In this document: positions 1 to 64,000 of the stretch, in pieces | Layout of the letters: each line of letters starts with the position of its first letter | Position numbering within the stretch: position 1 is the stretch's first letter | Source of the DNA: Arthrobacter oryzae | GTDB lineage: Bacteria > Actinomycetota > Actinomycetes > Actinomycetales > Micrococcaceae | Direction: 5' to 3' | DNA: 64,000 bases | NCBI RefSeq assembly: GCF_003634095.1 | Contig: NZ_RBIR01000008.1 | Coordinates: 62,001-126,000 of the forward strand | Translations under genes and position numbers: made by a program | The notes under the pieces: model-generated | The model's database searches: none | What the model was told of the DNA's origin: nothing | The model's input: only the letters and a program-made list of their open reading frames with translations

Positions 1-1724
1 CGCATGTAGCGGAAGAAGAGGGTCAGGAGCAGCGTCCGGATGTGGGCGCCGTCGACGTCGGCGTCGGTCATGAGAATCACCTTGCCGTACCGGGCCGCGC
101 TGATGTCAAACGTCCGGCCGGAACCGGCCCCGACCACCTGGATCAGGGCCGCGCACTCGGCGTTGGACAGCATGTCCCCCACGGAGGCCTTCTGGACGTT
201 AAGGATCTTGCCGCGGATCGGCAACAGTGCCTGGAAGTCCGAGGACCTGGCCAGCTTGGCGGTGCCCAGGGCGGAGTCGCCTTCGACGATGAACAGTTCG
301 GAGCGTCCGACGTCGTCGGTGCGGCAGTCGGCGAGCTTGGTAGGCATCGAGGAAGTCTCCAGCGCATTCTTGCGGCGCTGTGTTTCCTTGTGGACGCGCG
401 CCGAGATGCGGGATTTCATCTCGCTGACGATCTTTTCCAGCAGCAGTGCCGACTGGGCCTTGTCGTTGCGGTTGGCCGAGGTCAGCTTCGCGGTGATCTC
501 CTGCTCCACCACCTTGGTCACGATGGCCCGCACCGCCGAGGTGCCCAGGATTTCCTTGGTCTGCCCCTCGAACTGCGGTTCGGCCAGGCGGACGGTCAGG
601 ACTGCGGTCAGGCCGGCGAAGATGTCGTCTTTTTCGATCTTGTCATTGCCGGCCTTGAGCTTGCGGGCATTGGTCTCCACGGCCTTGCGGAAGGTCTTGA
701 GCAGGGCCTGCTCGAAGCCGGACTGGTGGGTTCCGCCCTTGGGCGTGGAGATGATGTTGACGAAGCTGCGGACCGTGCTGTCGTAGCCGATCCCCCAGCG
801 CAGCGCGACGTCGACCTCGCAGTCGCGTTCGACCTCGGCGAGCTGGCTGTGGCCCTTCTCGTCGATGACGGGGACGGTTTCCTTGAACTTCCCGGCGCCG
901 TGCAGGCGCCAGATGTCCGTGACGGCAGGGTCGGCGGCGAGGAAATCGACGAACTCGGAGATGCCGCCGTCGTGGTGGAAGACTTCCTCGTGCGGACCCG
1001 ATTCGCCCGGGGTGCCCGCCAACCTGCGTTCATCCCGGACCGTGAGCTTCAGTCCGGGTACCAGGAACGAGGTCTGGCGGGCCCGGGCGGCGAGGTCGTC
1101 GTAGGAGAATTTGGCGTCGGGCGTGAAGATCTGCCGGTCTGCCCAGTAGCGGATCCGGGTTCCTGTGACGCCGCGCTTGGCCTTGCCGATCACATCGAGC
1201 ACGGAGCCGTCAACGAAGGGTTCGAAGACGGAGGCCGGGTCCGGCTTGGTGCCCCGGTCCTTGAAGCGGCCCGGCTCGCCCCGGCGGAAGGACATCTTGT
1301 AGATCTTGCTGCCACGGTCGACCTCGACGTCGAGGCGGGCCGAAAGGGCGTTGACGACGGAGGCGCCCACGCCGTGCAGGCCGCCCGAGGCCGTGTAGGA
1401 GCCGCCGCCGAACTTTCCGCCGGCGTGCAGCTTGGTGAAGACCACCTCGACGCCGGTCAGCCCGGTTTTCGGTTCGACGTCCACGGGGATGCCGCGGCCG
1501 TCGTCGTGGATCTCCACTGAGTTGTCGGCGTGGAGGATGATCTTGATGTCGTGGCCGAACCCGGCCAGGGCCTCGTCGACGGAGTTGTCGATGATTTCCC
1601 AGAGGCAGTGCATGAGTCCGCGGGAATCCGTGGAGCCGATGTACATGCCCGGGCGCTTGCGGACGGCCTCGAGGCCCTCCAGCACGGAGAGGTGCCGGGC
1701 GGTGTAATCAGAACTGGGTGCCAC
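1..1724 (-). CDS. parE: DNA topoisomerase IV / gyrase-type subunit B, 3' part outside window
   Basis: This is the ATPase subunit of a type IIA topoisomerase that unlinks or supercoils DNA. About 574 codons are visible; the C-terminal end lies left of base 1. The N-terminus carries the GHKL ATPase motif (YIGSTDSRGLMHCLWEIIDN, with the metal-binding Asn), then HDDGRGIPVD and GGLHGVGASVVNALS. Near the edge the TOPRIM signatures ELFIVEGDSA and MTDADVDGAHIRTL are seen. The start is GTG at 1724, preceded by AAGGAG about 10 nt upstream. ParE and GyrB look alike in this part; I favour ParE because the gene stands close to sigA and away from dnaN/recF/gyrA, but this is inference. Confidence 0.9.
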   Translation of the reverse strand, partial: MAPSSDYTARHLSVLEGLEAVRKRPGMYIGSTDSRGLMHCLWEIIDNSVDEALAGFGHDIKIILHADNSVEIHDDGRGIPVDVEPKTGLTGVEVVFTKLHAGGKFGGGSYTASGGLHGVGASVVNALSARLDVEVDRGSKIYKMSFRRGEPGRFKDRGTKPDPASVFEPFVDGSVLDVIGKAKRGVTGTRIRYWADRQIFTPDAKFSYDDLAARARQTSFLVPGLKLTVRDERRLAGTPGESGPHEEVFHHDGGISEFVDFLAADPAVTDIWRLHGAGKFKETVPVIDEKGHSQLAEVERDCEVDVALRWGIGYDSTVRSFVNIISTPKGGTHQSGFEQALLKTFRKAVETNARKLKAGNDKIEKDDIFAGLTAVLTVRLAEPQFEGQTKEILGTSAVRAIVTKVVEQEITAKLTSANRNDKAQSALLLEKIVSEMKSRISARVHKETQRRKNALETSSMPTKLADCRTDDVGRSELFIVEGDSALGTAKLARSSDFQALLPIRGKILNVQKASVGDMLSNAECAALIQVVGAGSGRTFDISAARYGKVILMTDADVDGAHIRTLLLTLFFRYM

Positions 1725-1975
1725 GGGTCGTGAGCTCCTTCGAGAATCGGGACAGCTCCGGCAGCATACGCAGGCGGGCAATCACAGTATTTAACGCTCT
1801 TCCTAGGTTAGTCGGACTCGAGCTCCACCCCGGTCTGCCACTCCCCTGAGGAACTCATCGGCAACCCGCCGTTATTGAGACGTGATACGCGGACAGCGAA
1901 AGTGGCCCATCCCTTCGATGGATTGGCCCCGAATACTGGTTATATAGGTATACCGATCTACTAAGGAGGCCGAAC

Positions 1976-2197
1976 ATGACAACAGCAGTTGCGGACCGCA
2001 CACTGACCGCCGCAGACCGGTGCGATCGTTGCGGAGCACAGGCATACGTCCGGGTTGTTCTCGGTGCCTCCGGCGGTGAGCTTCTTTTCTGCGGCCACCA
2101 CGCACGCGCCGTAGAGCCGACACTCAAGCCGCTCAGCTCAGACTGGCATGACGAGACTGACCGCCTTCACCAGAAGGCTCCGGTTCCGGTCGACTAG
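1976..2197 (+). CDS. small DUF7455-type zinc-ribbon-like protein
   Basis: This is a 73-residue acidic protein of unknown function. Two short metal-ligand-like motifs are visible, CDRCGAQ near residue 18 and FCGHHA near residue 40, which suggests a small zinc-binding fold. It resembles the DUF7455 proteins common in actinobacteria. The start ATG has a strong TAAGGAGG at 5-10 nt upstream. It stands alone between the diverging topoisomerase gene and the converging sigA, with a hairpin terminator 57 nt after its stop. The family name is recalled from sequence appearance, not searched. Confidence 0.75.
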   Translation: MTTAVADRTLTAADRCDRCGAQAYVRVVLGASGGELLFCGHHARAVEPTLKPLSSDWHDETDRLHQKAPVPVD

Positions 2198-2253
2198 ACC
2201 TCACCGGTTCCGGCTCGGCCCGTCCGGGTTCCGAGCGACCTGAGACCACTGCA

Positions 2254-2284
2254 CCAGGGTCCCTCCTTTCCGGAGGGGCCCTGG
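2254..2284 (+). terminator. hairpin terminator after the DUF7455 gene
   Basis: A 13-bp stem (CCAGGGTCCCTCC with GGAGGGGCCCTGG, one G-T pair) with a 5-nt loop starts 57 nt after the stop at 2197. It is followed by several near-copies of GGTTCGTTAA rather than by a long T-run, as is usual in high-GC actinobacteria. Confidence 0.7.
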
Positions 2285-2402
2285 TTCGTTAAGCACTGGT
2301 TCGTTAATCCCTGATTCGTTGGGGAACCGGATCGTTCGTGACTTCTTCGTTGGGGCTGGCGTGTTCGACGTCGTCTGACCGGGAGCCTGGCTGCGGCAAT
2401 AA

Positions 2403-2466
2403 CAAAGCGGGGCCGTCTCCGGCCCGCTTCCCCTTGGGAGGACGGGCGGGAGATGACCCCGCTTTG
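2403..2466 (-). terminator. probable sigA terminator (inverted repeat)
   Basis: The 10-bp arms CAAAGCGGGG (2403-2412) and CCCCGCTTTG (2457-2466) enclose a 44-nt GC-rich loop that can itself pair. It lies 32 nt beyond the sigA stop on the minus strand and probably ends that transcript. Confidence 0.55.
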
Positions 2467-2497
2467 CTGTGAACCGCATTCAGACTGCGATCCGGGA

Positions 2498-3820
2498 TTA
2501 GTCCAGGTAGTCGCGCAGGACCTGTGAGCGCGACGGGTGGCGCAGCTTGGACATGGTCTTGGATTCGATCTGGCGGATGCGCTCGCGCGTCACACCGTAG
2601 ACCTTGCCGATTTCGTCTAAAGTCTTCGGCTGTCCGTCGGTGAGACCGAACCGCATCGCAACCACACCGGCTTCGCGCTCGGAGAGCGTGTCAAGCACCG
2701 AGTGCAGCTGTTCCTGCAGCAGGGTGAAGCTCACGGCGTCGGCGGGAACCACGGCCTCGGAGTCCTCGATGAGGTCACCGAACTCCGAGTCGCCGTCCTC
2801 GCCCAGGGGCGTGTGCAGGGAGATGGGCTCGCGGCCGTACTTCTGGACCTCGACGACCTTCTCGGGGGTCATGTCGAGTTCGAGGGCCAGTTCCTCGGGC
2901 GTGGGTTCGCGGCCCAGGTCCTGGAGCATCTGGCGCTGGACGCGGGCCAGCTTGTTGATGACTTCCACCATGTGCACCGGGATACGGATGGTGCGGGCCT
3001 GGTCAGCCATGGCGCGGGTGATCGCCTGGCGGATCCACCACGTGGCGTAGGTGGAGAACTTGAAGCCCTTCGTGTAGTCGAACTTCTCGACCGCGCGGAT
3101 CAGGCCCAGGTTGCCTTCCTGGATCAGGTCCAGGAAGAGCATGCCGCGGCCGGTGTAGCGCTTGGCCAGCGAGACGACCAGACGGAGGTTGGCCTCGAGC
3201 AGGTGGTTCTTGGCGCGCTTGCCGTCGTGGATGACGAATTCGAGCTCACGCTTGAGCTTGGGATCCATCGTGCCGTCATCGGCGGCGATCTTCTCCTCGG
3301 CGAAGAGGCCCGCTTCGATCCGCAGGGCCAGATCGACTTCCTGCTCAGCGTTCAGCAGGGCGACCTTGCCGATCTGCTTCAGGTAGTCCTTGACGGGGTC
3401 GGCTGTGGCGCCGGCGGACATGACCTGCTGCACGGGGGCGTCGTCGTCGTCGGCGTCGGAGTACACGAAACCGGAGCCGGTGGTCGCTGCGGCCTTGCCG
3501 GCAACCTCATCGCCTTCCGCTTCGTCACCGAGTTCGGCGGCATCGGGGGTGATGTCGTCGAGGTCTTCATCGACGTCGACGTCATCGTCACTGGCTGATT
3601 TGCCGGCGGCCTCTGCCGCGGCTTTAGCGCCGGGCTTGGGCCCGCGCTTCTTGGGCTCAGGCTTGGCGACTCCGTCGCCACCCTCTGCGGAAGCGGCGTC
3701 CTTGACAGCCTTATTGGCTGCACGCGTGGCGGCACGCTTGGCGTTTGTCGCCGCCTTCTTCTCCTCAGGGGACATTTCGGCCTGGTCGGCGGGTTCCTTC
3801 TTCGCGGAAGACGGGGTCAC
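2498..3820 (-). CDS. sigA: primary RNA polymerase sigma factor SigA (RpoD/HrdB type)
   Basis: This is the housekeeping sigma-70 factor that directs RNA polymerase to most promoters; 440 residues from the chosen start. The N-terminal third is a Lys/Ala-rich then acidic variable segment ([12 protein letters not shown]). Region 1.2 begins at [11 protein letters not shown], region 2 holds [20 protein letters not shown] and [13 protein letters not shown], and region 4 ends with the helix-turn-helix [11 protein letters not shown] chose GTG at 3820 because GAAAGG stands 6 nt before it; the in-frame ATG 12 codons upstream has no ribosome site. A TTGACA (3879-3884, minus strand) lies upstream, without a convincing -10. 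Confidence 0.96.
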
Positions 3821-4082
3821 TGAAAACCTTTCTAGCTGCGGTCTGCGGATCGCCATACGGGCAACACCACTATGACCCTGTCAAGTCCGTGTTTGACATC
3901 AGGCGCAACCACGGCCAGCAGAGCCACTTAGTAGAACTGCCGGGGCGGCCTTAATGTTCCCTGTTTCCAAGGTTCATTACGGCGCTTGATACACGGACCC
4001 AACCGGGTCTCGGCAACCATTGTCTCACGATTTTCCGCGCGGGTGCCTTTCGGGGCACGCGTCAAGCGTTTGCGTCGTCAGC

Positions 4083-5636
4083 TCACGCCGCGTCCGGGGC
4101 AAACTTCTGCCAGGCGGCCTCCCGTCTGGCCGCCCAGCCGCAAAGGGTGCCGCGCCGGCCAAGTTCTGCCAGCAGTTCCGCCAGCCTGTACCCCGGGTGG
4201 CCCTCCAAAGCCTGCCGGTACAGGGCATCGGCATACGAGCCGCGGCCGCGGCACCATTCGATCCAGCCCCGCGCCGTCGCGGCGGCCGCAGTCGGCTCAC
4301 CCTCGCCGAGGGCGGCGAGCAGCTCCAGGACCCGCTCAAGCCTGACCATCAGGGCCCAGTCCGGAATCGACGGGGCCAGCCCAAGCAGAACCTCCCCGTA
4401 GCCGGGGACAGCCTCAGCACCGGGGCGGGGGCCGGGGCGGAGGCCGGGACCAGCGGCGGCACTCGTTGGCCCGGGCGCCGCGGACAAGGTGCCAGACATG
4501 GAACTGGACAGGGTGCCGGCCGCTGACCCGGGAATTGGACTCGGCGTCGGCCCGGGCCGCGAAACAGCAAGGGCGCCCGGCCCGCAGTCCGCCTCGAAGA
4601 TGCCGAAGTCCTCGGCGCCGCGTTCGGCTGCCGGGCGCCCGGCTGCCGCCATCACGAGCAGGGCATCCCGCCACGGCGGGATGCATAAGCTGGCCCGCAG
4701 GTAGCCGGCCAACTCCGGTGGCAGCTTAAACGGCCAGTCCCCAGTCTTGGCATCGGGGCTCCCGGCAGAGATGGTCCCGGGAGCGCGGGTCCCGGTTTCT
4801 GGGGCCGGGGCCTCCGGGCGCAGGCCGAGGGGTCGTTCCGGGTCCTCGACGGTCCGCAGGACCAGCGTCCAGATATCGAGCACCTGGGCAAACTGTGACC
4901 GGTCCCGCTGTCGCGGCGAAAATTGCGTCATCCAGCCCGATTCCGCCGCGTGCACCGCCGGATCCACCGACGTGGCAACCGGCGCGCTTGCCCGCGCGTC
5001 CGGGGCGGCGCCCACCATGCTGCCGCGGAACACCATCTCCGCGTTCAGTCTGCTGTTTCTGATCTGCTCGACCGGCCGACCAAGCGGTCCGCAGCATTCC
5101 GGATCGCTGCAGTATGCGTTCTGCCAGAACTCGGTTCCAATAATCCAGGCGTCCCGCAGCGGCATCCCGGCAGCCTGGAGCGCAAGTTCGAGTTCCTTGA
5201 GCAGGCCAGCCCATACAGTGCGGGGGCCTTCCCCGGCGTTGTCCGGGTCAGTGGGGGCGCCATTAACGCCGACGCTGATGCTGTCGGCATCGGTAAAGAA
5301 GGCCAAAAGTGACCCGTCAGCCGCTTCGTCCGCCTGCAGGTAGGACACCACGTGCCGGGCAAATCCGGCGAAGGTGTCCCGTGGGCCGGATCCGGGCCGG
5401 CGCTTGGCGACGGCACGGGCCCGTCCTGCCGCCGGGTCGCCTCGTCCGCTGCCGTTGCGGCAGGTGCCGGAGGCGCCTTCGGGATCGGGGAGGTCAACTC
5501 GCAAGGTTGCACCAAGCCGTTTGCCTTGCATGGTCATGGCCACGAGGCTGTTCTCGGGCCAGTAGCCCAGGGAGTGCGGGATGAAGCCAAGGATGTCTTC
5601 GGGCCCGGTAATTCTCAAGTGATCGGAAGCTGTCAT
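4083..5636 (-). CDS. DUF4192 domain-containing protein
   Basis: This is a protein of about 517 residues of unknown function. The N-terminus (LRITGPEDILGFIPHSLGY then ENSLVAMTMQGKRLGATLRV) matches the start of DUF4192 proteins, which are restricted to actinobacteria. A Pro/Ala/Gly-rich segment of about 70 residues (SRPGPTPSPIPGSAAG and on) interrupts the C-terminal third and is probably a disordered insertion. No signal peptide or membrane helix is seen. The start is uncertain: ATG at 5636 begins at the conserved MTASDHL, while an ATG seven codons upstream (5657) also lacks a clear ribosome site. It runs in the same direction as sigA but about 260 bp upstream, so probably separately transcribed. 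Confidence 0.75.
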   Translation of the reverse strand: MTASDHLRITGPEDILGFIPHSLGYWPENSLVAMTMQGKRLGATLRVDLPDPEGASGTCRNGSGRGDPAAGRARAVAKRRPGSGPRDTFAGFARHVVSYLQADEAADGSLLAFFTDADSISVGVNGAPTDPDNAGEGPRTVWAGLLKELELALQAAGMPLRDAWIIGTEFWQNAYCSDPECCGPLGRPVEQIRNSRLNAEMVFRGSMVGAAPDARASAPVATSVDPAVHAAESGWMTQFSPRQRDRSQFAQVLDIWTLVLRTVEDPERPLGLRPEAPAPETGTRAPGTISAGSPDAKTGDWPFKLPPELAGYLRASLCIPPWRDALLVMAAAGRPAAERGAEDFGIFEADCGPGALAVSRPGPTPSPIPGSAAGTLSSSMSGTLSAAPGPTSAAAGPGLRPGPRPGAEAVPGYGEVLLGLAPSIPDWALMVRLERVLELLAALGEGEPTAAAATARGWIEWCRGRGSYADALYRQALEGHPGYRLAELLAELGRRGTLCGWAARREAAWQKFAPDAA

Positions 5637-5763
5637 AAGCCCAGCTTCGCCATGCACCGATCCGTGCGGGAGTCCCGGGGTTCGCTATGTGGATAACCGG
5701 GCGGACAACCTGAGGGTCACGAACGTCAGGCACCCCCAAGCCGCGGACCTGCCGGAGAGTGCG

Positions 5764-7095
5764 TCAGGGGGTCCGGCGGCGCTCCGCAACCAGTCTGCGC
5801 TGCTCGGCGAGGGCCGAGAGCAGCGGCGGAACCGTGACGCCCTGGAGCGCCATCTGCCGCCGGACTTTCCGCCGCGTGGCGATGATGGCGGCGGCTCCGC
5901 CGGCGAGCAGCAGGAACTGCACGCTGAGGGCGATGCGGAAGGGGTCAAGGGCGTAGAGCTCGCCGTGGGAGAACCCGCTGGCATGCAGGAGATCGAGCAC
6001 CAGCCCAATGAGGTAGATGGACACCAGCGCGGCGATGAAGCCCCCCACGTTGACAATTCCGGTGGCGGTGCCGAGCCGGTGCGCCGGGTTGAAAGTCCGG
6101 GCGAAGTCGAAGCCGATCATCGAGCCGGGGCCGCCCACGGCCAGTGTCACCACGAGGACGGCCAGGAGCCAGAGCGGCGCGCGCCCCGGCAGAAGAAGGA
6201 CGGAGGCCCAGACCAGTGCGGTGCACCCGGAGATCAGGAGCACCATGGTGGACCGCCGCAGCGGATGCCGCGCAACGAACCTGCCCATCAGCGGCCCGGC
6301 GGCGATGGCCGCAGCCACGTACAGCGACATGAGCGCCGAGACGGTTCCGCGGTCCAGCCCCTCGGCGGATATCAGGAAAGGGTACCCCCACGTCATGGCG
6401 AAAACCGTGCCGCTGAACTGGACGGTGAAGTGGCTCCACAGCCCGAGCCGGGTCCCGGGTTGCCGCCAGGCGTGACCCAGCGAAATCCCGGTGGCGCGCA
6501 GTCCCTGCGACTTGGCGGGCGGGGGGTGCCCGGGCGGAAGGTCCTGGAGCAGGATCAGGACAAGAACGACGGCGAGCCCGGACATCGCGGCGAGCGTCAG
6601 GAAGGCAGGGGTCCACCCCGCGGAGTGCAGGATCATGGCGAACGGCACGACGCTGAAGAGTTGGCCCAGCTGCCCGGACATGCCGGTCAGCTGGGTCAGC
6701 AGCGGCACGCGCGCCGCGGCGAACCAGAGCGGAATGAGCCGGATCACCGAGATGAACGTCATGGCGTCGCCGGCCCCCACCAGGACGCGTCCGAGAACGC
6801 CGCCCGGGATGTTGTCCGCAAACGCGAGTTGAAGTTGGCCGAGTCCCATCAGCACGCCGCCGCCGGCCAGCATGGCCCGGGAACCGAAACGGTCCACGAG
6901 GATGCCCACCGGGATCTGCAGCGCGGCGTAGACCAGGAGTTGCAGCACGGTGAAGAAGGAGATCTCGGCCGCGCTCGCGTGGAAGCGTGCCGTCGCCTCC
7001 AGACCGACCACCCCGAAGGAGGTCCGCTGGCTGACCGCCACAAGATAGGCAAAGATCCCGACGATCCAGATCAGCCAGGCGCGGGGAGAGGTCAC
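5764..7095 (-). CDS. MFS transporter
   Basis: This 443-residue integral membrane protein has about 12 hydrophobic helices, as in the major facilitator superfamily. The loop between helices 2 and 3 holds the family motif PVGILVDRFGSRAMLAGGG (G-x-L-x-D-R-x-G). A central hydrophilic loop (LQDLPPGHPPPAKSQG) separates the two six-helix halves. The substrate cannot be told from the sequence. The start is GTG at 7095. It is preceded by AGGGGA, which could be a ribosome site, and before that CATAAT exactly 6 nt upstream, which fits a leaderless transcript. It follows the PAC2 gene by 35 bp on the same strand. Confidence 0.88.
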   Translation of the reverse strand: MTSPRAWLIWIVGIFAYLVAVSQRTSFGVVGLEATARFHASAAEISFFTVLQLLVYAALQIPVGILVDRFGSRAMLAGGGVLMGLGQLQLAFADNIPGGVLGRVLVGAGDAMTFISVIRLIPLWFAAARVPLLTQLTGMSGQLGQLFSVVPFAMILHSAGWTPAFLTLAAMSGLAVVLVLILLQDLPPGHPPPAKSQGLRATGISLGHAWRQPGTRLGLWSHFTVQFSGTVFAMTWGYPFLISAEGLDRGTVSALMSLYVAAAIAAGPLMGRFVARHPLRRSTMVLLISGCTALVWASVLLLPGRAPLWLLAVLVVTLAVGGPGSMIGFDFARTFNPAHRLGTATGIVNVGGFIAALVSIYLIGLVLDLLHASGFSHGELYALDPFRIALSVQFLLLAGGAAAIIATRRKVRRQMALQGVTVPPLLSALAEQRRLVAERRRTP

Positions 7096-7107
7096 TCCCC
7101 TATTATG
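7096..7107 (-). promoter_or_regulatory. -10-like CATAAT, 6 nt before the MFS start
   Basis: On the minus strand CATAAT (7107-7102) is followed by AGGGGA and then the GTG start. A -10 at this distance would put transcription start at the start codon. AGGGGA may alternatively act as a Shine-Dalgarno sequence. Confidence 0.4.
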
Positions 7108-7130
7108 CCCGGCCTTTGGATATATCGTAT

Positions 7131-8069
7131 TTATTCGCCGGGTTCTTTACGGGCCAAGTAGGCCTCCACCGCGGCGCCCAGGGCATCGGCGTTCGGGATT
7201 TGGTCGTTCTCATCGGCCAGCAGCGATCGGCGGACCGTCCCCTCGGCTTTTTCGTCGTATCGGGTCTCCAGCCTGGAGACCACCTGCTGGACTTCCTCGG
7301 AGGCCTCGATTTGCTCGGCTATCTGCCGGCCCACCTCGCGGCCCGCCTCGCGAAGGCGGTCGGTCGGCAGCATGAGGGAAGTGGCGGCACCCAGGTACTC
7401 CAGGCCGGCGACGGCGGCCGTCGGGTACTCGGCTTCGGCAAGGTAGTGCGGCACGTGGATCACGTAGCCGGCGACGTTCCGGCCCGCCTCCGCCAGCCTC
7501 AGCTCCAGGATGTGGCCCACGGCCGCGGGAACCTCCACGGTGGGCTTCCAGACCGAGATTCCCTCAATCAGCTCCGGCCGGTTGCCGTGCACGGTCACCC
7601 CGACCGGCCGGGTGTGGGGCACGGGCATCGGAATCGAATGGATCCAGGTGACCAGGTTGACGTCGAGTTCCTGCACAATGCCGACGACGGCGCGGGCGAA
7701 GCGCTCCCACTGCAGGTCCGGTTCGAACCCGGCAAGGAGCAGGAACGGGCTGCCCAGCCCGTCGACCAGCCGATAGAGCGCCAGGGTCGGCGCCTGGTAG
7801 TCCTGCAGGTGGTCCTCGACAAAGCTGACCTGCGGCCGGCGGGACCGGTAGTCGATCAGCTGGTCGGCGTCGAACTCGGCGATCATCTCGGCGTCGAGCG
7901 TATCCAGCAGCTCAGCGGTGATCTGCCGGACCACGTGGCCGGCGTCGGCGAAGCCGGTGAACCCCATAACGAGGTTGAGTCCGCGCAGTTCGGGGCTGGA
8001 GAACAGCACGTCATCACGGACGAAGAGCGACTGGGGGTCCAGCAAAGAGCCGGAAATCCGTTCAATCAC
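7131..8069 (-). CDS. PAC2 family protein
   Basis: This 312-residue protein resembles the PAC2 family (proteasome assembly chaperone fold, often ATP-grasp-associated in actinobacteria). Typical segments are GLNLVMGFTGFADAGHVVRQ near residue 30 and MPVPHTRPVGVTVHGN near residue 150. It has no signal peptide or membrane segment and is probably cytosolic. The start is GTG at 8069 with AAAGGA 7 nt upstream. The MFS gene follows 35 bp downstream on the same strand, so the two may be cotranscribed, although the MFS gene seems to have its own start signal. The exact role is unknown. Confidence 0.82.
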   Translation of the reverse strand: MIERISGSLLDPQSLFVRDDVLFSSPELRGLNLVMGFTGFADAGHVVRQITAELLDTLDAEMIAEFDADQLIDYRSRRPQVSFVEDHLQDYQAPTLALYRLVDGLGSPFLLLAGFEPDLQWERFARAVVGIVQELDVNLVTWIHSIPMPVPHTRPVGVTVHGNRPELIEGISVWKPTVEVPAAVGHILELRLAEAGRNVAGYVIHVPHYLAEAEYPTAAVAGLEYLGAATSLMLPTDRLREAGREVGRQIAEQIEASEEVQQVVSRLETRYDEKAEGTVRRSLLADENDQIPNADALGAAVEAYLARKEPGE

Positions 8070-8440
8070 GGCGTGTTCCTTTCACGATTGGCGGCGGCGG
8101 GAGAAGCGGGGCGCGTTCCGGCTCTCAGGCAGGTTCGGCGGAGGCAGAACCAGCACAGTCAGGCGGATCAGTCCGGAGAACAACTCGCCTCACGGCAGGC
8201 CGCTAACACTACAACGCGCCGCCGCCCGGGCTAATTCCTGCGCGGGGTGTGCTCCAGCTCTCATTCAATTGAATTTCCGGGCCGCGGAGAGGCTACGATC
8301 GGAACTGCCCCTTGGGCTTGCCAGCAAACACCGGGTTGCGTCCCAGAACGACGGCCGCCCGGGATCCGCGGCAGGACGCCGAACATGCAGTTCCTGCCGA
8401 AAATCACCGAGAACCAAACAGAGAATTGAGGACTGTCCTC
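8070..8440. other. 371-bp intergenic region between diverging PAC2 gene and pepA
   Basis: No credible gene is seen. It must hold both divergent promoters. A perfect 12-bp palindrome, ATTCAATTGAAT (8263-8274), stands out as an AT island in GC-rich sequence. TTGAAT within it and TACGAT (8294-8299) are possible -35 and -10 elements for pepA, but with a 19-bp spacer. The pepA leader would then be about 135 nt. Confidence 0.4.
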
Positions 8441-9982
8441 GTGGTCAAGAATAGTGAAGTCAAACTTAGTGCAGTTGCAGGGGTTCAGTTGAAGTCCCCC
8501 AGCGATGCCCTCGTCATCGGCGTCGGGCAGGGCCCGGACGGCCCCGTCCTGCTCGACAACCCGCTGACGGCCAAGGCCGCCGAGGCCCTGGCTGAGTCAC
8601 TGAATGTTCTTGGCATCACCGGCGCGGCAGACCAGGCCCACCGCCTCCCGGGCCTGCCGGAGGCCGGGGCCACCATCCTGCTCCTGGCCGGCGTCGGCAA
8701 GCTGCCGACGAGCAAAGCCTCAGCCAAGCAGCCCCTCTCCGAGGAGGCCCTCCGCCGTGCCGCCGGCTCGGCAGTGCGCCAGCTGGCCGGCGTCAGCACC
8801 GTGACCCTGGCACTCCCGACGACGACCCTGGCCGAGGTCGCCGCCGTCGCCGAGGGCGCCGCAATGGGCGCCTACTCCTACACGGAGTTCCGGTCCTCCA
8901 AGGACGGGCTGAAGGATCCGGTGAAGAACGTCGCCATCCTGACCGACTTCGCGGCGGACAAGGCACTCCAGCCGCTCCTGCGCCGGGCGTCCCTGATCGG
9001 CACTGCAGTCAACGCGACGCGCACGCTGGTCAACCAGCCGCCGAGCCACCTCTACCCCGAGTCGTTCGCCGAGGCCGCCAAGGAGCTGGCCAAGGGCCTG
9101 CCGGTCAAGGTGACGGTCTGGGACGAGAAGCGCCTCGAGAAGGAGGGCTTCGGCGGCATCCTCGGCGTCGGCAAGGGCTCCACACGCCAGCCGCGCCTCG
9201 TGAAGGTCGAATACGCTCCGGCCAAGGCCACGGCGAAGATCGCGCTCGTGGGCAAGGGCATCACCTTTGACACCGGCGGCATCTCCATCAAGCCCGCCCT
9301 GGGCATGGGGGACATGAAGAGCGACATGGCGGGCGCCGCCGTCGTGCTTAACACCGTGCTGGCCATCGCTGGCCTGGGCCTTCCGGTCAAGGCGACCGCC
9401 TGGCTGTGCATTGCCGAGAACATGCCCTCCGGCGCGGCCCAGCGTCCCGCCGACGTCCTGACCATGTTCGGCGGCAAGACGGTTGAGGTCTTGAACACCG
9501 ACGCCGAGGGCCGCCTGGTCATGGCCGACGGCATCGTGGCCGCCGGCCAGGAATACCCGGACGCCATCATCGATGTCGCCACCCTCACCGGCGCCCAGCT
9601 GATTGCCTTGGGCGACCGCACCGCAGGCGTCATGGGCGCCGATTCCGTCACCGCCGCCATCAAGGCTGCCGCGGACCGCGCCGGCGAGCTCGTCTGGCCG
9701 ATGCCCCTGCCCGAGGAGCTGCGCGCCAGCCTCGACTCGCAGGTCGCGGACATCGCCAACATTGGCGAACGGCACGGCGGCATGATGACCGCCGCGGTGT
9801 TCCTGCGCGAATTCGTCGGCAAGGGCATGGACGGGGAGCAGATCCCCTGGGCACACATTGACATCGCCGGCCCGTCGTTCAACAACGGCAGCCCCTACGG
9901 CTACAACCACAAGCAGGGCACGGGCTGCACCGTCCGCACGCTGGTGGCCTACGTCGAAGACCTCCTCCCGGCTTCTGCCTAA
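8441..9982 (+). CDS. pepA: leucyl aminopeptidase (M17 family)
   Basis: This is a cytosolic two-metal exopeptidase that removes N-terminal residues from peptides; 513 residues, close to the family norm of about 500. The C-terminal catalytic half shows the metal-ligand segment GKGITFDTGGISIKP, then GDMKSDMAGAAVV, the M17 signature NTDAEGRLVMADG and the ATLTGAQ segment. I chose GTG at 8441 (VKNSEVKLS) with GAGG about 10 nt upstream; the upstream in-frame extension to 8312 is poor coding sequence. A strong hairpin follows the gene, so it is monocistronic. Confidence 0.95.
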   Translation: MVKNSEVKLSAVAGVQLKSPSDALVIGVGQGPDGPVLLDNPLTAKAAEALAESLNVLGITGAADQAHRLPGLPEAGATILLLAGVGKLPTSKASAKQPLSEEALRRAAGSAVRQLAGVSTVTLALPTTTLAEVAAVAEGAAMGAYSYTEFRSSKDGLKDPVKNVAILTDFAADKALQPLLRRASLIGTAVNATRTLVNQPPSHLYPESFAEAAKELAKGLPVKVTVWDEKRLEKEGFGGILGVGKGSTRQPRLVKVEYAPAKATAKIALVGKGITFDTGGISIKPALGMGDMKSDMAGAAVVLNTVLAIAGLGLPVKATAWLCIAENMPSGAAQRPADVLTMFGGKTVEVLNTDAEGRLVMADGIVAAGQEYPDAIIDVATLTGAQLIALGDRTAGVMGADSVTAAIKAAADRAGELVWPMPLPEELRASLDSQVADIANIGERHGGMMTAAVFLREFVGKGMDGEQIPWAHIDIAGPSFNNGSPYGYNHKQGTGCTVRTLVAYVEDLLPASA

Positions 9983-10033
9983 CAGCACCGCCTGACGGCA
10001 CCGCCTGACAGCACCGCCGAACAGCACTGCCGA
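9983..10033. repeat. four imperfect 12-13-nt tandem repeats after pepA
   Basis: Directly after the pepA stop the motif CAGCACCGCCTGA recurs four times (9983, 9996, 10009, 10021) with 1-3 changes and one single-base deletion. The rest of the 333-bp gap up to lpdA (to 10315) holds the pepA terminator and an imperfect dyad, GGTTC (10155-10159) and GAACC (10168-10172). No further gene is seen in the gap. Confidence 0.7.
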
Positions 10034-10054
10034 ACACGCCCGTCCGGACTTGCA

Positions 10055-10096
10055 CGGCTTTGTGACCGGGGCCCTGATGCCCCGGCCACAAAGCCG
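10055..10096 (+). terminator. pepA terminator hairpin
   Basis: Two 18-nt arms (10055-10072 and 10079-10096) pair with a single mismatch around a 6-nt loop. There is no T-run, as is common in this genome. It lies 73 nt after the pepA stop. Confidence 0.8.
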
Positions 10097-10315
10097 CGTG
10101 ACTCTGGACACAAGCGCTCCACAAACACCGTTACAAGGTGGAGCATGTATTAGTGGTTCGCTAAGGTGAACCTAGTTTTACCGGTTTCAAAGCAACAGAC
10201 CCCAAAAGTTTCATTCATGAAAGGGAACCGGCCGGCTGGCACAATCACAGCAGGCAGGTTCCAAGACCAGATGATGCGTACTCTCGTGTCATCGTTCACG
10301 CGAGGGAGCGTTTTA

Positions 10316-11701
10316 GTGGCCGATCAGGCAACTGCGCAAGAATTCGACATCCTGGTACTCGGCGGCGGCAGCGGCGGCTACGCCACCGCCCTGCGTGCTG
10401 TCCAGCTCGGCCTCACCGTCGGCCTCATCGAAAAGGGCAAGCTCGGCGGCACGTGCCTCCACAACGGCTGTATTCCCACCAAGGCCCTGCTGCACTCCGC
10501 GGAGCTGGCCGACCACGCCCGCGATTCTGCCAAGTACGGCGTCAATGTGACTCTTGACAGCATCGACATCAACGCGGTCAATGCATACAAGGACGGCATC
10601 ATTGCCGGCAAGTTCAAGGGCCTGCAGGGTCTTATCAAGGGCAAGAAGGGCATCACCGTCATTGAGGGTGAAGGCAAGCTTCAGGGCACCGACACCGTCG
10701 TCGTGAACGGCACCGCGTACAAGGGCAAGAACATTGTCCTCGCGACCGGCTCTTACTCCCGCACGTTGCCGGGCCTGGAAATCGGCGGCAAGGTCATCAC
10801 CTCCGACGAAGCCCTCACCATGGATTACATCCCCAAGAGCGCAATCATCCTGGGCGGCGGCGTGATCGGCGTCGAATTCGCCTCGGTCTGGAAGTCCTTC
10901 GGCGTCGACGTCACCATCGTTGAAGGCCTCCCGTCGCTGGTCCCGAACGAGGACGCCACGATCGTCAAGGCCTTCGAACGCGCCTTCAAGAAGCGCGGCA
11001 TCAAGTTCTCCACCGGCGTCTTCTTCCAAGGCGTTGAGCAGAACGACGACGGCGTCAAGGTCACCCTGGTGGACGGCAAGACCTTCGAAGCGGACCTCCT
11101 GCTCGTCGCCGTCGGCCGCGGCCCCGTCACAGCCAACCTCGGCTACGAAGACGCCGGGATCACTATCGACCGCGGCTTCGTCATCACCAACGAGCGCCTG
11201 CACACCGGCGTCGGCAACATCTTCGCCGTCGGCGACATCGTTCCGGGCGTCCAGCTGGCGCACCGCGGCTACCAGCAGGGCATCTTCGTCGCCGAAGAAA
11301 TCGCCGGCCTGAAGCCCGTGACCGTCCAAGACGTCAACATCCCGAAGGTCACCTACTCCGAGCCGGAAATCGCGACGGTCGGCTACACCGAGAAGGCCGC
11401 CAAGGAGAAGTTCGGCGAAGACCAGATCCAGACTCAGGAGTACAACCTGGCCGGCAACGGCAAGAGCTCCATCCTGGGCACGTCCGGCCTGGTCAAGCTG
11501 GTCCGACAGAAGGACGGCCCCGTGGTCGGCGTCCACATGATCGGTGCCCGCATGGGTGAGCAGATCGGTGAAGCCCAGCTGATCGTGAACTGGGAAGCCT
11601 ACCCGGAGGACGTGGCCCAGCTGGTCCACGCCCACCCCACCCAGAACGAATCCCTGGGCGAGGCGCACCTGGCGCTGGCGGGCAAGCCCCTCCACGGCTA
11701 A
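10316..11701 (+). CDS. lpdA: dihydrolipoyl dehydrogenase (E3)
   Basis: This FAD enzyme reoxidises dihydrolipoyl groups of 2-oxo acid dehydrogenase complexes and passes electrons to NAD; 461 residues. The FAD-binding GGGSGGYATALRA is near residue 15, the redox disulfide GGTCLHNGCIPTKA follows, the NAD-binding GGGVIGVEFASVW is mid-protein, and the C-terminal interface HAHPTQNESLGEA carries the catalytic His-Glu pair. I chose GTG at 10316 because GAGGGAG lies 7 nt upstream; a 50-codon in-frame extension to 10166 is not credible. The gene is followed after 126 bp by sucB, so E3 and E2 are made together. Confidence 0.95.
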   Translation: MADQATAQEFDILVLGGGSGGYATALRAVQLGLTVGLIEKGKLGGTCLHNGCIPTKALLHSAELADHARDSAKYGVNVTLDSIDINAVNAYKDGIIAGKFKGLQGLIKGKKGITVIEGEGKLQGTDTVVVNGTAYKGKNIVLATGSYSRTLPGLEIGGKVITSDEALTMDYIPKSAIILGGGVIGVEFASVWKSFGVDVTIVEGLPSLVPNEDATIVKAFERAFKKRGIKFSTGVFFQGVEQNDDGVKVTLVDGKTFEADLLLVAVGRGPVTANLGYEDAGITIDRGFVITNERLHTGVGNIFAVGDIVPGVQLAHRGYQQGIFVAEEIAGLKPVTVQDVNIPKVTYSEPEIATVGYTEKAAKEKFGEDQIQTQEYNLAGNGKSSILGTSGLVKLVRQKDGPVVGVHMIGARMGEQIGEAQLIVNWEAYPEDVAQLVHAHPTQNESLGEAHLALAGKPLHG

Positions 11702-11827
11702 GCAGCCCCGCCCGCAGCACCGCAAGAACTCAGAGCTTGGTGCACCCGGCCCGAAATGCCGGGTGCACTAGGCTCGACCAAGGCAGCAATCATCCGCACT
11801 AAAATCAATAAGGAGAACGGGGACGAC

Positions 11828-13555
11828 ATGTCTGAATCCGTTAACTTGCCCGCCCTCGGTGAGAGCGTCACCGAAGGAACCGTCACCCGCTGGCTCAAGC
11901 AGGTCGGTGACCGGGTAGAGGTGGACGAGCCGCTGCTCGAAGTCTCCACCGACAAAGTAGACACCGAGATCCCCTCTCCGATCGCCGGCGTGATCGAGGA
12001 AATCCTCGTCGCCGAAGACGAGACCGCTGAAGTCGGAGCCCCCCTGGTGCGCATCGGCTCAGGCGAAGCCGCCCCGGCCGCAGCAGAGGCTCCGGCCGCC
12101 GCGCCTGCCGAAGAGGCCCCTGCCGCCCCGGCCGCCGAGGAGGCACCGGCCCCCGAGGCCGCGGCTCCCGCCGCCCCGGCCGCTAAGACTCCCGCCGCTG
12201 CACCGGTTTCTGCTCCGGCCGGCGAAGGACACGACGTCACGCTCCCGGCCCTGGGTGAAAGCGTCACCGAAGGCACCGTTACCCGCTGGCTGAAGAGCGT
12301 CGGCGACGCCGTGGAGGTCGACGAGCCCCTGCTCGAGGTCTCCACCGACAAGGTCGACACCGAAATCCCGTCCCCCGTCGCCGGAACCCTCCTGGAGATC
12401 CGCGTCAACGAGGACGAGACCGCCGAGGTCGGCTCCGTCCTGGCCGTGATCGGTTCCGCCGCCGCCGCCCCGGCTCCCGCCGCCGCACCCGCTCCGGCCG
12501 CCCCCGAAGCGCCCAAGCAGGAAGCTCCGGCGGCACCCGCCCCGGCAGCAGCTCCCGCTGCCCCGGCCCCGGTGGCCCCGAAGCAGGAAGCTCCCGCGAA
12601 GACCGAAGCGGCCGCATCTTCCGAGTCCGGCTATGTCACTCCCCTGGTCCGCAAGCTCGCCAACCAGCAGGGAGTCGACATCGCATCCCTGGCCGGCACC
12701 GGCGTCGGCGGCCGCATCCGCAAGCAGGACGTGCTGGCGGCCGCAGAGGCCAAGGCCGCTCCGGCCCCGGCCGCAGCCACCGCCCCGTCCGCCGCCCCGG
12801 CAGCTGCGCCGGCCGCAGGTGCGGTGTCCTCACTGCGCGGCACGGTGCAAAAGGCACCGCGCATCCGCCAGGTCATCGCCCGCCGCATGCGGGAGTCCCT
12901 GGACATCTCCACCCAGCTGACCCAGGTCCACGAGGTCGACATGACCAAGGTGGCCAAGCTGCGCGCCAAGGCCAAGAACTCCTTCCAGGCCCAGAACGGC
13001 TCCAAGCTGACCTTCCTGCCCTTCATCGCCAAGGCTGTTGCCGAGGCGCTGAAGCAGCACCCGAAGGTCAACGCCTCCTACGACGAGGACAAGCAGGAGA
13101 TCACGTACCACAACGCCGAGCACCTGGCGATTGCCGTAGACACCGACAAGGGCCTGCTGGTCCCGGTCATCTCCGACGCCGGCGACCTGAACCTCGCCGG
13201 ACTGGCCGGAAAGATTGCCGACGTCGCGGACCGCACGCGCAACGGCAAGATCGGCCCGGACGAGCTCTCGGGCGGGACGTTCAGCATCACGAACATCGGT
13301 TCCGTCGGCGCCCTGTTCGACACCCCGATCATCAACCAGCCGCAGGTGGCCATCCTGGGCACCGGCGCGATCGTCAAGCGCGCCGTGGTGGTTTCGGACG
13401 AAAACGGCGATGACTCGCTGGCCATCCGCTCCATGATGTACCTCTCCCTGACGTACGACCACCGCCTGGTGGACGGCGCGGACGCAGGTCGCTTCCTGCA
13501 GACGCTGAAGGCGCGCCTCGAAGCGGGCGCGTTCGAGGCGGATCTGGGGCTCTAA
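11828..13555 (+). CDS. sucB: 2-oxo acid dehydrogenase E2 (dihydrolipoamide succinyl/acyltransferase)
   Basis: This is the acyltransferase core of a 2-oxo acid dehydrogenase complex; 575 residues. Two almost identical lipoyl domains (about 1-77 and 135-210) carry [15 protein letters not shown] with lipoylation Lys43 and Lys175. Both are followed by long Ala/Pro-rich hinges. The E3-binding domain ([20 protein letters not shown], about residue 265) and the catalytic domain with [14 protein letters not shown] complete it. In actinobacteria this architecture serves pyruvate dehydrogenase and/or 2-oxoglutarate dehydrogenase, so the acyl group is not certain. ATG at 11828 is preceded by AAGGAG. lipB/lipA, which supply the cofactor, are in this window. 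Confidence 0.93.
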
Positions 13556-13580
13556 GCTCCAGCCCGCCCGATCGGGTAAT

Positions 13581-13616
13581 CGAAGGGCACCTTCCCGCCA
13601 GGGAGGGTGCCCTTCG
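13581..13616 (+). terminator. sucB terminator hairpin
   Basis: A 16-bp stem (CGAAGGGCACCTTCCC with its complement, one G-T pair) with a 4-nt loop begins 26 nt after the sucB stop. CTGTTT follows it. Confidence 0.85.
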
Positions 13617-13651
13617 CTGTTTATGGACAGTTTGTCGCTAAGCTAAAGCCC

Positions 13652-14020
13652 ATGACCATTCTTTTCTACTTCCTGCTGTTCCTGCACATCGTCGGCGCCT
13701 CCATGGTGGTCGGTATCTGGATCGCCAATATGAAGACCCCCACGGTGCACCCGCGCCAGCGGGACGGTGCTTTCGTGCAGCTGATCACCGGCATCGCCAT
13801 GATGGGAATCCTGCCGATTCTGCACAACCAGAACCCGGCCGAGTTCGATCCCAACTACGTCAAGCTCGGCATCAAGTTCGCCATCGGCCTCGCCGTGGCC
13901 GCGCTTGCCTTCATCGGTGCCCGGAAGGTCAAGAAGGGCGAAGCTGTTTCCACCGGCCTCGCCCACAGCGTCGGCGGCCTGGGGCTGCTCAACGTGGCCA
14001 TCGCCACCCTCTGGCAGTAG
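13652..14020 (+). CDS. small integral membrane protein
   Basis: This 122-residue protein has about four hydrophobic helices: LFYFLLFLHIVGASMVVGIW, a second at FVQLITGIAMMGILPIL, a third at FAIGLAVAALAFIGA and a fourth near the C-terminus. I do not recognise the family and no catalytic motif is seen. ATG at 13652 is chosen because the hydrophobic segment begins there. It has no ribosome site, but TAAGCT lies 7 nt upstream, which fits a leaderless mRNA. Hairpins on both sides make it monocistronic. Confidence 0.75.
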   Translation: MTILFYFLLFLHIVGASMVVGIWIANMKTPTVHPRQRDGAFVQLITGIAMMGILPILHNQNPAEFDPNYVKLGIKFAIGLAVAALAFIGARKVKKGEAVSTGLAHSVGGLGLLNVAIATLWQ

Positions 14021-14037
14021 CCCTACCCTCAACACAG

Positions 14038-14076
14038 ACGACGGCGACGCACCCACCACGGGTGCGTCGCCGTCGT
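14038..14076 (+). terminator. 17-bp perfect terminator hairpin
   Basis: The arms 14038-14054 and 14060-14076 are perfectly complementary over 17 bp around a 5-nt loop. It lies 18 nt after the stop of the small membrane protein gene. Confidence 0.85.
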
Positions 14077-14261
14077 CGTCCCTGATCCCGACCTCCTGAT
14101 CCGGACCTCCTGAGCAGGACCGACGGCAGTGCCGGCGGCGGGTCCGACAATCCACTGACAGCGGACACCCGTGCGGCGTCCGGGCAGATTCCCTAGGATA
14201 GACACGGCACGATCCGGCATCACGCCTGATCGCTGATTCACAACGACGTCGAGGAGTGGAC

Positions 14262-14690
14262 ATGGCAACAACACGCACCGCACACACTGTATGGAATGGC
14301 GACCTGATGGCGGGTTCGGGGAACACCACCCTGGACAGCTCCGGGCTGGGCAACTTCGACGTCACGTGGAAGGCGCGCGCCGAGTCCGCCGAGGGCAAGA
14401 CGAGCCCCGAGGAACTCATTGCTGCGGCTCACTCGGCCTGTTTCTCCATGGCCTTCAGCAACGGCCTCGCGCAGGCCGGGCACACCGCCGAAGAAATCAA
14501 CACCAAGGCCGATGTCACCTTCGTGCCCGGCACCGGTATCACCGGCAGCCACCTGACCGTGACCGCACGCGTGCCCGGCCTTTCAGCGGAGGACTTCCAG
14601 CGCATCTCTGAGGAAGCCAAGACCGGCTGCCCCGTGTCGGCCGCGCTGACCGGCATCGAGATCACCCTCGACGCCACGCTGGTCTCCTAG
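14262..14690 (+). CDS. OsmC family peroxiredoxin
   Basis: This 142-residue protein belongs to the OsmC/Ohr family of thiol peroxidases that reduce organic hydroperoxides. The two conserved cysteines are visible: the peroxidatic one in AAHSACFSMAF (about residue 58) and the resolving one in TGCPVSAAL (about residue 126). EELIAAAHSAC is typical of the OsmC branch (FSMAFS). ATG at 14262 is chosen because GAGGAG lies 5 nt upstream; the in-frame GTG at 14256 lies inside that ribosome site. It is monocistronic and converges on the protease gene. Confidence 0.92.
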   Translation: MATTRTAHTVWNGDLMAGSGNTTLDSSGLGNFDVTWKARAESAEGKTSPEELIAAAHSACFSMAFSNGLAQAGHTAEEINTKADVTFVPGTGITGSHLTVTARVPGLSAEDFQRISEEAKTGCPVSAALTGIEITLDATLVS

Positions 14691-14736
14691 GACCAAGCAG
14701 TCCGGGCCGGCCCAAGACCGGGACGCCCGTCAACGC

Positions 14737-14778
14737 CGAAGGCCCCCGTTCCCCCTTTGAGGGGAACGGGGGCCTTCG
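14737..14778. terminator. bidirectional terminator between osmC-like gene and protease gene
   Basis: An 18-bp perfect stem (14737-14754 with 14761-14778) and a 6-nt loop lie between two convergent genes, 46 and 10 nt from their stops. It can act on both strands. Confidence 0.88.
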
Positions 14779-14788
14779 CTGTCCGGCC

Positions 14789-17700
14789 TTAGGCCGGGTT
14801 GCCGTTCTGCCGTGCGGGCAGCGGTGCGGGCCGGACCCGGCGGTAGCCCTCACGCAGCGGCGGACGGTCCGTGGGCAGTTCCTGGATCATTTCCTTCAAC
14901 GCCCCGATTCCGTATTCCAGCTGCGGATCCGTGCCGGCGGCGTAGGCATGCGGCGGGAACGTCACCTCGATGTCCGGGGTGACACCGAAGTTCTCCACGC
15001 CCCAGCCCACACCACCGCCGAACCACGTGGCGTAGCGCGGCTGCGTGACGCCCGTTCCGTCGGCCAGCGCGAACCGGTTGTCTATGCCGACGACGCCGCC
15101 CCATGTCCGGGTGCCGATGACGGGACCGATCCCCCGCAGTTTGGAGACCTGGGTGATGATGTCGCCGTCGGAGCCGGCGAACTCGTCGGTGAGGATGATG
15201 ACCGGACCCCGGGGCGCGTGGTGCGGGTACGTCCGCGGCTTTTCCCCGCGCGGCATGCTCCAGCCGGTCACCTTGCGTCCGATGAGTTCGGCCACGAGCT
15301 GGGAGGTGTGGCCGCCACGGTTCCGGCGGACGTCGACGATCAGCCCGTCCAGGGCAGTTTCGGTGTCGAGGTCGCGGTGCAACTGGGCCCAGCCATTGGC
15401 CATCATGTCCGGGATATGGAGGTAGCCGAACGTCCCGTTGGAGGCCTCCCGGACGGTCCGCCGGTTCCCGGCGACCCATTCCTGGTAGCGCAGACGCTCC
15501 TCATCCTTGACCGGGACCACTGCCACGCGGCGGTGTGCGCCCTCGGCGCTGCCGTGGCCGGCACCGTTGCGGAGGGTCAGCTCGACGGCGCGGCCGGCCG
15601 CACCGACCAGTTGCATCGCCGGGGTCAGCGAGTCCGTGAGTTCGACGCCGTCGATCGCCAGCAGGATATCGCCGGGCTTGGCGTCGGCGCCCGGCCGGGT
15701 CAGCGGCGAGGTGGCCAGCGGGTCGGAGGACTCGCCGGCCAGGATCCGGGTGATTTTCCAGCCCTCGCCGGTGAACTCGAGATCCGCGCCGAGCCGCCCC
15801 TGGGGGCTGCTGCCGTTCTCGGTCACGGCCATCGGCCGGACGTAGGCGTGCGACGTGCCGAGTTCGCCGTGCAGCTCCCACAACAGGTCCACCAGATCGT
15901 CGTGGGAGCCCAGGCGTGCCACCACCGGACGGTAGCGGGCGTGGACAGACTCCCAGTCCTGGCCGGCCATGTCCTCGGTCCAGAAGAAGTCGCGCTGGAG
16001 CCGCCATGCCTCGTCGAAGGCCTGGCCCCACACACTGATCGGGTCCAGCTGCACCCGGATGCGGCCGAGGTCCACCTTGACCAGCTGGCCCGAATCCTCG
16101 TCGGCCTTGGCGCCGGCCGGCGTAACCCGGATCTGCTTGTCCTGGATGAACACCACCTTTTCTCCGTCGCCGGAGATCCGGTAGCTGTCCAGGGCCTCCA
16201 CGATGGTGGAGGTGCGGCGCTTGGCGAGGTCATAGCGGACCAGGCTGGGCGCGGCAGTCTTGTCCTCGAGGCTGGCCCGGCCTTCGCCGGTGGTGCCGGA
16301 GAGTTCGCTGTCCAGCCACAGCAGGGCGCCGGCGGCGGCGGTGAGCGACGAGTAGTTTCCTTGCGGCACAGGGACGCCGATGACGCGGTGCGCGAGGCCT
16401 TCGGCGTCGACCCGCACGGATGGCACCGCCGCCGCGGCGGACGGCGCTGCCGTGCCGGTGCCTGCAGGTGCCCCGGCGTCAGCGTTGATCTGAAGGTCGG
16501 TGCTGTCGATCTGAAGGTCGGTGCTGGGGCCGAACGGGGAGGGGGTGTCCGCGGCGAGGGCCACCAGGTACGGCTTGATCGGACTCGGGAAGGACAGATC
16601 GAAAGAGTGGCCGTCGTAGACCGGATCGAAGCTGCGGTTGGAGAGGAACGCGAGGTACTTGCCGTCCGGCGTGAACGACGGCGACTCGTCGCGGAACCGG
16701 CCGTCCGTGACGTCAATGATCTCGGTGTCCGAGCCGCCGTCGACCCTGGTGATCCGGATCCGGCTGCGGGAGCCGAAAGACGTCACCGGCTCGGACCAGC
16801 CGAGCCAGGCGGAATCCGGGGACCAGCTGAAGCCCTCGATGCTGCCCTCGCCGATGCTGCTGAGTTGGGACATGGTGCCGGCACGCGTGTCCACAAGGTA
16901 GATGTCACCGAACGAGGTGCCGACGGCCAGCCAGCGCCCGTCGGGGCTGGCCTCGATGGCGCTGGCCCGGCTGGGCTTTGGGAAGTCGATCCGGGTGAGT
17001 TCACCGGTGCCGGCCAGCCCCCGGGCGTCGGTGCCGGGACCGGTCGCGCCGGCATCGTCGCCGGCTCCGGAGCGCTCAGGGCCGGACCCCTCGCCGCTGT
17101 GTGCAGCGGACCCGGCGGGGACCGGGCTGGCCACCGGGCGGCTTGCCGCTGCGGGGCTTGGGGCGGAGCCGGTCAGCGCGGCGGCGGATACGGGCCTGGG
17201 AAGTGGCGTCCCGGCGCCGGTGCCATCGGACTGCGCTGGCGCCTGCACGGGCTGCTGGGCAGCCTTCGGTGCCACCAGGGATGCGCCAGCCAGGGGCGCG
17301 GCAATGGACTTCAGGTAGAGGGCATCCACGCCGGCGTGGTCGGCGACGTAGGCGATCCGGCCCTCCCCGAACGGCCGGGGCAGCCGGGCGCGCACTCCCG
17401 GGGTGGCCTCGATGACGCGCGAGGGGCCGTCCTTGTGCCGCAGCCAGTGGACGGTTCCGTGGGATTCGACGGCGCTGGACGCACCGGTGCGGTCCGGGAT
17501 GACGTCGCCGAGGTGCCGTGAGGGCTTGAGCGGGGCGGGACGGCGTGCCTGCGAGGCGGAGCCCAGGGTTATGTCGAGTTTGACCGCCTCGGCGTCGAGG
17601 CTGTCCAGGAGCCAGAGTTCGCCGGCGGATTCGAAGATGACGCGCTCACCGTCCGTGGCGGCATGGCGGACGTAGAAGTCTTCGTGGTCGGTGTGACGCC

Positions 17701-18382
17701 GCACGTCGCTGCCGTTGGGCAGCACCGAGTAGAGGTTTCCGTAGCCCTCGTGGTCGGACAGGAACGCGATTCGTCCCTTGACCCAGAGCGGGTCCGTGAG
17801 GTTGCCGTCCAGGCCGGGCGCGAGCCGCTCATATTCGCCGTTTCCGTCGGTGTCGATCCACAACTTGCCGGCCGCGCCGCCGCGGTAGCGCTTCCACCAG
17901 GCTGGCTCGCGCGAGAGCACGCTGGCGAGCACCACGGGGCGTTCATCGCCTACGACCGGTCCGAACGCCACTGACTCGACCGGGCCGAACGGGAGTTCCT
18001 GCGCCCAGCCGCCGGTGACGGGAAGGCTGTAGGCGTGGGTGTGACGGCTGTCGGACTGGCGGAACGCGCTGGTGACCAGGACGTCGCCGTCGGGGGTGAA
18101 GCCCTTGACCCGGGTGGAGCTGTGGCCGAAGTAGCTCAGCTGGCGGTAGCCGCCGCCGTCGACATCCGCGGTGACCACCTCGGGGGCCGTTCCCTGGACA
18201 ACCGTCCAGACCAGGCGCTTGCCGTCAGGGGTGAAGCGGGGATTGCGGACCGGCAGTTGGAGGGAGGAGACGCGCCAGGCACGGCCCCCGGCCACGGGTG
18301 CAATCCATACGTCGTCCTCGGCCACGAAGGTGACCAGATCGCCGTGGACATGCGGGAAACGGAAGTAACTCGAGGGGGTCAT
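14789..18382 (-). CDS. tricorn-type S41 peptidase
   Basis: This is a 1197-residue homologue of the archaeal tricorn protease, a cytosolic oligopeptide-degrading enzyme. The N-terminal beta-propeller region has repeated strands such as NPRFTPDGKRLVW and GFTPDGDVLV. The second propeller follows a Pro/Ala/Ser-rich linker (about 365-465). A PDZ-like domain (PGDILLAIDGVELTDSL) precedes the S41 core with DVRRNRGGH and nucleophile Ser1071 in EFAGSDGD. The His of GTSHAYVRP is probably part of the catalytic set. A 21-bp in-frame duplication gives STDLQID-STDLQIN in a loop. ATG at 18382 has no ribosome site but TATGAT lies 6 nt upstream. It is shared by both start models, and the gene is monocistronic. 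Confidence 0.92.
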   Translation of the reverse strand: MTPSSYFRFPHVHGDLVTFVAEDDVWIAPVAGGRAWRVSSLQLPVRNPRFTPDGKRLVWTVVQGTAPEVVTADVDGGGYRQLSYFGHSSTRVKGFTPDGDVLVTSAFRQSDSRHTHAYSLPVTGGWAQELPFGPVESVAFGPVVGDERPVVLASVLSREPAWWKRYRGGAAGKLWIDTDGNGEYERLAPGLDGNLTDPLWVKGRIAFLSDHEGYGNLYSVLPNGSDVRRHTDHEDFYVRHAATDGERVIFESAGELWLLDSLDAEAVKLDITLGSASQARRPAPLKPSRHLGDVIPDRTGASSAVESHGTVHWLRHKDGPSRVIEATPGVRARLPRPFGEGRIAYVADHAGVDALYLKSIAAPLAGASLVAPKAAQQPVQAPAQSDGTGAGTPLPRPVSAAALTGSAPSPAAASRPVASPVPAGSAAHSGEGSGPERSGAGDDAGATGPGTDARGLAGTGELTRIDFPKPSRASAIEASPDGRWLAVGTSFGDIYLVDTRAGTMSQLSSIGEGSIEGFSWSPDSAWLGWSEPVTSFGSRSRIRITRVDGGSDTEIIDVTDGRFRDESPSFTPDGKYLAFLSNRSFDPVYDGHSFDLSFPSPIKPYLVALAADTPSPFGPSTDLQIDSTDLQINADAGAPAGTGTAAPSAAAAVPSVRVDAEGLAHRVIGVPVPQGNYSSLTAAAGALLWLDSELSGTTGEGRASLEDKTAAPSLVRYDLAKRRTSTIVEALDSYRISGDGEKVVFIQDKQIRVTPAGAKADEDSGQLVKVDLGRIRVQLDPISVWGQAFDEAWRLQRDFFWTEDMAGQDWESVHARYRPVVARLGSHDDLVDLLWELHGELGTSHAYVRPMAVTENGSSPQGRLGADLEFTGEGWKITRILAGESSDPLATSPLTRPGADAKPGDILLAIDGVELTDSLTPAMQLVGAAGRAVELTLRNGAGHGSAEGAHRRVAVVPVKDEERLRYQEWVAGNRRTVREASNGTFGYLHIPDMMANGWAQLHRDLDTETALDGLIVDVRRNRGGHTSQLVAELIGRKVTGWSMPRGEKPRTYPHHAPRGPVIILTDEFAGSDGDIITQVSKLRGIGPVIGTRTWGGVVGIDNRFALADGTGVTQPRYATWFGGGVGWGVENFGVTPDIEVTFPPHAYAAGTDPQLEYGIGALKEMIQELPTDRPPLREGYRRVRPAPLPARQNGNPA

Positions 18383-18394
18383 CGTTCGATCATA
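18383..18394 (-). promoter_or_regulatory. -10 element TATGAT, 6 nt before the protease start
   Basis: On the minus strand TATGAT (18394-18389) is followed by CGAACG and the ATG. This places transcription start at or next to the start codon, which would make the mRNA leaderless. Confidence 0.6.
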
Positions 18395-18456
18395 GCCACA
18401 AGGGCCGCCGCGGCCGGGAAAGTTTCGCCGCCGTGCCGGGCGTGGTGAGATGGATC

Positions 18457-19350
18457 ATGCGAATCCTTGTTGCCGGAGCCTCCGGGCTGATCGGAACGGC
18501 CCTTTCCAACGCGCTGCGCACCGAAGGGCACGACGTCGTGGCCCTGGTCCGGCGTCCCTCGTCGTCGCCGGGCGAGTTCCAATGGGACCCCGCCGCCGGC
18601 CGGATCGATGACACCGCGCTGAAGGGCGCGGATGCGGTGGTCAACCTCTCCGGCGCCGGAATCGGAGACCGGCCGTGGACCCGGGCACGGATCGATGAAC
18701 TCCGCAGTTCCCGGCTGGGGGCGACGCAGACCCTGACCGGCGCCATGGCACGCCTGGACACGCCCCCGGCCGTTTTCCTGAGCCAGTCGGCCTCGGGCTA
18801 CTACGGCAACGCCGGTCCCGCCGTGCTGCGTGAGAACGCCCCTGCCGGTTCAGGCACACTGGCCCGGATCTGCGTGGATTGGGAGGCAGCGGCGCATGAG
18901 GCGCCCGACGGCGTCCGCGTTGTCACACCCCGCACCGGCGTCGTCCTGAGCCGCTCCGGCGGCGCCCTGGGCCGGCTGATGCCGCTGTTGCGCCTCGGCA
19001 TCGGCGGCCCGCTCGGCAACGGCCGGCAGTACTGGCCGTGGGTCACCCTGCCGGACGTCGCGGGCGCCTTTTCGTTCCTGCTCTCTGCCCCTGTGTCCGG
19101 GCCGGTCAACGTCTGCGCGCCCGAGAGCGCCGACGTGAACTCCCTGATCGGCCGGCTGGCCGAGGCCCTGCACCGGCCGGCGCTGCTCCGGGTTCCCGCC
19201 CCGGTGCTGCGGCTCGTCATGGGTCAGCTCGCCGACGAACTGCTCCTCGCCAGCCAGAAACTCGAACCGGCGGTCCTGGCCGGTAACGGCTTCGAGTGGC
19301 AGCACCCGTCCCTCGCCGAGGCCGTGGCGTGGGTGGCGGACCGGGACTAG
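18457..19350 (+). CDS. TIGR01777 family NAD(P)-dependent oxidoreductase / epimerase-like protein
   Basis: This 297-residue protein is an atypical extended short-chain dehydrogenase of the TIGR01777 (SDR39U1) group; its substrate is unknown. The N-terminal nucleotide-binding motif is GASGLIG, followed by AVVNLSGAGIGDRPWT, SQSASGYYGN and RTGVVLSRSGGALGRLMPLL, all typical of the group. The C-terminus has the DUF1731-like region RVPAPVLRLVMGQLADELL. ATG at 18457 starts the Rossmann strand MRILVAG; no good ribosome site is seen. The protease gene diverges 74 bp upstream. Confidence 0.9.
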   Translation: MRILVAGASGLIGTALSNALRTEGHDVVALVRRPSSSPGEFQWDPAAGRIDDTALKGADAVVNLSGAGIGDRPWTRARIDELRSSRLGATQTLTGAMARLDTPPAVFLSQSASGYYGNAGPAVLRENAPAGSGTLARICVDWEAAAHEAPDGVRVVTPRTGVVLSRSGGALGRLMPLLRLGIGGPLGNGRQYWPWVTLPDVAGAFSFLLSAPVSGPVNVCAPESADVNSLIGRLAEALHRPALLRVPAPVLRLVMGQLADELLLASQKLEPAVLAGNGFEWQHPSLAEAVAWVADRD

Positions 19351-19484
19351 GAACGGCCTGCAGGCCGGGGCCGGCCGGTTCCGGTTAGCCTCGAGCCGCT
19401 GGACGACCGCGGCCGGCTCGGGCCGGCTCCGGCTGGCTCCGGCTAAGACGACTCCACTGAGCGGACACTGCTTGCCGGACCCGG

Positions 19485-21662
19485 CTAACCGGCAGGATCC
19501 CCCGCGAGGACCTGCGCAATCCGCCACCGTCCGTCAACGTTGACCAGGACCAGGCGCAGCCTGGATTCTCCCCCGGCCGGGGCCCGCGCCACCACGGCCC
19601 CGGCTGTATCGCGTTCCTGGTACGCGGAGGTTGAGGTGCGGACGGCCACGACGGTCCGGGCGGGGCCGGGCTCCGCGACTGTCCGCACGCTCGTCAGCAC
19701 GGTTTGGAATCCGGACAGGATGTGCCCGGACTTCGCCAGCGGGGCGGCGATCCCGGCGTCCGCGGCCGCGGCGTCCGAGCCCGGAACGTTCACTTCCTCG
19801 AGCAGCCCTAATCTCCCCGATCGAAAAGCCTGTGAACGCAAGGCGGCAAGCCCCCTCACTGCCTCTGCCGGGTCTGCAGATCCCAGGAGATCCCGGAGCT
19901 CGGCCGGGATGGCGTCGACGGCGGCGCCGGGCGTTGCCGGGCCCGGCGCCGCCGTCGGCGGGTGGGATGCCGCGAATAATTCCGGGATGCCCGCTCCCCC
20001 GGGCAGCCGGGCCACCCCGAAACCGGCGAGCAAGACCACAGCAATCACCGATCCGGCCCACAGTTTCCGACGACCCCGACGACGGCCCGGCGCCGGAGTG
20101 CCGCGCCTGCTGGCAGGCCCGGCTTCTGCCCGCATACCGCGACGGGTGCCGCGTCGGGTACCGGGCGCAGGCTCCTGCCGGGCGAAGTGGCCGGCGTCGT
20201 GCCGGATCCGATCCCCCGCGTCGCGGCGTGCCTCTTTAGGAGCGTCGTCCGCGGTGTCCAGCACGCCGTCCGTCACGCCATCCCGCCCGCCATCCCTCAC
20301 GCCATCCGTCACGCCGTTCCGCACGCCGTTCCGCACGCCGTTCCCAACGCCGGCCGGTCCCGTCCTGGCGGAGCGCCGACCGGAGTCGGACAACGGACCA
20401 GCCTCCGACCACGGTCCGGCGGCGGAGCGCCTCGCAGTGCCACCAGAGGCAGCGTGCCGCCCCGCGGTGGGCGACATCCTGGAATGCGCCCCCTGTGCCG
20501 CTGCGGGAGGCCGCGCCCCTGGCACCGCCGTGCGAGACCACGCCCCTGCCGGAGCCGTGCGCGCGGCGCGTGTGTTGGCAGCGAACGGGACGCTGCCGGG
20601 CCGGTGACCGATATCCGCCGGGGCGCCGGTCTCATGTGCCGCGGCGGGACCGGCAGCACGTCTCTGCGCCAATTGCGGTCGCCCTGGCGCCCACCGGCGG
20701 AACCACCCGCGGACCCGTTCCGCCCGACGCTCCCGGGCATTCCGCGGCACGGCGCCGCGGGTCAGCAGCTGCGGAACCACCGACGGATGCGCTGTGACGG
20801 AGAGGTCCACCGGCTCGGCCGCACTGCTGCGATAGACCGCGGCGGCCAGCTCCGCGGCCGTGGGGCGGCACCGTGGATCCTCCGCGAGTCCGGCCTCCAG
20901 GGCCGCGGCCAGCGCCGGCGGGACGTCCGGCACCAGAAGCGGCAGCGGCGGCCGCCGGGCACCCGGGACCGGCGGCCTGCCCGTCAGGCAATACCAGCCG
21001 AGGGCCGCGAGTGAATACACGTCGCGCTCCGGCTGAAGGCCCGCCCGGACTGCATGCACCGGGGAAGGATCGGAAAAGCCCGCCGTCCCGGCGTCGCCGG
21101 CCGGTCCGGCGTCGGCCACTAACCGGGCCATGCCGGCATCGGCAAGGAGCGGCTTTCCGTGCGCCGTGAATAAGACGTTTCCTGGTGAGACATCGCCGTG
21201 GCTGACGCCGTTTTCGTGCAAGTACTCCAGAGCCTGCCCGATCGGGGTCAGGATCGTCACGGTTTCACCCGCAGCAAGCCGGCCCCGGCCCGCCACGAGC
21301 TCGGCCACCGATCCCCCGGGCGCATAGTCCAGTAACAGCCCTAGCGCGTCGCCTCCTTCCGGCCGGGACGGCGGAACACGGAGGCGCAGCACGGTGTGGG
21401 CCCGGAGCAGGTGGTCGTGGTCCAGCGCCGAGAGTATAAGGAGCTCCCGCCGCATTGCCTGACCGGTCTCCGGAGCCCCCATCCCGCCGTCGTCCTCCCC
21501 CGCAGCGCCGACGGTGTCGAAGCACTTGAGGGCGAATTCCCTGCCTGTTGACCGCTCGGTCACCAGCCACACCGCGGCTGTCCCGCCGCGCCCGAGCAGG
21601 CGTCCGACGTCGTAACCGGGAACCTCGGGGCCGGTACTGCCGCTGTCGCGGAAAGCTTCCAT
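19485..21662 (-). CDS. membrane Ser/Thr protein kinase-like protein with altered motifs
   Basis: This 725-residue protein has an N-terminal kinase domain (about 12-275), a long Ala/Arg/Gly-rich juxtamembrane linker, one membrane helix (WAGSVIAVVLLAGFGVA, about residue 540) and an outer C-terminal domain of about 165 residues. The glycine loop GRGGTAAVW and the ATP Lys (FALKCF) are present. The catalytic loop reads HGDVSPGNVLF, with the Asp and Asn kept but HRD replaced by HGD, and DFG is DAG, so activity may be unusual. Eight tetrapeptides GVxN/GVxD repeat in the linker. ATG at 21662 begins the conserved part; TATCTC lies 6 nt upstream. lipB diverges. Confidence 0.85.
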   Translation of the reverse strand: MEAFRDSGSTGPEVPGYDVGRLLGRGGTAAVWLVTERSTGREFALKCFDTVGAAGEDDGGMGAPETGQAMRRELLILSALDHDHLLRAHTVLRLRVPPSRPEGGDALGLLLDYAPGGSVAELVAGRGRLAAGETVTILTPIGQALEYLHENGVSHGDVSPGNVLFTAHGKPLLADAGMARLVADAGPAGDAGTAGFSDPSPVHAVRAGLQPERDVYSLAALGWYCLTGRPPVPGARRPPLPLLVPDVPPALAAALEAGLAEDPRCRPTAAELAAAVYRSSAAEPVDLSVTAHPSVVPQLLTRGAVPRNARERRAERVRGWFRRWAPGRPQLAQRRAAGPAAAHETGAPADIGHRPGSVPFAANTRAARTAPAGAWSRTAVPGARPPAAAQGAHSRMSPTAGRHAASGGTARRSAAGPWSEAGPLSDSGRRSARTGPAGVGNGVRNGVRNGVTDGVRDGGRDGVTDGVLDTADDAPKEARRDAGDRIRHDAGHFARQEPAPGTRRGTRRGMRAEAGPASRRGTPAPGRRRGRRKLWAGSVIAVVLLAGFGVARLPGGAGIPELFAASHPPTAAPGPATPGAAVDAIPAELRDLLGSADPAEAVRGLAALRSQAFRSGRLGLLEEVNVPGSDAAAADAGIAAPLAKSGHILSGFQTVLTSVRTVAEPGPARTVVAVRTSTSAYQERDTAGAVVARAPAGGESRLRLVLVNVDGRWRIAQVLAGDPAG
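20256..20351. repeat. eight 12-bp tandem repeats inside the kinase gene
   Basis: Eight consecutive 12-nt units of the form (G/A)TYCNNNACGCC run without gaps. In the kinase frame (minus strand) each encodes a tetrapeptide, GVGN, GVRN, GVRN, GVTD, GVRD, GGRD, GVTD, GVLD. The length may vary by slipped-strand replication without shifting frame. Confidence 0.9.
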
Positions 21663-21848
21663 ATCCAAGAGATAGCCGATCCCGCGGAAGCGTGCAGAAG
21701 TTATCCACAGGCAAGCCCTGTGCCGCGACCCTGACCAAGGACCACCAGCCCGGCAGGACCGTTGAGGGCGCTGAGGACGCTGAGGACAGGGGTGAGAGCT
21801 TAAGCACACAAACGGGCAGTGGGTGCGGCGGGGTCTAAGCTTGATGCC

Positions 21849-22517
21849 ATGACTCTTGAGTTCAAACAGTTGGGTCTCGCCCCGGACTTCATCGACTACA
21901 CGCGCGGATGGGACCTCCAGCGCGAATTGCACGAGAAGGTCCTCGCCGGAACTGCGCCCAGCACCGTACTACTGCTCGAACACTCCGCCGTTTACACCGC
22001 CGGAAAGCGCACCGAAGACCACGAACGGCCCTTTGACGGAACCCCCGTCGTGGCCGTGGACCGCGGCGGCAAGCTCACGTGGCACGGCCCCGGCCAGCTG
22101 GTGGGCTACCCGATCATCAAGCTGAAGAATAAGGCCGGCATCCGCGACTACGTGGAGCGGCTGGAATCGGTGATCATTGCCGTGCTCGCGGACTACGGCA
22201 TCGAGGCCGTGCGCATCAAGGGCCGCGCGGGGGTCTGGATCGAACAGGACGCGAAGGGCCCGGACCGCAAGATCGCAGCCATCGGCATCCGCGTGCACGA
22301 GGGCGTCACCATGCACGGCTTCGCGATCAACTGCAACAACGATCTGGCCCCCTACGGCCAGATTATTGCCTGCGGCATCACCGACGCCGGAGTCACCACG
22401 ATCGCCCAGGAACTCGGCAGGGACGTCACCCCGGCGGACCTCGTGTCGCGGATCACCGAAGAACTGCGCAACAATGAAGAAGCCCTAGTTGCAACCCCAG
22501 AAGGAGCTCTACTGTGA
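21849..22517 (+). CDS. lipB: lipoyl(octanoyl) transferase
   Basis: LipB transfers octanoate from acyl carrier protein to lipoyl domains, the first step of lipoic acid synthesis; 222 residues. Conserved segments include [17 protein letters not shown], the catalytic Lys in [10 protein letters not shown] and the acyl-accepting Cys in [16 protein letters not shown] at 21849 starts the protein at MTLEFKQLG; there is no ribosome site, but TAAGCT stands 7 nt upstream. The stop overlaps the lipA start by 4 nt (GTGA), so the two are translationally coupled. The only lipoyl-domain protein in the window, SucB, is a likely client. Confidence 0.95.
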
Positions 22518-23521
22518 CACTGGCACCAGAAGGCCGGAAGATGCTGCGCATTGAGCAGCGAAACGCGGCCACACCGGTGGAACGTAAGCCGGAATGGATC
22601 AAGGCCAAGGTCCAGATGGGCCCCGAGTTCGTCCAGCTCAAGAATCTCGTCAAAAAGGAAGGCCTCCACACTGTGTGTGAAGAGGCCGGCTGCCCCAACA
22701 TCTTCGAGTGCTGGGAAGACAAGGAGGCCACCTTCCTGATCGGCGGCTCCGAATGCACCCGTCGCTGCGACTTCTGCCAGATCGACACCGGCAAGCCCTC
22801 GCCTGTGGACATGTTCGAGCCCACCAAGGTGGCACGTTCGGTGCAGGCCATGCAGCTCCGCTATGCCACCGTGACCGGCGTTGCCCGCGACGACCTCGCC
22901 GACGAGGGCGTCTGGCTCTATGCCGAAACGGTCCGCAAGATTCACGAACTGAACCCGGGCACCGGCGTCGAACTGCTTATTCCTGACTTCTCCGGCAAGC
23001 CCGATCACATTGCGGCCATCTGCGACTCCAAGCCCGAGGTCTTCGCCCACAACGTGGAAACCGTGCCCCGGATCTTCAAGCGCATCCGCCCGGCCTTCCG
23101 CTACGAGCGCTCCCTGGACGTCATCACCCAGGGCCGCAAGCTCGGCATGGTGACCAAGTCCAACCTGATCCTGGGCATGGGCGAAACCCGCGAGGAAATC
23201 TCGGAAGCACTGCGGGACCTGCACGAGGCCGGGTGCGACCTGATCACCATCACCCAGTACCTGCGCCCGTCCGAGCGCCACCTTCCGGTGGATCGCTGGG
23301 TCAAGCCGCAGGAGTTCGTTGACCTGCAGCAGGAAGCGGACGAGATCGGCTTCCTGGGCGTCATGAGCGGCCCCCTGGTGCGGTCTTCCTACCGCGCCGG
23401 CCGGCTCTGGGCCACCGCGATGCGCAAGAAGGGCTGGGAAATCCCGGCCGAGCTCGCCCACATCGAAAGCTCGGGAAGCACCCGCCAGGAAGCCAGCTCG
23501 CTGCTCGCGGCGCATTCCTGA
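22514..23521 (+). CDS. lipA: lipoyl synthase (radical SAM)
   Basis: LipA inserts two sulfur atoms into octanoyl groups to make lipoyl cofactor; 335 residues. The radical SAM cluster [10 protein letters not shown] and the auxiliary cluster Cys residues in [12 protein letters not shown] are present, as is the C-terminal VRSSYRAG with the conserved serines. The start is GTG at 22514, inside the end of lipB, with AGAAGGAG upstream. It is followed by a hairpin and then the DUF4191 gene. Confidence 0.97.
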
Positions 23522-23547
23522 TCCTGCCGCAACACCGTTCCTCCTAG

Positions 23548-23580
23548 GGGCCGGCACCGGATGATTCCGGCGTCCGGCCC
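23548..23580 (+). terminator. hairpin after lipA
   Basis: Outer arms GGGCCGG and CCGGCCC (23548-23554, 23574-23580) enclose a second pair CCGG/CCGG. It lies 27 nt after the lipA stop. It may only partly terminate, as the DUF4191 gene follows on the same strand. Confidence 0.5.
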
Positions 23581-23611
23581 GTAGCCGTCAATCACGTAGA
23601 ATTAAGGCACT

Positions 23612-24361
23612 ATGGCGAATTCCCCTGATTCCAGCACCTCCAGCCCGGCTTCCGATGCTCCGAAGCGCGGTCTTTTCTCCCGTAAGCCCAAGGAAGCAAA
23701 GGCCAAGAAGCCGAGCCGGCTGAAGCAGATCGGCGAGGTCTTCCAGATGACCCGCCGCCACGATCCCATGGTTCCGTGGCTCATGTTGCTGGCGTTCCTG
23801 GGTGTAGTCGCCGTCAGCCTCCTGGTTGGTTTCCTGCTGGATAACTGGGTCACCGGCCTGATCATCGGCATCGCCTTGGGCGCCATTGCCGCCACCTTGA
23901 TCCTGTCCCGCCGCGCCGAGCGCGCCGCGTTCGCGCAGATCGAGGGACAGCCGGGTGCCTCCGGCGCCGCCTTGGGCACGCTCAAGCGCGGCTGGATCAC
24001 CGAGGACCAGCCGGTCGCCGTCAACCCGCGCACGCAGGACGCTGTCTTCCGCGCCATCGGCCGGCCCGGCGTTGTGCTGGTCAGCGAGGGCCCCAGCAAC
24101 CGGGTCAAGCCGCTGGTCGACGCCGAACGCAAGCGGCTCGCGCGCATCCTGCCCAACGTCACCATCCACGTGATCGAGAGCGGCCGCGGTGAGGGCCAGG
24201 TGCCGCTCAGCCAGATCGCCAAGAAGATGAACAAGCTCAAGGGCGAACTGACCAAGACCGAGGTCAGCGCGGTATCCAAGCGCATTTCCTCGCTCGGCGG
24301 CCGCCTGCCGATCCCGAAGGGCATCGATCCCTACAAGGCCCGTCCGACCCGCGGGCGCTAA
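23612..24361 (+). CDS. DUF4191 domain-containing membrane protein
   Basis: This 249-residue protein is of the DUF4191 family, found next to lipA in many actinobacteria; its function is unknown. The N-terminus is Ser/Pro-rich and then basic (KPKEAKAKKPSRLKQI). Two hydrophobic helices follow, MVPWLMLLAFLGVVAVSLLV and NWVTGLIIGIALGAIAATLI, close together as a hairpin in the membrane. The rest is a soluble domain with the basic C-terminus YKARPTRGR. ATG at 23612 has TAGAAT 9 nt upstream and AAGG closer by. It ends before a strong hairpin. Confidence 0.88.
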   Translation: MANSPDSSTSSPASDAPKRGLFSRKPKEAKAKKPSRLKQIGEVFQMTRRHDPMVPWLMLLAFLGVVAVSLLVGFLLDNWVTGLIIGIALGAIAATLILSRRAERAAFAQIEGQPGASGAALGTLKRGWITEDQPVAVNPRTQDAVFRAIGRPGVVLVSEGPSNRVKPLVDAERKRLARILPNVTIHVIESGRGEGQVPLSQIAKKMNKLKGELTKTEVSAVSKRISSLGGRLPIPKGIDPYKARPTRGR

Positions 24362-24399
24362 CCTACCCGCAGCAGCGTTCGCCAGCAGGCCAGCAAGAC

Positions 24400-24449
24400 A
24401 GAACCGCCCCGGTTGACGGCCATCTCAGGCCGCCAGCCGGGGCTGTTCT
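24400..24449 (+). terminator. terminator of the lipB-lipA-DUF4191 block
   Basis: Outer arms 24400-24412 and 24437-24449 pair over 13 nt with one mismatch, with a further inner pairing, and TTGTTT follows. It begins 39 nt after the DUF4191 stop. Confidence 0.7.
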
Positions 24450-24545
24450 TGTTTATGTCCGACGTCGTCCGGCACCGGCGCGCTGGGCTGCGGCCGCCAG
24501 GACCCGGGCAGCGGGACAGCGAACGCACGACCTCTGGAGACACAC

Positions 24546-24908
24546 ATGAATTTCCCCTCGACCCCCATCATGATCCGCATTTTCCGGGGGCTGGCGATCG
24601 CCGAGGCGTTCAGTTGGGCCGCCTTGCTGCTCGGCATGGTGCTCAAATGGGTCACCCGGACGACGGAACTCGGCGTAGAGATTGCCGGTCCGATCCACGG
24701 CGCATTCTTCATCGGCTACGCGATCGCGGCGTTGAGTCTGTGGGCGAAGCTTCGCTGGCCGCTCCGGGTTGCCCTGCTCTCAGGGCTTTCGGCCGTCTTC
24801 CCGTTCGCGACCGTCTGGTTTGAACGCTGGGCCGGCCACCACGGATACCTTGCAGTGCCGGCCGGAGAGACTGCGCCGACGCCAGCCCGGGAAACGGCCG
24901 CGTTGTAG
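24546..24908 (+). CDS. DUF3817 domain-containing membrane protein
   Basis: This 120-residue protein has three hydrophobic helices (about 18-37, 47-66 and 71-90) and the features of DUF3817, such as FRGLAIAEAFSW near the start and GPIHGAFFIGYAIAA in the second helix. The function is unknown. ATG at 24546 has CTGGAGA at a good distance. The gene ends 23 bp before a long non-coding repeat array. Confidence 0.85.
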   Translation: MNFPSTPIMIRIFRGLAIAEAFSWAALLLGMVLKWVTRTTELGVEIAGPIHGAFFIGYAIAALSLWAKLRWPLRVALLSGLSAVFPFATVWFERWAGHHGYLAVPAGETAPTPARETAAL

Positions 24909-24930
24909 TCCCGCCCGGGACCTCGGGTTC

Positions 24931-25705
24931 CGTGCGCCCTGGCAACGTTGTGCCGCCATCGCCCATTTGACGCAGACGGCCGGTATGCGGGGAGGTTCAC
25001 CGGCCATTCGTGGCAAACGGACGCCCAACGTGGAGGTCTCGCGGCCACTCGTGACAAACGGACGCGGGTGAATCGAGCCCTGCCGTCGTCGTTGCGGCCA
25101 TTTGACGCAGGTGGCCGGTATGCGGGGACGTTTACCGGCCATTCGTGGCAAACCGCCGCCCAACGGGGATGTCTACCGGCCGTTGGTGGCGAACGGCCGA
25201 GGGACCATCGCGCCTGGCAACGTTGCTGCGCCCATTTGACGCAGACGGCCGGTATGCGGGGAGGTTTACCGGCCATTCGTGGCAAACGACCGCCCAACGT
25301 GGACGTTGACCGGCCATTCGTGGCAAACGGCCCAGGGTGAAGCGTGCCCTGGCAACGTTGATGCGCCCATTTGACGCACATGGCCGCTACGCGGGGAGGT
25401 TTACCGGCCAATCGTGGCAAACGACCGCCCAACGTGGACGTTGACCGGCCATTCGTGGCAAACGAGCGAAGGACCGCCGCGTCCTGGCATCATCTCTGTG
25501 GCCATTTGACGCAGGTGGCCGGTATGCGGGGAGGCTTACCGGCCATTCGTGGCAAACGGACGCCCAACGGGATGTCTACCGGCCGTTGGTGGCAAACAGC
25601 CGAGGGTGAATCGAGCCCTGCCGTCATCGTTGCGGCCATCTGACGCAGATGGCCGGTATGCGGGGAGGTTTACCGGCCGTTCGTGGCAAACCGCCACCCC
25701 ACGGG
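24931..25705. repeat. intergenic array of ~5.5 units, 134-135 bp each
   Basis: CAT(T/C)TGACGCA begins a unit at 24964, 25099, 25233, 25368, 25503 and 25637, so the period is 135, 134, 135, 135 and 134 bp; a partial tail precedes the first. Each full unit holds two copies of ACCGGCCATTCGTGGCAAAC or near-copies about 40 nt apart, 11 in all. Each has an 8-bp dyad GGCCGGTA/TACCGGCC around a 12-nt loop (perfect in most units), and units 3 and 4 also have CAACGT-GG-ACGTTG. The linker is of two main kinds (CCTGGCAACGTTG or GAATCGAGCCCTGCCGTC). The 134-bp units break any shared frame. The array fills the gap between two convergent genes. Confidence 0.93.
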
Positions 25706-25711
25706 GAGGGG

Positions 25712-26152
25712 CTACATCCGCAGGAGCACGGTATTCATGGCCCTGTCGTGAAGGCCGCGCTGGTCCGGGTCGAAGATAACGGCGGGGATGACGAGGCAGA
25801 GGAGCAAGGTCCGCACCAGGGCCGCGAGCGGGCCCGCGGGGCCGCCGCCCAGCCGGACCACGTGGATGCCCACGATCCGGTGGCCGATGCTGTAGCCCAG
25901 GGTGCCGATCAGCAGGATCTGCTCAATGGCAAACACGGCCAGCGTGGCCCACGAGTCGCCGGCGAAGGCGAAGTTGCTGATCACCAGCGCGATCGCCCAG
26001 TCGATGCAGATCGCCAGGAAGCGGCGACCGGCGCGTGCGATCGATCCGGGCCCGGCCGCCGGCAGCCCAAGCCGCTCCCCCGGGTACTTCGAGATGCCGG
26101 AAGTGTCCGGGCCGGTGAGCCATGAACCGATGTCTTTGCGATCTACCACCAT
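25712..26152 (-). CDS. RDD family membrane protein
   Basis: This 146-residue protein has an RDD domain: the motif ARAGRRFLAICIDWAIALVI opens helix 1, GTLGYSIGHRIVGIHVVRLG joins helices 2 and 3, and the end has DPDQRGLHDRAMNTVL. Three membrane helices are expected. RDD proteins are of varied, mostly unknown role, some linked to ion transport. The start may be ATG at 26152 or GTG at 26149; TAAGCT lies 3 or 6 nt upstream respectively, so the GTG fits a leaderless start better. It ends 7 bp from the repeat array, and glnA diverges. Confidence 0.85.
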   Translation of the reverse strand: MVVDRKDIGSWLTGPDTSGISKYPGERLGLPAAGPGSIARAGRRFLAICIDWAIALVISNFAFAGDSWATLAVFAIEQILLIGTLGYSIGHRIVGIHVVRLGGGPAGPLAALVRTLLLCLVIPAVIFDPDQRGLHDRAMNTVLLRM

Positions 26153-26176
26153 CCAAGCTTATCGGCTCAAGCCCGT

Positions 26177-26232
26177 CCACAGTGTGGGCAGCCTTGTGTC
26201 ACACTGTGGAACCAGATAGGTCACACTGTGGA
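26177..26232. promoter_or_regulatory. three copies of CACACTGTGG between RDD gene and glnA
   Basis: GTCACACTGTGGA occurs twice as a perfect 13-bp direct repeat (26198-26210 and 26220-26232), 22 bp apart, or about two helical turns. An inverted copy, CCACAGTGTG, is at 26177-26186. The block begins 25 bp from the RDD start and ends 34 bp before the GlnR-like box. It looks like a multi-site operator for an unknown regulator. Confidence 0.55.
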
Positions 26233-26265
26233 CCGGCGACTAGCGTTTACCTGTCAGGGCATTCT

Positions 26266-26303
26266 GTAACCTCCCCGAAACAATACGGACACTGGGGGGA
26301 AAT
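26266..26303 (+). promoter_or_regulatory. GlnR-like binding site upstream of glnA
   Basis: The sequence reads GTAAC-N6-GAAAC-N6-GACAC-N6-GAAAT. This has the exact a-b-a-b spacing of the GlnR box of actinobacteria (GTnAC-N6-GAAAC twice), with changes only in the weaker second pair. It lies 130 bp before the glnA start. GlnR control of glnA is well known in related genera; here it is inferred. Confidence 0.65.
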
Positions 26304-26432
26304 CCCGTGTCCTTAGGGTGGTAACAGTTGCTAGTGGCTCAGGAGCGGGGATGCTTTTTGCTTTCCCGCTGTTGGACTGCCCTGGACCAATGTGCCTGAC
26401 GGCCAGATTTTTCATATGCGTAAGGAGCATAG

Positions 26433-27857
26433 ATGTTCAAGACTGCGGACGAAGTCCTCAAGTTCATCAAGGACGAAGACATCAAATTCGTCGATATCCG
26501 CTTCACCGATCTTCCTGGCGTTCAGCAGCACTTCAACGTGCCCGCCAAGAGCGTTGACGCCGACTTCTTCGTCAATGGCCAGCTCTTCGACGGATCATCG
26601 ATCCGCGGCTTCCAGGGCATCGCCGAGTCTGACATGCAGCTCATCCCGGACGTGACCACGGCATTCATCGACACGTTCCGCATGGAGAAGACCCTCGCGC
26701 TGAACTTCTCGATCGTGAACCCCCGCACCGGCGATCCCTACCACCGCGATCCCCGCGGCGTAGCCGAAAAGGCCGAGGCCTACCTCGCCTCCACCGGCAT
26801 TGCCGACACCGCGTTCTTCGCCCCCGAGGCCGAGTTCTTCGTCTTCGACAACGTCCAGTACCAGTCCTCCCCGCAGGGCAGCTTCTACAAGATTGACTCC
26901 GAGGAAGCGCACTGGAACACCGGCCGTGAAGAAGAGGGCGGAAACCTCGGCTACAAGACCCCCGTCAAGGGTGGCTACTTCCCGGTTTCCCCCACCGACA
27001 AGCAGGCCGACCTGCGCGATGCCATGTGTGTCGCCCTGGACGAGGCCGGCCTTGAGGTCGAGCGCAGCCACCACGAAGTCGGTTCCGCCGGCCAGGCTGA
27101 AATCAACTACAAGTTCACCACCCTGACCCACGCGGCTGATGACCTGCAGAAGTTCAAGTACGTCATCAAGAACACCGCCGACGCCTGGGGCAAGTCGGTG
27201 ACCTTCATGCCGAAGCCGGTCTTCGGTGACAACGGCTCGGGCATGCACTGCCACCAGTCGCTGTGGACCGGCGGCGAGCCGCTGTTCTACGACGAGAAGG
27301 GCTACGCCGGCCTGTCCGACACCGCCCGCTGGTACATCGGCGGCCTGCTGAAGCACTCCTCCGCCGTCCTGGCCTTCACCAACCCGACGGTGAACTCCTA
27401 CCGCCGCCTGGTCAAGGGCTTCGAAGCTCCGGTCAACATGGTCTACTCGCAGGGCAACCGCTCCGCCGGTATCCGTATCCCGATCACGGGCTCCAACCCG
27501 AAGGCCAAGCGCATCGAGTTCCGCGCTCCGGACCCCTCCTCGAACCCGTACCTGGCGTTCGCTGCCCAGCTGATGGCCGGCATCGACGGCATCCGCAACC
27601 GGATCGAACCCCCGGCTCCGATCGACAAGGACCTCTACGAGCTCCCCGCCGAAGAAGCCAAGGACATCCCCAAGGCTCCGGGCACCCTCGAGGAGGCCCT
27701 GGATGCACTGGCCGAGGACAACGAGTTCCTGCAGGCCGGCGGCGTCTTCACCCAGGACCTGATCGACACCTGGATCGAGTACAAGTACGAGAACGAGATC
27801 CGTCCGCTGTCGCTGCGCCCGAACCCCTTCGAGTTCGAGCTCTACTACGGCGTCTAG
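26433..27857 (+). CDS. glnA: glutamine synthetase type I
   Basis: This is the main ammonium-assimilating enzyme, making glutamine from glutamate, ammonia and ATP; 474 residues, acting as a dodecamer. The conserved N-terminal [10 protein letters not shown]-like segment reads [15 protein letters not shown], the ATP-binding site is [18 protein letters not shown], and glutamate-binding segments [10 protein letters not shown] and [14 protein letters not shown] are present. Tyr402 in [10 protein letters not shown] is the expected adenylylation site for GlnE, which is encoded 1.5 kb downstream. ATG at 26433 has AAGGAG 5 nt upstream. The 280-bp upstream gap holds the GlnR-like box, so transcription probably answers to nitrogen. 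Confidence 0.97.
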
Positions 27858-27918
27858 TCTGACCAAGCGGCTAGGCACGGTTTAGCCCGCCGGAACTCCG
27901 CCAGGATTCCGAAACAGG

Positions 27919-27954
27919 AAGGCCGGCCACGGATATCAATCCGCGGCCGGCCTT
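27919..27954 (+). terminator. glnA terminator
   Basis: Arms 27919-27933 and 27940-27954 pair over 15 nt with one mismatch around a 6-nt loop, and the right arm runs into TTTTT. It lies 62 nt after the glnA stop. Confidence 0.9.
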
Positions 27955-28006
27955 TTTGTGTCTCCTCCCAGGCGCCGAGCGCCCCGGCGGCCGGGCCCAA
28001 GCGGCC

Positions 28007-28207
28007 TCAACGCTTTCCGTACTTCTTGTGCACCGCCTGCTTGCTGACGCCGAGGCACACCGCGATCGCCTCCCAGGAGAGTCCGGCCTGCCTGGCGCGG
28101 AGCACGACCTCGGTCTCCGTGCGAGCCAGTTCCTTATGAAGCTCCGCCACGGAGTAGAGGGCCTCGGCCGGGCCCTTGCCGTCCATCGAACCAATCAGTG
28201 TTTTCAT
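28007..28207 (-). CDS. small helix-turn-helix protein
   Basis: This 66-residue protein has a C-terminal helix-turn-helix, LSWEAIAVCLGVSKQAVHKK, like that of sigma region 4 or small regulators, with an N-terminal helical stretch (VAELHKELARTETEVVLRAR). It is small enough to act as a dimeric DNA-binding protein. I do not know its family name. ATG at 28207 has GGGAGG 7 nt upstream. Two palindromes centred about 24 and 53 bp upstream of the start suggest that it controls its own promoter. Confidence 0.75.
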   Translation of the reverse strand: MKTLIGSMDGKGPAEALYSVAELHKELARTETEVVLRARQAGLSWEAIAVCLGVSKQAVHKKYGKR

Positions 28208-28222
28208 TCCGCACCTCCCGGC

Positions 28223-28270
28223 GTCAACCTTAGTTGACCTCTGGGGCCGGCGTCAACGAAAATTGACGCC
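28223..28270 (-). promoter_or_regulatory. two TTGAC palindromes, putative autoregulatory operator
   Basis: The first is GTCAAC-CTTA-GTTGAC (28223-28238). The second has 8-bp arms, GGCGTCAA-N6-TTGACGCC (28249-28270). Their centres are 29 bp apart, and both contain GTCAA/TTGAC half-sites. They lie directly before the small HTH gene, so that protein is the obvious candidate ligand. TTGACG may also act as a -35 element. Confidence 0.6.
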
Positions 28271-28339
28271 CGGACCGTCTGCGCCGTTGCCCGGCCCCAT
28301 CGCCCGGCCCCGCCCTGACACTCCCCGGAACGCCCGGGA

Positions 28340-28855
28340 TCAGAACGCCCGGTACATGATGCGCTGCGGGCCGGCGTCGCCGCCTTCGTAACGGCCGCGG
28401 TCCTCGAATCCTGCCTTGCGGTAGGCGGCCAGAGCGCCGGGGTTAAGTTCGTTGACGGAGAGTACGACGCCGGCCTGGCCGCTGCCCAGCCCGGCCGTCA
28501 GTTTCGCGGCCTCCCGCACTGCGGCGTCCGCGGCGAGGGTGCCAAGGCCCTTGCCCTGCCGCCGCCGGTCGATCAGGAACCCCCGCAGCAGCCAGGCCGA
28601 GTCGTCGTCGGGCCAGCCCGCCAGGGTGGCCGCCCCGGTCTGGAGCGTCAGGACCCCCGCCGCGGTGCCGTCGGAGTCGACGGCGAACGGGTGCCGGGAG
28701 TCTTCCTCAAGCGCGATCAGTATCATCCGCAGCGGTTCGCCGACGAATTTCTGCTGCCCCTCGCCGAGCTCCAGGAGGGCGATCTCACCCAGCTTGATGG
28801 CGCGGGCGTCGTCGTCGAGGTTCTTCAGGGGCAGCAGCCACACATGTCCGGACAT
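28340..28855 (-). CDS. GNAT family N-acetyltransferase
   Basis: This 171-residue protein has the GNAT fold. Motif A, with the acetyl-CoA pyrophosphate loop, is RRRQGKGLGTLAADAAV at about residue 100, after the strand AWLLRGFLID. The C-terminal NELNPGALAAYRKAGFEDRG is motif B, typical of the superfamily. The acceptor is unknown. ATG at 28855 has no ribosome site but TACGCT stands 6 nt upstream. It precedes the HTH gene on the same strand, 132 bp apart. Confidence 0.88.
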   Translation of the reverse strand: MSGHVWLLPLKNLDDDARAIKLGEIALLELGEGQQKFVGEPLRMILIALEEDSRHPFAVDSDGTAAGVLTLQTGAATLAGWPDDDSAWLLRGFLIDRRRQGKGLGTLAADAAVREAAKLTAGLGSGQAGVVLSVNELNPGALAAYRKAGFEDRGRYEGGDAGPQRIMYRAF

Positions 28856-28905
28856 GTAGACAGCGTACCCGCGCCGGCGGCGGCGGCCGCCGTGAGGAAC
28901 CGGGG

Positions 28906-29322
28906 TTAGAGCGCAGCGTCCTTGGGCGGCCCGGCCGGATCCATCCAGAAGACCTCCCAGAGGTGGCCGTCCGGGTCCTGGAAGCTGTGGGTGTACATGA
29001 AGCCGTAGTCCTGGGCCTCCTCCGAGGCCGTGCCCCCGGAGGTCAGGGCGGTGCGGATGACCTCGTCCACGGCCTCGCGGCTCTCCAGCGAGAAGGACAT
29101 GATGGCCTCGGCGGTGTCCGCCGTCGCGGCGATCGACTTCGAGGTGAAGGTCTTGAAGTAGGACTCGACGAGCAGCATCACGTACGCACCGTCATTGACG
29201 ATCATGCAGGTGGCGTTCTCGTCGGTGAAGTCGGGGTTGAAGGAGAATCCCAGCGCCGTGAAGAACTCCACGGTCGTATCGAGATTCCGGACGGGGAGGT
29301 TAACAAACAGTTGTCTGGCCAT
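28906..29322 (-). CDS. VOC family protein (glyoxalase/bleomycin resistance fold)
   Basis: This 138-residue protein has the vicinal-oxygen-chelate fold: MARQLFVNLPVRNLDTTVEFF opens the first module and SFQDPDGHLWEVFWMDP closes the second, as in the family's YhaH/PhnB-like members. Glu137-type metal ligands appear to be present, but the substrate is unknown. ATG at 29322 has TACCTT 6 nt upstream and no ribosome site. It follows glnE's end region: glnE stops 41 bp upstream, so the two may be cotranscribed in part. Confidence 0.85.
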   Translation of the reverse strand: MARQLFVNLPVRNLDTTVEFFTALGFSFNPDFTDENATCMIVNDGAYVMLLVESYFKTFTSKSIAATADTAEAIMSFSLESREAVDEVIRTALTSGGTASEEAQDYGFMYTHSFQDPDGHLWEVFWMDPAGPPKDAAL

Positions 29323-29363
29323 CCGCCCAAGGTAGCACCGGGCGGCAATCGTGTCAGCAGCCG

Positions 29364-32300
29364 CTATTGGCCATAGAAGACCCGCTCAAAAACGGCCCTG
29401 GCACGCCGGCTCAGGCGCAGGTAGTCCTCCTCCAGTGCCGCCGCATTTCCCTGGCCGTAGCCGCACCAGCGCGCCACGGCTTCCAGGTCGCGTCGGGAGG
29501 AGGGCAGCAGGTCCGAGGGCCGGCCGGTCCAGATGACGTTGGCCGAACGGATCCGGCTGGCCAGCCGCCAGGCCCGGAGCAGGATCACGACGTCCCCGGC
29601 ATCAATCAGGTCCAGCGCGGCAGCCGCCTCGAGCGCCTCCACGGTCGACGTCGTCCGGAGTTCCGGGTGCTTGCCGGCGTGGCGGAGCTGGAGCAGCTGG
29701 GCCAGCCATTCGACGTCGCTCAGCCCTCCCCGGCCAAGCTTCAGGTGCCGGGCAGGATCGGCCCCGCGCGGCAGGCGTTCGGCTTCCACCCTGGCTTTGA
29801 CCCGCCGGACCTCGCGCGCGTCCTGTTCCGATAGCGCCTCCGGATACCGGATGGGATCGATCAGGGCGATAAAGTCCTCCGCCAGGGCGTCGTCGCCGGC
29901 CATGGGGCGTGCCCGCAGCAGCGCCTGGGCCTCCCAGACGAGGGACCACCGGCGATAGTACTCGGCGAAGGACTCAAGGGACCGCACCATGGGTCCGCTC
30001 TTGCCCTCGGGGCGCAGGTCCGCATCCACTGACAGCACCCGTTCGGCCAGAATCGCCGGCTTGAGCGGCTGGGTCAGCAGGCTTGAGAGCTTGCCCACGA
30101 TCTGGAGGGCCTGGGCCTGCGCTTCCTCCTCCGGCACTCCGGGGAGTCCGCGGTGGACGTACATGACGTCCGCGTCCGAGCCGTAGCCGATCTCCCGGCC
30201 GCCCTGCCGGCCCATCGCCACCACCAGCACGTGCGTCTTGAGCGGTTCCTCGGCCGTGATGATCGTCTCCGCCACGCGCAGCGCCCCCAGCACGGCTGCC
30301 CGGTCCGTGTCGGCGAGGGCTTCGCCCACCTGGTCCTGGTCCAGCAGCCCGGCACTGTCCGCTATGGCGATCCTGAGGATTTCCCGGCGACGGATCAGCC
30401 GGATCAGCCGCATGGCGCTCTCCGGGTCCGCGTGCCGCGACATCTTCGAGGTGATCTCGAGCCATTGGTATTCGAAGCTGAGCGGGACCAGTTCCTTGTC
30501 GGTGCCGAGCCACGCCACGGACTCGGGCGAAACCTCCAGCAGGTCAGAAATCAGCCGGGAGTTGGCCAGCACGTGGCAGAGCCGCTCGGCAGCCGCCGTC
30601 GAATCCCGGAGCATGCCCAGGTACCAGTGCGTCGTGCCGAGGGCCTCGCTGACGCGCCGGAAGGCGAGCAGCCCGGCGTCGGGGTCCACGCCGTCCGCGA
30701 GCCAGTCCAAGAGGATCGGCAGCAACTGGCGCTGGAGCGCCGCGCGGCGGCTGACGCCGGCGGTAAGTGCCTCGATATGCCGCATGGCGCCGGGGGGATC
30801 CAGATAGCCGAGGGCGGCGAGACGGCCCTGCGCGGCCTCCGGCGTCAGCCGTGCCTCTTCGCTGCTGAGCGTGGCGACCGTATTGAGCAGCGGGCGGTAG
30901 AAAATGCGTTCGTGGAGTTCGCGGACGGAACGCTTGGTCTTGCGCCAGGCCGCGACCAGGGCGTCGGGCTTGGGCCGCTCGGTGGAGAACGGTCCCAGGA
31001 CGGCCTTGGCCAGGGAGCGCAGGGACGCCTCGTTCACCGGCATGAGGTGCGTCCGGCGCAGCTGGAACAGCTGGATCCGGTGCTCCAGCAGCCGCAGATA
31101 GCGGTAGTCGCGGTCGAATTCCGCGGCGTCCGAGCGGCCGATGTACCCGCCGGCCGACAGCGCGGCTATGGCCGAGGTGGTGTCCCGGCAGCGCAGCGAT
31201 TCATCGGACTTGCCGTGCACGAGCTGCAGCAGCTGGACGGTGAATTCGACGTCGCGCAGTCCGCCGCGGCCCAGTTTGATCTGCCGCTGTTCCTCGTCGG
31301 CCGGAATGTGCTCGGTGACGCGGCGGCGCATGGCGCGCACGGATTCGACGAAGCCTTCCCGGCCCGCCGAGGACCAGATCAGCGGCGTCACGGCCGCCTC
31401 GTAGCGTGCGCCCAGGGCGGTGTCGCCGGCGATGGTCCGGGCCTTCAGGAGGGCCTGGAATTCCCAGCTCTCCGCCCAGCGCGCGTAGTAGCTCTCGTGC
31501 GAGGCCAGCGTGCGGACCAGCGGGCCGGACTTGCCCTCGGGCCGCAGGTTCGCATCGACCTCCCACAGCCCGGGTTCGCGGCTGGTGGACATGATCGCCC
31601 GCGAGATCCCGGAGGCGAGGGCGTTGCCGATCGTGGTGGCCCGGGAGTCCTCCAGCGCGCCGGAATCCATCACGTAGATGACGTCGACGTCGGAAATGTA
31701 GTTCAGTTCGCGCGCGCCGCACTTGCCCATGCCGATCACGGCGAGCCCGACGTCGGCGACCTCGGCGGCGCCGAACTGCTCCCCTGCTTCGGCCCGGGAC
31801 ACGGCGAGGGCCGCCTCGAGGGCCGCGCCGGCCAGGTCCGCCAGTTCCGCGCCGGCAGCCGGCATGAAATCCAGCGGATCGGCAGCGCAAAGGTCCTTGA
31901 TAGCGAGTTCCACGAGCCCGCGCCGGTAGGCAGTCCGCAGCGCCGCGTACGCTTCCTGCCCGCTGAGCGCGGCCACCGGCCGGGCGGAGTTCGGATCGGC
32001 CCGCACCGACTGCAGCAGCCGCGCCCGCAAGGCCCCGGCGTCCGCCGCCAGCGGTTCCGGGCTGGCGCGGACGTCGAACGCATCGAGGTGTTCGGGGTGG
32101 CGGATGAGGAATTCACCCAGCGCCTCCGAGGCGCCGAGGACCCGATACAGCGGTTCACTGATTTCGGGGTCTGCCACGGCCCGCCGGCGCAGGTCCGGGT
32201 GCTTCTCGATCAGGCGCACCAGCGATTGCAGCGCGGCATCCGGGTTCGCGGCCAGCTGCAGCCCGGCAAAGAGGGCGTCCTGGTCCAGCCCCTCCAGTTC

Positions 32301-32375
32301 CCGGGCGGCGAGGAACCGTTCGCCCTTGTCGAGATCACTGAAGCCGGCGGCAATCAGGCGTCGTGCCAGGCTCAC
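29364..32375 (-). CDS. glnE: bifunctional glutamine synthetase adenylyltransferase/deadenylylase
   Basis: GlnE attaches AMP to, and removes it from, a tyrosine of glutamine synthetase and so tunes its activity to nitrogen supply; 1003 residues, near the family norm. It has two nucleotidyltransferase domains. The N-terminal one (deadenylylase) has GMGKCGARELNYISDVDVIY near residue 215 and the C-terminal one (adenylylase) has MGRQGGREIGYGSDADVMY near residue 730, both with the D-x-D metal ligands. Two NPEGKSGP-like copies (LRPEGKSGPLVR and LRPEGKSGPMVR) follow. The start is GTG at 32375, 9 bp after the glnA2 stop, so the two form an operon. Its target Tyr402 is in glnA. Confidence 0.96.
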   Translation of the reverse strand: MSLARRLIAAGFSDLDKGERFLAARELEGLDQDALFAGLQLAANPDAALQSLVRLIEKHPDLRRRAVADPEISEPLYRVLGASEALGEFLIRHPEHLDAFDVRASPEPLAADAGALRARLLQSVRADPNSARPVAALSGQEAYAALRTAYRRGLVELAIKDLCAADPLDFMPAAGAELADLAGAALEAALAVSRAEAGEQFGAAEVADVGLAVIGMGKCGARELNYISDVDVIYVMDSGALEDSRATTIGNALASGISRAIMSTSREPGLWEVDANLRPEGKSGPLVRTLASHESYYARWAESWEFQALLKARTIAGDTALGARYEAAVTPLIWSSAGREGFVESVRAMRRRVTEHIPADEEQRQIKLGRGGLRDVEFTVQLLQLVHGKSDESLRCRDTTSAIAALSAGGYIGRSDAAEFDRDYRYLRLLEHRIQLFQLRRTHLMPVNEASLRSLAKAVLGPFSTERPKPDALVAAWRKTKRSVRELHERIFYRPLLNTVATLSSEEARLTPEAAQGRLAALGYLDPPGAMRHIEALTAGVSRRAALQRQLLPILLDWLADGVDPDAGLLAFRRVSEALGTTHWYLGMLRDSTAAAERLCHVLANSRLISDLLEVSPESVAWLGTDKELVPLSFEYQWLEITSKMSRHADPESAMRLIRLIRRREILRIAIADSAGLLDQDQVGEALADTDRAAVLGALRVAETIITAEEPLKTHVLVVAMGRQGGREIGYGSDADVMYVHRGLPGVPEEEAQAQALQIVGKLSSLLTQPLKPAILAERVLSVDADLRPEGKSGPMVRSLESFAEYYRRWSLVWEAQALLRARPMAGDDALAEDFIALIDPIRYPEALSEQDAREVRRVKARVEAERLPRGADPARHLKLGRGGLSDVEWLAQLLQLRHAGKHPELRTTSTVEALEAAAALDLIDAGDVVILLRAWRLASRIRSANVIWTGRPSDLLPSSRRDLEAVARWCGYGQGNAAALEEDYLRLSRRARAVFERVFYGQ

Positions 32376-32384
32376 CGGGGCCGC

Positions 32385-33725
32385 CTACAGAATGCCGAGG
32401 TTGCGCTGCAGCTCGTAGGGCGTCACCTGGAGGCGGTAGTCCTGCCATTCTGCCCGCTTGTTGCGGAGGAAGTGCTCGAAAACCTGCTCGCCGAGGATCT
32501 GCGGCATGAGTTCGGAATCCTCCATGGTGCGGATGGCGTCGTGCAGGCTCGCCGGGAGCGGGTCGTGTCCCATGGCGCGGCGTTCGGCCGAGCTCAGTGA
32601 CCAGATATCGTCCTCTGCCGCGGCGGGGAGCTGGTAGCCCTCCTCGATGCCCTTGAGGCCGGCCCCCAGGAGCACTGCGTAGGCCAGGTAGGGGTTGGCG
32701 GCTGAGTCGATCCCGCGGTATTCGATCCGCGCGGACTGGCCCTTGCCCGGCTTGTACAGCGGGACCCGGACCAGGGCGGAGCGGTTGTTGTGGCCCCAGC
32801 TCAGGTAGCTCGGCGCCTCTCCCCCGCCCCAGAGCCGCTTGTACGAGTTGACGAACTGGTTGGTCACGGCCGTGAACTCCGGCGCGTGCTTGAGGATGCC
32901 GGCAATGAACTGGCGGGCCGTCTCGGAGAGCTGGAACTCTGCACCGGCCTCGTAGAAGGCGTTGGTGTCTCCTTCAAACAGCGAGAAGTGCGTGTGCATG
33001 CCGGAGCCCGGGTGGGCCGTGAAGGGCTTGGGCATGAAGGTGGCGTAGGTGCCCTGCTGCAGCGCCACTTCCTTGATCACCGTCCGGAACGTCATGATGT
33101 TGTCCGCGGTCTGCAGTGCATCCGCGTAGCGCAGGTCGATCTCGTTCTGGCCCGGGCCGGCCTCGTGGTGGCTGAATTCCACGGAGATGCCCACGGATTC
33201 GAGCATCGTCACGGCGGTCCGGCGGAAGTCCTGTGCCACGCCGCCCGGGACGTGGTCGAAGTAGCCGCCCTCGTCCACGGGAACGGGTGAGCCGTCGGGA
33301 CCGGGCTGCTGGGACTTGAGCAGGTAGAACTCGATTTCGGGGTGGGTGTAGCAGGTGAAGCCCATGTCCGCGGCTTTGGCGAGCGTGCGCTTGAGGACGT
33401 TCCGGGGATCGGCGGCGGAGGGTTCGCCGTCGGGCGTGAGGATGTCGCAGAACATGCGCGAGGTCGCCTCGGTCTCACCGCGCCAGGGCAGGATCTGGAA
33501 CGTGGCCGGGTCCGGCTGGGCGAGCATGTCGGATTCGAAGACGCGGGCCAAACCCTCGATGGAGGAACCGTCGAATCCGAGCCCTTCTTCGAAGGCGCCT
33601 TCCACCTCGGCCGGGGCAAGAGCCACGGACTTGAGCGATCCCACGACGTCGGTGAACCACAGGCGCACAAACCGCACGTCGCGCTCTTCGATCGTCCGCA
33701 GGACAAACTCTTGCTGGCGGTCCAT
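32385..33725 (-). CDS. glnA2: glutamine synthetase-like protein GlnA2
   Basis: This is a second type I glutamine synthetase-fold enzyme, 446 residues. It has LGFDGSSIEGLARVFESDM, EFSHHEAGPGQNEIDLRYAD, MPKPFTAHPGSGMHTHFS and RIEYRGIDSAANPYLAY. It lacks the N(L/Y)-YELP adenylylation segment of GlnA, having SLSSAERRAMG there, so GlnE should not modify it. In actinobacteria, GlnA2 paralogues are reported to be gamma-glutamylpolyamine synthetases or minor glutamine synthetases; which applies here is open. ATG at 33725 has GAAAGAGG at 5 nt. glnE follows after 9 bp. Confidence 0.92.
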   Translation of the reverse strand: MDRQQEFVLRTIEERDVRFVRLWFTDVVGSLKSVALAPAEVEGAFEEGLGFDGSSIEGLARVFESDMLAQPDPATFQILPWRGETEATSRMFCDILTPDGEPSAADPRNVLKRTLAKAADMGFTCYTHPEIEFYLLKSQQPGPDGSPVPVDEGGYFDHVPGGVAQDFRRTAVTMLESVGISVEFSHHEAGPGQNEIDLRYADALQTADNIMTFRTVIKEVALQQGTYATFMPKPFTAHPGSGMHTHFSLFEGDTNAFYEAGAEFQLSETARQFIAGILKHAPEFTAVTNQFVNSYKRLWGGGEAPSYLSWGHNNRSALVRVPLYKPGKGQSARIEYRGIDSAANPYLAYAVLLGAGLKGIEEGYQLPAAAEDDIWSLSSAERRAMGHDPLPASLHDAIRTMEDSELMPQILGEQVFEHFLRNKRAEWQDYRLQVTPYELQRNLGIL

Positions 33726-33975
33726 ACTGGCCTCTTTCCGGTTCTTCCATCCGTTCCCCGGGCCCGACGTTCAAGGGCCCGCGGTTGCTCACGGTTCACT
33801 TTACTAATCATTGGCACCGATTGCTGAAGCCGGGGCTCCGCGTAACACACCGTTAACACAATGGCCGGGGATTTCGCGCCGTCCGGCGGGATTGGGCCGC
33901 CGGGAAAGCCGCGCGTGTGACCTGATTCACCGGCCTCGGCTGGTTCCCCGGTAGCTGTGGCACCCGGTATCGCAC

Positions 33976-33987
33976 TACGCTCGTGGC
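33976..33987 (+). promoter_or_regulatory. -10 element TACGCT, 6 nt before panB
   Basis: TACGCT (33976-33981) is followed by CGTGGC and the ATG of panB. No ribosome site is seen. The layout predicts a leaderless panB mRNA. Confidence 0.5.
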
Positions 33988-34920
33988 ATGGTCCCCAGCA
34001 ACAGCCCCGATTCCAGCACGCCCGCCGAACTTGCGGCCCCCTACGGCAACGGCCCGGCCGCGGCCGGGACAGGACGCGCCGCCGGCACCGCAGGCAGCGC
34101 CGGGACGGCAGCGGCCCCGAAACCCCTGGCCAGGGTCCGCACCCATCACCTCCACCAGGTCAAGACCGACGGCGGGCACTTCGCGATGCTCACCGCGTAC
34201 GACCAGTACACCGCCGAGATCTTTGACCAGGCCGGCATCGAGGTGCTCCTGGTGGGCGACTCCGCCTCCAACAACGTCTTCGGCAACGAGACCAGCCTTC
34301 CCGTGACCGTGGACGAGCTTCTGCCGCTGTGCCGGGCCGTCGCCCGCTCCGCGCGGCGTGCCCTGGTGGTCGCGGACCTGCCGTTCGGCAGCTACGAGGT
34401 CTCCGCCCAGCAGGCGGTCGCCACCGGGGTGCGGTTCCTGAAGGAAGGCCTCGCCCACGCCGTCAAGATCGAAGGCGGGAAGTTCTATGCCGACACCGTC
34501 CGTGCCATGGTCCAAGCCGGCATTCCGGTCATGGCGCATATCGGCTTCACCCCGCAGAGCGAGCACGCCCTGGGCGGCTACCGGGTCCAGGGCCGCGGCG
34601 ATGACGCCGCGCGGTTGATCGAGGACGCCGTCGCGCTGGCCGACGCCGGCGCGTTCTGCGTGCTCATGGAAATGGTCCCCGCCGCCACGGCGGCCGCCGT
34701 GGACGCCGCCGTCGACGTCCCAACCGTCGGCATCGGCGCCGGGAACGCCACCACCGGGCAGGTCCTGGTCTGGCAGGATATGGCGGGTCTGCGCGGCGGA
34801 AAGATGGCGAAGTTCGTCAAACAGTACGCGGACCTGCGCACCTCGCTCAGCGACGCCGCGAAAGCCTACGGGGAGGACGTGCGCTCCGGCCACTTCCCCG
34901 GCCCCGAACACTCCTTCTAG
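33988..34920 (+). CDS. panB: 3-methyl-2-oxobutanoate hydroxymethyltransferase
   Basis: PanB makes ketopantoate from 2-oxoisovalerate and a tetrahydrofolate one-carbon unit, the first step of pantothenate synthesis; 310 residues. The family core spans [20 protein letters not shown] and [11 protein letters not shown] (metal-binding Asp), then VKIEGG (catalytic Glu region), HIGFTPQS and VPTVGIGAG. About 45 extra N-terminal residues are Ala/Gly/Pro-rich and may mean that the true start is later, but no good internal start with a ribosome site is seen. TACGCT 6 nt upstream of ATG 33988 favours this start. No panC or panD is nearby. Confidence 0.94.
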
Positions 34921-35158
34921 GGGGGCTCCGGAGTACGTTTTCCGGGCCACACCCGCCGCCCCCGAGGCTTTCGCCATGGATGTGCCCACCCTGACCTGCA
35001 GTGACACCTCATCCTTCCCGGAGGATGTGGCACGCCGGGAGTCCGGGCAGGCTGACCATTAAGGTCCGCATCAGGACCTCAAGATGTTCCGCAGGACCGG
35101 CCGTCTTCGTGCGCGACGCGCAGGTCCGGCTCCGGCGGACACGATGGGAGGAGTAGCG

Positions 35159-35548
35159 ATGGGCACCACTAGCTTCTGGGACGTCCTGCTTTGGAGTTTC
35201 TGGTTCTTCATCTGGATCGCCGCACTGACGGTGTATTTCCGCTGCTTGTTTGACATGTTCAGCGACCACGAGCTCAGCGGCTGGGCCAAGGCCGGCTGGG
35301 CGATATTGATGATCTTCCTGCCCTGGCTCGGCGCCCTGATCTACCTGATCGCCCGTGGCCGCAGCATGGCCGAACGCCAGATGGCACGGGTGGCCAAGCA
35401 ACAGGCTGCCCAGCAGGAGTACATCAAGCAGGCCGCCGGCACCACGTCCACTCCGGCCGCCCAGATCGCCGACGCGAAGGCACTGCTCGATTCCGGAGCC
35501 ATCAGCCAGAGCGAGTTTGATTCCCTGAAGGCCAAGGCCCTGGCCTGA
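35159..35548 (+). CDS. PLDc_N / SHOCT domain membrane protein
   Basis: This 129-residue protein has two N-terminal membrane helices (FWDVLLWSFWFFIWIAALTV and AKAGWAILMIFLPWLGALIY) of the PLDc_N type. A charged Gln-rich linker follows. The C-terminus is a SHOCT motif, ADAKALLDSGAISQSEFDSL, an oligomerisation module found at protein ends. ATG at 35159 has GGGAGGAG 5 nt upstream; an extension to 35084 is not credible. It is probably an envelope accessory protein of unknown role. The MBL gene starts 23 bp later on the same strand. Confidence 0.85.
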   Translation: MGTTSFWDVLLWSFWFFIWIAALTVYFRCLFDMFSDHELSGWAKAGWAILMIFLPWLGALIYLIARGRSMAERQMARVAKQQAAQQEYIKQAAGTTSTPAAQIADAKALLDSGAISQSEFDSLKAKALA

Positions 35549-35571
35549 CGCCACAGCGGGCTACGCCCGAC

Positions 35572-36330
35572 ATGAGGCTCACGTGGCTTGGTCACTCGAC
35601 GGTGGTTCTGGATATCGACGGGATTCGGGTCTTGACCGATCCGCTGCTGCGTCCTCATGCCGGGCTGCTCCGCCGTCTGGCACCGCGGCCGGACCCGGCG
35701 GCGTGGAGCCGGCCGGATGCGGTGCTGCTCTCGCACCTGCACCACGACCACGCCGAGCTGCGCTCCCTTCGAATGTTGGACGGGGCGATCCTGATGAGCG
35801 CTCCGGCGAACGTCGCCTGGCTGCATCGCCAAAAATTGATGCCCACAGTCGCACTGGGGGACGTCTGGACGCCGGTGGGCGGCGGTGTCCGGATTCGCCA
35901 GGTACCGGCCCGGCATCACAGCCGTCCCATGCCGCACCGGCCCAACGACGCCAACGGCCAGCTGGTGCGGGGTCAATCGGGCATCGTCTGGTTCGCCGGT
36001 GACACGGGGTTGTATCCGGAGATGGCGGCGCTGCCCGCCCTGGCAGGCGGCCCAATCGACGTCGCCGTGGTACCGGTCTGGGGGTGGGGTCCGCGGCTGT
36101 CGGCAGGCCACCTGTCGCCGGAAAGCGCTGCGCGGGCGGTCGCGATGTGTGGCGCGCGGTTCGCCGTGCCGGTGCACTGGGGAACGCTGCACCCGCCGTT
36201 CGTCGCACACTTTGCCCGGAGCTGGCTTGAGCAGCCCGGGCGGCGGTTTGCCGTCGCCGTGGCGGTCCAGGCTCCTGCCTGCACGGCAGTCGTCCTGGCA
36301 CCTGGCCAGTCATGGGAAACCCCGGCCTGA
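35572..36330 (+). CDS. MBL-fold metallo-hydrolase
   Basis: This 252-residue protein belongs to the metallo-beta-lactamase fold, UlaG/RomA-like branch. The metal ligands are in LLSHLHHDHAELRSL (H-x-H-x-D-H), a second His in VPARHHSRPMPHR, the Asp in WFAGDTGLYPE and the last His in VPVHWGTLHPP. The opening MRLTWLGHSTVVLDIDG is typical. It could act on a phosphodiester or N-acyl lipid; the substrate is unknown. It follows the SHOCT gene by 23 bp and converges on the holin-like gene, whose stop is 10 bp away. Confidence 0.88.
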   Translation: MRLTWLGHSTVVLDIDGIRVLTDPLLRPHAGLLRRLAPRPDPAAWSRPDAVLLSHLHHDHAELRSLRMLDGAILMSAPANVAWLHRQKLMPTVALGDVWTPVGGGVRIRQVPARHHSRPMPHRPNDANGQLVRGQSGIVWFAGDTGLYPEMAALPALAGGPIDVAVVPVWGWGPRLSAGHLSPESAARAVAMCGARFAVPVHWGTLHPPFVAHFARSWLEQPGRRFAVAVAVQAPACTAVVLAPGQSWETPA

Positions 36331-36339
36331 GCCGTCCGC

Positions 36340-38373
36340 TCAACCGCGGGACGCCGTCGTGGCACGCTGGCCACAGGACTCAAGCATCGCCACGAGCACC
36401 CGGTGGAGCTCCCCGGCGCCCTCTATCCGCTCGGGCAGCCGCGCCATGAGATCGGCCGGGCCCAGCAGCACAGCGCGGTCCTGCCAGCCGCCAAGGCCCC
36501 CGTGGGATCCCACGAGGCCCTCGAACGCGGCGACGTCGCCGGTCACCGCATCAACTGTGCTGTTGACGTAGAGATCCGGTGCCTTCGGACGCATCAGCGC
36601 CTCTCTGAGGACCCGCGCGGCATGGGACCCGAAATCGGCCAGCGGGTCCGTGCCCTCCACGGCACCGCTGGCGAGGTTGATGCGCCCGCCGCTGCCGATC
36701 GCCCACGGTCGGCCGCCCTCGTCGACGCCGGCAACGAACCCGACGCCTGGATGGCCAACCAGCCCGGGGACGAGGGCCGGCCACTGCCGGTCGAGGGCGT
36801 CGAGAGTCCAGCGCCGGTCCCCCCGCACATAGACCAGGCCCAGGTTGCCCGAGCCCACCACGACGACCGGCTCTTCGGCGTCGCGGCCCGGAGCATGTGT
36901 CTGCTGTGCCTTGGCGAGCACCTGATCGGCACGGACGGCGAGCTTCCCGCTCATCCCGCCGCCCGCAATGTCGCCGGCAATGGAGTCCGCGCGCCCCAGC
37001 CCCTCGACCGAGGCATCCACGTTCTGGACCTGTTCGTCGATGAGCTCCGCACACAAGTCACCCAGCGTCTGGCCATAGAGGTCAGCGAACGGGGTGCCCT
37101 GGGACTGTCCGTGGTCTGAGAGCACCATCATGCGGTACCGGCGGGGAGCGGTCCCGGCCAGCCGGGCCAAGGTTCCCAGGGTGCGGTCCAAACCGTCCAG
37201 GGCGGCGAGCGATTCGGGCCGGAACATGCCCGCGTGGTGGGCGATCTCGTCGTAGTCCACGTAGTCGACATAGATGCTCTTCGTGCCGCGGCGCAGCTCC
37301 TCTGCCACGAGGAAAGTGTTCAGGTCCCGCAGGAGGCTGTTGGTGACGGCCCGCAGCAGGGCGAAGGTCCAGTCTCGATGCACACGCGGGTTGAGGTCGC
37401 GTTTGACCTGACTGCGGGCCTGCCAACGCTCCTTGAAAATCTCCCCGGCGGTCCGCGTGAGGCTGCGCATGAACCCGTTGGGCGAGGCGAAAAACCAGGC
37501 GAACGCACGACGGGTTTGGGTGGAGCCGCGTCCCATCTCCACCCGGCTCATTGTCATGAGGGACCGGGGCGCGTCGCCGGTGAACAGGTTCGAAATGGAG
37601 ACGCCGTCGTCGTATAGCAGGCCTTCGCCGGTGCTGTGCCTTTCCTCTATCACCCGGGCGTCTGCCGGACGGTTGGCCACGAGGACCCGGCCGAGCTCAC
37701 GGTCGTACCACCGGAAGGCAGGAACCCCGTCCACGGTGCCGTGCAGAATGCCCAGCTGGCTGGCTGGCGTGGTGCATGGCAGCTGGGGGGTCCATTCGCG
37801 GAACGTGTACTCCCCCGATGTCAGCCAGCGCCGGATATGGGGCACCGCACCGGACTGGACCGCCCACTGCAGCACGGGGAAAGGGACACCGTCGAGCTGC
37901 ACGAACAGGACGCCATCCACCTCCGGATCGGTCACCTCCTGCTGCCGCCGCGCCCGTCCTGCCAGCGAAGTGATCAGGCCCTCATCGGTACCGGCCGTGG
38001 CCGCCCAGGAGATGAGGGTGCCGACGACGGCGCTGACCCAGGTTGCGGCCAGGGCGGTCCAGACCGTCGATTCGATCCCGGGCACCAGCCGGATGGCGAC
38101 GTACATGATCAGTGCCTGGCCGAGCAGGGCGGTGAGCCCCACCGCCAGCCAGCCGACCCTGGCCGAGATCTCCACCAGTACCGGACGGAAGACCAGTCCG
38201 ACGACGCCGGCCACCGCGGCCACGGCGGCGTATGCCCACCAGCTTGTTGCCGAGAACCCCGGCAAGAGCGCGCCGGTGATGATGAGGGCTACGGTCGAGG
38301 CAGCCCAGGCAGCGCCCAATCTGGCCAGGTCGGCGACTCGGACGCCGCGGGCGCGGGTGGCGCTCGTCGGCAT
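36340..38373 (-). CDS. holin-like membrane domain fused to alkaline phosphatase-superfamily domain
   Basis: This 677-residue protein joins two parts. Residues about 15-135 are four hydrophobic helices of the phage-holin-4_2-like type (GAAWAASTVALIITGALLPG and on). Residues about 150-670 are an alkaline phosphatase-superfamily domain, as in nucleotide pyrophosphatase/phosphodiesterases: VLFVQLDGVPFPVL supplies the metal Asp, TPASQLGILHG the nucleophile region, and YVDYDEIAHHAGM and VLSDHGQSQG the remaining metal ligands. It probably hydrolyses a phosphodiester at the membrane; substrate unknown. This is not evidence of a prophage. ATG at 38373 has CATACT 6 nt upstream. It runs away from the 54-aa gene. 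Confidence 0.85.
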   Translation of the reverse strand: MPTSATRARGVRVADLARLGAAWAASTVALIITGALLPGFSATSWWAYAAVAAVAGVVGLVFRPVLVEISARVGWLAVGLTALLGQALIMYVAIRLVPGIESTVWTALAATWVSAVVGTLISWAATAGTDEGLITSLAGRARRQQEVTDPEVDGVLFVQLDGVPFPVLQWAVQSGAVPHIRRWLTSGEYTFREWTPQLPCTTPASQLGILHGTVDGVPAFRWYDRELGRVLVANRPADARVIEERHSTGEGLLYDDGVSISNLFTGDAPRSLMTMSRVEMGRGSTQTRRAFAWFFASPNGFMRSLTRTAGEIFKERWQARSQVKRDLNPRVHRDWTFALLRAVTNSLLRDLNTFLVAEELRRGTKSIYVDYVDYDEIAHHAGMFRPESLAALDGLDRTLGTLARLAGTAPRRYRMMVLSDHGQSQGTPFADLYGQTLGDLCAELIDEQVQNVDASVEGLGRADSIAGDIAGGGMSGKLAVRADQVLAKAQQTHAPGRDAEEPVVVVGSGNLGLVYVRGDRRWTLDALDRQWPALVPGLVGHPGVGFVAGVDEGGRPWAIGSGGRINLASGAVEGTDPLADFGSHAARVLREALMRPKAPDLYVNSTVDAVTGDVAAFEGLVGSHGGLGGWQDRAVLLGPADLMARLPERIEGAGELHRVLVAMLESCGQRATTASRG

Positions 38374-38446
38374 TTTCTCAGTATGGCTGGCCGCGACCGG
38401 CTGGCACTCACCCGCACCGGGTGAGAATGACGGATATGGGGACGGT

Positions 38447-38611
38447 CTAGTCGTCCTCGTCCTTCTCCCACGCTTCGTTGCGCGCCTTGACCTTTTCGAG
38501 GGCGTGCTGGGCTTCCTCGCGGGTCTTGTACGGACCGATCAACTGGCTCCAGTCGGACATCGCGTCCTCTTCGATCTCGTGAGTGTTGACGTTGTACCAG
38601 TATTCGGGCAT
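38447..38611 (-). CDS. 54-aa acidic SPOR-like small protein
   Basis: This short gene encodes 54 residues: it opens [17 protein letters not shown], continues with [20 protein letters not shown] and ends in the acidic EKDEDD. The segment [16 protein letters not shown] is typical of SPOR-like repeats, which in other proteins bind denuded peptidoglycan; here it is alone and its role is unknown. ATG at 38611 has AAGGAG 6 nt upstream, a strong signal. It lies next to the divergent map gene, an arrangement I recall from other actinobacteria. It is easily missed because of its size. Confidence 0.85.
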
Positions 38612-38659
38612 TGGTGCTCCTTCGCGTACCGCCGGTCCGGGAGGCTCAAGCCGCCTGGT

Positions 38660-38766
38660 GTCCGGGTTGTGTTTTCGGGTTGTGTTTTCGGGTTGTGTTT
38701 TCGAGACTGTGTATTCGGGGCTGTGTGTTCCCAGGCTGTGTTTTCCCAGACTGTGTTTTCCAGGCT
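38660..38766. repeat. seven degenerate ~14-bp repeats upstream of map
   Basis: The motif (T/C)TGTGTTTTC, with GGGT, GAGA, CCAG or similar in between, recurs seven times at 13-15-bp steps: the first three are near-identical, the later four diverge. It ends 27 bp before the map start and lies between the 54-aa gene and map. It may be a slippage tract; the T-rich strand could curve DNA near the map promoter. Confidence 0.85.
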
Positions 38767-38781
38767 GCGCCCGGCAGCTTA

Positions 38782-38793
38782 TATGATCAATCT
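38782..38793 (+). promoter_or_regulatory. -10 element TATGAT, 6 nt before map
   Basis: TATGAT (38782-38787) differs from consensus TATAAT in one base. CAATCT separates it from the ATG of map, and no ribosome site is present, so map is probably leaderless. Confidence 0.7.
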
Positions 38794-39672
38794 ATGCCTT
38801 CTCTAGCTTCGACTGCACCCATCGGCACGCTTGTCCCGGGGACAGTGAGCCCGCAGCTTGCTGTGCCGCCGTCTATCCCGCGCCCGGAATATGTGGGCAA
38901 GCCGAGTCCGGCCAAATTCACCGGATCCGAGGTCAAGTCGGCAGAGACCATCGAGAAAATCCGGATCGCCTCCCGGATCGCGGCCCAAGCCATCGTGGAG
39001 GTCGGCAAGCACATCGAACCCGGCGTCACCACGGACCAGCTGGACCGGGTGGGCCACGAGTTCCTGCTGGACCACAAGGCGTACCCCTCCACTCTCGGGT
39101 ACCGCGGCTTTCCGAAGTCTCTCTGCGCCTCGCTCAACGAGGTCATCTGCCACGGGATCCCTGACACCACTGTGGTCCGGGACGGCGACATCCTCAACAT
39201 CGACATCACCGCCTTCATTGGCGGCGTGCATGGCGACACCAACTACACGTTCCTGGTCGGCGACGTCGACGAGGAATCCCGCCTCCTGGTAGAGCGCACC
39301 AAGGAATCCTTGAACCGTGCCATCCGGGCGGTGGCGCCGGGACGCGAAATCAACGTGATCGGCCGGACCATTGAGTCCTACGCCAAGCGCTTCGGCTACG
39401 GCGTGGTCCGCGACTTCACCGGCCACGGCGTCGGCGAGGCCTTCCACACCGGGCTGATTATTCCGCACTATGACGCCGCTCCTGCGTACAACACCGTCAT
39501 GGAAACGGGTATGGTGTTCACGATCGAGCCGATGCTGACCCTGGGCACCGTTGACTGGGACATGTGGGCCGATGACTGGACTGTTGTGACCCGCGACCAC
39601 AAACGCACCGCACAGTTTGAGCACACACTGCTGGTCACGGAGTCCGGCGCTGAGGTTCTCACTCTGCCATAG
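38794..39672 (+). CDS. map: type I methionine aminopeptidase
   Basis: This enzyme removes the N-terminal Met from new proteins; 292 residues, with an N-terminal extension of about 45 residues typical of actinobacterial MapB-type forms ([19 protein letters not shown]). The five metal ligands are visible: Asp in [11 protein letters not shown] and HGDTNYTF, His in [12 protein letters not shown], Glu in [10 protein letters not shown] and Glu in AQFEHTLLV. The start ATG 38794 lacks a ribosome site and is preceded by a near-consensus -10 at 6 nt. The repeat tract precedes the promoter. ppgK follows 132 bp downstream on the same strand. Confidence 0.95.
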
Positions 39673-39804
39673 ACCGCGCTCCACCCGGTCGGTCCCTGAG
39701 GACCGGTTGTTCACCAGTTCCAACCTGTTTGCTACCAGTTTTCCCCTGTTTCTCGCCGGCCCCGGCCGGTACCACAGCCCGCCCCTGCCACGAACGGAAC
39801 GATT

Positions 39805-40608
<804 letters not shown>

Positions 40609-40612
40609 CTCA

Positions 40613-41371
40613 ATGACCGGGCCAGGCTCTGGCGTCGTTATCGTCACCGGCGCCAGCCGCGGCATCGGGGCGGCGATCGCCCTGCGGGCCGCGGCGGCCG
40701 GCTACGCCGTCGTGGTCAACTACTCCAACGACGACGCCGGTGCCGCTGAGGTGGTACAGGCCATCACCGGGAGCGGGGGAACTGCGCAGGCAGTGCGCGC
40801 CGATGTCAGCGATCGGACCGCGGTTTCCGGACTGTTCGACGCCGCAATGGGCCTGGGCCCGCTGGCCGCCGTCGTGAACAACGCAGGCATCACCGGCAAC
40901 CTGATCGGCCCCTTGGTGGACGTGCCGGAAGACACTGTCCGCCGTGTCCTCGACGTCAACGTGGCGGGCCTGATCTTTGTCTGCCAGGAGGCTGTACGCA
41001 GGATGGGCCGCGACCACGGCGGCAGTGGCGGCTCCATCATCAACATTTCCTCCACGGCGACAAAAGCCGGTTCGCCCGGAACGTGGGCGCACTACGCGGC
41101 GTCCAAGGGCGCCGTCGACGTCCTTACCGTGGGGCTGGCGGCTGAAGTGGCGGCGGAGGGCATCCGGGTGAACGCCGTGGCTCCGGGGAGCACAAACACC
41201 GGACTGCACGCTGCCGCCGGCATGCCGGACCGGGTGGAGCGGCTCAATTCTACGATCCCGATGGGCCGGGGCGCGGAGCCTGGCGAGATTGCGGCAGCAG
41301 TCCTGTGGCTTCTGTCCGGGGAGGCCTCCTACGTTACCGGCGCGGTGCTCCCGGTCGCTGGCGGCCGCTAG
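40613..41371 (+). CDS. SDR family NAD(P)-dependent oxidoreductase
   Basis: This 252-residue classical short-chain dehydrogenase has the cofactor motif VTGASRGIGAAI, NNAGITG, the Ser of NISSTATKAGSP and the catalytic YAASK at about residue 160. It ends VTGAVLPVAGGR. It is like glucose 1-dehydrogenases and FabG-type reductases, but the substrate cannot be told. ATG at 40613 lies 4 nt after the ppgK stop. Pairing with a glucokinase hints at sugar chemistry, which is inference only. It converges on nrdR. Confidence 0.9.
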   Translation: MTGPGSGVVIVTGASRGIGAAIALRAAAAGYAVVVNYSNDDAGAAEVVQAITGSGGTAQAVRADVSDRTAVSGLFDAAMGLGPLAAVVNNAGITGNLIGPLVDVPEDTVRRVLDVNVAGLIFVCQEAVRRMGRDHGGSGGSIINISSTATKAGSPGTWAHYAASKGAVDVLTVGLAAEVAAEGIRVNAVAPGSTNTGLHAAAGMPDRVERLNSTIPMGRGAEPGEIAAAVLWLLSGEASYVTGAVLPVAGGR

Positions 41372-41407
41372 ATCCAACGCCCCCCGCGAGCCCGTGGGGC
41401 TGGAGCC

Positions 41408-41459
41408 GGTGGTGGCCGCGGCTTCCCCTCCGCTGCCACCACCAGAGTCTGTGGTGGTG
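41408..41459. terminator. three-arm hairpin between SDR gene and nrdR
   Basis: GGTGGTGGC (41408-41416) can pair with GCCACCACC (41435-41443), and the latter can instead pair with TGGTGGTG (41452-41459). The two hairpins exclude each other. It lies between convergent genes, so termination on one or both strands is the simplest role. Confidence 0.5.
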
Positions 41460-41510
41460 CCCTTTACCCGGTTAGACCGGAACAGTCCCTGGGACTGAAG
41501 AACACAAATC

Positions 41511-42014
41511 TTACGACGGCGCCTGAAGCGTGCTCTTCTGCGGGGTCTTGCCGTCCCGGCCCTTGGTTTCTGCCTCGTGCCGAAGCAGGGAAATCGCGGA
41601 TTCGAAATCTTCCAGCGATTCGAAGGCCTGGTAGACGCTGGCGAAGCGCAGGTAAGCAACCTCATCGAGCCGTTGCAGCGGCTCCAGGATTGCCAGCCCG
41701 ACCTCGTGGGCTTCAATTTCGGCGGCGCCGGATCCCCGGATTGTCTCCTCGACTTCCTGGGCCAGCAGCGCGAGATCGTCTTCCGTGACCGGGCGGCCCT
41801 GGCAGGCCTTGCGGACGCCGTTGATGACCTTGCTGCGGCTGAAGGGCTCGCCGACGCCCGATCGCTTGATGACGGTCAGGCTGGTGGTTTCCACAGTGGT
41901 GAACCGGCGGCCGCATTCGGGGCACTGCCGGCGGCGTCGGATGGCCGAACCGTCGTCGGCGATCCGGCTGTCCACCACGCGCGAGTCAGGGTTTCGGCAG
42001 AACGGGCAATACAT
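41511..42014 (-). CDS. nrdR: transcriptional repressor NrdR
   Basis: NrdR represses ribonucleotide reductase genes when bound to (d)ATP; 167 residues. The N-terminal zinc ribbon has MYCPFCRN and QCPECGRRF (four Cys), and the ATP-cone begins [20 protein letters not shown]. The C-terminal tail beyond residue 150 is Lys/Gln-rich. ATG at 42014 has GGGGAGGA 7 nt upstream, a strong ribosome site. Two NrdR-box-like palindromes lie 90-130 bp upstream, so it probably represses itself. No nrd reductase gene is in the window. hisD is upstream on the same strand. Confidence 0.95.
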
Positions 42015-42102
42015 GTCTTTTCCTCCCCTGTCGCAATCCGCAGCATCAGCGCCGCTAGCTAGCGGGCGCGGCTGTCAGCCGGCCCCTGCAAACTCAGTTT
42101 AC

Positions 42103-42148
42103 GACTAGATGTAGCTGAATAACAAGCCTGTAATTACTACATGTAGTG
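42103..42148 (-). promoter_or_regulatory. pair of NrdR-box-like palindromes
   Basis: CTAGATGTAG (42105-42114) and the perfect CTACATGTAG (42137-42146) have centres 32 bp apart, about three helical turns. NrdR boxes occur in such pairs at about 31-32 bp. They stand between hisD and nrdR, upstream of nrdR, which suggests autoregulation. Confidence 0.65.
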
Positions 42149-42184
42149 GTTCGGGCCCCTGGACTGCGGGGGAACTGCTGGGGC

Positions 42185-43570
42185 CTACCGGGCGGCGAAG
42201 CGCGCCGTGACGGCCTCGCCGTGGGCCGGCAGGTCCTCCGCGCCGGAGAGGCTGACGATGTGCCCGCTGACCTGCTCCAATGCCGAGCGGCTGTAGTTGA
42301 TGACCTGGATGGCCCGCAGGAAGGTGGTCACGTTCAGCCCGGAGGAGAAGGCCGCGGTGCCGCTGGTCGGCAGCACGTGGTTGGAGCCGGCGCAGTAGTC
42401 GCCGAGGCTCACGGGGCTGTAGTCGCCCACGAAGATCGCGCCGGCGCTGCGGATGCGCGCGGCCACCCTGGCGGCGTCGGCGGTCATGATTTCGAGGTGC
42501 TCCGCGGCGTACGCGTCGCAGGCGGCGATGCCCTGCGCCAGGTCTTCGACGAGGACAACGCCGGACTGCGGACCGGAGAGCGCTTCACGGACGCGGCCGG
42601 AGTGCTTGGTTGCCGCCGCCTGCCGCTCGAGTTCCACGCGGACGTCCGCCGCGAGGGCCTCGGAGTCGGTGAACAGGACCGAGGCCGCCTTGGGGTCGTG
42701 CTCGGCCTGGCTGATGAGGTCCGCGGCAACGAGGGCGGGGCTGGCGGTGGAGTCCGCGAGGATCGCAATCTCGGTGGTGCCGGCCTCGGAGTCGATCCCC
42801 ACGACCCCCTTGACCAGCCGCTTCGCGGTGGCGACGAAGATGTTGCCCGGACCTGTCACCACGTCCACGGGGTCGATCCCGGGCAGGGACGCCGGGCCGG
42901 AAGCATCGGCGGGGATGCCATACGCAAAGGTCGCGATGGCCTGGGCCCCGCCGATCGCGTAGACCTCCTCGATGCCCAGCAGGCATGCCGCCGCCAGGAT
43001 CGTGGGGTGGGGCAGTCCGCCGAAGTTCTTTTGCGGCGGCGAGGCCAGGGCAATGGATTCGACGCCTGCGGCCAGTGCCGGGACCACGTTCATGATCACC
43101 GAGGACGGGTACACGGCCAGGCCGCCGGGAACGTAGAGCCCCACGCGTGCCACGGGCACCCAGTTTTGACTCACGACGGCACCCTCACCGAGTTCGACGT
43201 CGACGTTCGCCGGCCGCTGGGCGTCGGCGAAGCGGCGGGCCCGGCGGATGGACTCCTCGAGCGCCGCGCGCACGGCGGGGTCGAGGTCCGCGAGGGCCGC
43301 GTGCAACGCCTCGGCCGGGACCCGGGGGTGCGTCTGCTCGACGCCGTCAAAGGACAGTGCCAGTTCCCCGAGGGCGGCGAAGCCGCGCGTGCGGACGGCG
43401 GAGATGATCTCCAAAACCTTGTCCTCGGCGTCGGCCAGGGTGTTGGACTGTGCCCGGGGAACGGCCGCGCGCAGTCCGGCGAGGGACAGCTGCTTGCCGC
43501 GCACATCGACCGTGCGGAAGTTCAGGGCAGCGGGAATCGGGGTCACGGTGCTGTCAGGAGTTAGGCTCAC
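42185..43570 (-). CDS. hisD: histidinol dehydrogenase
   Basis: This zinc enzyme does the last two steps of histidine synthesis, histidinol to histidine with NAD; 461 residues. Conserved parts are [36 protein letters not shown], the zinc and catalytic segment [10 protein letters not shown] and [17 protein letters not shown]. The start is GTG at 43570 with no ribosome site; TAAAAT stands 6 nt upstream, so the mRNA is probably leaderless. No other his genes are on this strand near it (hisC and others would lie elsewhere), so it is a lone his gene here. nrdR follows after 170 bp. Confidence 0.95.
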
Positions 43571-43582
43571 CCGATCATTTTA
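43571..43582 (-). promoter_or_regulatory. -10 element TAAAAT, 6 nt before hisD
   Basis: On the minus strand TAAAAT (43582-43577) is followed by GATCGG and the GTG start. This is one base from the TATAAT consensus and predicts a leaderless hisD mRNA. Confidence 0.65.
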
Positions 43583-43667
43583 CGTGCCCGGCGGTCCGAA
43601 CCGTCGCTGTGACGCCGCCGCGGCCCGCTCCGCCCGCGCCTGCCGGCCCTCCGGTGACCCCGGGGCG

Positions 43668-44285
43668 TCAGGCGCGGGGCTTATTGCCGGAGCCCGGGAA
43701 GAGGGCGTTGAGGAAGATGGCCAGGGCGATCGCCCCGGGCCAGATGGCGAGGACCGCGTAGGACCGCAGTGAGAAAGCGACGCTGGCATTGGCCGAGGTA
43801 TCGGCCGGCGCTCCCCACAATTGTGCGCTGAGGATGCCTGTCCCCCAGGCGAGGAGCGTGCCGGCAACGCCGGCGAGGACCATCAGCAGGATGGTGCCGG
43901 GCCGGGGTTGTTCGTGTTTGGACCCGGCCACGAACGATCCTGCAATGCAGCCGGCGAGCAGGCACAGTCCTCCCAGCACCAGGTCCCTGGGCAGCCAGGT
44001 CGCGGTGTTCGTGCCGGCGGCGAGGTCCGGGTTTCCGGTCAGCAGGTTCAGGCCCGACGGCGACAAGAGCCACCAGAGCAGACCCACCGGGATGCCGGCG
44101 GCCGCGATGACGGCGGCCTTTTGCCACCGGGTCCGGCCTGGTGCGGGCTGCCGGCCCGGTTCCGCGGACGTCTCAGGCTGCTCGGACGTCTCAGGCTGCG
44201 CGGACGTCTCCGGCTGCGCGGGCGTTTCCGGGTGCGCGGGCTCGCCGGTGTGCCGGACCGAACCGTCTACTGCGGGGTGTGTCAT
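43668..44285 (-). CDS. membrane protein with N-terminal QPETSA repeats (DUF2567-like)
   Basis: This 205-residue protein has a polar N-terminus of about 55 residues with four hexapeptides like QPETSA (HPETPA, QPETSA, QPETSE, QPETSA), then four hydrophobic helices: AAVIAAAGIPVGLLWWLLSP, LVLGGLCLLAGCIAGSFVAG, GTILLMVLAGVAGTLLAWG and AVLAIWPGAIALAIFLNALF. The arrangement recalls DUF2567 proteins of mycobacteria; this is a weak assignment. ATG at 44285 is chosen since the upstream extension is not coding-like. TACCGT lies 7 nt upstream. The function is unknown. The flavin reductase gene diverges. Confidence 0.65.
   Translation of the reverse strand: MTHPAVDGSVRHTGEPAHPETPAQPETSAQPETSEQPETSAEPGRQPAPGRTRWQKAAVIAAAGIPVGLLWWLLSPSGLNLLTGNPDLAAGTNTATWLPRDLVLGGLCLLAGCIAGSFVAGSKHEQPRPGTILLMVLAGVAGTLLAWGTGILSAQLWGAPADTSANASVAFSLRSYAVLAIWPGAIALAIFLNALFPGSGNKPRA
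44165..44236. repeat. four 18-bp tandem repeats in the DUF2567-like gene
   Basis: Four units of CGGACGTCTCAGGCTGCN or close (44165, 44183, 44201, 44219) run head to tail, the first three nearly identical. They encode the hexapeptides QPETSA/QPETSE/HPETPA on the minus strand. Repeat number can change without a frameshift. Confidence 0.9.
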
Positions 44286-44440
44286 GCAACAAACGGTAAC
44301 AAGGATTCCGCCGTCCGGGCACATGACGCCGCGAGAGGCAACATGACGGCGGCCGGAAACAAGTGCCCCAGCGGCGGCAAGCGGAATACGCTGGCAGAGT
44401 AGGGACATGACACGCACGTGCAGCAAGGGGTTGGATCGCA

Positions 44441-44941
44441 GTGGCCACAGATGAGGGAATCTTCGAGGGGACTTTCAGGGAAATGTTCCGCCGGCACGCC
44501 GCGGGCGTGGCCATCATCACCGCCAACCACAACGGCGTCCCGTTCGGGTTTACGGCGACGTCGGTGGCGTCGCTGTCCGCGAAGCCGCCACGGTTCACGT
44601 TCAACATGGCCAGGACCTCCCGCTCGTGGCCGGCCGTGGCGAACGCCACTTACATCGGCGTGCACATGCTGGGACTGGAAAACCAGGACCTCGCCGACCG
44701 CTTCGCCCGCGGCGGAAACCGGTTCGACGGCGACCACTGGGAACTCGGGCCGCACGAGGTACCCGTGCTCAAGGACGTCACCGGGTGGCTGATCGGCAAG
44801 GTGCAGATGCGGCTGTCATTCGAGAACAACGCCGTCGTGGTGGTCGAGGTGGTGGAGGGCCAGGTCGGAGCGGACGGCGCTCCCCTGCTCTACCACTCCG
44901 GGGGTTACAGCCAGCCCGTTCCGCTCGACTACGAGATCTGA
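44441..44941 (+). CDS. flavin reductase family protein
   Basis: This 166-residue protein has the FMN-binding split-barrel of flavin reductases that supply reduced flavin to partner monooxygenases. FRRHAAGVAIITANHNGVPF, GFTATSVASLSAKPPRFTFN and a late HSGGYSQPV are the family's usual positions. The partner is unknown; no oxygenase is adjacent. The start is GTG at 44441 with AAGGGG about 12 nt upstream. It ends 17 bp from the dnaE stop, the two converging. Confidence 0.88.
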   Translation: MATDEGIFEGTFREMFRRHAAGVAIITANHNGVPFGFTATSVASLSAKPPRFTFNMARTSRSWPAVANATYIGVHMLGLENQDLADRFARGGNRFDGDHWELGPHEVPVLKDVTGWLIGKVQMRLSFENNAVVVVEVVEGQVGADGAPLLYHSGGYSQPVPLDYEI

Positions 44942-44957
44942 AGGGCCCGCCGCGCCG

Positions 44958-47900
44958 TTAGTTGTCCAGGCACGTCGGGCCAAGCAGCACCTTCAGGTCC
45001 CCGAACAGCGACGGGCTCGGGTTGACGCGCAGATGCACCGGCAGGCCCATGACCTCCACCCGGGTGTCGCCTTGGAGGTGCAGCCGGACCTCCGAGTTCC
45101 CGCGGTGGGTGCGCAGGACGTCACCCAGCTCGGTGACGACGGCCTCGGTGGCCTTGTGGGTGGCCATGGTGATCACCACGGGCCCGTTTTGGCTGTCGCT
45201 GAGGTCCGGCACGGAAAGTTCCATGCAGTTCAAGGTGACGGCGCCGTCGTCGCGCCGCTGCAGGCGGCCCTTGACCACCACGATCAGGTCCTCTGCCAGC
45301 ACCGAGGCGATGGGGCCGTAGACCTGGCCGAAGAACATGACCTCCATGGAACCGGCGAGGTCCTCGATTTCGGCGCGGGCGTAGGCGTTGCCGCTGGCCT
45401 TGGCGATCCTGCGGCTGAGCGAGGTGATCATGCCCGCGATGGTCACGATCGCGCCGTCCTGGGGCCCGTCCTCGGCGATGATCGAGGTGATGGACCGGTC
45501 CGCGTGCTGGCTCAGCAGCCCTTCCATCCCTTGCAGCGGGTGGTCTGAGACGTAAAGGCCGAGCATGTCGCGCTCAAACGCCAGCTTGTCCTTCTTCTCC
45601 CATTCCGGGAGGTCGGGAATTTCCGTGCTGAGCGAGGCCTCCGGCTCCTGGTCCTCAAAGCCGGCGAAGAGGTCGAACTGCCCGATCGCCTCGTTGCGCT
45701 TGAGCGTGATCACGGAGTCGATCGCTTCTTCATGGATCATCGCCAGGGCCCGGCGGGGATGGCCGAGCGAGTCGAAGGCGCCTGCCTTGATCAGGGATTC
45801 GATGGTGCGCTTGTTGCAGACCACCGCGGGAACCTTGAGGAGGTAGTCCTTGAAGGACGTGTAGGCGCCTTCCTTTTCGCGCGCCGCCACCATGGCTTCG
45901 ACGGCGTTTACGCCGACGTTGCGGATGGCTCCCATGCCGAAGCGGATGTCTGTGCCCACCGGGGTGAAGTTCAGGGCGGACTCATTGACGTCTGGCGGCA
46001 GCACCGTGATGCCCATCCGCCGGCATTCGTTGAGGTAGATCGCCGACTTGTCCTTGTCGTCGCCCACCGAGGTCAGCAGGGCAGCCATGTACTCCGGCGC
46101 GTAGTGCGCCTTCAGGTACGCGGTCCAGTAGGAGATCACGCCGTAGGCGGCCGAGTGGGCCTTGTTGAAGGCGTAGTCGGAGAACGGCAGCAGGATGTCC
46201 CACAGGGTCTTGACGGCGGCCATGGAATAGCCGTTGTCCTGCATACCCTGCGAGAAGCCGGCGAACTGCTTGTCCAGCTCGGATTTCTTCTTCTTGCCCA
46301 TGGCGCGGCGCAGGATGTCGGCCTGGCCCAGGGTATAGCCGGCCAGCTTCTGCGCCACGGCCATGACCTGCTCCTGGTACACGATCAGCCCGTAGGTCCC
46401 GCCCAGGATCTCGGAGAGCGGTTCCTCCAGCTCCGGGTGGATCGGGATGACCTCCTGGATCTTGTTCTTGCGCAGCGCGTAGTCGGTGTGCGCGTTGGCG
46501 CCCATGGGTCCGGGCCGGTAGAGGGCCAGCACCGCGGAGATGTCTTCGAAGTTGTCAGGCTTCATCAGCTTCAGGAGGGAGCGCATGGGCCCGCCGTCGA
46601 GCTGGAAAACGCCCAGCGTGTCTCCCCGGGCCAGCAGCTCGTAGGACGCCACGTCATCCAGCTCAAGGGTTTCGAGGTCGAGGTCGATGCCGCGGTTCAT
46701 CTTGATGTTTTCCAGGGCATCGGAAATGATCGTCAGGTTTCGCAGCCCGAGGAAGTCCATCTTGATCAGGCCGAGGCCCTCGGACGTCGGGTAGTCAAAC
46801 TGGGTGATGACCTGGCCGTCCTGGAAGCGGCGCATAATCGGGATGACGTCGATGATGGGGTCCGAGGACATGATGACGCCGGCGGCGTGCACGCCCCATT
46901 GCCGCTTCAGGCCCTCGATGCCCAGCGCCGTCTCGAAGACCTTGGCGGCCTCCGGGTCGGTGCTGATCAGCTGGCGGAAGTCCCCCGCCTCGCTGTAGCG
47001 CTTGGACTGGGGGTTCTGGATGTCGGCCAGCGGAATGTCCTTGGCCATCACGGCCGGCGGCAGCGCCTTGGTCAGCGTCTCGCCCATGCTGAACGGGTAG
47101 CCCAGCACGCGCGAAGAGTCCTTGAGGGCCTGCTTGGTCTTGATGGTGCCGTAGGTGACGATCATGGCCACACGTTCGTCGCCGTACTTGCGCGTGACGT
47201 AGTCGATGACCTCGGAGCGGCGCCGGTCATCGAAGTCGACGTCGAAGTCAGGCATGGAGACGCGGTCCGGGTTGAGGAAGCGTTCGAAGATCAGGCCGTG
47301 GTGCAACGGGTCAAGGTCGGTGATGCGCATGGCATACGCCACCATGGAACCGGCGCCCGAGCCACGTCCGGGGCCCACCCGGATGCCGTTGTTCTTGGCC
47401 CAGTTGATGAAGTCGGCCACCACCAGGAAGTAGCCCGGGAAGCCCATGGAGGTGATGACTTCCAGTTCATAGTCGGCCTGCTTGCGGACCTTGTCCGGGA
47501 TGCCCTGGGGATAGCGGTACTGGAGTCCCTTATCCACTTCCTTGACCAGCCAGGACGTTTCGTCCTCGCCCTCGGGGCAGGGGAACCGGGGCATGTAGTT
47601 GGCGCCGGTGTTGAAGGAGACTTCGCAGCGTTCCGCGATCAGGAGGGTGTTATCGCACGCTTCCGGGTGGTCGCGGAACAGTTCCCGCATTTCCTGCGGC
47701 GATTTCAGGTAGTACCCGCTGCCGGAGAAGGCAAAGCGCGAGCCGCCGTTGTCGTAGGTGGGCTCCAGGAGGGTGGAGCCGGACTGGATGGCCAGCAGCG
47801 CCTCATGCGCCTTCGCGTCGTGCTCGTGCGTGTAGTGCAGGTCGTTGGTGGCCACCAGCGGCAGGTTCAGGTCCTTGGCGAGGCGCAGCAGGTCCCCGGT

Positions 47901-48515
47901 GACGCGCCGTTCGATGTCCAGGCCGTGGTCCATGAGTTCGCAGAAGTAGTTCTCCGCACCGAAGATGTCACGGAATTCCGCGGCGGCCTCAAGCGCCTCG
48001 CGGTACTGGCCAAGCCGCAGCCGGGTCTGGACTTCACCGGACGGGCAGCCGGTGGTGGCGATGAGCCCCTCCGAGTAGGTGTTCAGCAGCTCCCGGTCCA
48101 GCCGGGGCCATTTGCCGAAGACCGAGTCCAGCGAGGCGATCGAGGAGGCGCGGAAGAGGTTCCGCATGCCCACGTTGTTGTAGCTGAGCAGGGTCATGTG
48201 GGTGTAGGAGCCACCGCCGGAAATGTCATCCTTGCGCTGGTGCTCCTCGCCCCACCGCACGCGGGTCTTGTCCCCACGGGCGGTCCCGGGGGTCACATAG
48301 GCTTCGACGCCGATGATGGGCCTGATGCCCTGGTCGGTTGCCCGCTTCCAGAAGTCGAAGGCGCCGAACAGGTAGCCGTGGTCCGTCGTGGCGAGGGCCG
48401 GCATGCCGAGCCGCTCGGTTTCGTCGAACAGCTCACCGAGCCGGGCGGCACCGTCCAGCATCGAGTACTCGGTGTGGTTGTGGAGATGGACAAACGAGTC
48501 GTTGCTGGAAGTCAC
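44958..48515 (-). CDS. dnaE: DNA polymerase III alpha subunit DnaE
   Basis: This is the replicative polymerase alpha subunit, C-family; 1185 residues. The N-terminal PHP domain has FVHLHNHTEYSMLDG and TDHGYLFG. The polymerase core shows MPDFDVDFDDRRRSEVIDYV with the catalytic Asp pair, and the third Asp lies in the QFDYPTSEGLGLIKMDFLGL region. The thumb and fingers are GPMGANAH and AFNKAHSAAYG. An OB fold (TIAGMITSLSRRI) precedes the C-terminal part. GTG at 48515 is chosen: TAGAAT lies 6 nt upstream, so it is probably leaderless. It is separated from the RluA-type gene by 103 bp with a hairpin. Confidence 0.97.
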   Translation of the reverse strand: MTSSNDSFVHLHNHTEYSMLDGAARLGELFDETERLGMPALATTDHGYLFGAFDFWKRATDQGIRPIIGVEAYVTPGTARGDKTRVRWGEEHQRKDDISGGGSYTHMTLLSYNNVGMRNLFRASSIASLDSVFGKWPRLDRELLNTYSEGLIATTGCPSGEVQTRLRLGQYREALEAAAEFRDIFGAENYFCELMDHGLDIERRVTGDLLRLAKDLNLPLVATNDLHYTHEHDAKAHEALLAIQSGSTLLEPTYDNGGSRFAFSGSGYYLKSPQEMRELFRDHPEACDNTLLIAERCEVSFNTGANYMPRFPCPEGEDETSWLVKEVDKGLQYRYPQGIPDKVRKQADYELEVITSMGFPGYFLVVADFINWAKNNGIRVGPGRGSGAGSMVAYAMRITDLDPLHHGLIFERFLNPDRVSMPDFDVDFDDRRRSEVIDYVTRKYGDERVAMIVTYGTIKTKQALKDSSRVLGYPFSMGETLTKALPPAVMAKDIPLADIQNPQSKRYSEAGDFRQLISTDPEAAKVFETALGIEGLKRQWGVHAAGVIMSSDPIIDVIPIMRRFQDGQVITQFDYPTSEGLGLIKMDFLGLRNLTIISDALENIKMNRGIDLDLETLELDDVASYELLARGDTLGVFQLDGGPMRSLLKLMKPDNFEDISAVLALYRPGPMGANAHTDYALRKNKIQEVIPIHPELEEPLSEILGGTYGLIVYQEQVMAVAQKLAGYTLGQADILRRAMGKKKKSELDKQFAGFSQGMQDNGYSMAAVKTLWDILLPFSDYAFNKAHSAAYGVISYWTAYLKAHYAPEYMAALLTSVGDDKDKSAIYLNECRRMGITVLPPDVNESALNFTPVGTDIRFGMGAIRNVGVNAVEAMVAAREKEGAYTSFKDYLLKVPAVVCNKRTIESLIKAGAFDSLGHPRRALAMIHEEAIDSVITLKRNEAIGQFDLFAGFEDQEPEASLSTEIPDLPEWEKKDKLAFERDMLGLYVSDHPLQGMEGLLSQHADRSITSIIAEDGPQDGAIVTIAGMITSLSRRIAKASGNAYARAEIEDLAGSMEVMFFGQVYGPIASVLAEDLIVVVKGRLQRRDDGAVTLNCMELSVPDLSDSQNGPVVITMATHKATEAVVTELGDVLRTHRGNSEVRLHLQGDTRVEVMGLPVHLRVNPSPSLFGDLKVLLGPTCLDN

Positions 48516-48527
48516 CGGACCATTCTA
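48516..48527 (-). promoter_or_regulatory. -10 element TAGAAT, 6 nt before dnaE
   Basis: On the minus strand TAGAAT (48527-48522) is followed by GGTCCG and the GTG start of dnaE. One base differs from TATAAT. No ribosome site is present. Confidence 0.65.
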
Positions 48528-48540
48528 GTGCCGTGCGGCG

Positions 48541-48561
48541 GCCGTGGCGTGACGCCACGGC
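48541..48561 (-). terminator. hairpin between rluA-like gene and dnaE
   Basis: GCCGTGGCG (48541-48549) and CGCCACGGC (48553-48561) form a 9-bp stem with a 3-nt loop. It lies 58 nt after the stop of the pseudouridine synthase gene. Confidence 0.6.
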
Positions 48562-48618
48562 GCCGGCAGCGCAGCTGGCGGACGCCGCCGCGCCGTCACG
48601 CCGTCACGCCGGGCGGGT

Positions 48619-49608
48619 TCAGGCGTTTCCGGACTCCAGGACCTCAAGGGCGTACGAGAGGTCCTGCGGGTATTCGCTGGTGACGGTGACCCGCTCCCCC
48701 GTCCGGGGGTGGTCGAAGGAGAGTTCCCGGGCGTGGAGCCACTGCCGGGTGAGCCCGAGGGTGGCGGCCAGCCTTGGGTCGGCGCCGTAGGTGAGGTCAC
48801 CGGCGCAAGGGTGGCGCAGGGCGGCGAAGTGCACCCGGATCTGGTGGGTGCGGCCGGTTTCAAGGTGAACTTCCACGAGTGAGGCCTTGCCGAAGGCCTC
48901 CAGCACTTCGTAGTGCGTGATGGAGTCACGGCCGTCCTCGATCACGGCGAAGCGCCAGTCATGGCCGGGGTGGCGGCCGATGGGCGCGTCGATCGTGCCG
49001 GCCAGCGGATCCGGAAGGCCTTGGACAACCGCGTGGTAGACCTTGTCCACGGTGCGTTCCTTGAAGGCCCGTTTGAGCGCGGTATACGCATTTTCGGTCT
49101 TGGCGACCACCATGACGCCGGAGGTGCCGACGTCGAGCCGGTGGACGATCCCCGCACGCTCCGGGGCGCCCGACGTCGAAATCCGGTAGCCGAGTCCGGC
49201 GAGGCCGCCGACCACGGTGGGCCCCACCCAGCCGGGCGAGGGGTGGGCGGCAACGCCGACCGGTTTGTCGATGACAACGAACTCGTCGTCATCCAACAGG
49301 ACCTTCAAGCCTTCCACGACTTCCTCCACGATTTCCAAGGGGTCCCGGCGCTCGGGCACCACGACGTCCAGCACCATGCCGGCGGCGAGTTTGAGGGATT
49401 TCCCGACCCTCTTAGCGTTGCTGCTGACGTTGCCTTCGGCGATCAGGACCGCCGCCTGGGAACGGGAAATATCCATCAGCCGGGACAGGCCGGCGTCCAC
49501 GCGCGAGCCGGCAAGGTCCTCCGGAACCGTGAACCGGCGGTGCTCTGGCGCTGCAGCCCCGGCGTCGCCGGCCAGCTCTGCCATATTTTCAGCCGAGGTT
49601 TCAGACAT
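48619..49608 (-). CDS. RluA family pseudouridine synthase (RluD-like)
   Basis: This enzyme turns uridines of RNA, probably 23S rRNA, into pseudouridines; 329 residues. An S4-like domain ([20 protein letters not shown]) precedes the catalytic domain with [16 protein letters not shown], whose Asp is the nucleophile. The ending DYLTYGADP-like segment reads [11 protein letters not shown]. It resembles RluD, but the exact target is unknown. ATG at 49608 lies inside the end of lspA (8-nt overlap), so they are coupled; the lspA-rluA order is common in Gram-positives. Confidence 0.93.
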
Positions 49609-50179
49609 CTTTGGCCACCGTTTCCTTCGTGTGGCGCGAGCCGTCGAGGGAAATGCCGCGGAGCGTAAGCAGGCAGATGATCACGACGGCCGAGACGACG
49701 GCTGAGTCGGCGATGTTGAAGATCGCGAAGTTCGGGAGCTGGATGAAGTCCACCACGTGGCCCATGGCGAAGGACGGCTCGCGGAACAGCCGGTCGGTCA
49801 GGTTGCCGAGTGCGCCGCCGAGCAGCAGCCCGAGTGCCAGCGCCCACCACAGTGAGCCGAGCCGGCGCAGCTGTAGCAGGATCGCGACGGACACGGCCAC
49901 CATGATGATCGTGAACACCCACGTCACGTTCTCGCCGATCGAGAACGCCGCCCCGGAATTGCGGATGTAGAACCAGTGCAGCAGCGGCGGAAGCACGGGT
50001 ATCCGCTCGCCCTCCGTCATGGTGCTCGTGACCCACAGCTTGGTCAGCTGGTCGAGGGCATAGGCGAACACGGCGATCGCAGAGAACAGGACAAACATCG
50101 CCGCCCGGCGCGGCCGGACAGGGCCGGACTGTACCGCCTCTGCGGGCTGTTTGGCGTCTGGTGAGGGTGCTTCAGTCAT
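49601..50179 (-). CDS. lspA: signal peptidase II (lipoprotein signal peptidase)
   Basis: LspA cleaves the signal peptide from prolipoproteins in the membrane; 192 residues, with four helices. The catalytic Asp pair is present in [13 protein letters not shown] and [11 protein letters not shown], and the N-terminal [10 protein letters not shown] is the family signature. About 30 extra Pro/Ala-rich residues precede the first helix. ATG at 50179 (MTEAPSPD) is chosen over the upstream ORF extension because of its sequence; its ribosome site is weak (GAAAGC). It is upstream of, and overlaps, the rluA-like gene. Confidence 0.95.
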
Positions 50180-50271
50180 AGTGCTTTCGATCGGGAGCCA
50201 GTACGGAGACCGGGGATGGTGCCCGGCAAGTCCCGGCACCGGCAGCGGCGGCGGAACATTGCGGGAAAGGA

Positions 50272-50308
50272 AAAGCCGGCGGCCGAGGAAACCTCAGCCA
50301 CCGGCTTT
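50272..50308 (-). terminator. wag31 terminator hairpin
   Basis: Arms 50272-50288 and 50292-50308 pair over 17 nt with two mismatched or wobble positions and a short loop; on the minus strand the stem runs into TTTCC. It begins 20 nt after the wag31 stop. Confidence 0.75.
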
Positions 50309-50327
50309 CAGAATACTTTGCTTTTGC

Positions 50328-51020
50328 CTAGCTGGCTTCGCCAACCTCGGGGGCAGCAACGGAGCCGCGGGCGTCGAGGTCACGGAGCTGGCCTTCGATG
50401 TAAGCCTTCAGGCGTGAGCGGTAGTCGCGCTCGAAGCCGCGCAGCTGCTCGACCTTGCGTTCCAGGACGGAGCGCTGCTGCTCGAGGGCACCGAGGATCT
50501 TGCGGGACTTTTCCTGCGCGTCGTTGACCAGGCTGCTGGCCTCGATTTGCGCCTCAGCAATGATCTTGTCCCGCTGCTGCTCGCCGTCGGCGATGTGCTT
50601 GTCGTGCATCTGCTGCGCCATGGCCAGCAGGCCGGCGGCGGACTCGGATGCCGGGGTGGCGGCGGTGCGTGCCGGTTCGACGGCCTGGGCCTTGGCGGCC
50701 TGCTCGGCGTCCCGCTTCTTGGCAGCTTCTGCCGCCGCCTTTGCCTTTGCCTCGGCCTCGGCCTTGGCGGCGTCTTCCTTCTCGGCCTTGACGGGTGCCG
50801 GCACCTTTTCCACGACCGGAGCCGCGGTGGTGGAGCTGGCAGGCGTGCCGGCGCCGAGCTCGGCGAGCTTCTTGCGCAGCTCGTCGTTCTCCTGGTTCAG
50901 GCGTCGCAGTTCCACGACGATCTCGTCCAGGAAGTCATCAACTTCATCCTGGTCGTAGCCTTCACGGAACTTGGTCGGCTGAAAGCGCTTGTTGACAACG
51001 TCTTCTGGCGTCAAAGCCAT
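50328..51020 (-). CDS. wag31: DivIVA family polar growth protein Wag31
   Basis: Wag31 (DivIVA) binds curved membrane at cell poles and septa and directs cell wall growth in actinobacteria; 230 residues. The N-terminal DivIVA domain starts MALTPEDVVNKRFQPTKFRE and is followed by the coiled coil DEIVVELRRLNQENDELRKK. A Ala/Lys/Glu-rich linker leads to a second coiled coil (GLLAMAQQMHDKHIADGEQQ and on). The length is near the usual 230-280. ATG at 51020 has GAGGTG 5 nt upstream. TTGAAT-N16-TATTTA upstream may be its promoter. Confidence 0.94.
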   Translation of the reverse strand: MALTPEDVVNKRFQPTKFREGYDQDEVDDFLDEIVVELRRLNQENDELRKKLAELGAGTPASSTTAAPVVEKVPAPVKAEKEDAAKAEAEAKAKAAAEAAKKRDAEQAAKAQAVEPARTAATPASESAAGLLAMAQQMHDKHIADGEQQRDKIIAEAQIEASSLVNDAQEKSRKILGALEQQRSVLERKVEQLRGFERDYRSRLKAYIEGQLRDLDARGSVAAPEVGEAS

Positions 51021-51080
51021 CTGGTCACCTCGTTGGTCTAGTTAGTCAGTAGGCCTTCCGGCCGTCAAAACTACGGTACC

Positions 51081-51108
51081 TAAATATGGTCTGGTTCCTC
51101 TAATTCAA
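51081..51108 (-). promoter_or_regulatory. putative sigma-A promoter of wag31
   Basis: On the minus strand TTGAAT (51108-51103) and TATTTA (51086-51081) are separated by 16 bp. The -10 lies about 60 nt before the wag31 start. The match is fair, not strong. Confidence 0.4.
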
Positions 51109-51198
51109 CACCGCAGTGTCAAACCGGAGTTTCTATCGGTTCGGGCATCAGCCCGGGTCAGTCGCTATTCGTACTGCTCAGCGTTCGTGCGTCGCGGC

Positions 51199-51507
51199 TC
51201 ATGCGGCGATCGACTGGGAGTACACCAGGCCCTTGACGAACCACATCGCAACGCTCACGGCCACAAACAGCAGCAGGAATCCGACGTCGAGCGACATCCC
51301 GCCCAGCCGCAGCGGCGGGATGAGCCGGCGGAGCAACTTCAGGGGCTTGTCCGTGACCGAATACACAGCATGCGCGGCCACGAGGGCCATTCCGCGCGGC
51401 CGCCAACTCCGGGCAAACATCTGCACCCAGTCGAAGACCAGGCGGATGATCAGTGCCACGAAAAAAAGCAACAGAGCGATATAGACGAGCCCAAATACAA
51501 TTCCCAT
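51199..51507 (-). CDS. YggT family membrane protein
   Basis: This 102-residue protein has two hydrophobic helices, at LVYIALLLFFVALIIRLVFD and at GFLLLFVAVSVAMWFVKGLV, separated by the polar loop TDKPLKLLRRLIPPLRLGG, the YggT signature. It sits between sepF and wag31 as in most actinobacteria, which suggests a role in division or envelope growth. The start is ATG at 51507 without a ribosome site; TATGAG lies 7 nt upstream. A long perfect hairpin separates it from sepF. Confidence 0.92.
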   Translation of the reverse strand: MGIVFGLVYIALLLFFVALIIRLVFDWVQMFARSWRPRGMALVAAHAVYSVTDKPLKLLRRLIPPLRLGGMSLDVGFLLLFVAVSVAMWFVKGLVYSQSIAA

Positions 51508-51585
51508 GAGCTAACTCATATCTCCATGTTCATTCCGGATACCGCGGTGTCCTAAGGAAAGTCCTGCTTCTATTTCAACACGGAT

Positions 51586-51638
51586 AATTCCGCACGGATG
51601 CCAGGCAGGTCTCCCCCGCCTGGCATCCGTGCGGAATT
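51586..51638 (-). terminator. 21-bp perfect hairpin between sepF and yggT
   Basis: Arms 51586-51606 and 51618-51638 are perfectly complementary over 21 bp around an 11-nt loop. It begins 8 nt after the sepF stop, so it should end the sepF transcript. No T-run follows. Confidence 0.88.
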
Positions 51639-51645
51639 TACGGCT

Positions 51646-52176
51646 CTAGCTTTGGTTGAAGAAAGTCGCCTGGGTCTCGCTGGTCTTCTTGTCATCGCCA
51701 ATGACCTCGATGTACGACGGCGAGAGCAGGAAGACCTTGTTCGTCACCCGTTCGATGCTGCCGCGAAGGCCGAAGACAAGGCCGGCGGAGAAGTCCACGA
51801 GGCGCTTGGCGTCAGCTTCGCCCATGTCGGTGACGTTCATGATCACGGGGATGCCGTCGCGGAAGCTTTCGCCAATGAGCTTGGCGTCGTTGTACGACCG
51901 CGGATGGATAGTGGTGATCTGCCGGAGTCCGGTGGTCTCTTCGCGGCTCGATGCCGCGCGCTTTATAGGTGTCACAGGTGCGCGATATTCCTCTTCGGCG
52001 GCGTAAGGCTCTTCCCTGGGGACCTCGCGGACGGGCGCCGGGGCACGTCGTTCCTCGCGGTCCTGCTCCATGGATTCGTCCTCATCCTTGTGCGGTGTGG
52101 GGTGCTCAGACTCGTAATGTTCGTCGCCGTCGGCGAGCCCAAGATAGATCATTGTCTTGCGCAGAGCGCCAGCCAT
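51646..52176 (-). CDS. sepF: cell division protein SepF
   Basis: SepF links FtsZ to the membrane and shapes the Z-ring; 176 residues. The N-terminus [20 protein letters not shown] is the amphipathic membrane anchor, an acidic and Arg/Pro-rich linker follows (about 20-75), and the C-terminal core has [19 protein letters not shown] and [20 protein letters not shown], the FtsZ-binding domain. ATG at 52176 has AGGAG 7 nt upstream. The gene lies 87 bp after yggS, as in other Gram-positive dcw clusters. Confidence 0.96.
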
Positions 52177-52263
52177 GGTCGACTCCTAATCTTGTCCGTA
52201 AGCGGGCCGCTTAATGACTAGATAGCCTTGGAATCCCCGCCAGTACCTTCCAATACGTCGAAC

Positions 52264-53082
52264 TTACCGCAGCGCCGGACGCGGACCGAGAATATCGGAG
52301 CCAATGCGGAGGTGTGTCGCCCCGAACCGGACGGCTTCTTCGAGGTCCTGGCTCATCCCGGCCGATATTCCGGTGGCCTCCGGAAATTGCGCGGCCAGCT
52401 GCCCGGAAATGCCGGCCAGTTTCTCGAACGCGGCCGCCGGTTCCGCACCGAGAGGCGCAACGGCCATGACGCCGGCAAGCCGCAGCCCGGCGGCACCGGC
52501 GAGCTGTTCGGCCAGGCCCAGGACCTCGTCGGGGGCGGCGCCGCCCCGGTGGGCCGCCGCCAAATCGCCGGCCTGTTCGGCCAGGTTGACCTGAATGAAG
52601 CAGTCCAGGGCCGGCCGGCCGGTGCGGTCGGATTCGGCGGCCATCGCCTTGGCGAGGGCGGCAGCCAGGGCGGGCCTGTCCACGGAATGCACGGCCTGGG
52701 CGTATTTCACCACGGACTTGGCCTTGTTGCTTTGGAGCTGGCCGATGAAATGCCAGCGCAGGCCGAGGTCCCCGAGCTGGGCCGCTTTTTCCGCGGCCTC
52801 CTGGTCCCGGTTTTCCCCGACGTCGGCAATGCCCAGCGATGCGAGCCGCCGGATGTCCTCCGCGGGGTGGAATTTGGTGACCACGATCAGCCGGGGCGGG
52901 TTCGCCTGCCGGCCGGCGGCGGTCACGGCCGTGGCGATTCTGCGCCGGACTGCCGCCAGGTTCCGCTCCAGCTCCGCCAGCCGGGAGTCCTCCACCGGCC
53001 CGGCCGGCGCGGCTGGAGCAGAACCGCCGGCCACATCAGGGTTCGGCGGGTTGGCGTCCCGGCCCTGCACCTGCTCAGTCAT
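52264..53082 (-). CDS. YggS family PLP-binding protein
   Basis: This protein binds pyridoxal phosphate and regulates its homeostasis rather than acting as an enzyme; 272 residues, longer than usual because of a Pro/Ala-rich N-terminal 35 residues. The PLP Lys is in RLIVVTKFHPAEDI, followed by DVGENRDQEAAEK and LRWHFIGQLQSNKAKSVV. The C-terminal MSQDLEEAVRFGATHLRIGS is characteristic. ATG at 53082 lies inside the end of pgeF (8-nt overlap), so they are cotranscribed with ftsZ-side genes. Confidence 0.94.
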   Translation of the reverse strand: MTEQVQGRDANPPNPDVAGGSAPAAPAGPVEDSRLAELERNLAAVRRRIATAVTAAGRQANPPRLIVVTKFHPAEDIRRLASLGIADVGENRDQEAAEKAAQLGDLGLRWHFIGQLQSNKAKSVVKYAQAVHSVDRPALAAALAKAMAAESDRTGRPALDCFIQVNLAEQAGDLAAAHRGGAAPDEVLGLAEQLAGAAGLRLAGVMAVAPLGAEPAAAFEKLAGISGQLAAQFPEATGISAGMSQDLEEAVRFGATHLRIGSDILGPRPALR

Positions 53083-53824
53083 GACCCGGCGCTCCCGTTG
53101 CGCCCGGGGCGGCCGTCCACACGAGGCCGGCGAAACGTCCGGTCTGGCTGTTGCGCCGGAAGGAGAACAGGGTGTCGTCCTCGAGGGTGCAGCCTCCGCA
53201 GTATTCGATCGCGACGCCGTCCGCCTCAAGCTGGCTCCGCACCCCGGCCGGGAGGTCCAGTCCGGGGGTGCCGGTGGACGTGGTGCACCAGGTGGCCGGG
53301 ACGGTGGCGGCAACATCGGCGCGCAGGCCCTCGGGCACCTCATAGCAGCGCCCGCAGACGGACGGGCCCACCCACGCGCCGATGCGGTCCGCGCCCAGTT
53401 CCCGCAACCGCGCGACCGCGGCCGGCACCACGCCGGCGGCCACACCCGGCCGCCCGGCGTGGACGACGCCCAGCACCGGCTCACCGGCCGGGCCCTCGCC
53501 GACCAGCACCACCGGCACGCAGTCCGCCACCATGACGGCCAGCGGCTCGGTCAGGGTCACCATGGCGTCGGCGGTGGGGGCGGCCGGGGCGCCGGTCACA
53601 TTCTCCCCGCCGGCCCCGCCGACGATCGTTGCGACGTCGGCGCCGTGGACCTGGTTCATGTATTGGAAGGAGCGGCCGCCCAGTCCCGCGGCCGCTTCGA
53701 GCTCCGCGCGGCGGCGGCGCACTTCCTGTGGGTCATCGCCAACATGCAGCGCCAGGTTTCCGGCCCCGGCGTCGGTGAAGGCCACCCACACGCCGGGCCG
53801 GACTTCAGCCCGCCAGGAAAACAA
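53075..53824 (-). CDS. pgeF: PgeF/YfiH-type polyphenol oxidase family protein (laccase domain)
   Basis: This family is linked to peptidoglycan editing in E. coli (removal of wrongly serine-containing precursors); 249 residues. The copper/zinc-type ligands are in YMNQVHGADV and MVADCVPVVLV, then GVVHAGRPGVAAGVVPAAV. The family often has HAGWRG where this has HAGRPG, as is common in actinobacteria. The start is TTG at 53824, just after an in-frame stop, with no clear ribosome site, so a later start is possible. It follows ftsZ by 126 bp with a hairpin between. Confidence 0.88.
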   Translation of the reverse strand: MFSWRAEVRPGVWVAFTDAGAGNLALHVGDDPQEVRRRRAELEAAAGLGGRSFQYMNQVHGADVATIVGGAGGENVTGAPAAPTADAMVTLTEPLAVMVADCVPVVLVGEGPAGEPVLGVVHAGRPGVAAGVVPAAVARLRELGADRIGAWVGPSVCGRCYEVPEGLRADVAATVPATWCTTSTGTPGLDLPAGVRSQLEADGVAIEYCGGCTLEDDTLFSFRRNSQTGRFAGLVWTAAPGATGAPGHD

Positions 53825-53893
53825 TCACAACACCGCCATCGATACGTTCGGAATTCTTGCGTTCACATGATCCACCGTAACCCGCCACAAAGC

Positions 53894-53925
53894 AGCATGG
53901 CACCGCCGGGCGGCGGTGCCATGCT
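53894..53925 (-). terminator. hairpin after ftsZ
   Basis: AGCATGGCACCGCC (53894-53907) pairs perfectly with 53912-53925 over 14 bp around a 4-nt loop. It begins 26 nt after the ftsZ stop and may separate ftsZ from the pgeF-yggS block. Confidence 0.8.
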
Positions 53926-53950
53926 GAAAGCGGGTGGTCTACTTCACGAA

Positions 53951-55168
53951 TTACTTCAGGAAGTCGGGGACGTCCAGGTCATCGGAGTGGCGGCCGGACA
54001 GGTCCGGCTCCACGACGGCCGGAAGGTCGACGTCGAAGCCAGAGTCGGCCGGGACAGCGGAGGGACGCTGCTGGCCCCAGCCGCCGTAGCCGGAGGCGCC
54101 GACGGCGGCGTGCAGCGGCTGGACCTGTGCGGAGGCGGGTGCCTGCGCCGGGGCCGGGGCTGCGGACGCCGGGCGCTGCGGCGCGGCCGGCAGGGACTGG
54201 TCCATGGACGGCGAGGTAGCCTTGACGTCGTCGAAGCCCGCGGCAATCACGGTGACGCGTGCCTCGTCGCCCAGGGCGTCGTCAATCACGGCGCCGAAGA
54301 TGATGTTGGCCTCGGGGTGGGCCACTTCCTGCACCAGTCGTGCCGCCTCGTTGATTTCGAACAGGCCCAGGTCCGAGCCGCCCTGGATGGACAGCAGGAC
54401 GCCGTGGGCGCCGTCGATCGATGCTTCCAGCAGCGGGGAGGCGATGGCGAGCTCGGCGGCCTTGACGGCACGGTCCTCGCCGCGGGCCGAACCGATGCCC
54501 ATGAGCGCCGAGCCGGCGCCCTGCATGACGGACTTCACATCGGCGAAGTCGAGGTTGATCAGGCCCGGCGTGGTGATGAGGTCGGTGATGCCCTGGACAC
54601 CCGAGAGCAGGACCTGGTCGGCGGAACGGAACGCGTCCAGGACCGAGACGTTGCGGTCGCTGATGGAGAGGAGGCGGTCGTTCGGGATCACGATCAGGGT
54701 GTCGACTTCATCGCGCAGGGCGTCGATGCCGGCCTCGGCGGACCCGGCGCGGCGGCGGCCCTCGAAGGTGAAGGGGCGCGTCACGACGCCGATCGTCAGG
54801 GCGCCAAGGGAACGGGCGATGCGGGCCACGACGGGCGCGCCGCCGGTGCCGGTGCCGCCGCCTTCGCCGGCGGTGACGAAGACCATGTCCGCGCCGCGGA
54901 TGACCTCTTCGATTTCATCGGCGTGGTCCTCGGCGGCCTGACGGCCGACCTCGGGGTTCGCGCCAGCACCGAGTCCACGGGTCAGCTCACGCCCGACGTC
55001 GAGCTTGACGTCGGCATCGCTCATCAGCAATGCCTGGGCATCGGTGTTGATTGCGATGAATTCGACGCCGCGAAGACCGACCTCGATCATGCGGTTGACT
55101 GCGTTCACGCCACCGCCGCCGATGCCGACGACCTTGATGACGGCCAAGTAATTCTGCGGAGCTGCCAC
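53951..55168 (-). CDS. ftsZ: cell division GTPase FtsZ
   Basis: FtsZ forms the Z-ring that organises division; 405 residues. The tubulin signature [20 protein letters not shown] (about residue 105) binds GTP, with [19 protein letters not shown] before it and the T7 loop [12 protein letters not shown] after. The variable linker is Pro/Ala/Gln-rich, and the C-terminal tail [10 protein letters not shown] is the docking site for SepF and FtsW. The start is GTG at 55168 with GGGAC upstream. A 5' leader of up to 300 nt contains an inverted repeat. Confidence 0.97.
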
Positions 55169-55477
55169 GTTACGTGTCCCTTGTTCGTGTACTAATGCGA
55201 AAACTTATCGAGTCGTCCTTGAAGCTTTGAACCTTAACCTTCGACTTGAAGGTTATAGTTATGTCAAGTAACTCATGTCTGTGACGGTATTTCCTATGCC
55301 GGGGACATTCAATAACCGGCGCCGCGTGTCGCGGGAATACCGGTCAAATAGCCCCGTATCTGGTCCTGCAAGGCCCGGATGTCCCTCAGGGGGCCGCCCG
55401 GGCGGTGCCCGCGGGGAGGCCGCTTCATCAGCGCCGCGCCGGCCGCCCGTCGGGGCCGCCCCGGAACCGGCCGCCCG
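55169..55477. other. 309-bp gap between ftsQ and ftsZ with an inverted repeat
   Basis: No credible gene is seen. AACCTTC (55236-55242) and GAAGGTT (55248-55254) form a perfect 7-bp dyad around GACTT, and AACCTT occurs again just left of it (55230-55235). TTGACA reads on the minus strand at 55267-55262. The dyad is 62-86 nt upstream of the ftsZ start, where a regulator could bind or a leader hairpin form. The right part is very GC-rich. Confidence 0.55.
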
Positions 55478-56389
55478 CTACCGGGTAACGGGGTGCCGTG
55501 GCACGCTGACATCGTAAACCTGTACCGGATTTTTCGGGTCGGCCGGAACCTTCAGGAGGGCCGCGAGAACCCGGGCCTTGAGCTCCTTCTCCCCCGCGTT
55601 GCCCCATACGATGGACTGCCCGTCGACGAGCTTGAGCTGGACGGCGTCCGCGGAGGCGGCCGAGGCGTTGGAAAGTTGTGAGAGCACGTCCGCCGGCAGC
55701 GCCCCGAGCACCGCGGTGATGGCCTGGAACAGGTCCTTCGGCAGCGTCCCGCTGCCGCCGTCGATCACCGGGAGCGGGACCGAGCTGGCGTCCTTGGTGG
55801 TGCTCAGCTGAACACCGTCGACGTCAACGAGCTGGAAGATGTTGCCTTGTTTGACAAGGGCCACGGGGATGCGTTCGGTGATACGCACCTGCAGTGTGGA
55901 TGGCGGCAACGCCTTCGCGGTGACGTCCTTGACCTGAACCAGGGGCTTCAGGAGCGCCCGGACCTCCTGCTCGCTGATCTGCGGCAGCGGTTTGCCCATG
56001 AGCGGCGCCAGGGCGGTCTGGACCTTTTCAGGGCTCACGATCTTGGTGCCCTGCACGGAGACCGTCCGCAAGGCGAGCACCGGCGAGTAGACGGCGGCCG
56101 CGACGATCCCCGCGATCAGCACGGCAACAATGCCGATGGTGCTGAGCAGGATGCGTTTGCGGCGTTTGCCTTTCGGCTCGGGGAAGGACAGCACGTTGTC
56201 GGCCGGTGCGGCCGCCGCGCCCGGGCTGTTCCGGGCGTGGCCGTTCCCCGTGTCGGAGGAGTTCTTGGATGCCGAAATGACATCCGTGCCGGTTCCGCCG
56301 GACGCTGGCCCGGCGCCGGATCCGGAACCGGTGCCGGACCCGGTGCCATTGGTGCCGCCGCGGTACTGGGGGCGCCTGGTGCTAGCCAC
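55478..56389 (-). CDS. ftsQ: cell division protein FtsQ
   Basis: FtsQ is a bitopic divisome protein; 303 residues. The cytoplasmic N-terminal part of about 80 residues is Gly/Ser/Thr-rich (GTGSGTGSGSGAGPASGG). One helix (LLSTIGIVAVLIAGIVAAAV) follows KGKRRKRI. The outer POTRA domain begins ALRTVSVQGTKIVSPEKVQT, and the beta domain contains VRITERIPVALVKQG and LVDVDGVQL. GTG at 56389 overlaps the murC stop by 8 nt. It is followed by ftsZ after 309 bp. Confidence 0.95.
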   Translation of the reverse strand: MASTRRPQYRGGTNGTGSGTGSGSGAGPASGGTGTDVISASKNSSDTGNGHARNSPGAAAAPADNVLSFPEPKGKRRKRILLSTIGIVAVLIAGIVAAAVYSPVLALRTVSVQGTKIVSPEKVQTALAPLMGKPLPQISEQEVRALLKPLVQVKDVTAKALPPSTLQVRITERIPVALVKQGNIFQLVDVDGVQLSTTKDASSVPLPVIDGGSGTLPKDLFQAITAVLGALPADVLSQLSNASAASADAVQLKLVDGQSIVWGNAGEKELKARVLAALLKVPADPKNPVQVYDVSVPRHPVTR

Positions 56390-57779
56390 CGGCGGCCTCG
56401 ATCCTCAATGCCTCGACGATTTGCGGGCCGTAGGCCGTGACGTCGCCCGCGCCTGCGGTCAGCACGATGTCCCCGGGCGCGGCTGCGGCCACAACGGCCT
56501 GCACCGCTTCCCCGCCGGGGCCGACAAGGCTGCCGCCGGCTCCGAGGTGCTCGGCGATCAGCCCGCTGGTGACACCGGGAATGGGGTCTTCGCGGGCCGG
56601 ATAGATGTCCAGGACCAGGGCCGTGTCCGCGCTGTTGAGAGCCTCGGCGAACTCGCGGGCGAATTCGCGGGTCCGCGAAAACAGGTGGGGCTGGAAGAGC
56701 ACGTGCACCTTGTGCTGCCCGGCGACGGCCCGCGCGGCGGACAGCGCGGCGCGGACTTCCGTCGGGTGGTGGGCATAGTCGTCGTAGACCCGGATACCGC
56801 GTCCTTCGCCCTTGAATTCGAAACGGCGCGAGGCTCCGGAGAAATCCGCCAGCGCCGCGGCCGCCGTCTCCGGCGCGACGCCGAGTTCGAGCGCGACGGC
56901 GAACGCGGCGGCCGCGTTGAGCGCGTTGTGCCGTCCCGGAACCTGGAGGTCAAGGCCGAAGGTTCCGGCCGCCGACGAGATGCCCATCCGGCCGCTGTCT
57001 TCGTGCAGCCGGATGGCGGCGTCGGCCGCCGTGCCGTAGAGGACCACGCGGGTGTTGCCGCGGGCCAGTGTGCGCTCCGCGAGGGCCTTGGCCCCGGGGT
57101 CGTCCGCGCAGGCCACCAGGACGCCCTCTGCCGGGAGCAGCGCCGTGAAGCTGTCGAAGGAGGCATACACGGCCTCGGCGGTGCCGTAGAAGTCCAGGTG
57201 GTCCGGCTCGACGTTTGTGACCACGGCGATCGTGGGGCGGTAATTCAGGAAAGAGCCGTCCGATTCGTCGGCCTCGGCGACGAAGATCCCCGAGGAGCCG
57301 TGGGCCGCGTTGACTCCGAGCGCCGGAACGTTGGCTCCGATGGCGAAGGACGGGTGCAGGCCGGCTCCTTGCAGAAGGACCGTGATCATCGACGTCGTGG
57401 TGGACTTGCCGTGCGTTCCGGCGACGGCCACCACGGTGTCATCGGCCATGGTGGCGGCCAGGGCCTCGGAGCGGTGCAGTACCGGGAGCCCGGCCGCGCG
57501 GGCCGCCGCGAGTTCGGGGTTGTCCGGCCGGATCGCCGAGCCGGCGACCACGGTCTGGGCGTCGCCGAGGTTCCCGGCAGCATAACCGACCGCAATCCGT
57601 GCGCCGGCGGCCGCGAGGTCCGTCATGACGGGCAGCGCCTTGGCGTCGGAGCCGCTCACCGGGATGCCGCGCGCCACCATGATGCGGGCGACGGCGGACA
57701 TGCCGACGCCGCCGATGCCAATGAAGTGCACGCGGCCCAGGGAAGCCAGGGAAGGGGTGGGGTGATGTGGCTGGGTCAT
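56382..57779 (-). CDS. murC: UDP-N-acetylmuramate-L-alanine ligase
   Basis: MurC adds L-Ala to UDP-MurNAc using ATP, starting the peptide stem; 465 residues. The N-terminal Rossmann part has GRVHFIGIGGVGMSAVARI, the ATP loop is VAGTHGKSTTTSMITVLL, and the C-terminal domain ends with DYAHHPTEVRAALSAARAV and VLFQPHLFSRT. ATG at 57779 starts MTQPHHPTPSLASLG, 4 nt after the murG stop, so it is translated in the operon; the longer ORF upstream is murG read in another frame. Confidence 0.97.
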   Translation of the reverse strand: MTQPHHPTPSLASLGRVHFIGIGGVGMSAVARIMVARGIPVSGSDAKALPVMTDLAAAGARIAVGYAAGNLGDAQTVVAGSAIRPDNPELAAARAAGLPVLHRSEALAATMADDTVVAVAGTHGKSTTTSMITVLLQGAGLHPSFAIGANVPALGVNAAHGSSGIFVAEADESDGSFLNYRPTIAVVTNVEPDHLDFYGTAEAVYASFDSFTALLPAEGVLVACADDPGAKALAERTLARGNTRVVLYGTAADAAIRLHEDSGRMGISSAAGTFGLDLQVPGRHNALNAAAAFAVALELGVAPETAAAALADFSGASRRFEFKGEGRGIRVYDDYAHHPTEVRAALSAARAVAGQHKVHVLFQPHLFSRTREFAREFAEALNSADTALVLDIYPAREDPIPGVTSGLIAEHLGAGGSLVGPGGEAVQAVVAAAAPGDIVLTAGAGDVTAYGPQIVEALRIEAAGG

Positions 57780-57783
57780 GGCT

Positions 57784-58968
57784 CTACTGCTTCCTGCCGT
57801 GCTGTGTGGGACGCTGCTGTGTCGGGCCCTGCTGGTTCCGGCTGAGCTGGTTCCTGCTGTGCTGGTCAGAGGACGCGACCTCGAGGATGAGGTCGGCCAT
57901 GCGCCGGTCCGCATCCCGGATCCCGAGCTGTTCGGTGCTGGCGGCCATCCGGGCCAGCCTGTCCTTGTCCAGCAGCAGGGGAATGATGTTGTCGCGGATC
58001 CAGTCAACGGAGAAGGCCTCGTCGTCGACGATCAGCGCCCCGCCGGCGGCGACAAGGCCCGCGGCGTTCAGGGCCTGTTCGCCGTTGCCAATGGGCAGCG
58101 GGACGAAGACGGCGGGCACACCCACCGCGGCGACCTCGCAGACGGTGGCCGCTCCGGCCCGGGCCAGCAGCAGGTCCGCCGCGGCGTAAACGGTTTCCAT
58201 GCCGTCCACGTACTCCACCTGGCGGTAACCCGGCGCGGCGAGCGGCTTGCCGTCGGCGTCGTGGACGGACTTGCCACGGCCGGTGATGTGCAGGGTCTGC
58301 ACCCCGGCGTCGGCGAGGGCGCCTACCGCCGCGGCGAGGGACCTGTTGATGCTCTGTGCCCCCGAGGAGCCGCCCGTGACGATCAGGGTCGGTTTCGCCG
58401 GGTCCAGGCCGAGCGCTTGCCGTGCGCCGGCCCGGGCGGCAGCGCGGTCCAGCCCGGAGATTTCCGGGCGCATGGGCATGCCCACATGCCGGGCGCCGCG
58501 GAGTTTGGTCGCGGCGAAGGCGACGGCCACGTGACCGCCGAGGCGGGCGCCGACCCGGTTTGCCAGACCCGGGCGGGTGTTGGCCTCGTGGACCACGATC
58601 GGGATCTTCCGGCGCCGGGCGGCAAGGTACATCGGGGTGCACACATAGCCGCCGACTCCCACCAGGACGTCGGCCCCGGCTTCATCGAGGATGGAGCCCG
58701 CCTGCTTGACCGCGCCGGCCATCCGGCCGGGAAGCCGGAGAAGGTCCACGGAGGGCCTGCGCGGGAGCGGGACCCGGCTGATGGTGGCCAGCTCCAGCCC
58801 GGCAGCCGGAACCAGCCGGGCTTCCATCCCGCCGGGGCTGCCGACGGCCAGGAGGTGCACCCCGGGCCGCGACTGGCGCAGGGCGCCGGCGATGGCCAGG
58901 AGGGGACTGATGTGTCCGGCGGTTCCGCCGCCGGCAAGGACCACGGACAAAGGCGACTCGGTGTTCAT
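57784..58968 (-). CDS. murG: undecaprenyl-PP-MurNAc-pentapeptide GlcNAc transferase
   Basis: MurG adds GlcNAc to lipid I to make lipid II at the membrane; 394 residues. Conserved parts are [51 protein letters not shown] and the C-terminal [14 protein letters not shown] with [13 protein letters not shown]. The last 30 residues are Gln/Asn/Arg-rich and repetitive ([17 protein letters not shown]), an uncommon tail. ATG at 58968 is 10 nt after the ftsW stop, with no clear ribosome site. Confidence 0.96.
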
Positions 58969-58978
58969 AAAGGGATGT

Positions 58979-60484
58979 TTACGCTTTCGTGCGGTTCTTG
59001 GATGCGGAGTTTGTGCTCGTGGGCTTTTGGCCTGCACTGCCCGCCGGTTTCCGTGCAGGGTTTCGTGCCGGGTTCGCGGCGGGGCGGCCGGCCGGTTTGC
59101 TTGCATTCCGGGCCGCCCGGGCCCGCCGCACTGAATTGGCGAAGGCAGCCGGGCCGAACCTGAGCATCTTCTTCGGCTGCATTCCGGGGTCCATCTGGGC
59201 CCGGGCCAGTGACAGGACGACGCCCACCGCACATAGTGACATCAGCAGGGCCGATCCGCCATAGGAGATGAAGGGCAGCGGCACCCCGACCACCGGCGCC
59301 AGCCCGGTGACCACCGCCATGTTGACGCTGGCCTGGCCGAGCAGCCACACCATGATGGCGCCGGCCAGGACGCGGTGGAAGACATCGTGCTGGGCGACGA
59401 CGACGCGGTAGATGGCGGCACCGAGGATGGCGAACAGGACCAGGACGACGAGGGTCCCCACCAGTCCGAGTTCCTCGCCGATGATGGCGAAGATGAAGTC
59501 GTTGTGCGCTTCCGGGATCCAGCTGTACTTCTGCCGGCTCTGGCCCAGTCCGACGCCGAACCACCCCCCGGAGGCGAGCCCGTACAGTCCGTTGGTGGAC
59601 TGGTAGTTCAGGTCTGAGCCATCGGCGCAGGTCTGGCCGGTCCAGGACAGGATGCGGCACATCCGGTTCGGGCTGGTGACGGCGAGGATGGTGGTGCCCA
59701 GGGCCAGGACCGCCCCGGCAATTCCGAAGAAATAGAGCCGGACGCCGGCGAAAAACAGTGCGGCGGCGACGATGACCATCACGATCATCGCCGTGCCGAG
59801 GTCGTTGCCGGCGAGGATGAGTCCGAGCACGGCGGCGGCGCCCGGTAGCACGACGGGAATGAGCGCATGGCGCCACTCGTGCAGGAGCTTTGCCTTGCGG
59901 TTAAGCACTGTGGCCATCCAGAGCGCGAGGGCGAGCTTGGCCGCTTCGGAGGGCTGGAAGGTGAAGGGTCCGACGTCGATCCAGTTCTGGTTGCCCAGTG
60001 TGCTGCGCCCCACCACTAGGACCAGGCCCAGAAGCGCGATGGCCAGGAACATGGCCGGCCAGGCAAAGCGTCTGAGCCACACGACGTTCACGCGGGAGAG
60101 GACAAACATCGCGAAGACGCCGATCGCGGCGAACCCGCCTTGCTTGAGGGCTGCGGAGTAGGGTGACTCCCCCGCCGCGATGGCTTCGACGCTGGAGGCG
60201 GAGAGGACCATCATGATCCCGATCGCCGTCAGGGCCAGGGTGGACCCGAGGATCAGGTAATAGGTGGAACCGTTGCGCGATTTGCCGGTGCCTTCGAGGG
60301 CGGACCAGAATCCGCGGCCCCAGGACCGCACCCTCGCCGCGGGAGTGACGGACGGCTTGCGGGGCGCCGAAGCGGTATCCGGCCGCATCACTTCCCCGGC
60401 GGTCTTGCCCCCGGAGGGCCTGATGCCGGCGGCCTTGCCGCCGGCGGTTCGAGCCGCCGTCGTACGTGTGGGCGTGCTGACCAT
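58979..60484 (-). CDS. ftsW: SEDS peptidoglycan glycosyltransferase FtsW
   Basis: FtsW polymerises glycan strands at the septum with a class b PBP partner; 501 residues and about ten helices. The SEDS signatures are [40 protein letters not shown] (with the putative catalytic Asp) and [16 protein letters not shown]. The N-terminal 65 residues are Thr/Ala/Gly/Lys-rich and the C-terminal 70 are Ala/Pro/Arg-rich, both likely disordered. ATG at 60484 is 2 nt after the murD stop, with GAGGAG 6 nt upstream. No pbpB/ftsI is in the window; the order here would place it further upstream. Confidence 0.95.
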
Positions 60485-60486
60485 TG

Positions 60487-62073
60487 TTACTCCTCGCTGG
60501 TCTGAGCCTGCCCTTCCACGAGCTCGCGGACAGCTTCGATGAAGGCATCGCCACGGTGAGCGTAGGAAGAGAACTGATCCATGGAAGCAGCCGCCGGCGC
60601 CAGCAGCACAGTGTCCCCGGAGGCGGCCAGCTGCGCCGCCGAGGCAACAGCCTGGGCCATCACAGTCTCGCTGAAGATCGGCGATGGGCCTGCGTCGGCT
60701 TTGACCGGTCCGGCAGTCTGCACCTCTTCAGTCTCGCCCTTCCCCTGCCCGATCACGGGGACATCCGGCGCGTGTCGCTGCAGCGCGGCCTGCAGTTCGC
60801 TGGAGTCCGCGCCGATCAGTACGACGGCCTTGAGCCGGTGGGCATGTTCTTGGATGAGGGAGTCGTAGTTCACGCCCTTGGACAGGCCTCCGGCGATCCA
60901 CACCACATTCTGGAATGCCGACAGTGCGGCGGACGCGGCGTGCGGGTTGGTGGCCTTGGAATCGTTGACCCAGAGCACCCCCTCGTGCCGGGCCACCGGC
61001 TGGATCCGGTGGTCGCCGGGGAGATAGTTCAGCAGCCCGGTGCGGACTGCGGACGGTTCCACCCCGTAGGCCCGGACCAGGGCGGCCGCGGCCAGCGCAT
61101 TGGCCACCATGTGGCGGGGAGCGGCCGAGCCCAGGTCAGCGCTGGAGGCGAGTTCGGCCGCGCTGTCTTTGCGCTCGGCGATGAACGCGCGGTCCACTAA
61201 CAGCCCTTCCACGACGCCGAGCATGCTGACGGCGGGTGTGAGCGTGGTGAATCCCACGGCCCGGCAGCCCTCCACAACATCCGCGTCCTCGACCATGCGC
61301 TCGGTCTCGATTTGCTCGGCGTTGTAGATGCATGCCTTTTGGGTGTTCGCGTAGACCTTGGCCTTGTCGGCCAGGTAGGAGGCGTAGGAGCCGTGCCAGT
61401 CCACGTGGTCTTCGGCGACATTTAGGCACACGCTGGCCACCGGTGACACCGAGTGGCTCCAGTGCAGCTGGAAGCTGGAGAGTTCGACGGCGAAGACGTC
61501 ATAGTCCACCGGGTCGCGCAGGGCGTCCAGGATGGGGGTCCCGACGTTGCCCACGGCGATGGCCTTGAGTCCGGCGGCCTGGAGCATGGACTCGGTCAGG
61601 CCCACCGTGGTGGTCTTGCCGTTGGTGCCGGTGATGGTCAGCCAGTCGGCGGTCTTGCGGCCCCGCCGTTCGCGGAGCCGCCAGGCGAGCTCGACGTCGC
61701 CCCAGACCGGGATGTGCGCCCGCGCGGCGGCGGCGAGCAGGGCCTGGTCCGGGCGCCAGCCCGGCGACGTCACCACGAGGTCCGGCTTCTGGCCGTCGAT
61801 CTTTGGAACGGATTCCACGGCCTCTTCGCCCAGCAGGACGTCGGCCGCGCCGACGATCTTGAGGGTGTCGGCCTGGGCCAGCGCCCTGGCACTGGTGGCG
61901 GCGTCAACCACCACCACCCGGGCGCCGAGTTCGATCAGAGTATCGGCGGCGGCGAAGCCGGAGACGCCGATGCCGGTGACCACAACGCGCAGGCCGGACC
62001 AGTCGGAGTCCCAGCTCGTGAGCCCCTGGAGCCGCGGCGAGGTGGTGAGGGGTGCGGGGATAGGTCCGGTCAC
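60487..62073 (-). CDS. murD: UDP-N-acetylmuramoylalanine-D-glutamate ligase
   Basis: MurD adds D-Glu to UDP-MurNAc-L-Ala; 528 residues, longer than usual (about 450) because of N-terminal and C-terminal extensions. The Rossmann opening is [20 protein letters not shown], the ATP loop is [18 protein letters not shown], and the C-terminal part has [19 protein letters not shown] and [23 protein letters not shown] at 62073 overlaps the mraY stop by 4 nt (GTGA). Longer in-frame reading upstream is mraY in another frame. Confidence 0.96.
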
Positions 62074-63179
62074 AGGAGTACCACCCATTCGGCGTAGAAG
62101 ATGCCCAGGCCCGCGGCGACGAACAGCCCGCACAGGATCCAGAACCGGACCACCACGGTCACTTCGGCCCAGCCTTTGAGTTCGAAGTGGTGCTGCAGCG
62201 GTGCCATCTTGAAGAAGCGTTTGCCCTTGGTGAGTTTGAAGTAGCCCACCTGGATGATGACCGAGAGGGTGATGAGGACGAAGAGCCCGCCAATGAAGGC
62301 CAGGAGCAGTTCGGTGCGGGAGAGGATGGCGAAGGCCGCAACCGCGCCGCCGATCGCCAGGGAGCCGGTGTCGCCCATGAAGATCTTGGCGGGCGAGGTG
62401 TTCCACCAGAGGAATCCGACCATCGCGGCGCTGAGGATGGCGGCCAGCAAGGCGAGGTCCAGCGGGTCGCGGACCGAGTAGCAGCCGGCGCCGGCCTGCC
62501 GCGGAGACCCGCACGCCTGGTTGCTTTGCCAGATGCCCATGAGCGTGTACGCCCCGAACACCATGACCGAAGCACCGGCGGCCAGGCCGTCGAGCCCGTC
62601 CGTGAGGTTCACGCCGTTGGTCGCAGCGGTGACGATCAGGTTGGACCACAGGACAAAGAGGATCGCGCCGATCACGGTGCCGGCAAAAGCCAGGTTGAGC
62701 CAGGGAATGTCGCGCACCAGCGAGATCTGCGTGGAGGCCGGGGTCAGGCCTGCGGCGTTCGGGAACTGCAGCGCCAGCACGGCAAAGATGATGCCCACGG
62801 CGGCCTGGAGGATCAGCTTGGCCTTGGCGTTCAGTCCCAGGCTGCGCTGTTTGGAGATCTTGATGAAGTCGTCCAGGAAGCCCACCAGCCCCATGCCCAC
62901 CATGAGGAACAGCAGGAGCAGCCCGGAGGCGCTCGGTCCCGGGGAGTGCGGGTTCATCATCCACATGAACAGGTGGGTGAGTCCGTAGCTGACGAGGACC
63001 GCCAGCACCACCACGGCGCCGCCCATCGTCGGCGTGCCGCGCTTGGTGTGGTGGGAGGTGGGTCCGTCGTCGCGGATGAATTGTCCGTAGCCCTTGCGGA
63101 CCAGGAACCGGATAAATAGCGGGGTGCCCACAAACGCGAGGAGCAGGGCCAATCCGGCGCCCATCAGCAGTGCAATCAC
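62070..63179 (-). CDS. mraY: phospho-N-acetylmuramoyl-pentapeptide transferase
   Basis: MraY makes lipid I from UDP-MurNAc-pentapeptide and undecaprenyl phosphate; 369 residues and about ten helices. Family motifs are [57 protein letters not shown] and [16 protein letters not shown]. The C-terminus has [20 protein letters not shown]. The start is GTG at 63179, overlapping the murF stop by 4 nt (GTGA), so it is coupled to murF. Confidence 0.97.
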
Positions 63180-64000
63180 AGCTGTGCACTCCCTTCGGTG
63201 GCGGTTGCGGCGGGTCCCACAGCAGGTCGCTCGGGAGAGTTCTTGGGGGCCTGTGGGGGTAATGCTATCCGATCCCCCAGATGGCGCAGCCCGATGCCGT
63301 TCGATGACTTAAACAGGACAAGGTCGCCGGGGAGGAGCTCGGCCTGGAGCAGTTCGTAGGCGTCCTCCGCGGTCTCGGCGAACACGCATTCATCGCCCCA
63401 CGAGCCCTCGTTCACGGCCGAGACATACAGCGAGCGGGCCTCCCGGCCCACCACGACAAGGCGGGAGATGTTCAGGCGCACCACCTGCGTGCCGACGGCC
63501 ATGTGCTCCCGGATGGAATCCGGGCCAAGCTCGAGCATGGCGCCCAGGACCGCCCAGGTGCGGCGGCCCTGGCCCAGCTCGGCCAGCGTCCGCAGCGCCG
63601 CCCGCATGGATTCCGGATTGGCGTTGTAGGCGTCGTTGATGACGGTCACGCCGTCGGGACGTTCCGTGCGTTCCATCCGCCAGCGGCTGGCCGGGGCCTG
63701 GGCGCTAAGGGAGGCCGCGATCTGCGCCCCGGGGATCCCGGCGGCGTGCGCGGCGGCCGCAGCCGCAAGGAGGTTCCCGATGTGGTGGGCCCCGATCAGC
63801 TTGGCGGCGACATGGTACTGAGCCGTTCCATGCTGTTGTGTTCCCTGCTGGATGGGGTCGCCGGGCAGGCTGAGCTCGAACTCGGGGTGGCCCGCGGCGT
63901 TCAGTTCCACGCCTTCGGCCCTGACCACATCGGGTTGGGCTACATCGGTTTGGCCGCTGTTGTCCCGGCCGGTGCCGGCCGGGCCGGCGGTGTACCCGAG
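63176..64000 (-). CDS. murF: UDP-MurNAc-tripeptide-D-Ala-D-Ala ligase, 5' part outside window
   Basis: MurF adds D-Ala-D-Ala to UDP-MurNAc-tripeptide. Only the C-terminal 274 or so codons are visible; the frame stays open to base 64000, so the start and the ATP loop lie outside. The visible part has [39 protein letters not shown] and [20 protein letters not shown], which are MurF motifs, and ends in a Pro/Ala-rich tail. Its TGA overlaps the mraY GTG. Confidence 0.95.

Follow-up and report, generated by a model that had tools for sequence, protein, structure and literature searches.

Repeated protein sites at whole-turn spacing make up helix-phased operator, iteron or centromere arrays, for example F-plasmid sopC, and roadblock terminators such as the TTF-I Sal boxes; directly repeated conserved arms at whole-turn distances usually signal protein sites that share one DNA face. 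Arrays of TTF-I sites are located downstream of genes, where they halt polymerase. Intrinsic (Rho-independent) terminators are hairpins directly behind stop codons.

Two further kinds of dispersed palindrome have to be compared. In the extract of PMC3733652 used here, the definition of REPs includes a conserved unpaired GTAG or CGTC end tag, a Y1/RAYT transposase goes with the GTAG group, and none was found for the CGTC group. A table in PMC12306157 gives two figures for predicted REPs in Arthrobacter livingstonensis, 5,512 and 705, one per column; these may or may not include the family described here. Paired DNA-uptake-sequence terminators of Neisseria and Pasteurellaceae are, in an extract of PMC1852404, inverted pairs behind genes, mostly convergent ones.

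The array analysed here fills a gap between two converging genes in the window, which is the whole 64,000-nucleotide stretch of Arthrobacter oryzae DNA that was analysed. Its repeated 64-bp element represents an apparently unnamed family that is found just downstream of genes in Arthrobacter-related soil bacteria; in PMC literature, which does not take in subscription journals, neither a description of the family nor a paper with its 16-mer was found. Like REPs and BIMEs of the GTAG and CGTC superfamilies, the elements are short intergenic palindromes, sometimes clustered, with a preference for convergent gaps and 3′ ends. Unlike them, they are few, carry no GTAG or CGTC tag, go with no Y1 transposase, and have longer arms, a constant arm offset and extra solo arms in helix steps. 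With paired uptake-sequence terminators, as the extract describes them, they share genus-specific inverted pairs behind genes, and the sister palindromes described below resemble these down to their T/A tails; the window family, however, has no T-tails and occurs in tens of copies per genome, against at least 1000. As in intrinsic terminators, a hairpin stands directly behind stop codons, but the arm sequence is common to unrelated genes and there is no U-tract. As in sopC- or TTF-I-type arrays, several copies of one putative site lie at whole-turn spacing, whereas the present putative sites are dispersed over the chromosome between ordinary genes. For high-GC Actinobacteria, little is known of how convergent transcription is separated in the absence of U-tailed terminators. 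Fixed geometry, lineage-specific arms and arms added in helical steps together offer a concrete handle, and the arm could be used as protein bait.

A 64-bp inverted repeat is the building block of the array

The tandem array was placed by TRF at 24963–25707, with a period of 135 bp, 5.5 copies and 82% matches, in agreement with the roughly 5.5 units of the original prediction. The element starts (24960, 25095, 25229, 25364, 25499 and 25633) give steps of 135, 134, 135, 135 and 134 bp, exactly the periods that had been claimed. The array is real. The start given for it, 24931, precedes element 1 by about 30 bp. The array is built from a 64-bp inverted repeat with 26-bp arms and a 12-nt loop rather than from the 135-bp unit, and six of these elements and five solo arms fill 24960–25705 as five full units and a sixth element (no strand assigned to the whole). 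A full unit runs in the order 64-bp element, spacer, solo right arm, linker. All parts are given on the plus strand. Element 1 (24960–25023; left arm, loop, right arm) is followed by solo right arm 1 (25039–25064), the most diverged; element 2 (25095–25158), the top covariance-model match of its own genome at 79.5 bits, by solo right arm 2 (25174–25199); element 3 (25229–25292) by arm 3 (25308–25333); element 4 (25364–25427) by arm 4 (25443–25468); and element 5 (25499–25562) by arm 5 (25577–25602). Element 6 (25633–25696) has no solo arm after it.

In units 1–5 the solo right arm lies 41, 41, 41, 41 and 40 bp after the right arm of the element; this is the second near-copy of a 20-mer that had been noticed about 40 nt on. 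The GGCCGGTA/TACCGGCC dyad is also present as described, but the description was incomplete: the dyad is the top of the longer 64-bp inverted repeat. The left arm of this repeat, TTTGACGCAGRTGGCCGGTA, is the 20-mer in inverted and diverged form and had been missed. Overall identity among units 1–5 is 77–87%, with 84–95% in the element parts versus 56–93% in the linkers, which matches the earlier picture of diverged units with a conserved core. The linkers of units 1 and 5 are 93% identical, and this fits the proposal of two linker types shuffled between units. Chance is excluded for the array, since the element profile found 0 matches in 377,878 shuffled bases.

The neighbours are a DUF3817 gene on the left (24546–24908, plus strand; Pfam PF12823, E 1.2e-23) and an RDD gene on the right (25712–26152, minus strand; Pfam PF06271, E 4.9e-10). 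Both were correctly named beforehand, and they converge with 803 bp between them. A repeat protein, already held to be unlikely, was rejected on the 134/135-bp periods, which break the frame, and on the overlapping open reading frames on both strands. A known structured RNA was rejected on the lack of an Rfam 15 match at gathering score: positions 22000–29000 of the window gave two weak matches, both below it, and seven loci bearing elements or sister palindromes gave none. A mobile plasmid or phage element was likewise rejected, as blastn of 24920–25720 against plasmids and phages returned no match; the exact 18-mer occurred in 0 viral contigs.

Distribution of the element and its placement relative to genes

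A covariance model (R1) built from an alignment of 57 elements (A1) gave 48 strand-counted matches in the own genome, equal to 24 places at about nine loci; one place, C7:144085, is weak and is missed by the element profile. In the same genome the 16-mer core matched 21 times with up to two mismatches. R1 matches were found in 25 of the 61 genus genomes, with at most 55 strand-counted matches in any one of them, and the exact 20-mer in 18 stretches from eight named Arthrobacter and Pseudarthrobacter strains. Outside the genus, R1 gave weak matches only, in 19 genomes of other genera among 197. The array that was originally called unrecognised is therefore real but no isolated novelty, and the possibility, raised at the same time, that the unit occurs only here and is absent from relatives does not hold for the 64-bp element. 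The exact 135-bp arrangement was seen only in this window among the arm-mapped loci; in the nearest relative (G019) these parts are spaced differently. At loci L170, L173, L177, L178, L181 and L191, all in draft genomes, the contig stops at or close to the elements; arrays may break draft assemblies, with possible under-counting.

In a 30-genome tree (RDD plus glnA), matches were present in 15 of 15 genomes of one clade, 11 of which had at least 13 strand-counted matches, and in 1 of 15 genomes outside it (two matches). Occurrence thus follows the tree, which points to inheritance in one lineage rather than frequent transfer. With both neighbours recognised, the DUF3817/RDD gap bears elements in ten loci from ten genomes, numbering six here and in Bi26, four in G014, three in EPSL27 and one or two elsewhere. 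Where the DUF3817/RDD pair was complete in relatives' loci (14 of 30), the arm core, with up to three mismatches, was present in seven and absent from seven. Nine genomes share another convergent gap, next to a cytochrome c assembly gene. The occupation of orthologous gaps with varying copy number indicates that the DUF3817/RDD site is old in the clade and that its array length is variable. The natural variation from one to six elements at a single orthologous gap would also serve as a dose series for transcription blocking.

Placement was surveyed at 105 loci carrying 202 elements in 116 clusters, with gene calls from a codon-score finder trained on the same loci, which is right for the window genes and rough in other genera, where orientation counts were given no weight. 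Sixty-one clusters were convergent, 34 co-directional and 11 divergent, two lay within predicted genes and eight at a locus edge. Element-free gaps of at least 70 bp from the same loci served as background (47 convergent, 181 co-directional, 98 divergent; n = 326). With the eight edge and two inside clusters left out, the convergent share was 61 of 106 among clusters and 47 of 326 in the background (odds ratio 8, p 2e-17), so that the location relative to convergent genes, which was to be mapped, shows a preference for convergent gaps. One OVS8 site was counted twice (L073, L205), and single counting gives 60 convergent clusters and p 6e-17. Per orthologous group, set by hand from flank comparisons, the counts were 18 convergent, 15 co-directional and eight divergent (18 of 41, p 3e-5). 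Clusters with at least three elements were convergent in 16 of 19 cases. In convergent gaps the median distance from element to nearer stop was 34 bp, and 29 of the 34 co-directional clusters were nearer the 3′ end of the upstream gene. The strand of the element relative to co-directional genes (about 22 against 11, counted by eye) gave no significant difference.

Arms are added in steps of about 10 bp

The positions of the arms were taken from a single-arm profile, which at the same loci gave 1 match in 660,237 bases away from elements. Of 189 outward adjacent arm pairs, 188 were spaced at 37 or 38 bp and one at 48 bp. Among same-direction neighbours within 200 bp (n = 60), 53 fell at 31–33 bp (8), 40–42 bp (36) or 49–53 bp (9), and the seven others at 17, 100, 111, 114, 123, 124 and 157 bp. 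The linkers between same-direction arms are non-homologous between loci (median identity 0.33–0.40), and the solo arms, unable to fold alone, keep the arm sequence. Such extra arms were seen in the window family alone among the families looked at.

When each cluster of a locus contributed a single value (n = 33), the Rayleigh R at 10.5 bp was 0.88, a value reached by 0 of 4000 random sets; per orthologous group (n = 19, grouping again by hand) it was 0.85 (0/4000). Counting against helix phasing are the best-fit period, which is 10.1 bp over loci and 9.9 bp over groups, not exactly 10.5 bp, and the fact that the main spacing test is carried by three classes alone. Facing arms (> <) tend to lie 45–46, 56, 66, 77, 88 or 108 bp apart, with R 0.415 at 10.5 bp (n = 40; 5/4000). 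Their rhythm is weaker per group, at 18/4000 for 10.5 bp and 263/4000 with a free period, which is not clear. A held-out set of 20 further loci, cleared of duplicates of earlier ones and run with unchanged profile and threshold, was only partly independent, since strains OVS8 and U41 were also in the training set. In this set, 9 of 10 same-direction pairs at 20–60 bp fell into the predicted classes (p 5e-5; the miss was at 60 bp), and five facing pairs had a phase of 3.47 bp versus 3.5 predicted. The whole-turn site spacing of phased arrays is thus found in this family.

Hairpins, sister palindromes and the reading of the array

Taken singly, the window elements fold well (z −1.4 to −4.8, four strand tests). 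The tails of the window family have no T-tail, with a T fraction of 0.129 (n = 290) versus 0.161 in intergenic DNA, and the number of terminator-like sites at 24300–26300 was 0. Paired cells made up 78.2% versus 78.1% in shuffles, so there is no excess covariation, and covariation lends no support to selection on the hairpin of this family. Mismatches are conserved, A.C mispairs are as common as G.U (146 vs 106), and one pair (24–41) has nine compensated rows. The window family thus has neither the U-tract of an intrinsic terminator nor a stem kept by compensatory changes. Of the bidirectional terminators originally proposed, the ordinary U-tailed kind is therefore unsupported here.

The weak R1 matches outside the genus led to palindromes with other arms and nearly the same geometry. 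In three other genera, arms like GAGTTGCCACTTATGGC form inverted pairs, with an offset of 38 in 16 clusters and of 37 in one; in this survey 17 clusters were paired and five unpaired. A model (R2) made from these palindromes matched in 54 of 197 family genomes and 18 of 32 genera; its matches are structure-led, taken from the best 26 candidates per genome, and show spread, not counts. Twenty places chosen by R2 held near-perfect palindromes with arms differing by genus, which, as R2 itself picked the places, are not independent evidence; in alignment A2, two rows (L206, L211) were originally detected with the structure model. Loci L270–L289, from other Micrococcaceae genera, bear genus-specific near-perfect palindromes of 61–65 bp, several of them extended outward by locus-specific complementary bases, as if palindromy itself were kept.

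In the own genome, a sister arm, GCGGGGTCACTTATGGCC, gave 34 forward and 34 reverse matches (controls 0 and 1), suggesting about 34 sister palindromes, and it was matched in 40 of the 61 genus genomes. Pairs were obtained at 26 of 33 loci, with offset 37 in 24 of the 26. By eye, this arm is in register with the window arm, and the two share the core G-CAC--ATGGCC. Own-genus sister sites (27 classified) were convergent in 13 cases, co-directional in 13 and divergent in one, with a median of 8 bp to the nearest 3′ end (n = 26). Sister families are near-perfect stems of 25–30 bp that fold at −44 to −62 kcal/mol; they are 93.9% paired versus 80.9% in shuffles, with 18 of 25 pairs compensated, and stems with compensatory changes were found in the sister families of other genera. 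Tails had 35% T in the own genus (26 tails, convergent side) and 18% T in other genera (38 tails), the latter amounting to no T-tail. Strong pairing and T-rich tails make a bidirectional terminator the natural reading of the own-genus sisters, which look like such terminators. The window itself holds a degenerate sister palindrome at 2403–2466 (no strand assigned), with arms like CAACGCGGGGTCACTTATGGCC (AAAGCGGGGCCGTC...GATGACCCCGCTTT); its two 18-mer arms together have 11 mismatches, and it lies 31 bp past the 3′ end of a sigma-70 gene (2498–3820, minus strand). A 16-mer of the sister arm also occurred in 22 viral stretches; these had no inverted partner and were set aside as apparently chance coding matches.

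The sister hairpins bear on a reading at the RNA level, in which a transcribed hairpin would end or protect both converging mRNAs as a bidirectional terminator or 3′ stabiliser, and arrays would repeat it. Near-perfect hairpins that abut stop codons, some with T-tails, point to an RNA role at least ancestrally, and the good folding of single window elements, their position directly behind stop codons, the compensated sister stems, the T-rich tails within the own genus and the occurrence of the family downstream of genes in several genera all agree with it. For the window family the reading is nevertheless doubtful: it would have to accommodate conserved mismatches without excess covariation, the lack of a T-tail or terminator-like site, solo arms that cannot fold alone, and a helix-step spacing that is unexpected for RNA. 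A selfish REP/BIME-like repeat, that is, a palindrome copied around the genome that survives harmlessly between 3′ ends and whose arrays arise by slippage and are homogenised by conversion, is consistent with multi-copy, intergenic palindromes of patchy copy number and with units that are more alike within arrays than between loci. The intergenic, convergent or 3′ placement is also that of REPs, which according to the PMC3733652 extract are mostly found between convergent or co-directional genes near 3′ ends. Against this, the 57-sequence alignment A1 lacks a GTAG end, and CGTC, although it opens a few rows, is not a consistent end either; the 26-bp arms compare with REP stems of 5–13 bp in the source extract, and the 24 own-genome places are tens of copies, not the hundreds usual for REPs (>100 per genome). 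Many species have elements in the same gaps (the two most widely shared gaps in 10 and 9 genomes), occurrence along the tree argues for inheritance rather than jumping, and spacing steps of 10 bp are not predicted. The Y1/RAYT domain PF01797 was found in 1 of 61 genus genomes and 0 times in the own genome, with 5 of 14 control genomes positive, and a RAYT-driven REP was rejected as current mover; on balance we regard a selfish repeat as improbable. The one positive genome (G032; L124, L125) contains the sole Y1/HUH transposase matches among the 61, two in number, one of them in a 388-aa frame. A paired uptake-sequence terminator does not fit on copy number, with 21 16-mer matches in the own genome versus the roughly 1000 or more expected of one.

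Whole-turn spacing, the convergent setting and the missing U-tract make a protein-bound roadblock or insulator the best explanation. Taken jointly, that the window array is a local, clade-specific expansion of a 3′-end palindrome, and that it offers helix-phased binding sites for a putative protein as a roadblock or insulator at convergent gene ends, has in our estimate a probability of roughly 45%. Each 26-bp arm would be a putative site of a sequence-specific DNA-binding protein, and the basic element would present two such sites as inverted arms 37–38 bp apart, with further same-direction arms added at 3, 4 or 5 helical turns. Bound proteins would then be aligned on one face of the helix, making cooperative binding possible. 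Between converging genes the bound array could be a roadblock: a bidirectional terminator or insulator made of protein, which would keep the polymerases from colliding and separate supercoils. It may have evolved from a hairpin-type 3′ element. The 11 of 106 clusters in divergent gaps count against the roadblock, as does the fact that other genera and half of the genus tree are without the window arm sequence. A wider proposal is speculative: Micrococcaceae would carry lineage-specific 63–65-bp palindromes behind genes, read by a co-evolving putative DNA-binding protein, and in one Arthrobacter clade hairpin terminators would have turned into helix-phased roadblock or insulator arrays, a bacterial counterpart of the eukaryotic Sal-box/TTF-I terminator arrays. 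Among the functions first suggested for the array, a binding array, bidirectional terminators and a chromosome-organising element are still open.

Three other features of the window were observed. A hairpin at 24400–24449 lies behind the gene upstream of DUF3817 and is possibly merely a strong terminator; on the minus strand it matches the mycobacterial F6 sRNA family below gathering (33.9 bits, gathering 46). Separate tandem repeats of 13–14 bp and 29 bp, of the CGGGTTGTGTTTTCCAGAC type, occupy 38663–38767. A long palindrome with 26-bp arms (3 mismatches, loop 11), unrelated in arm sequence, is found at 51581–51643, between predicted genes that end at 51507 and begin at 51646.
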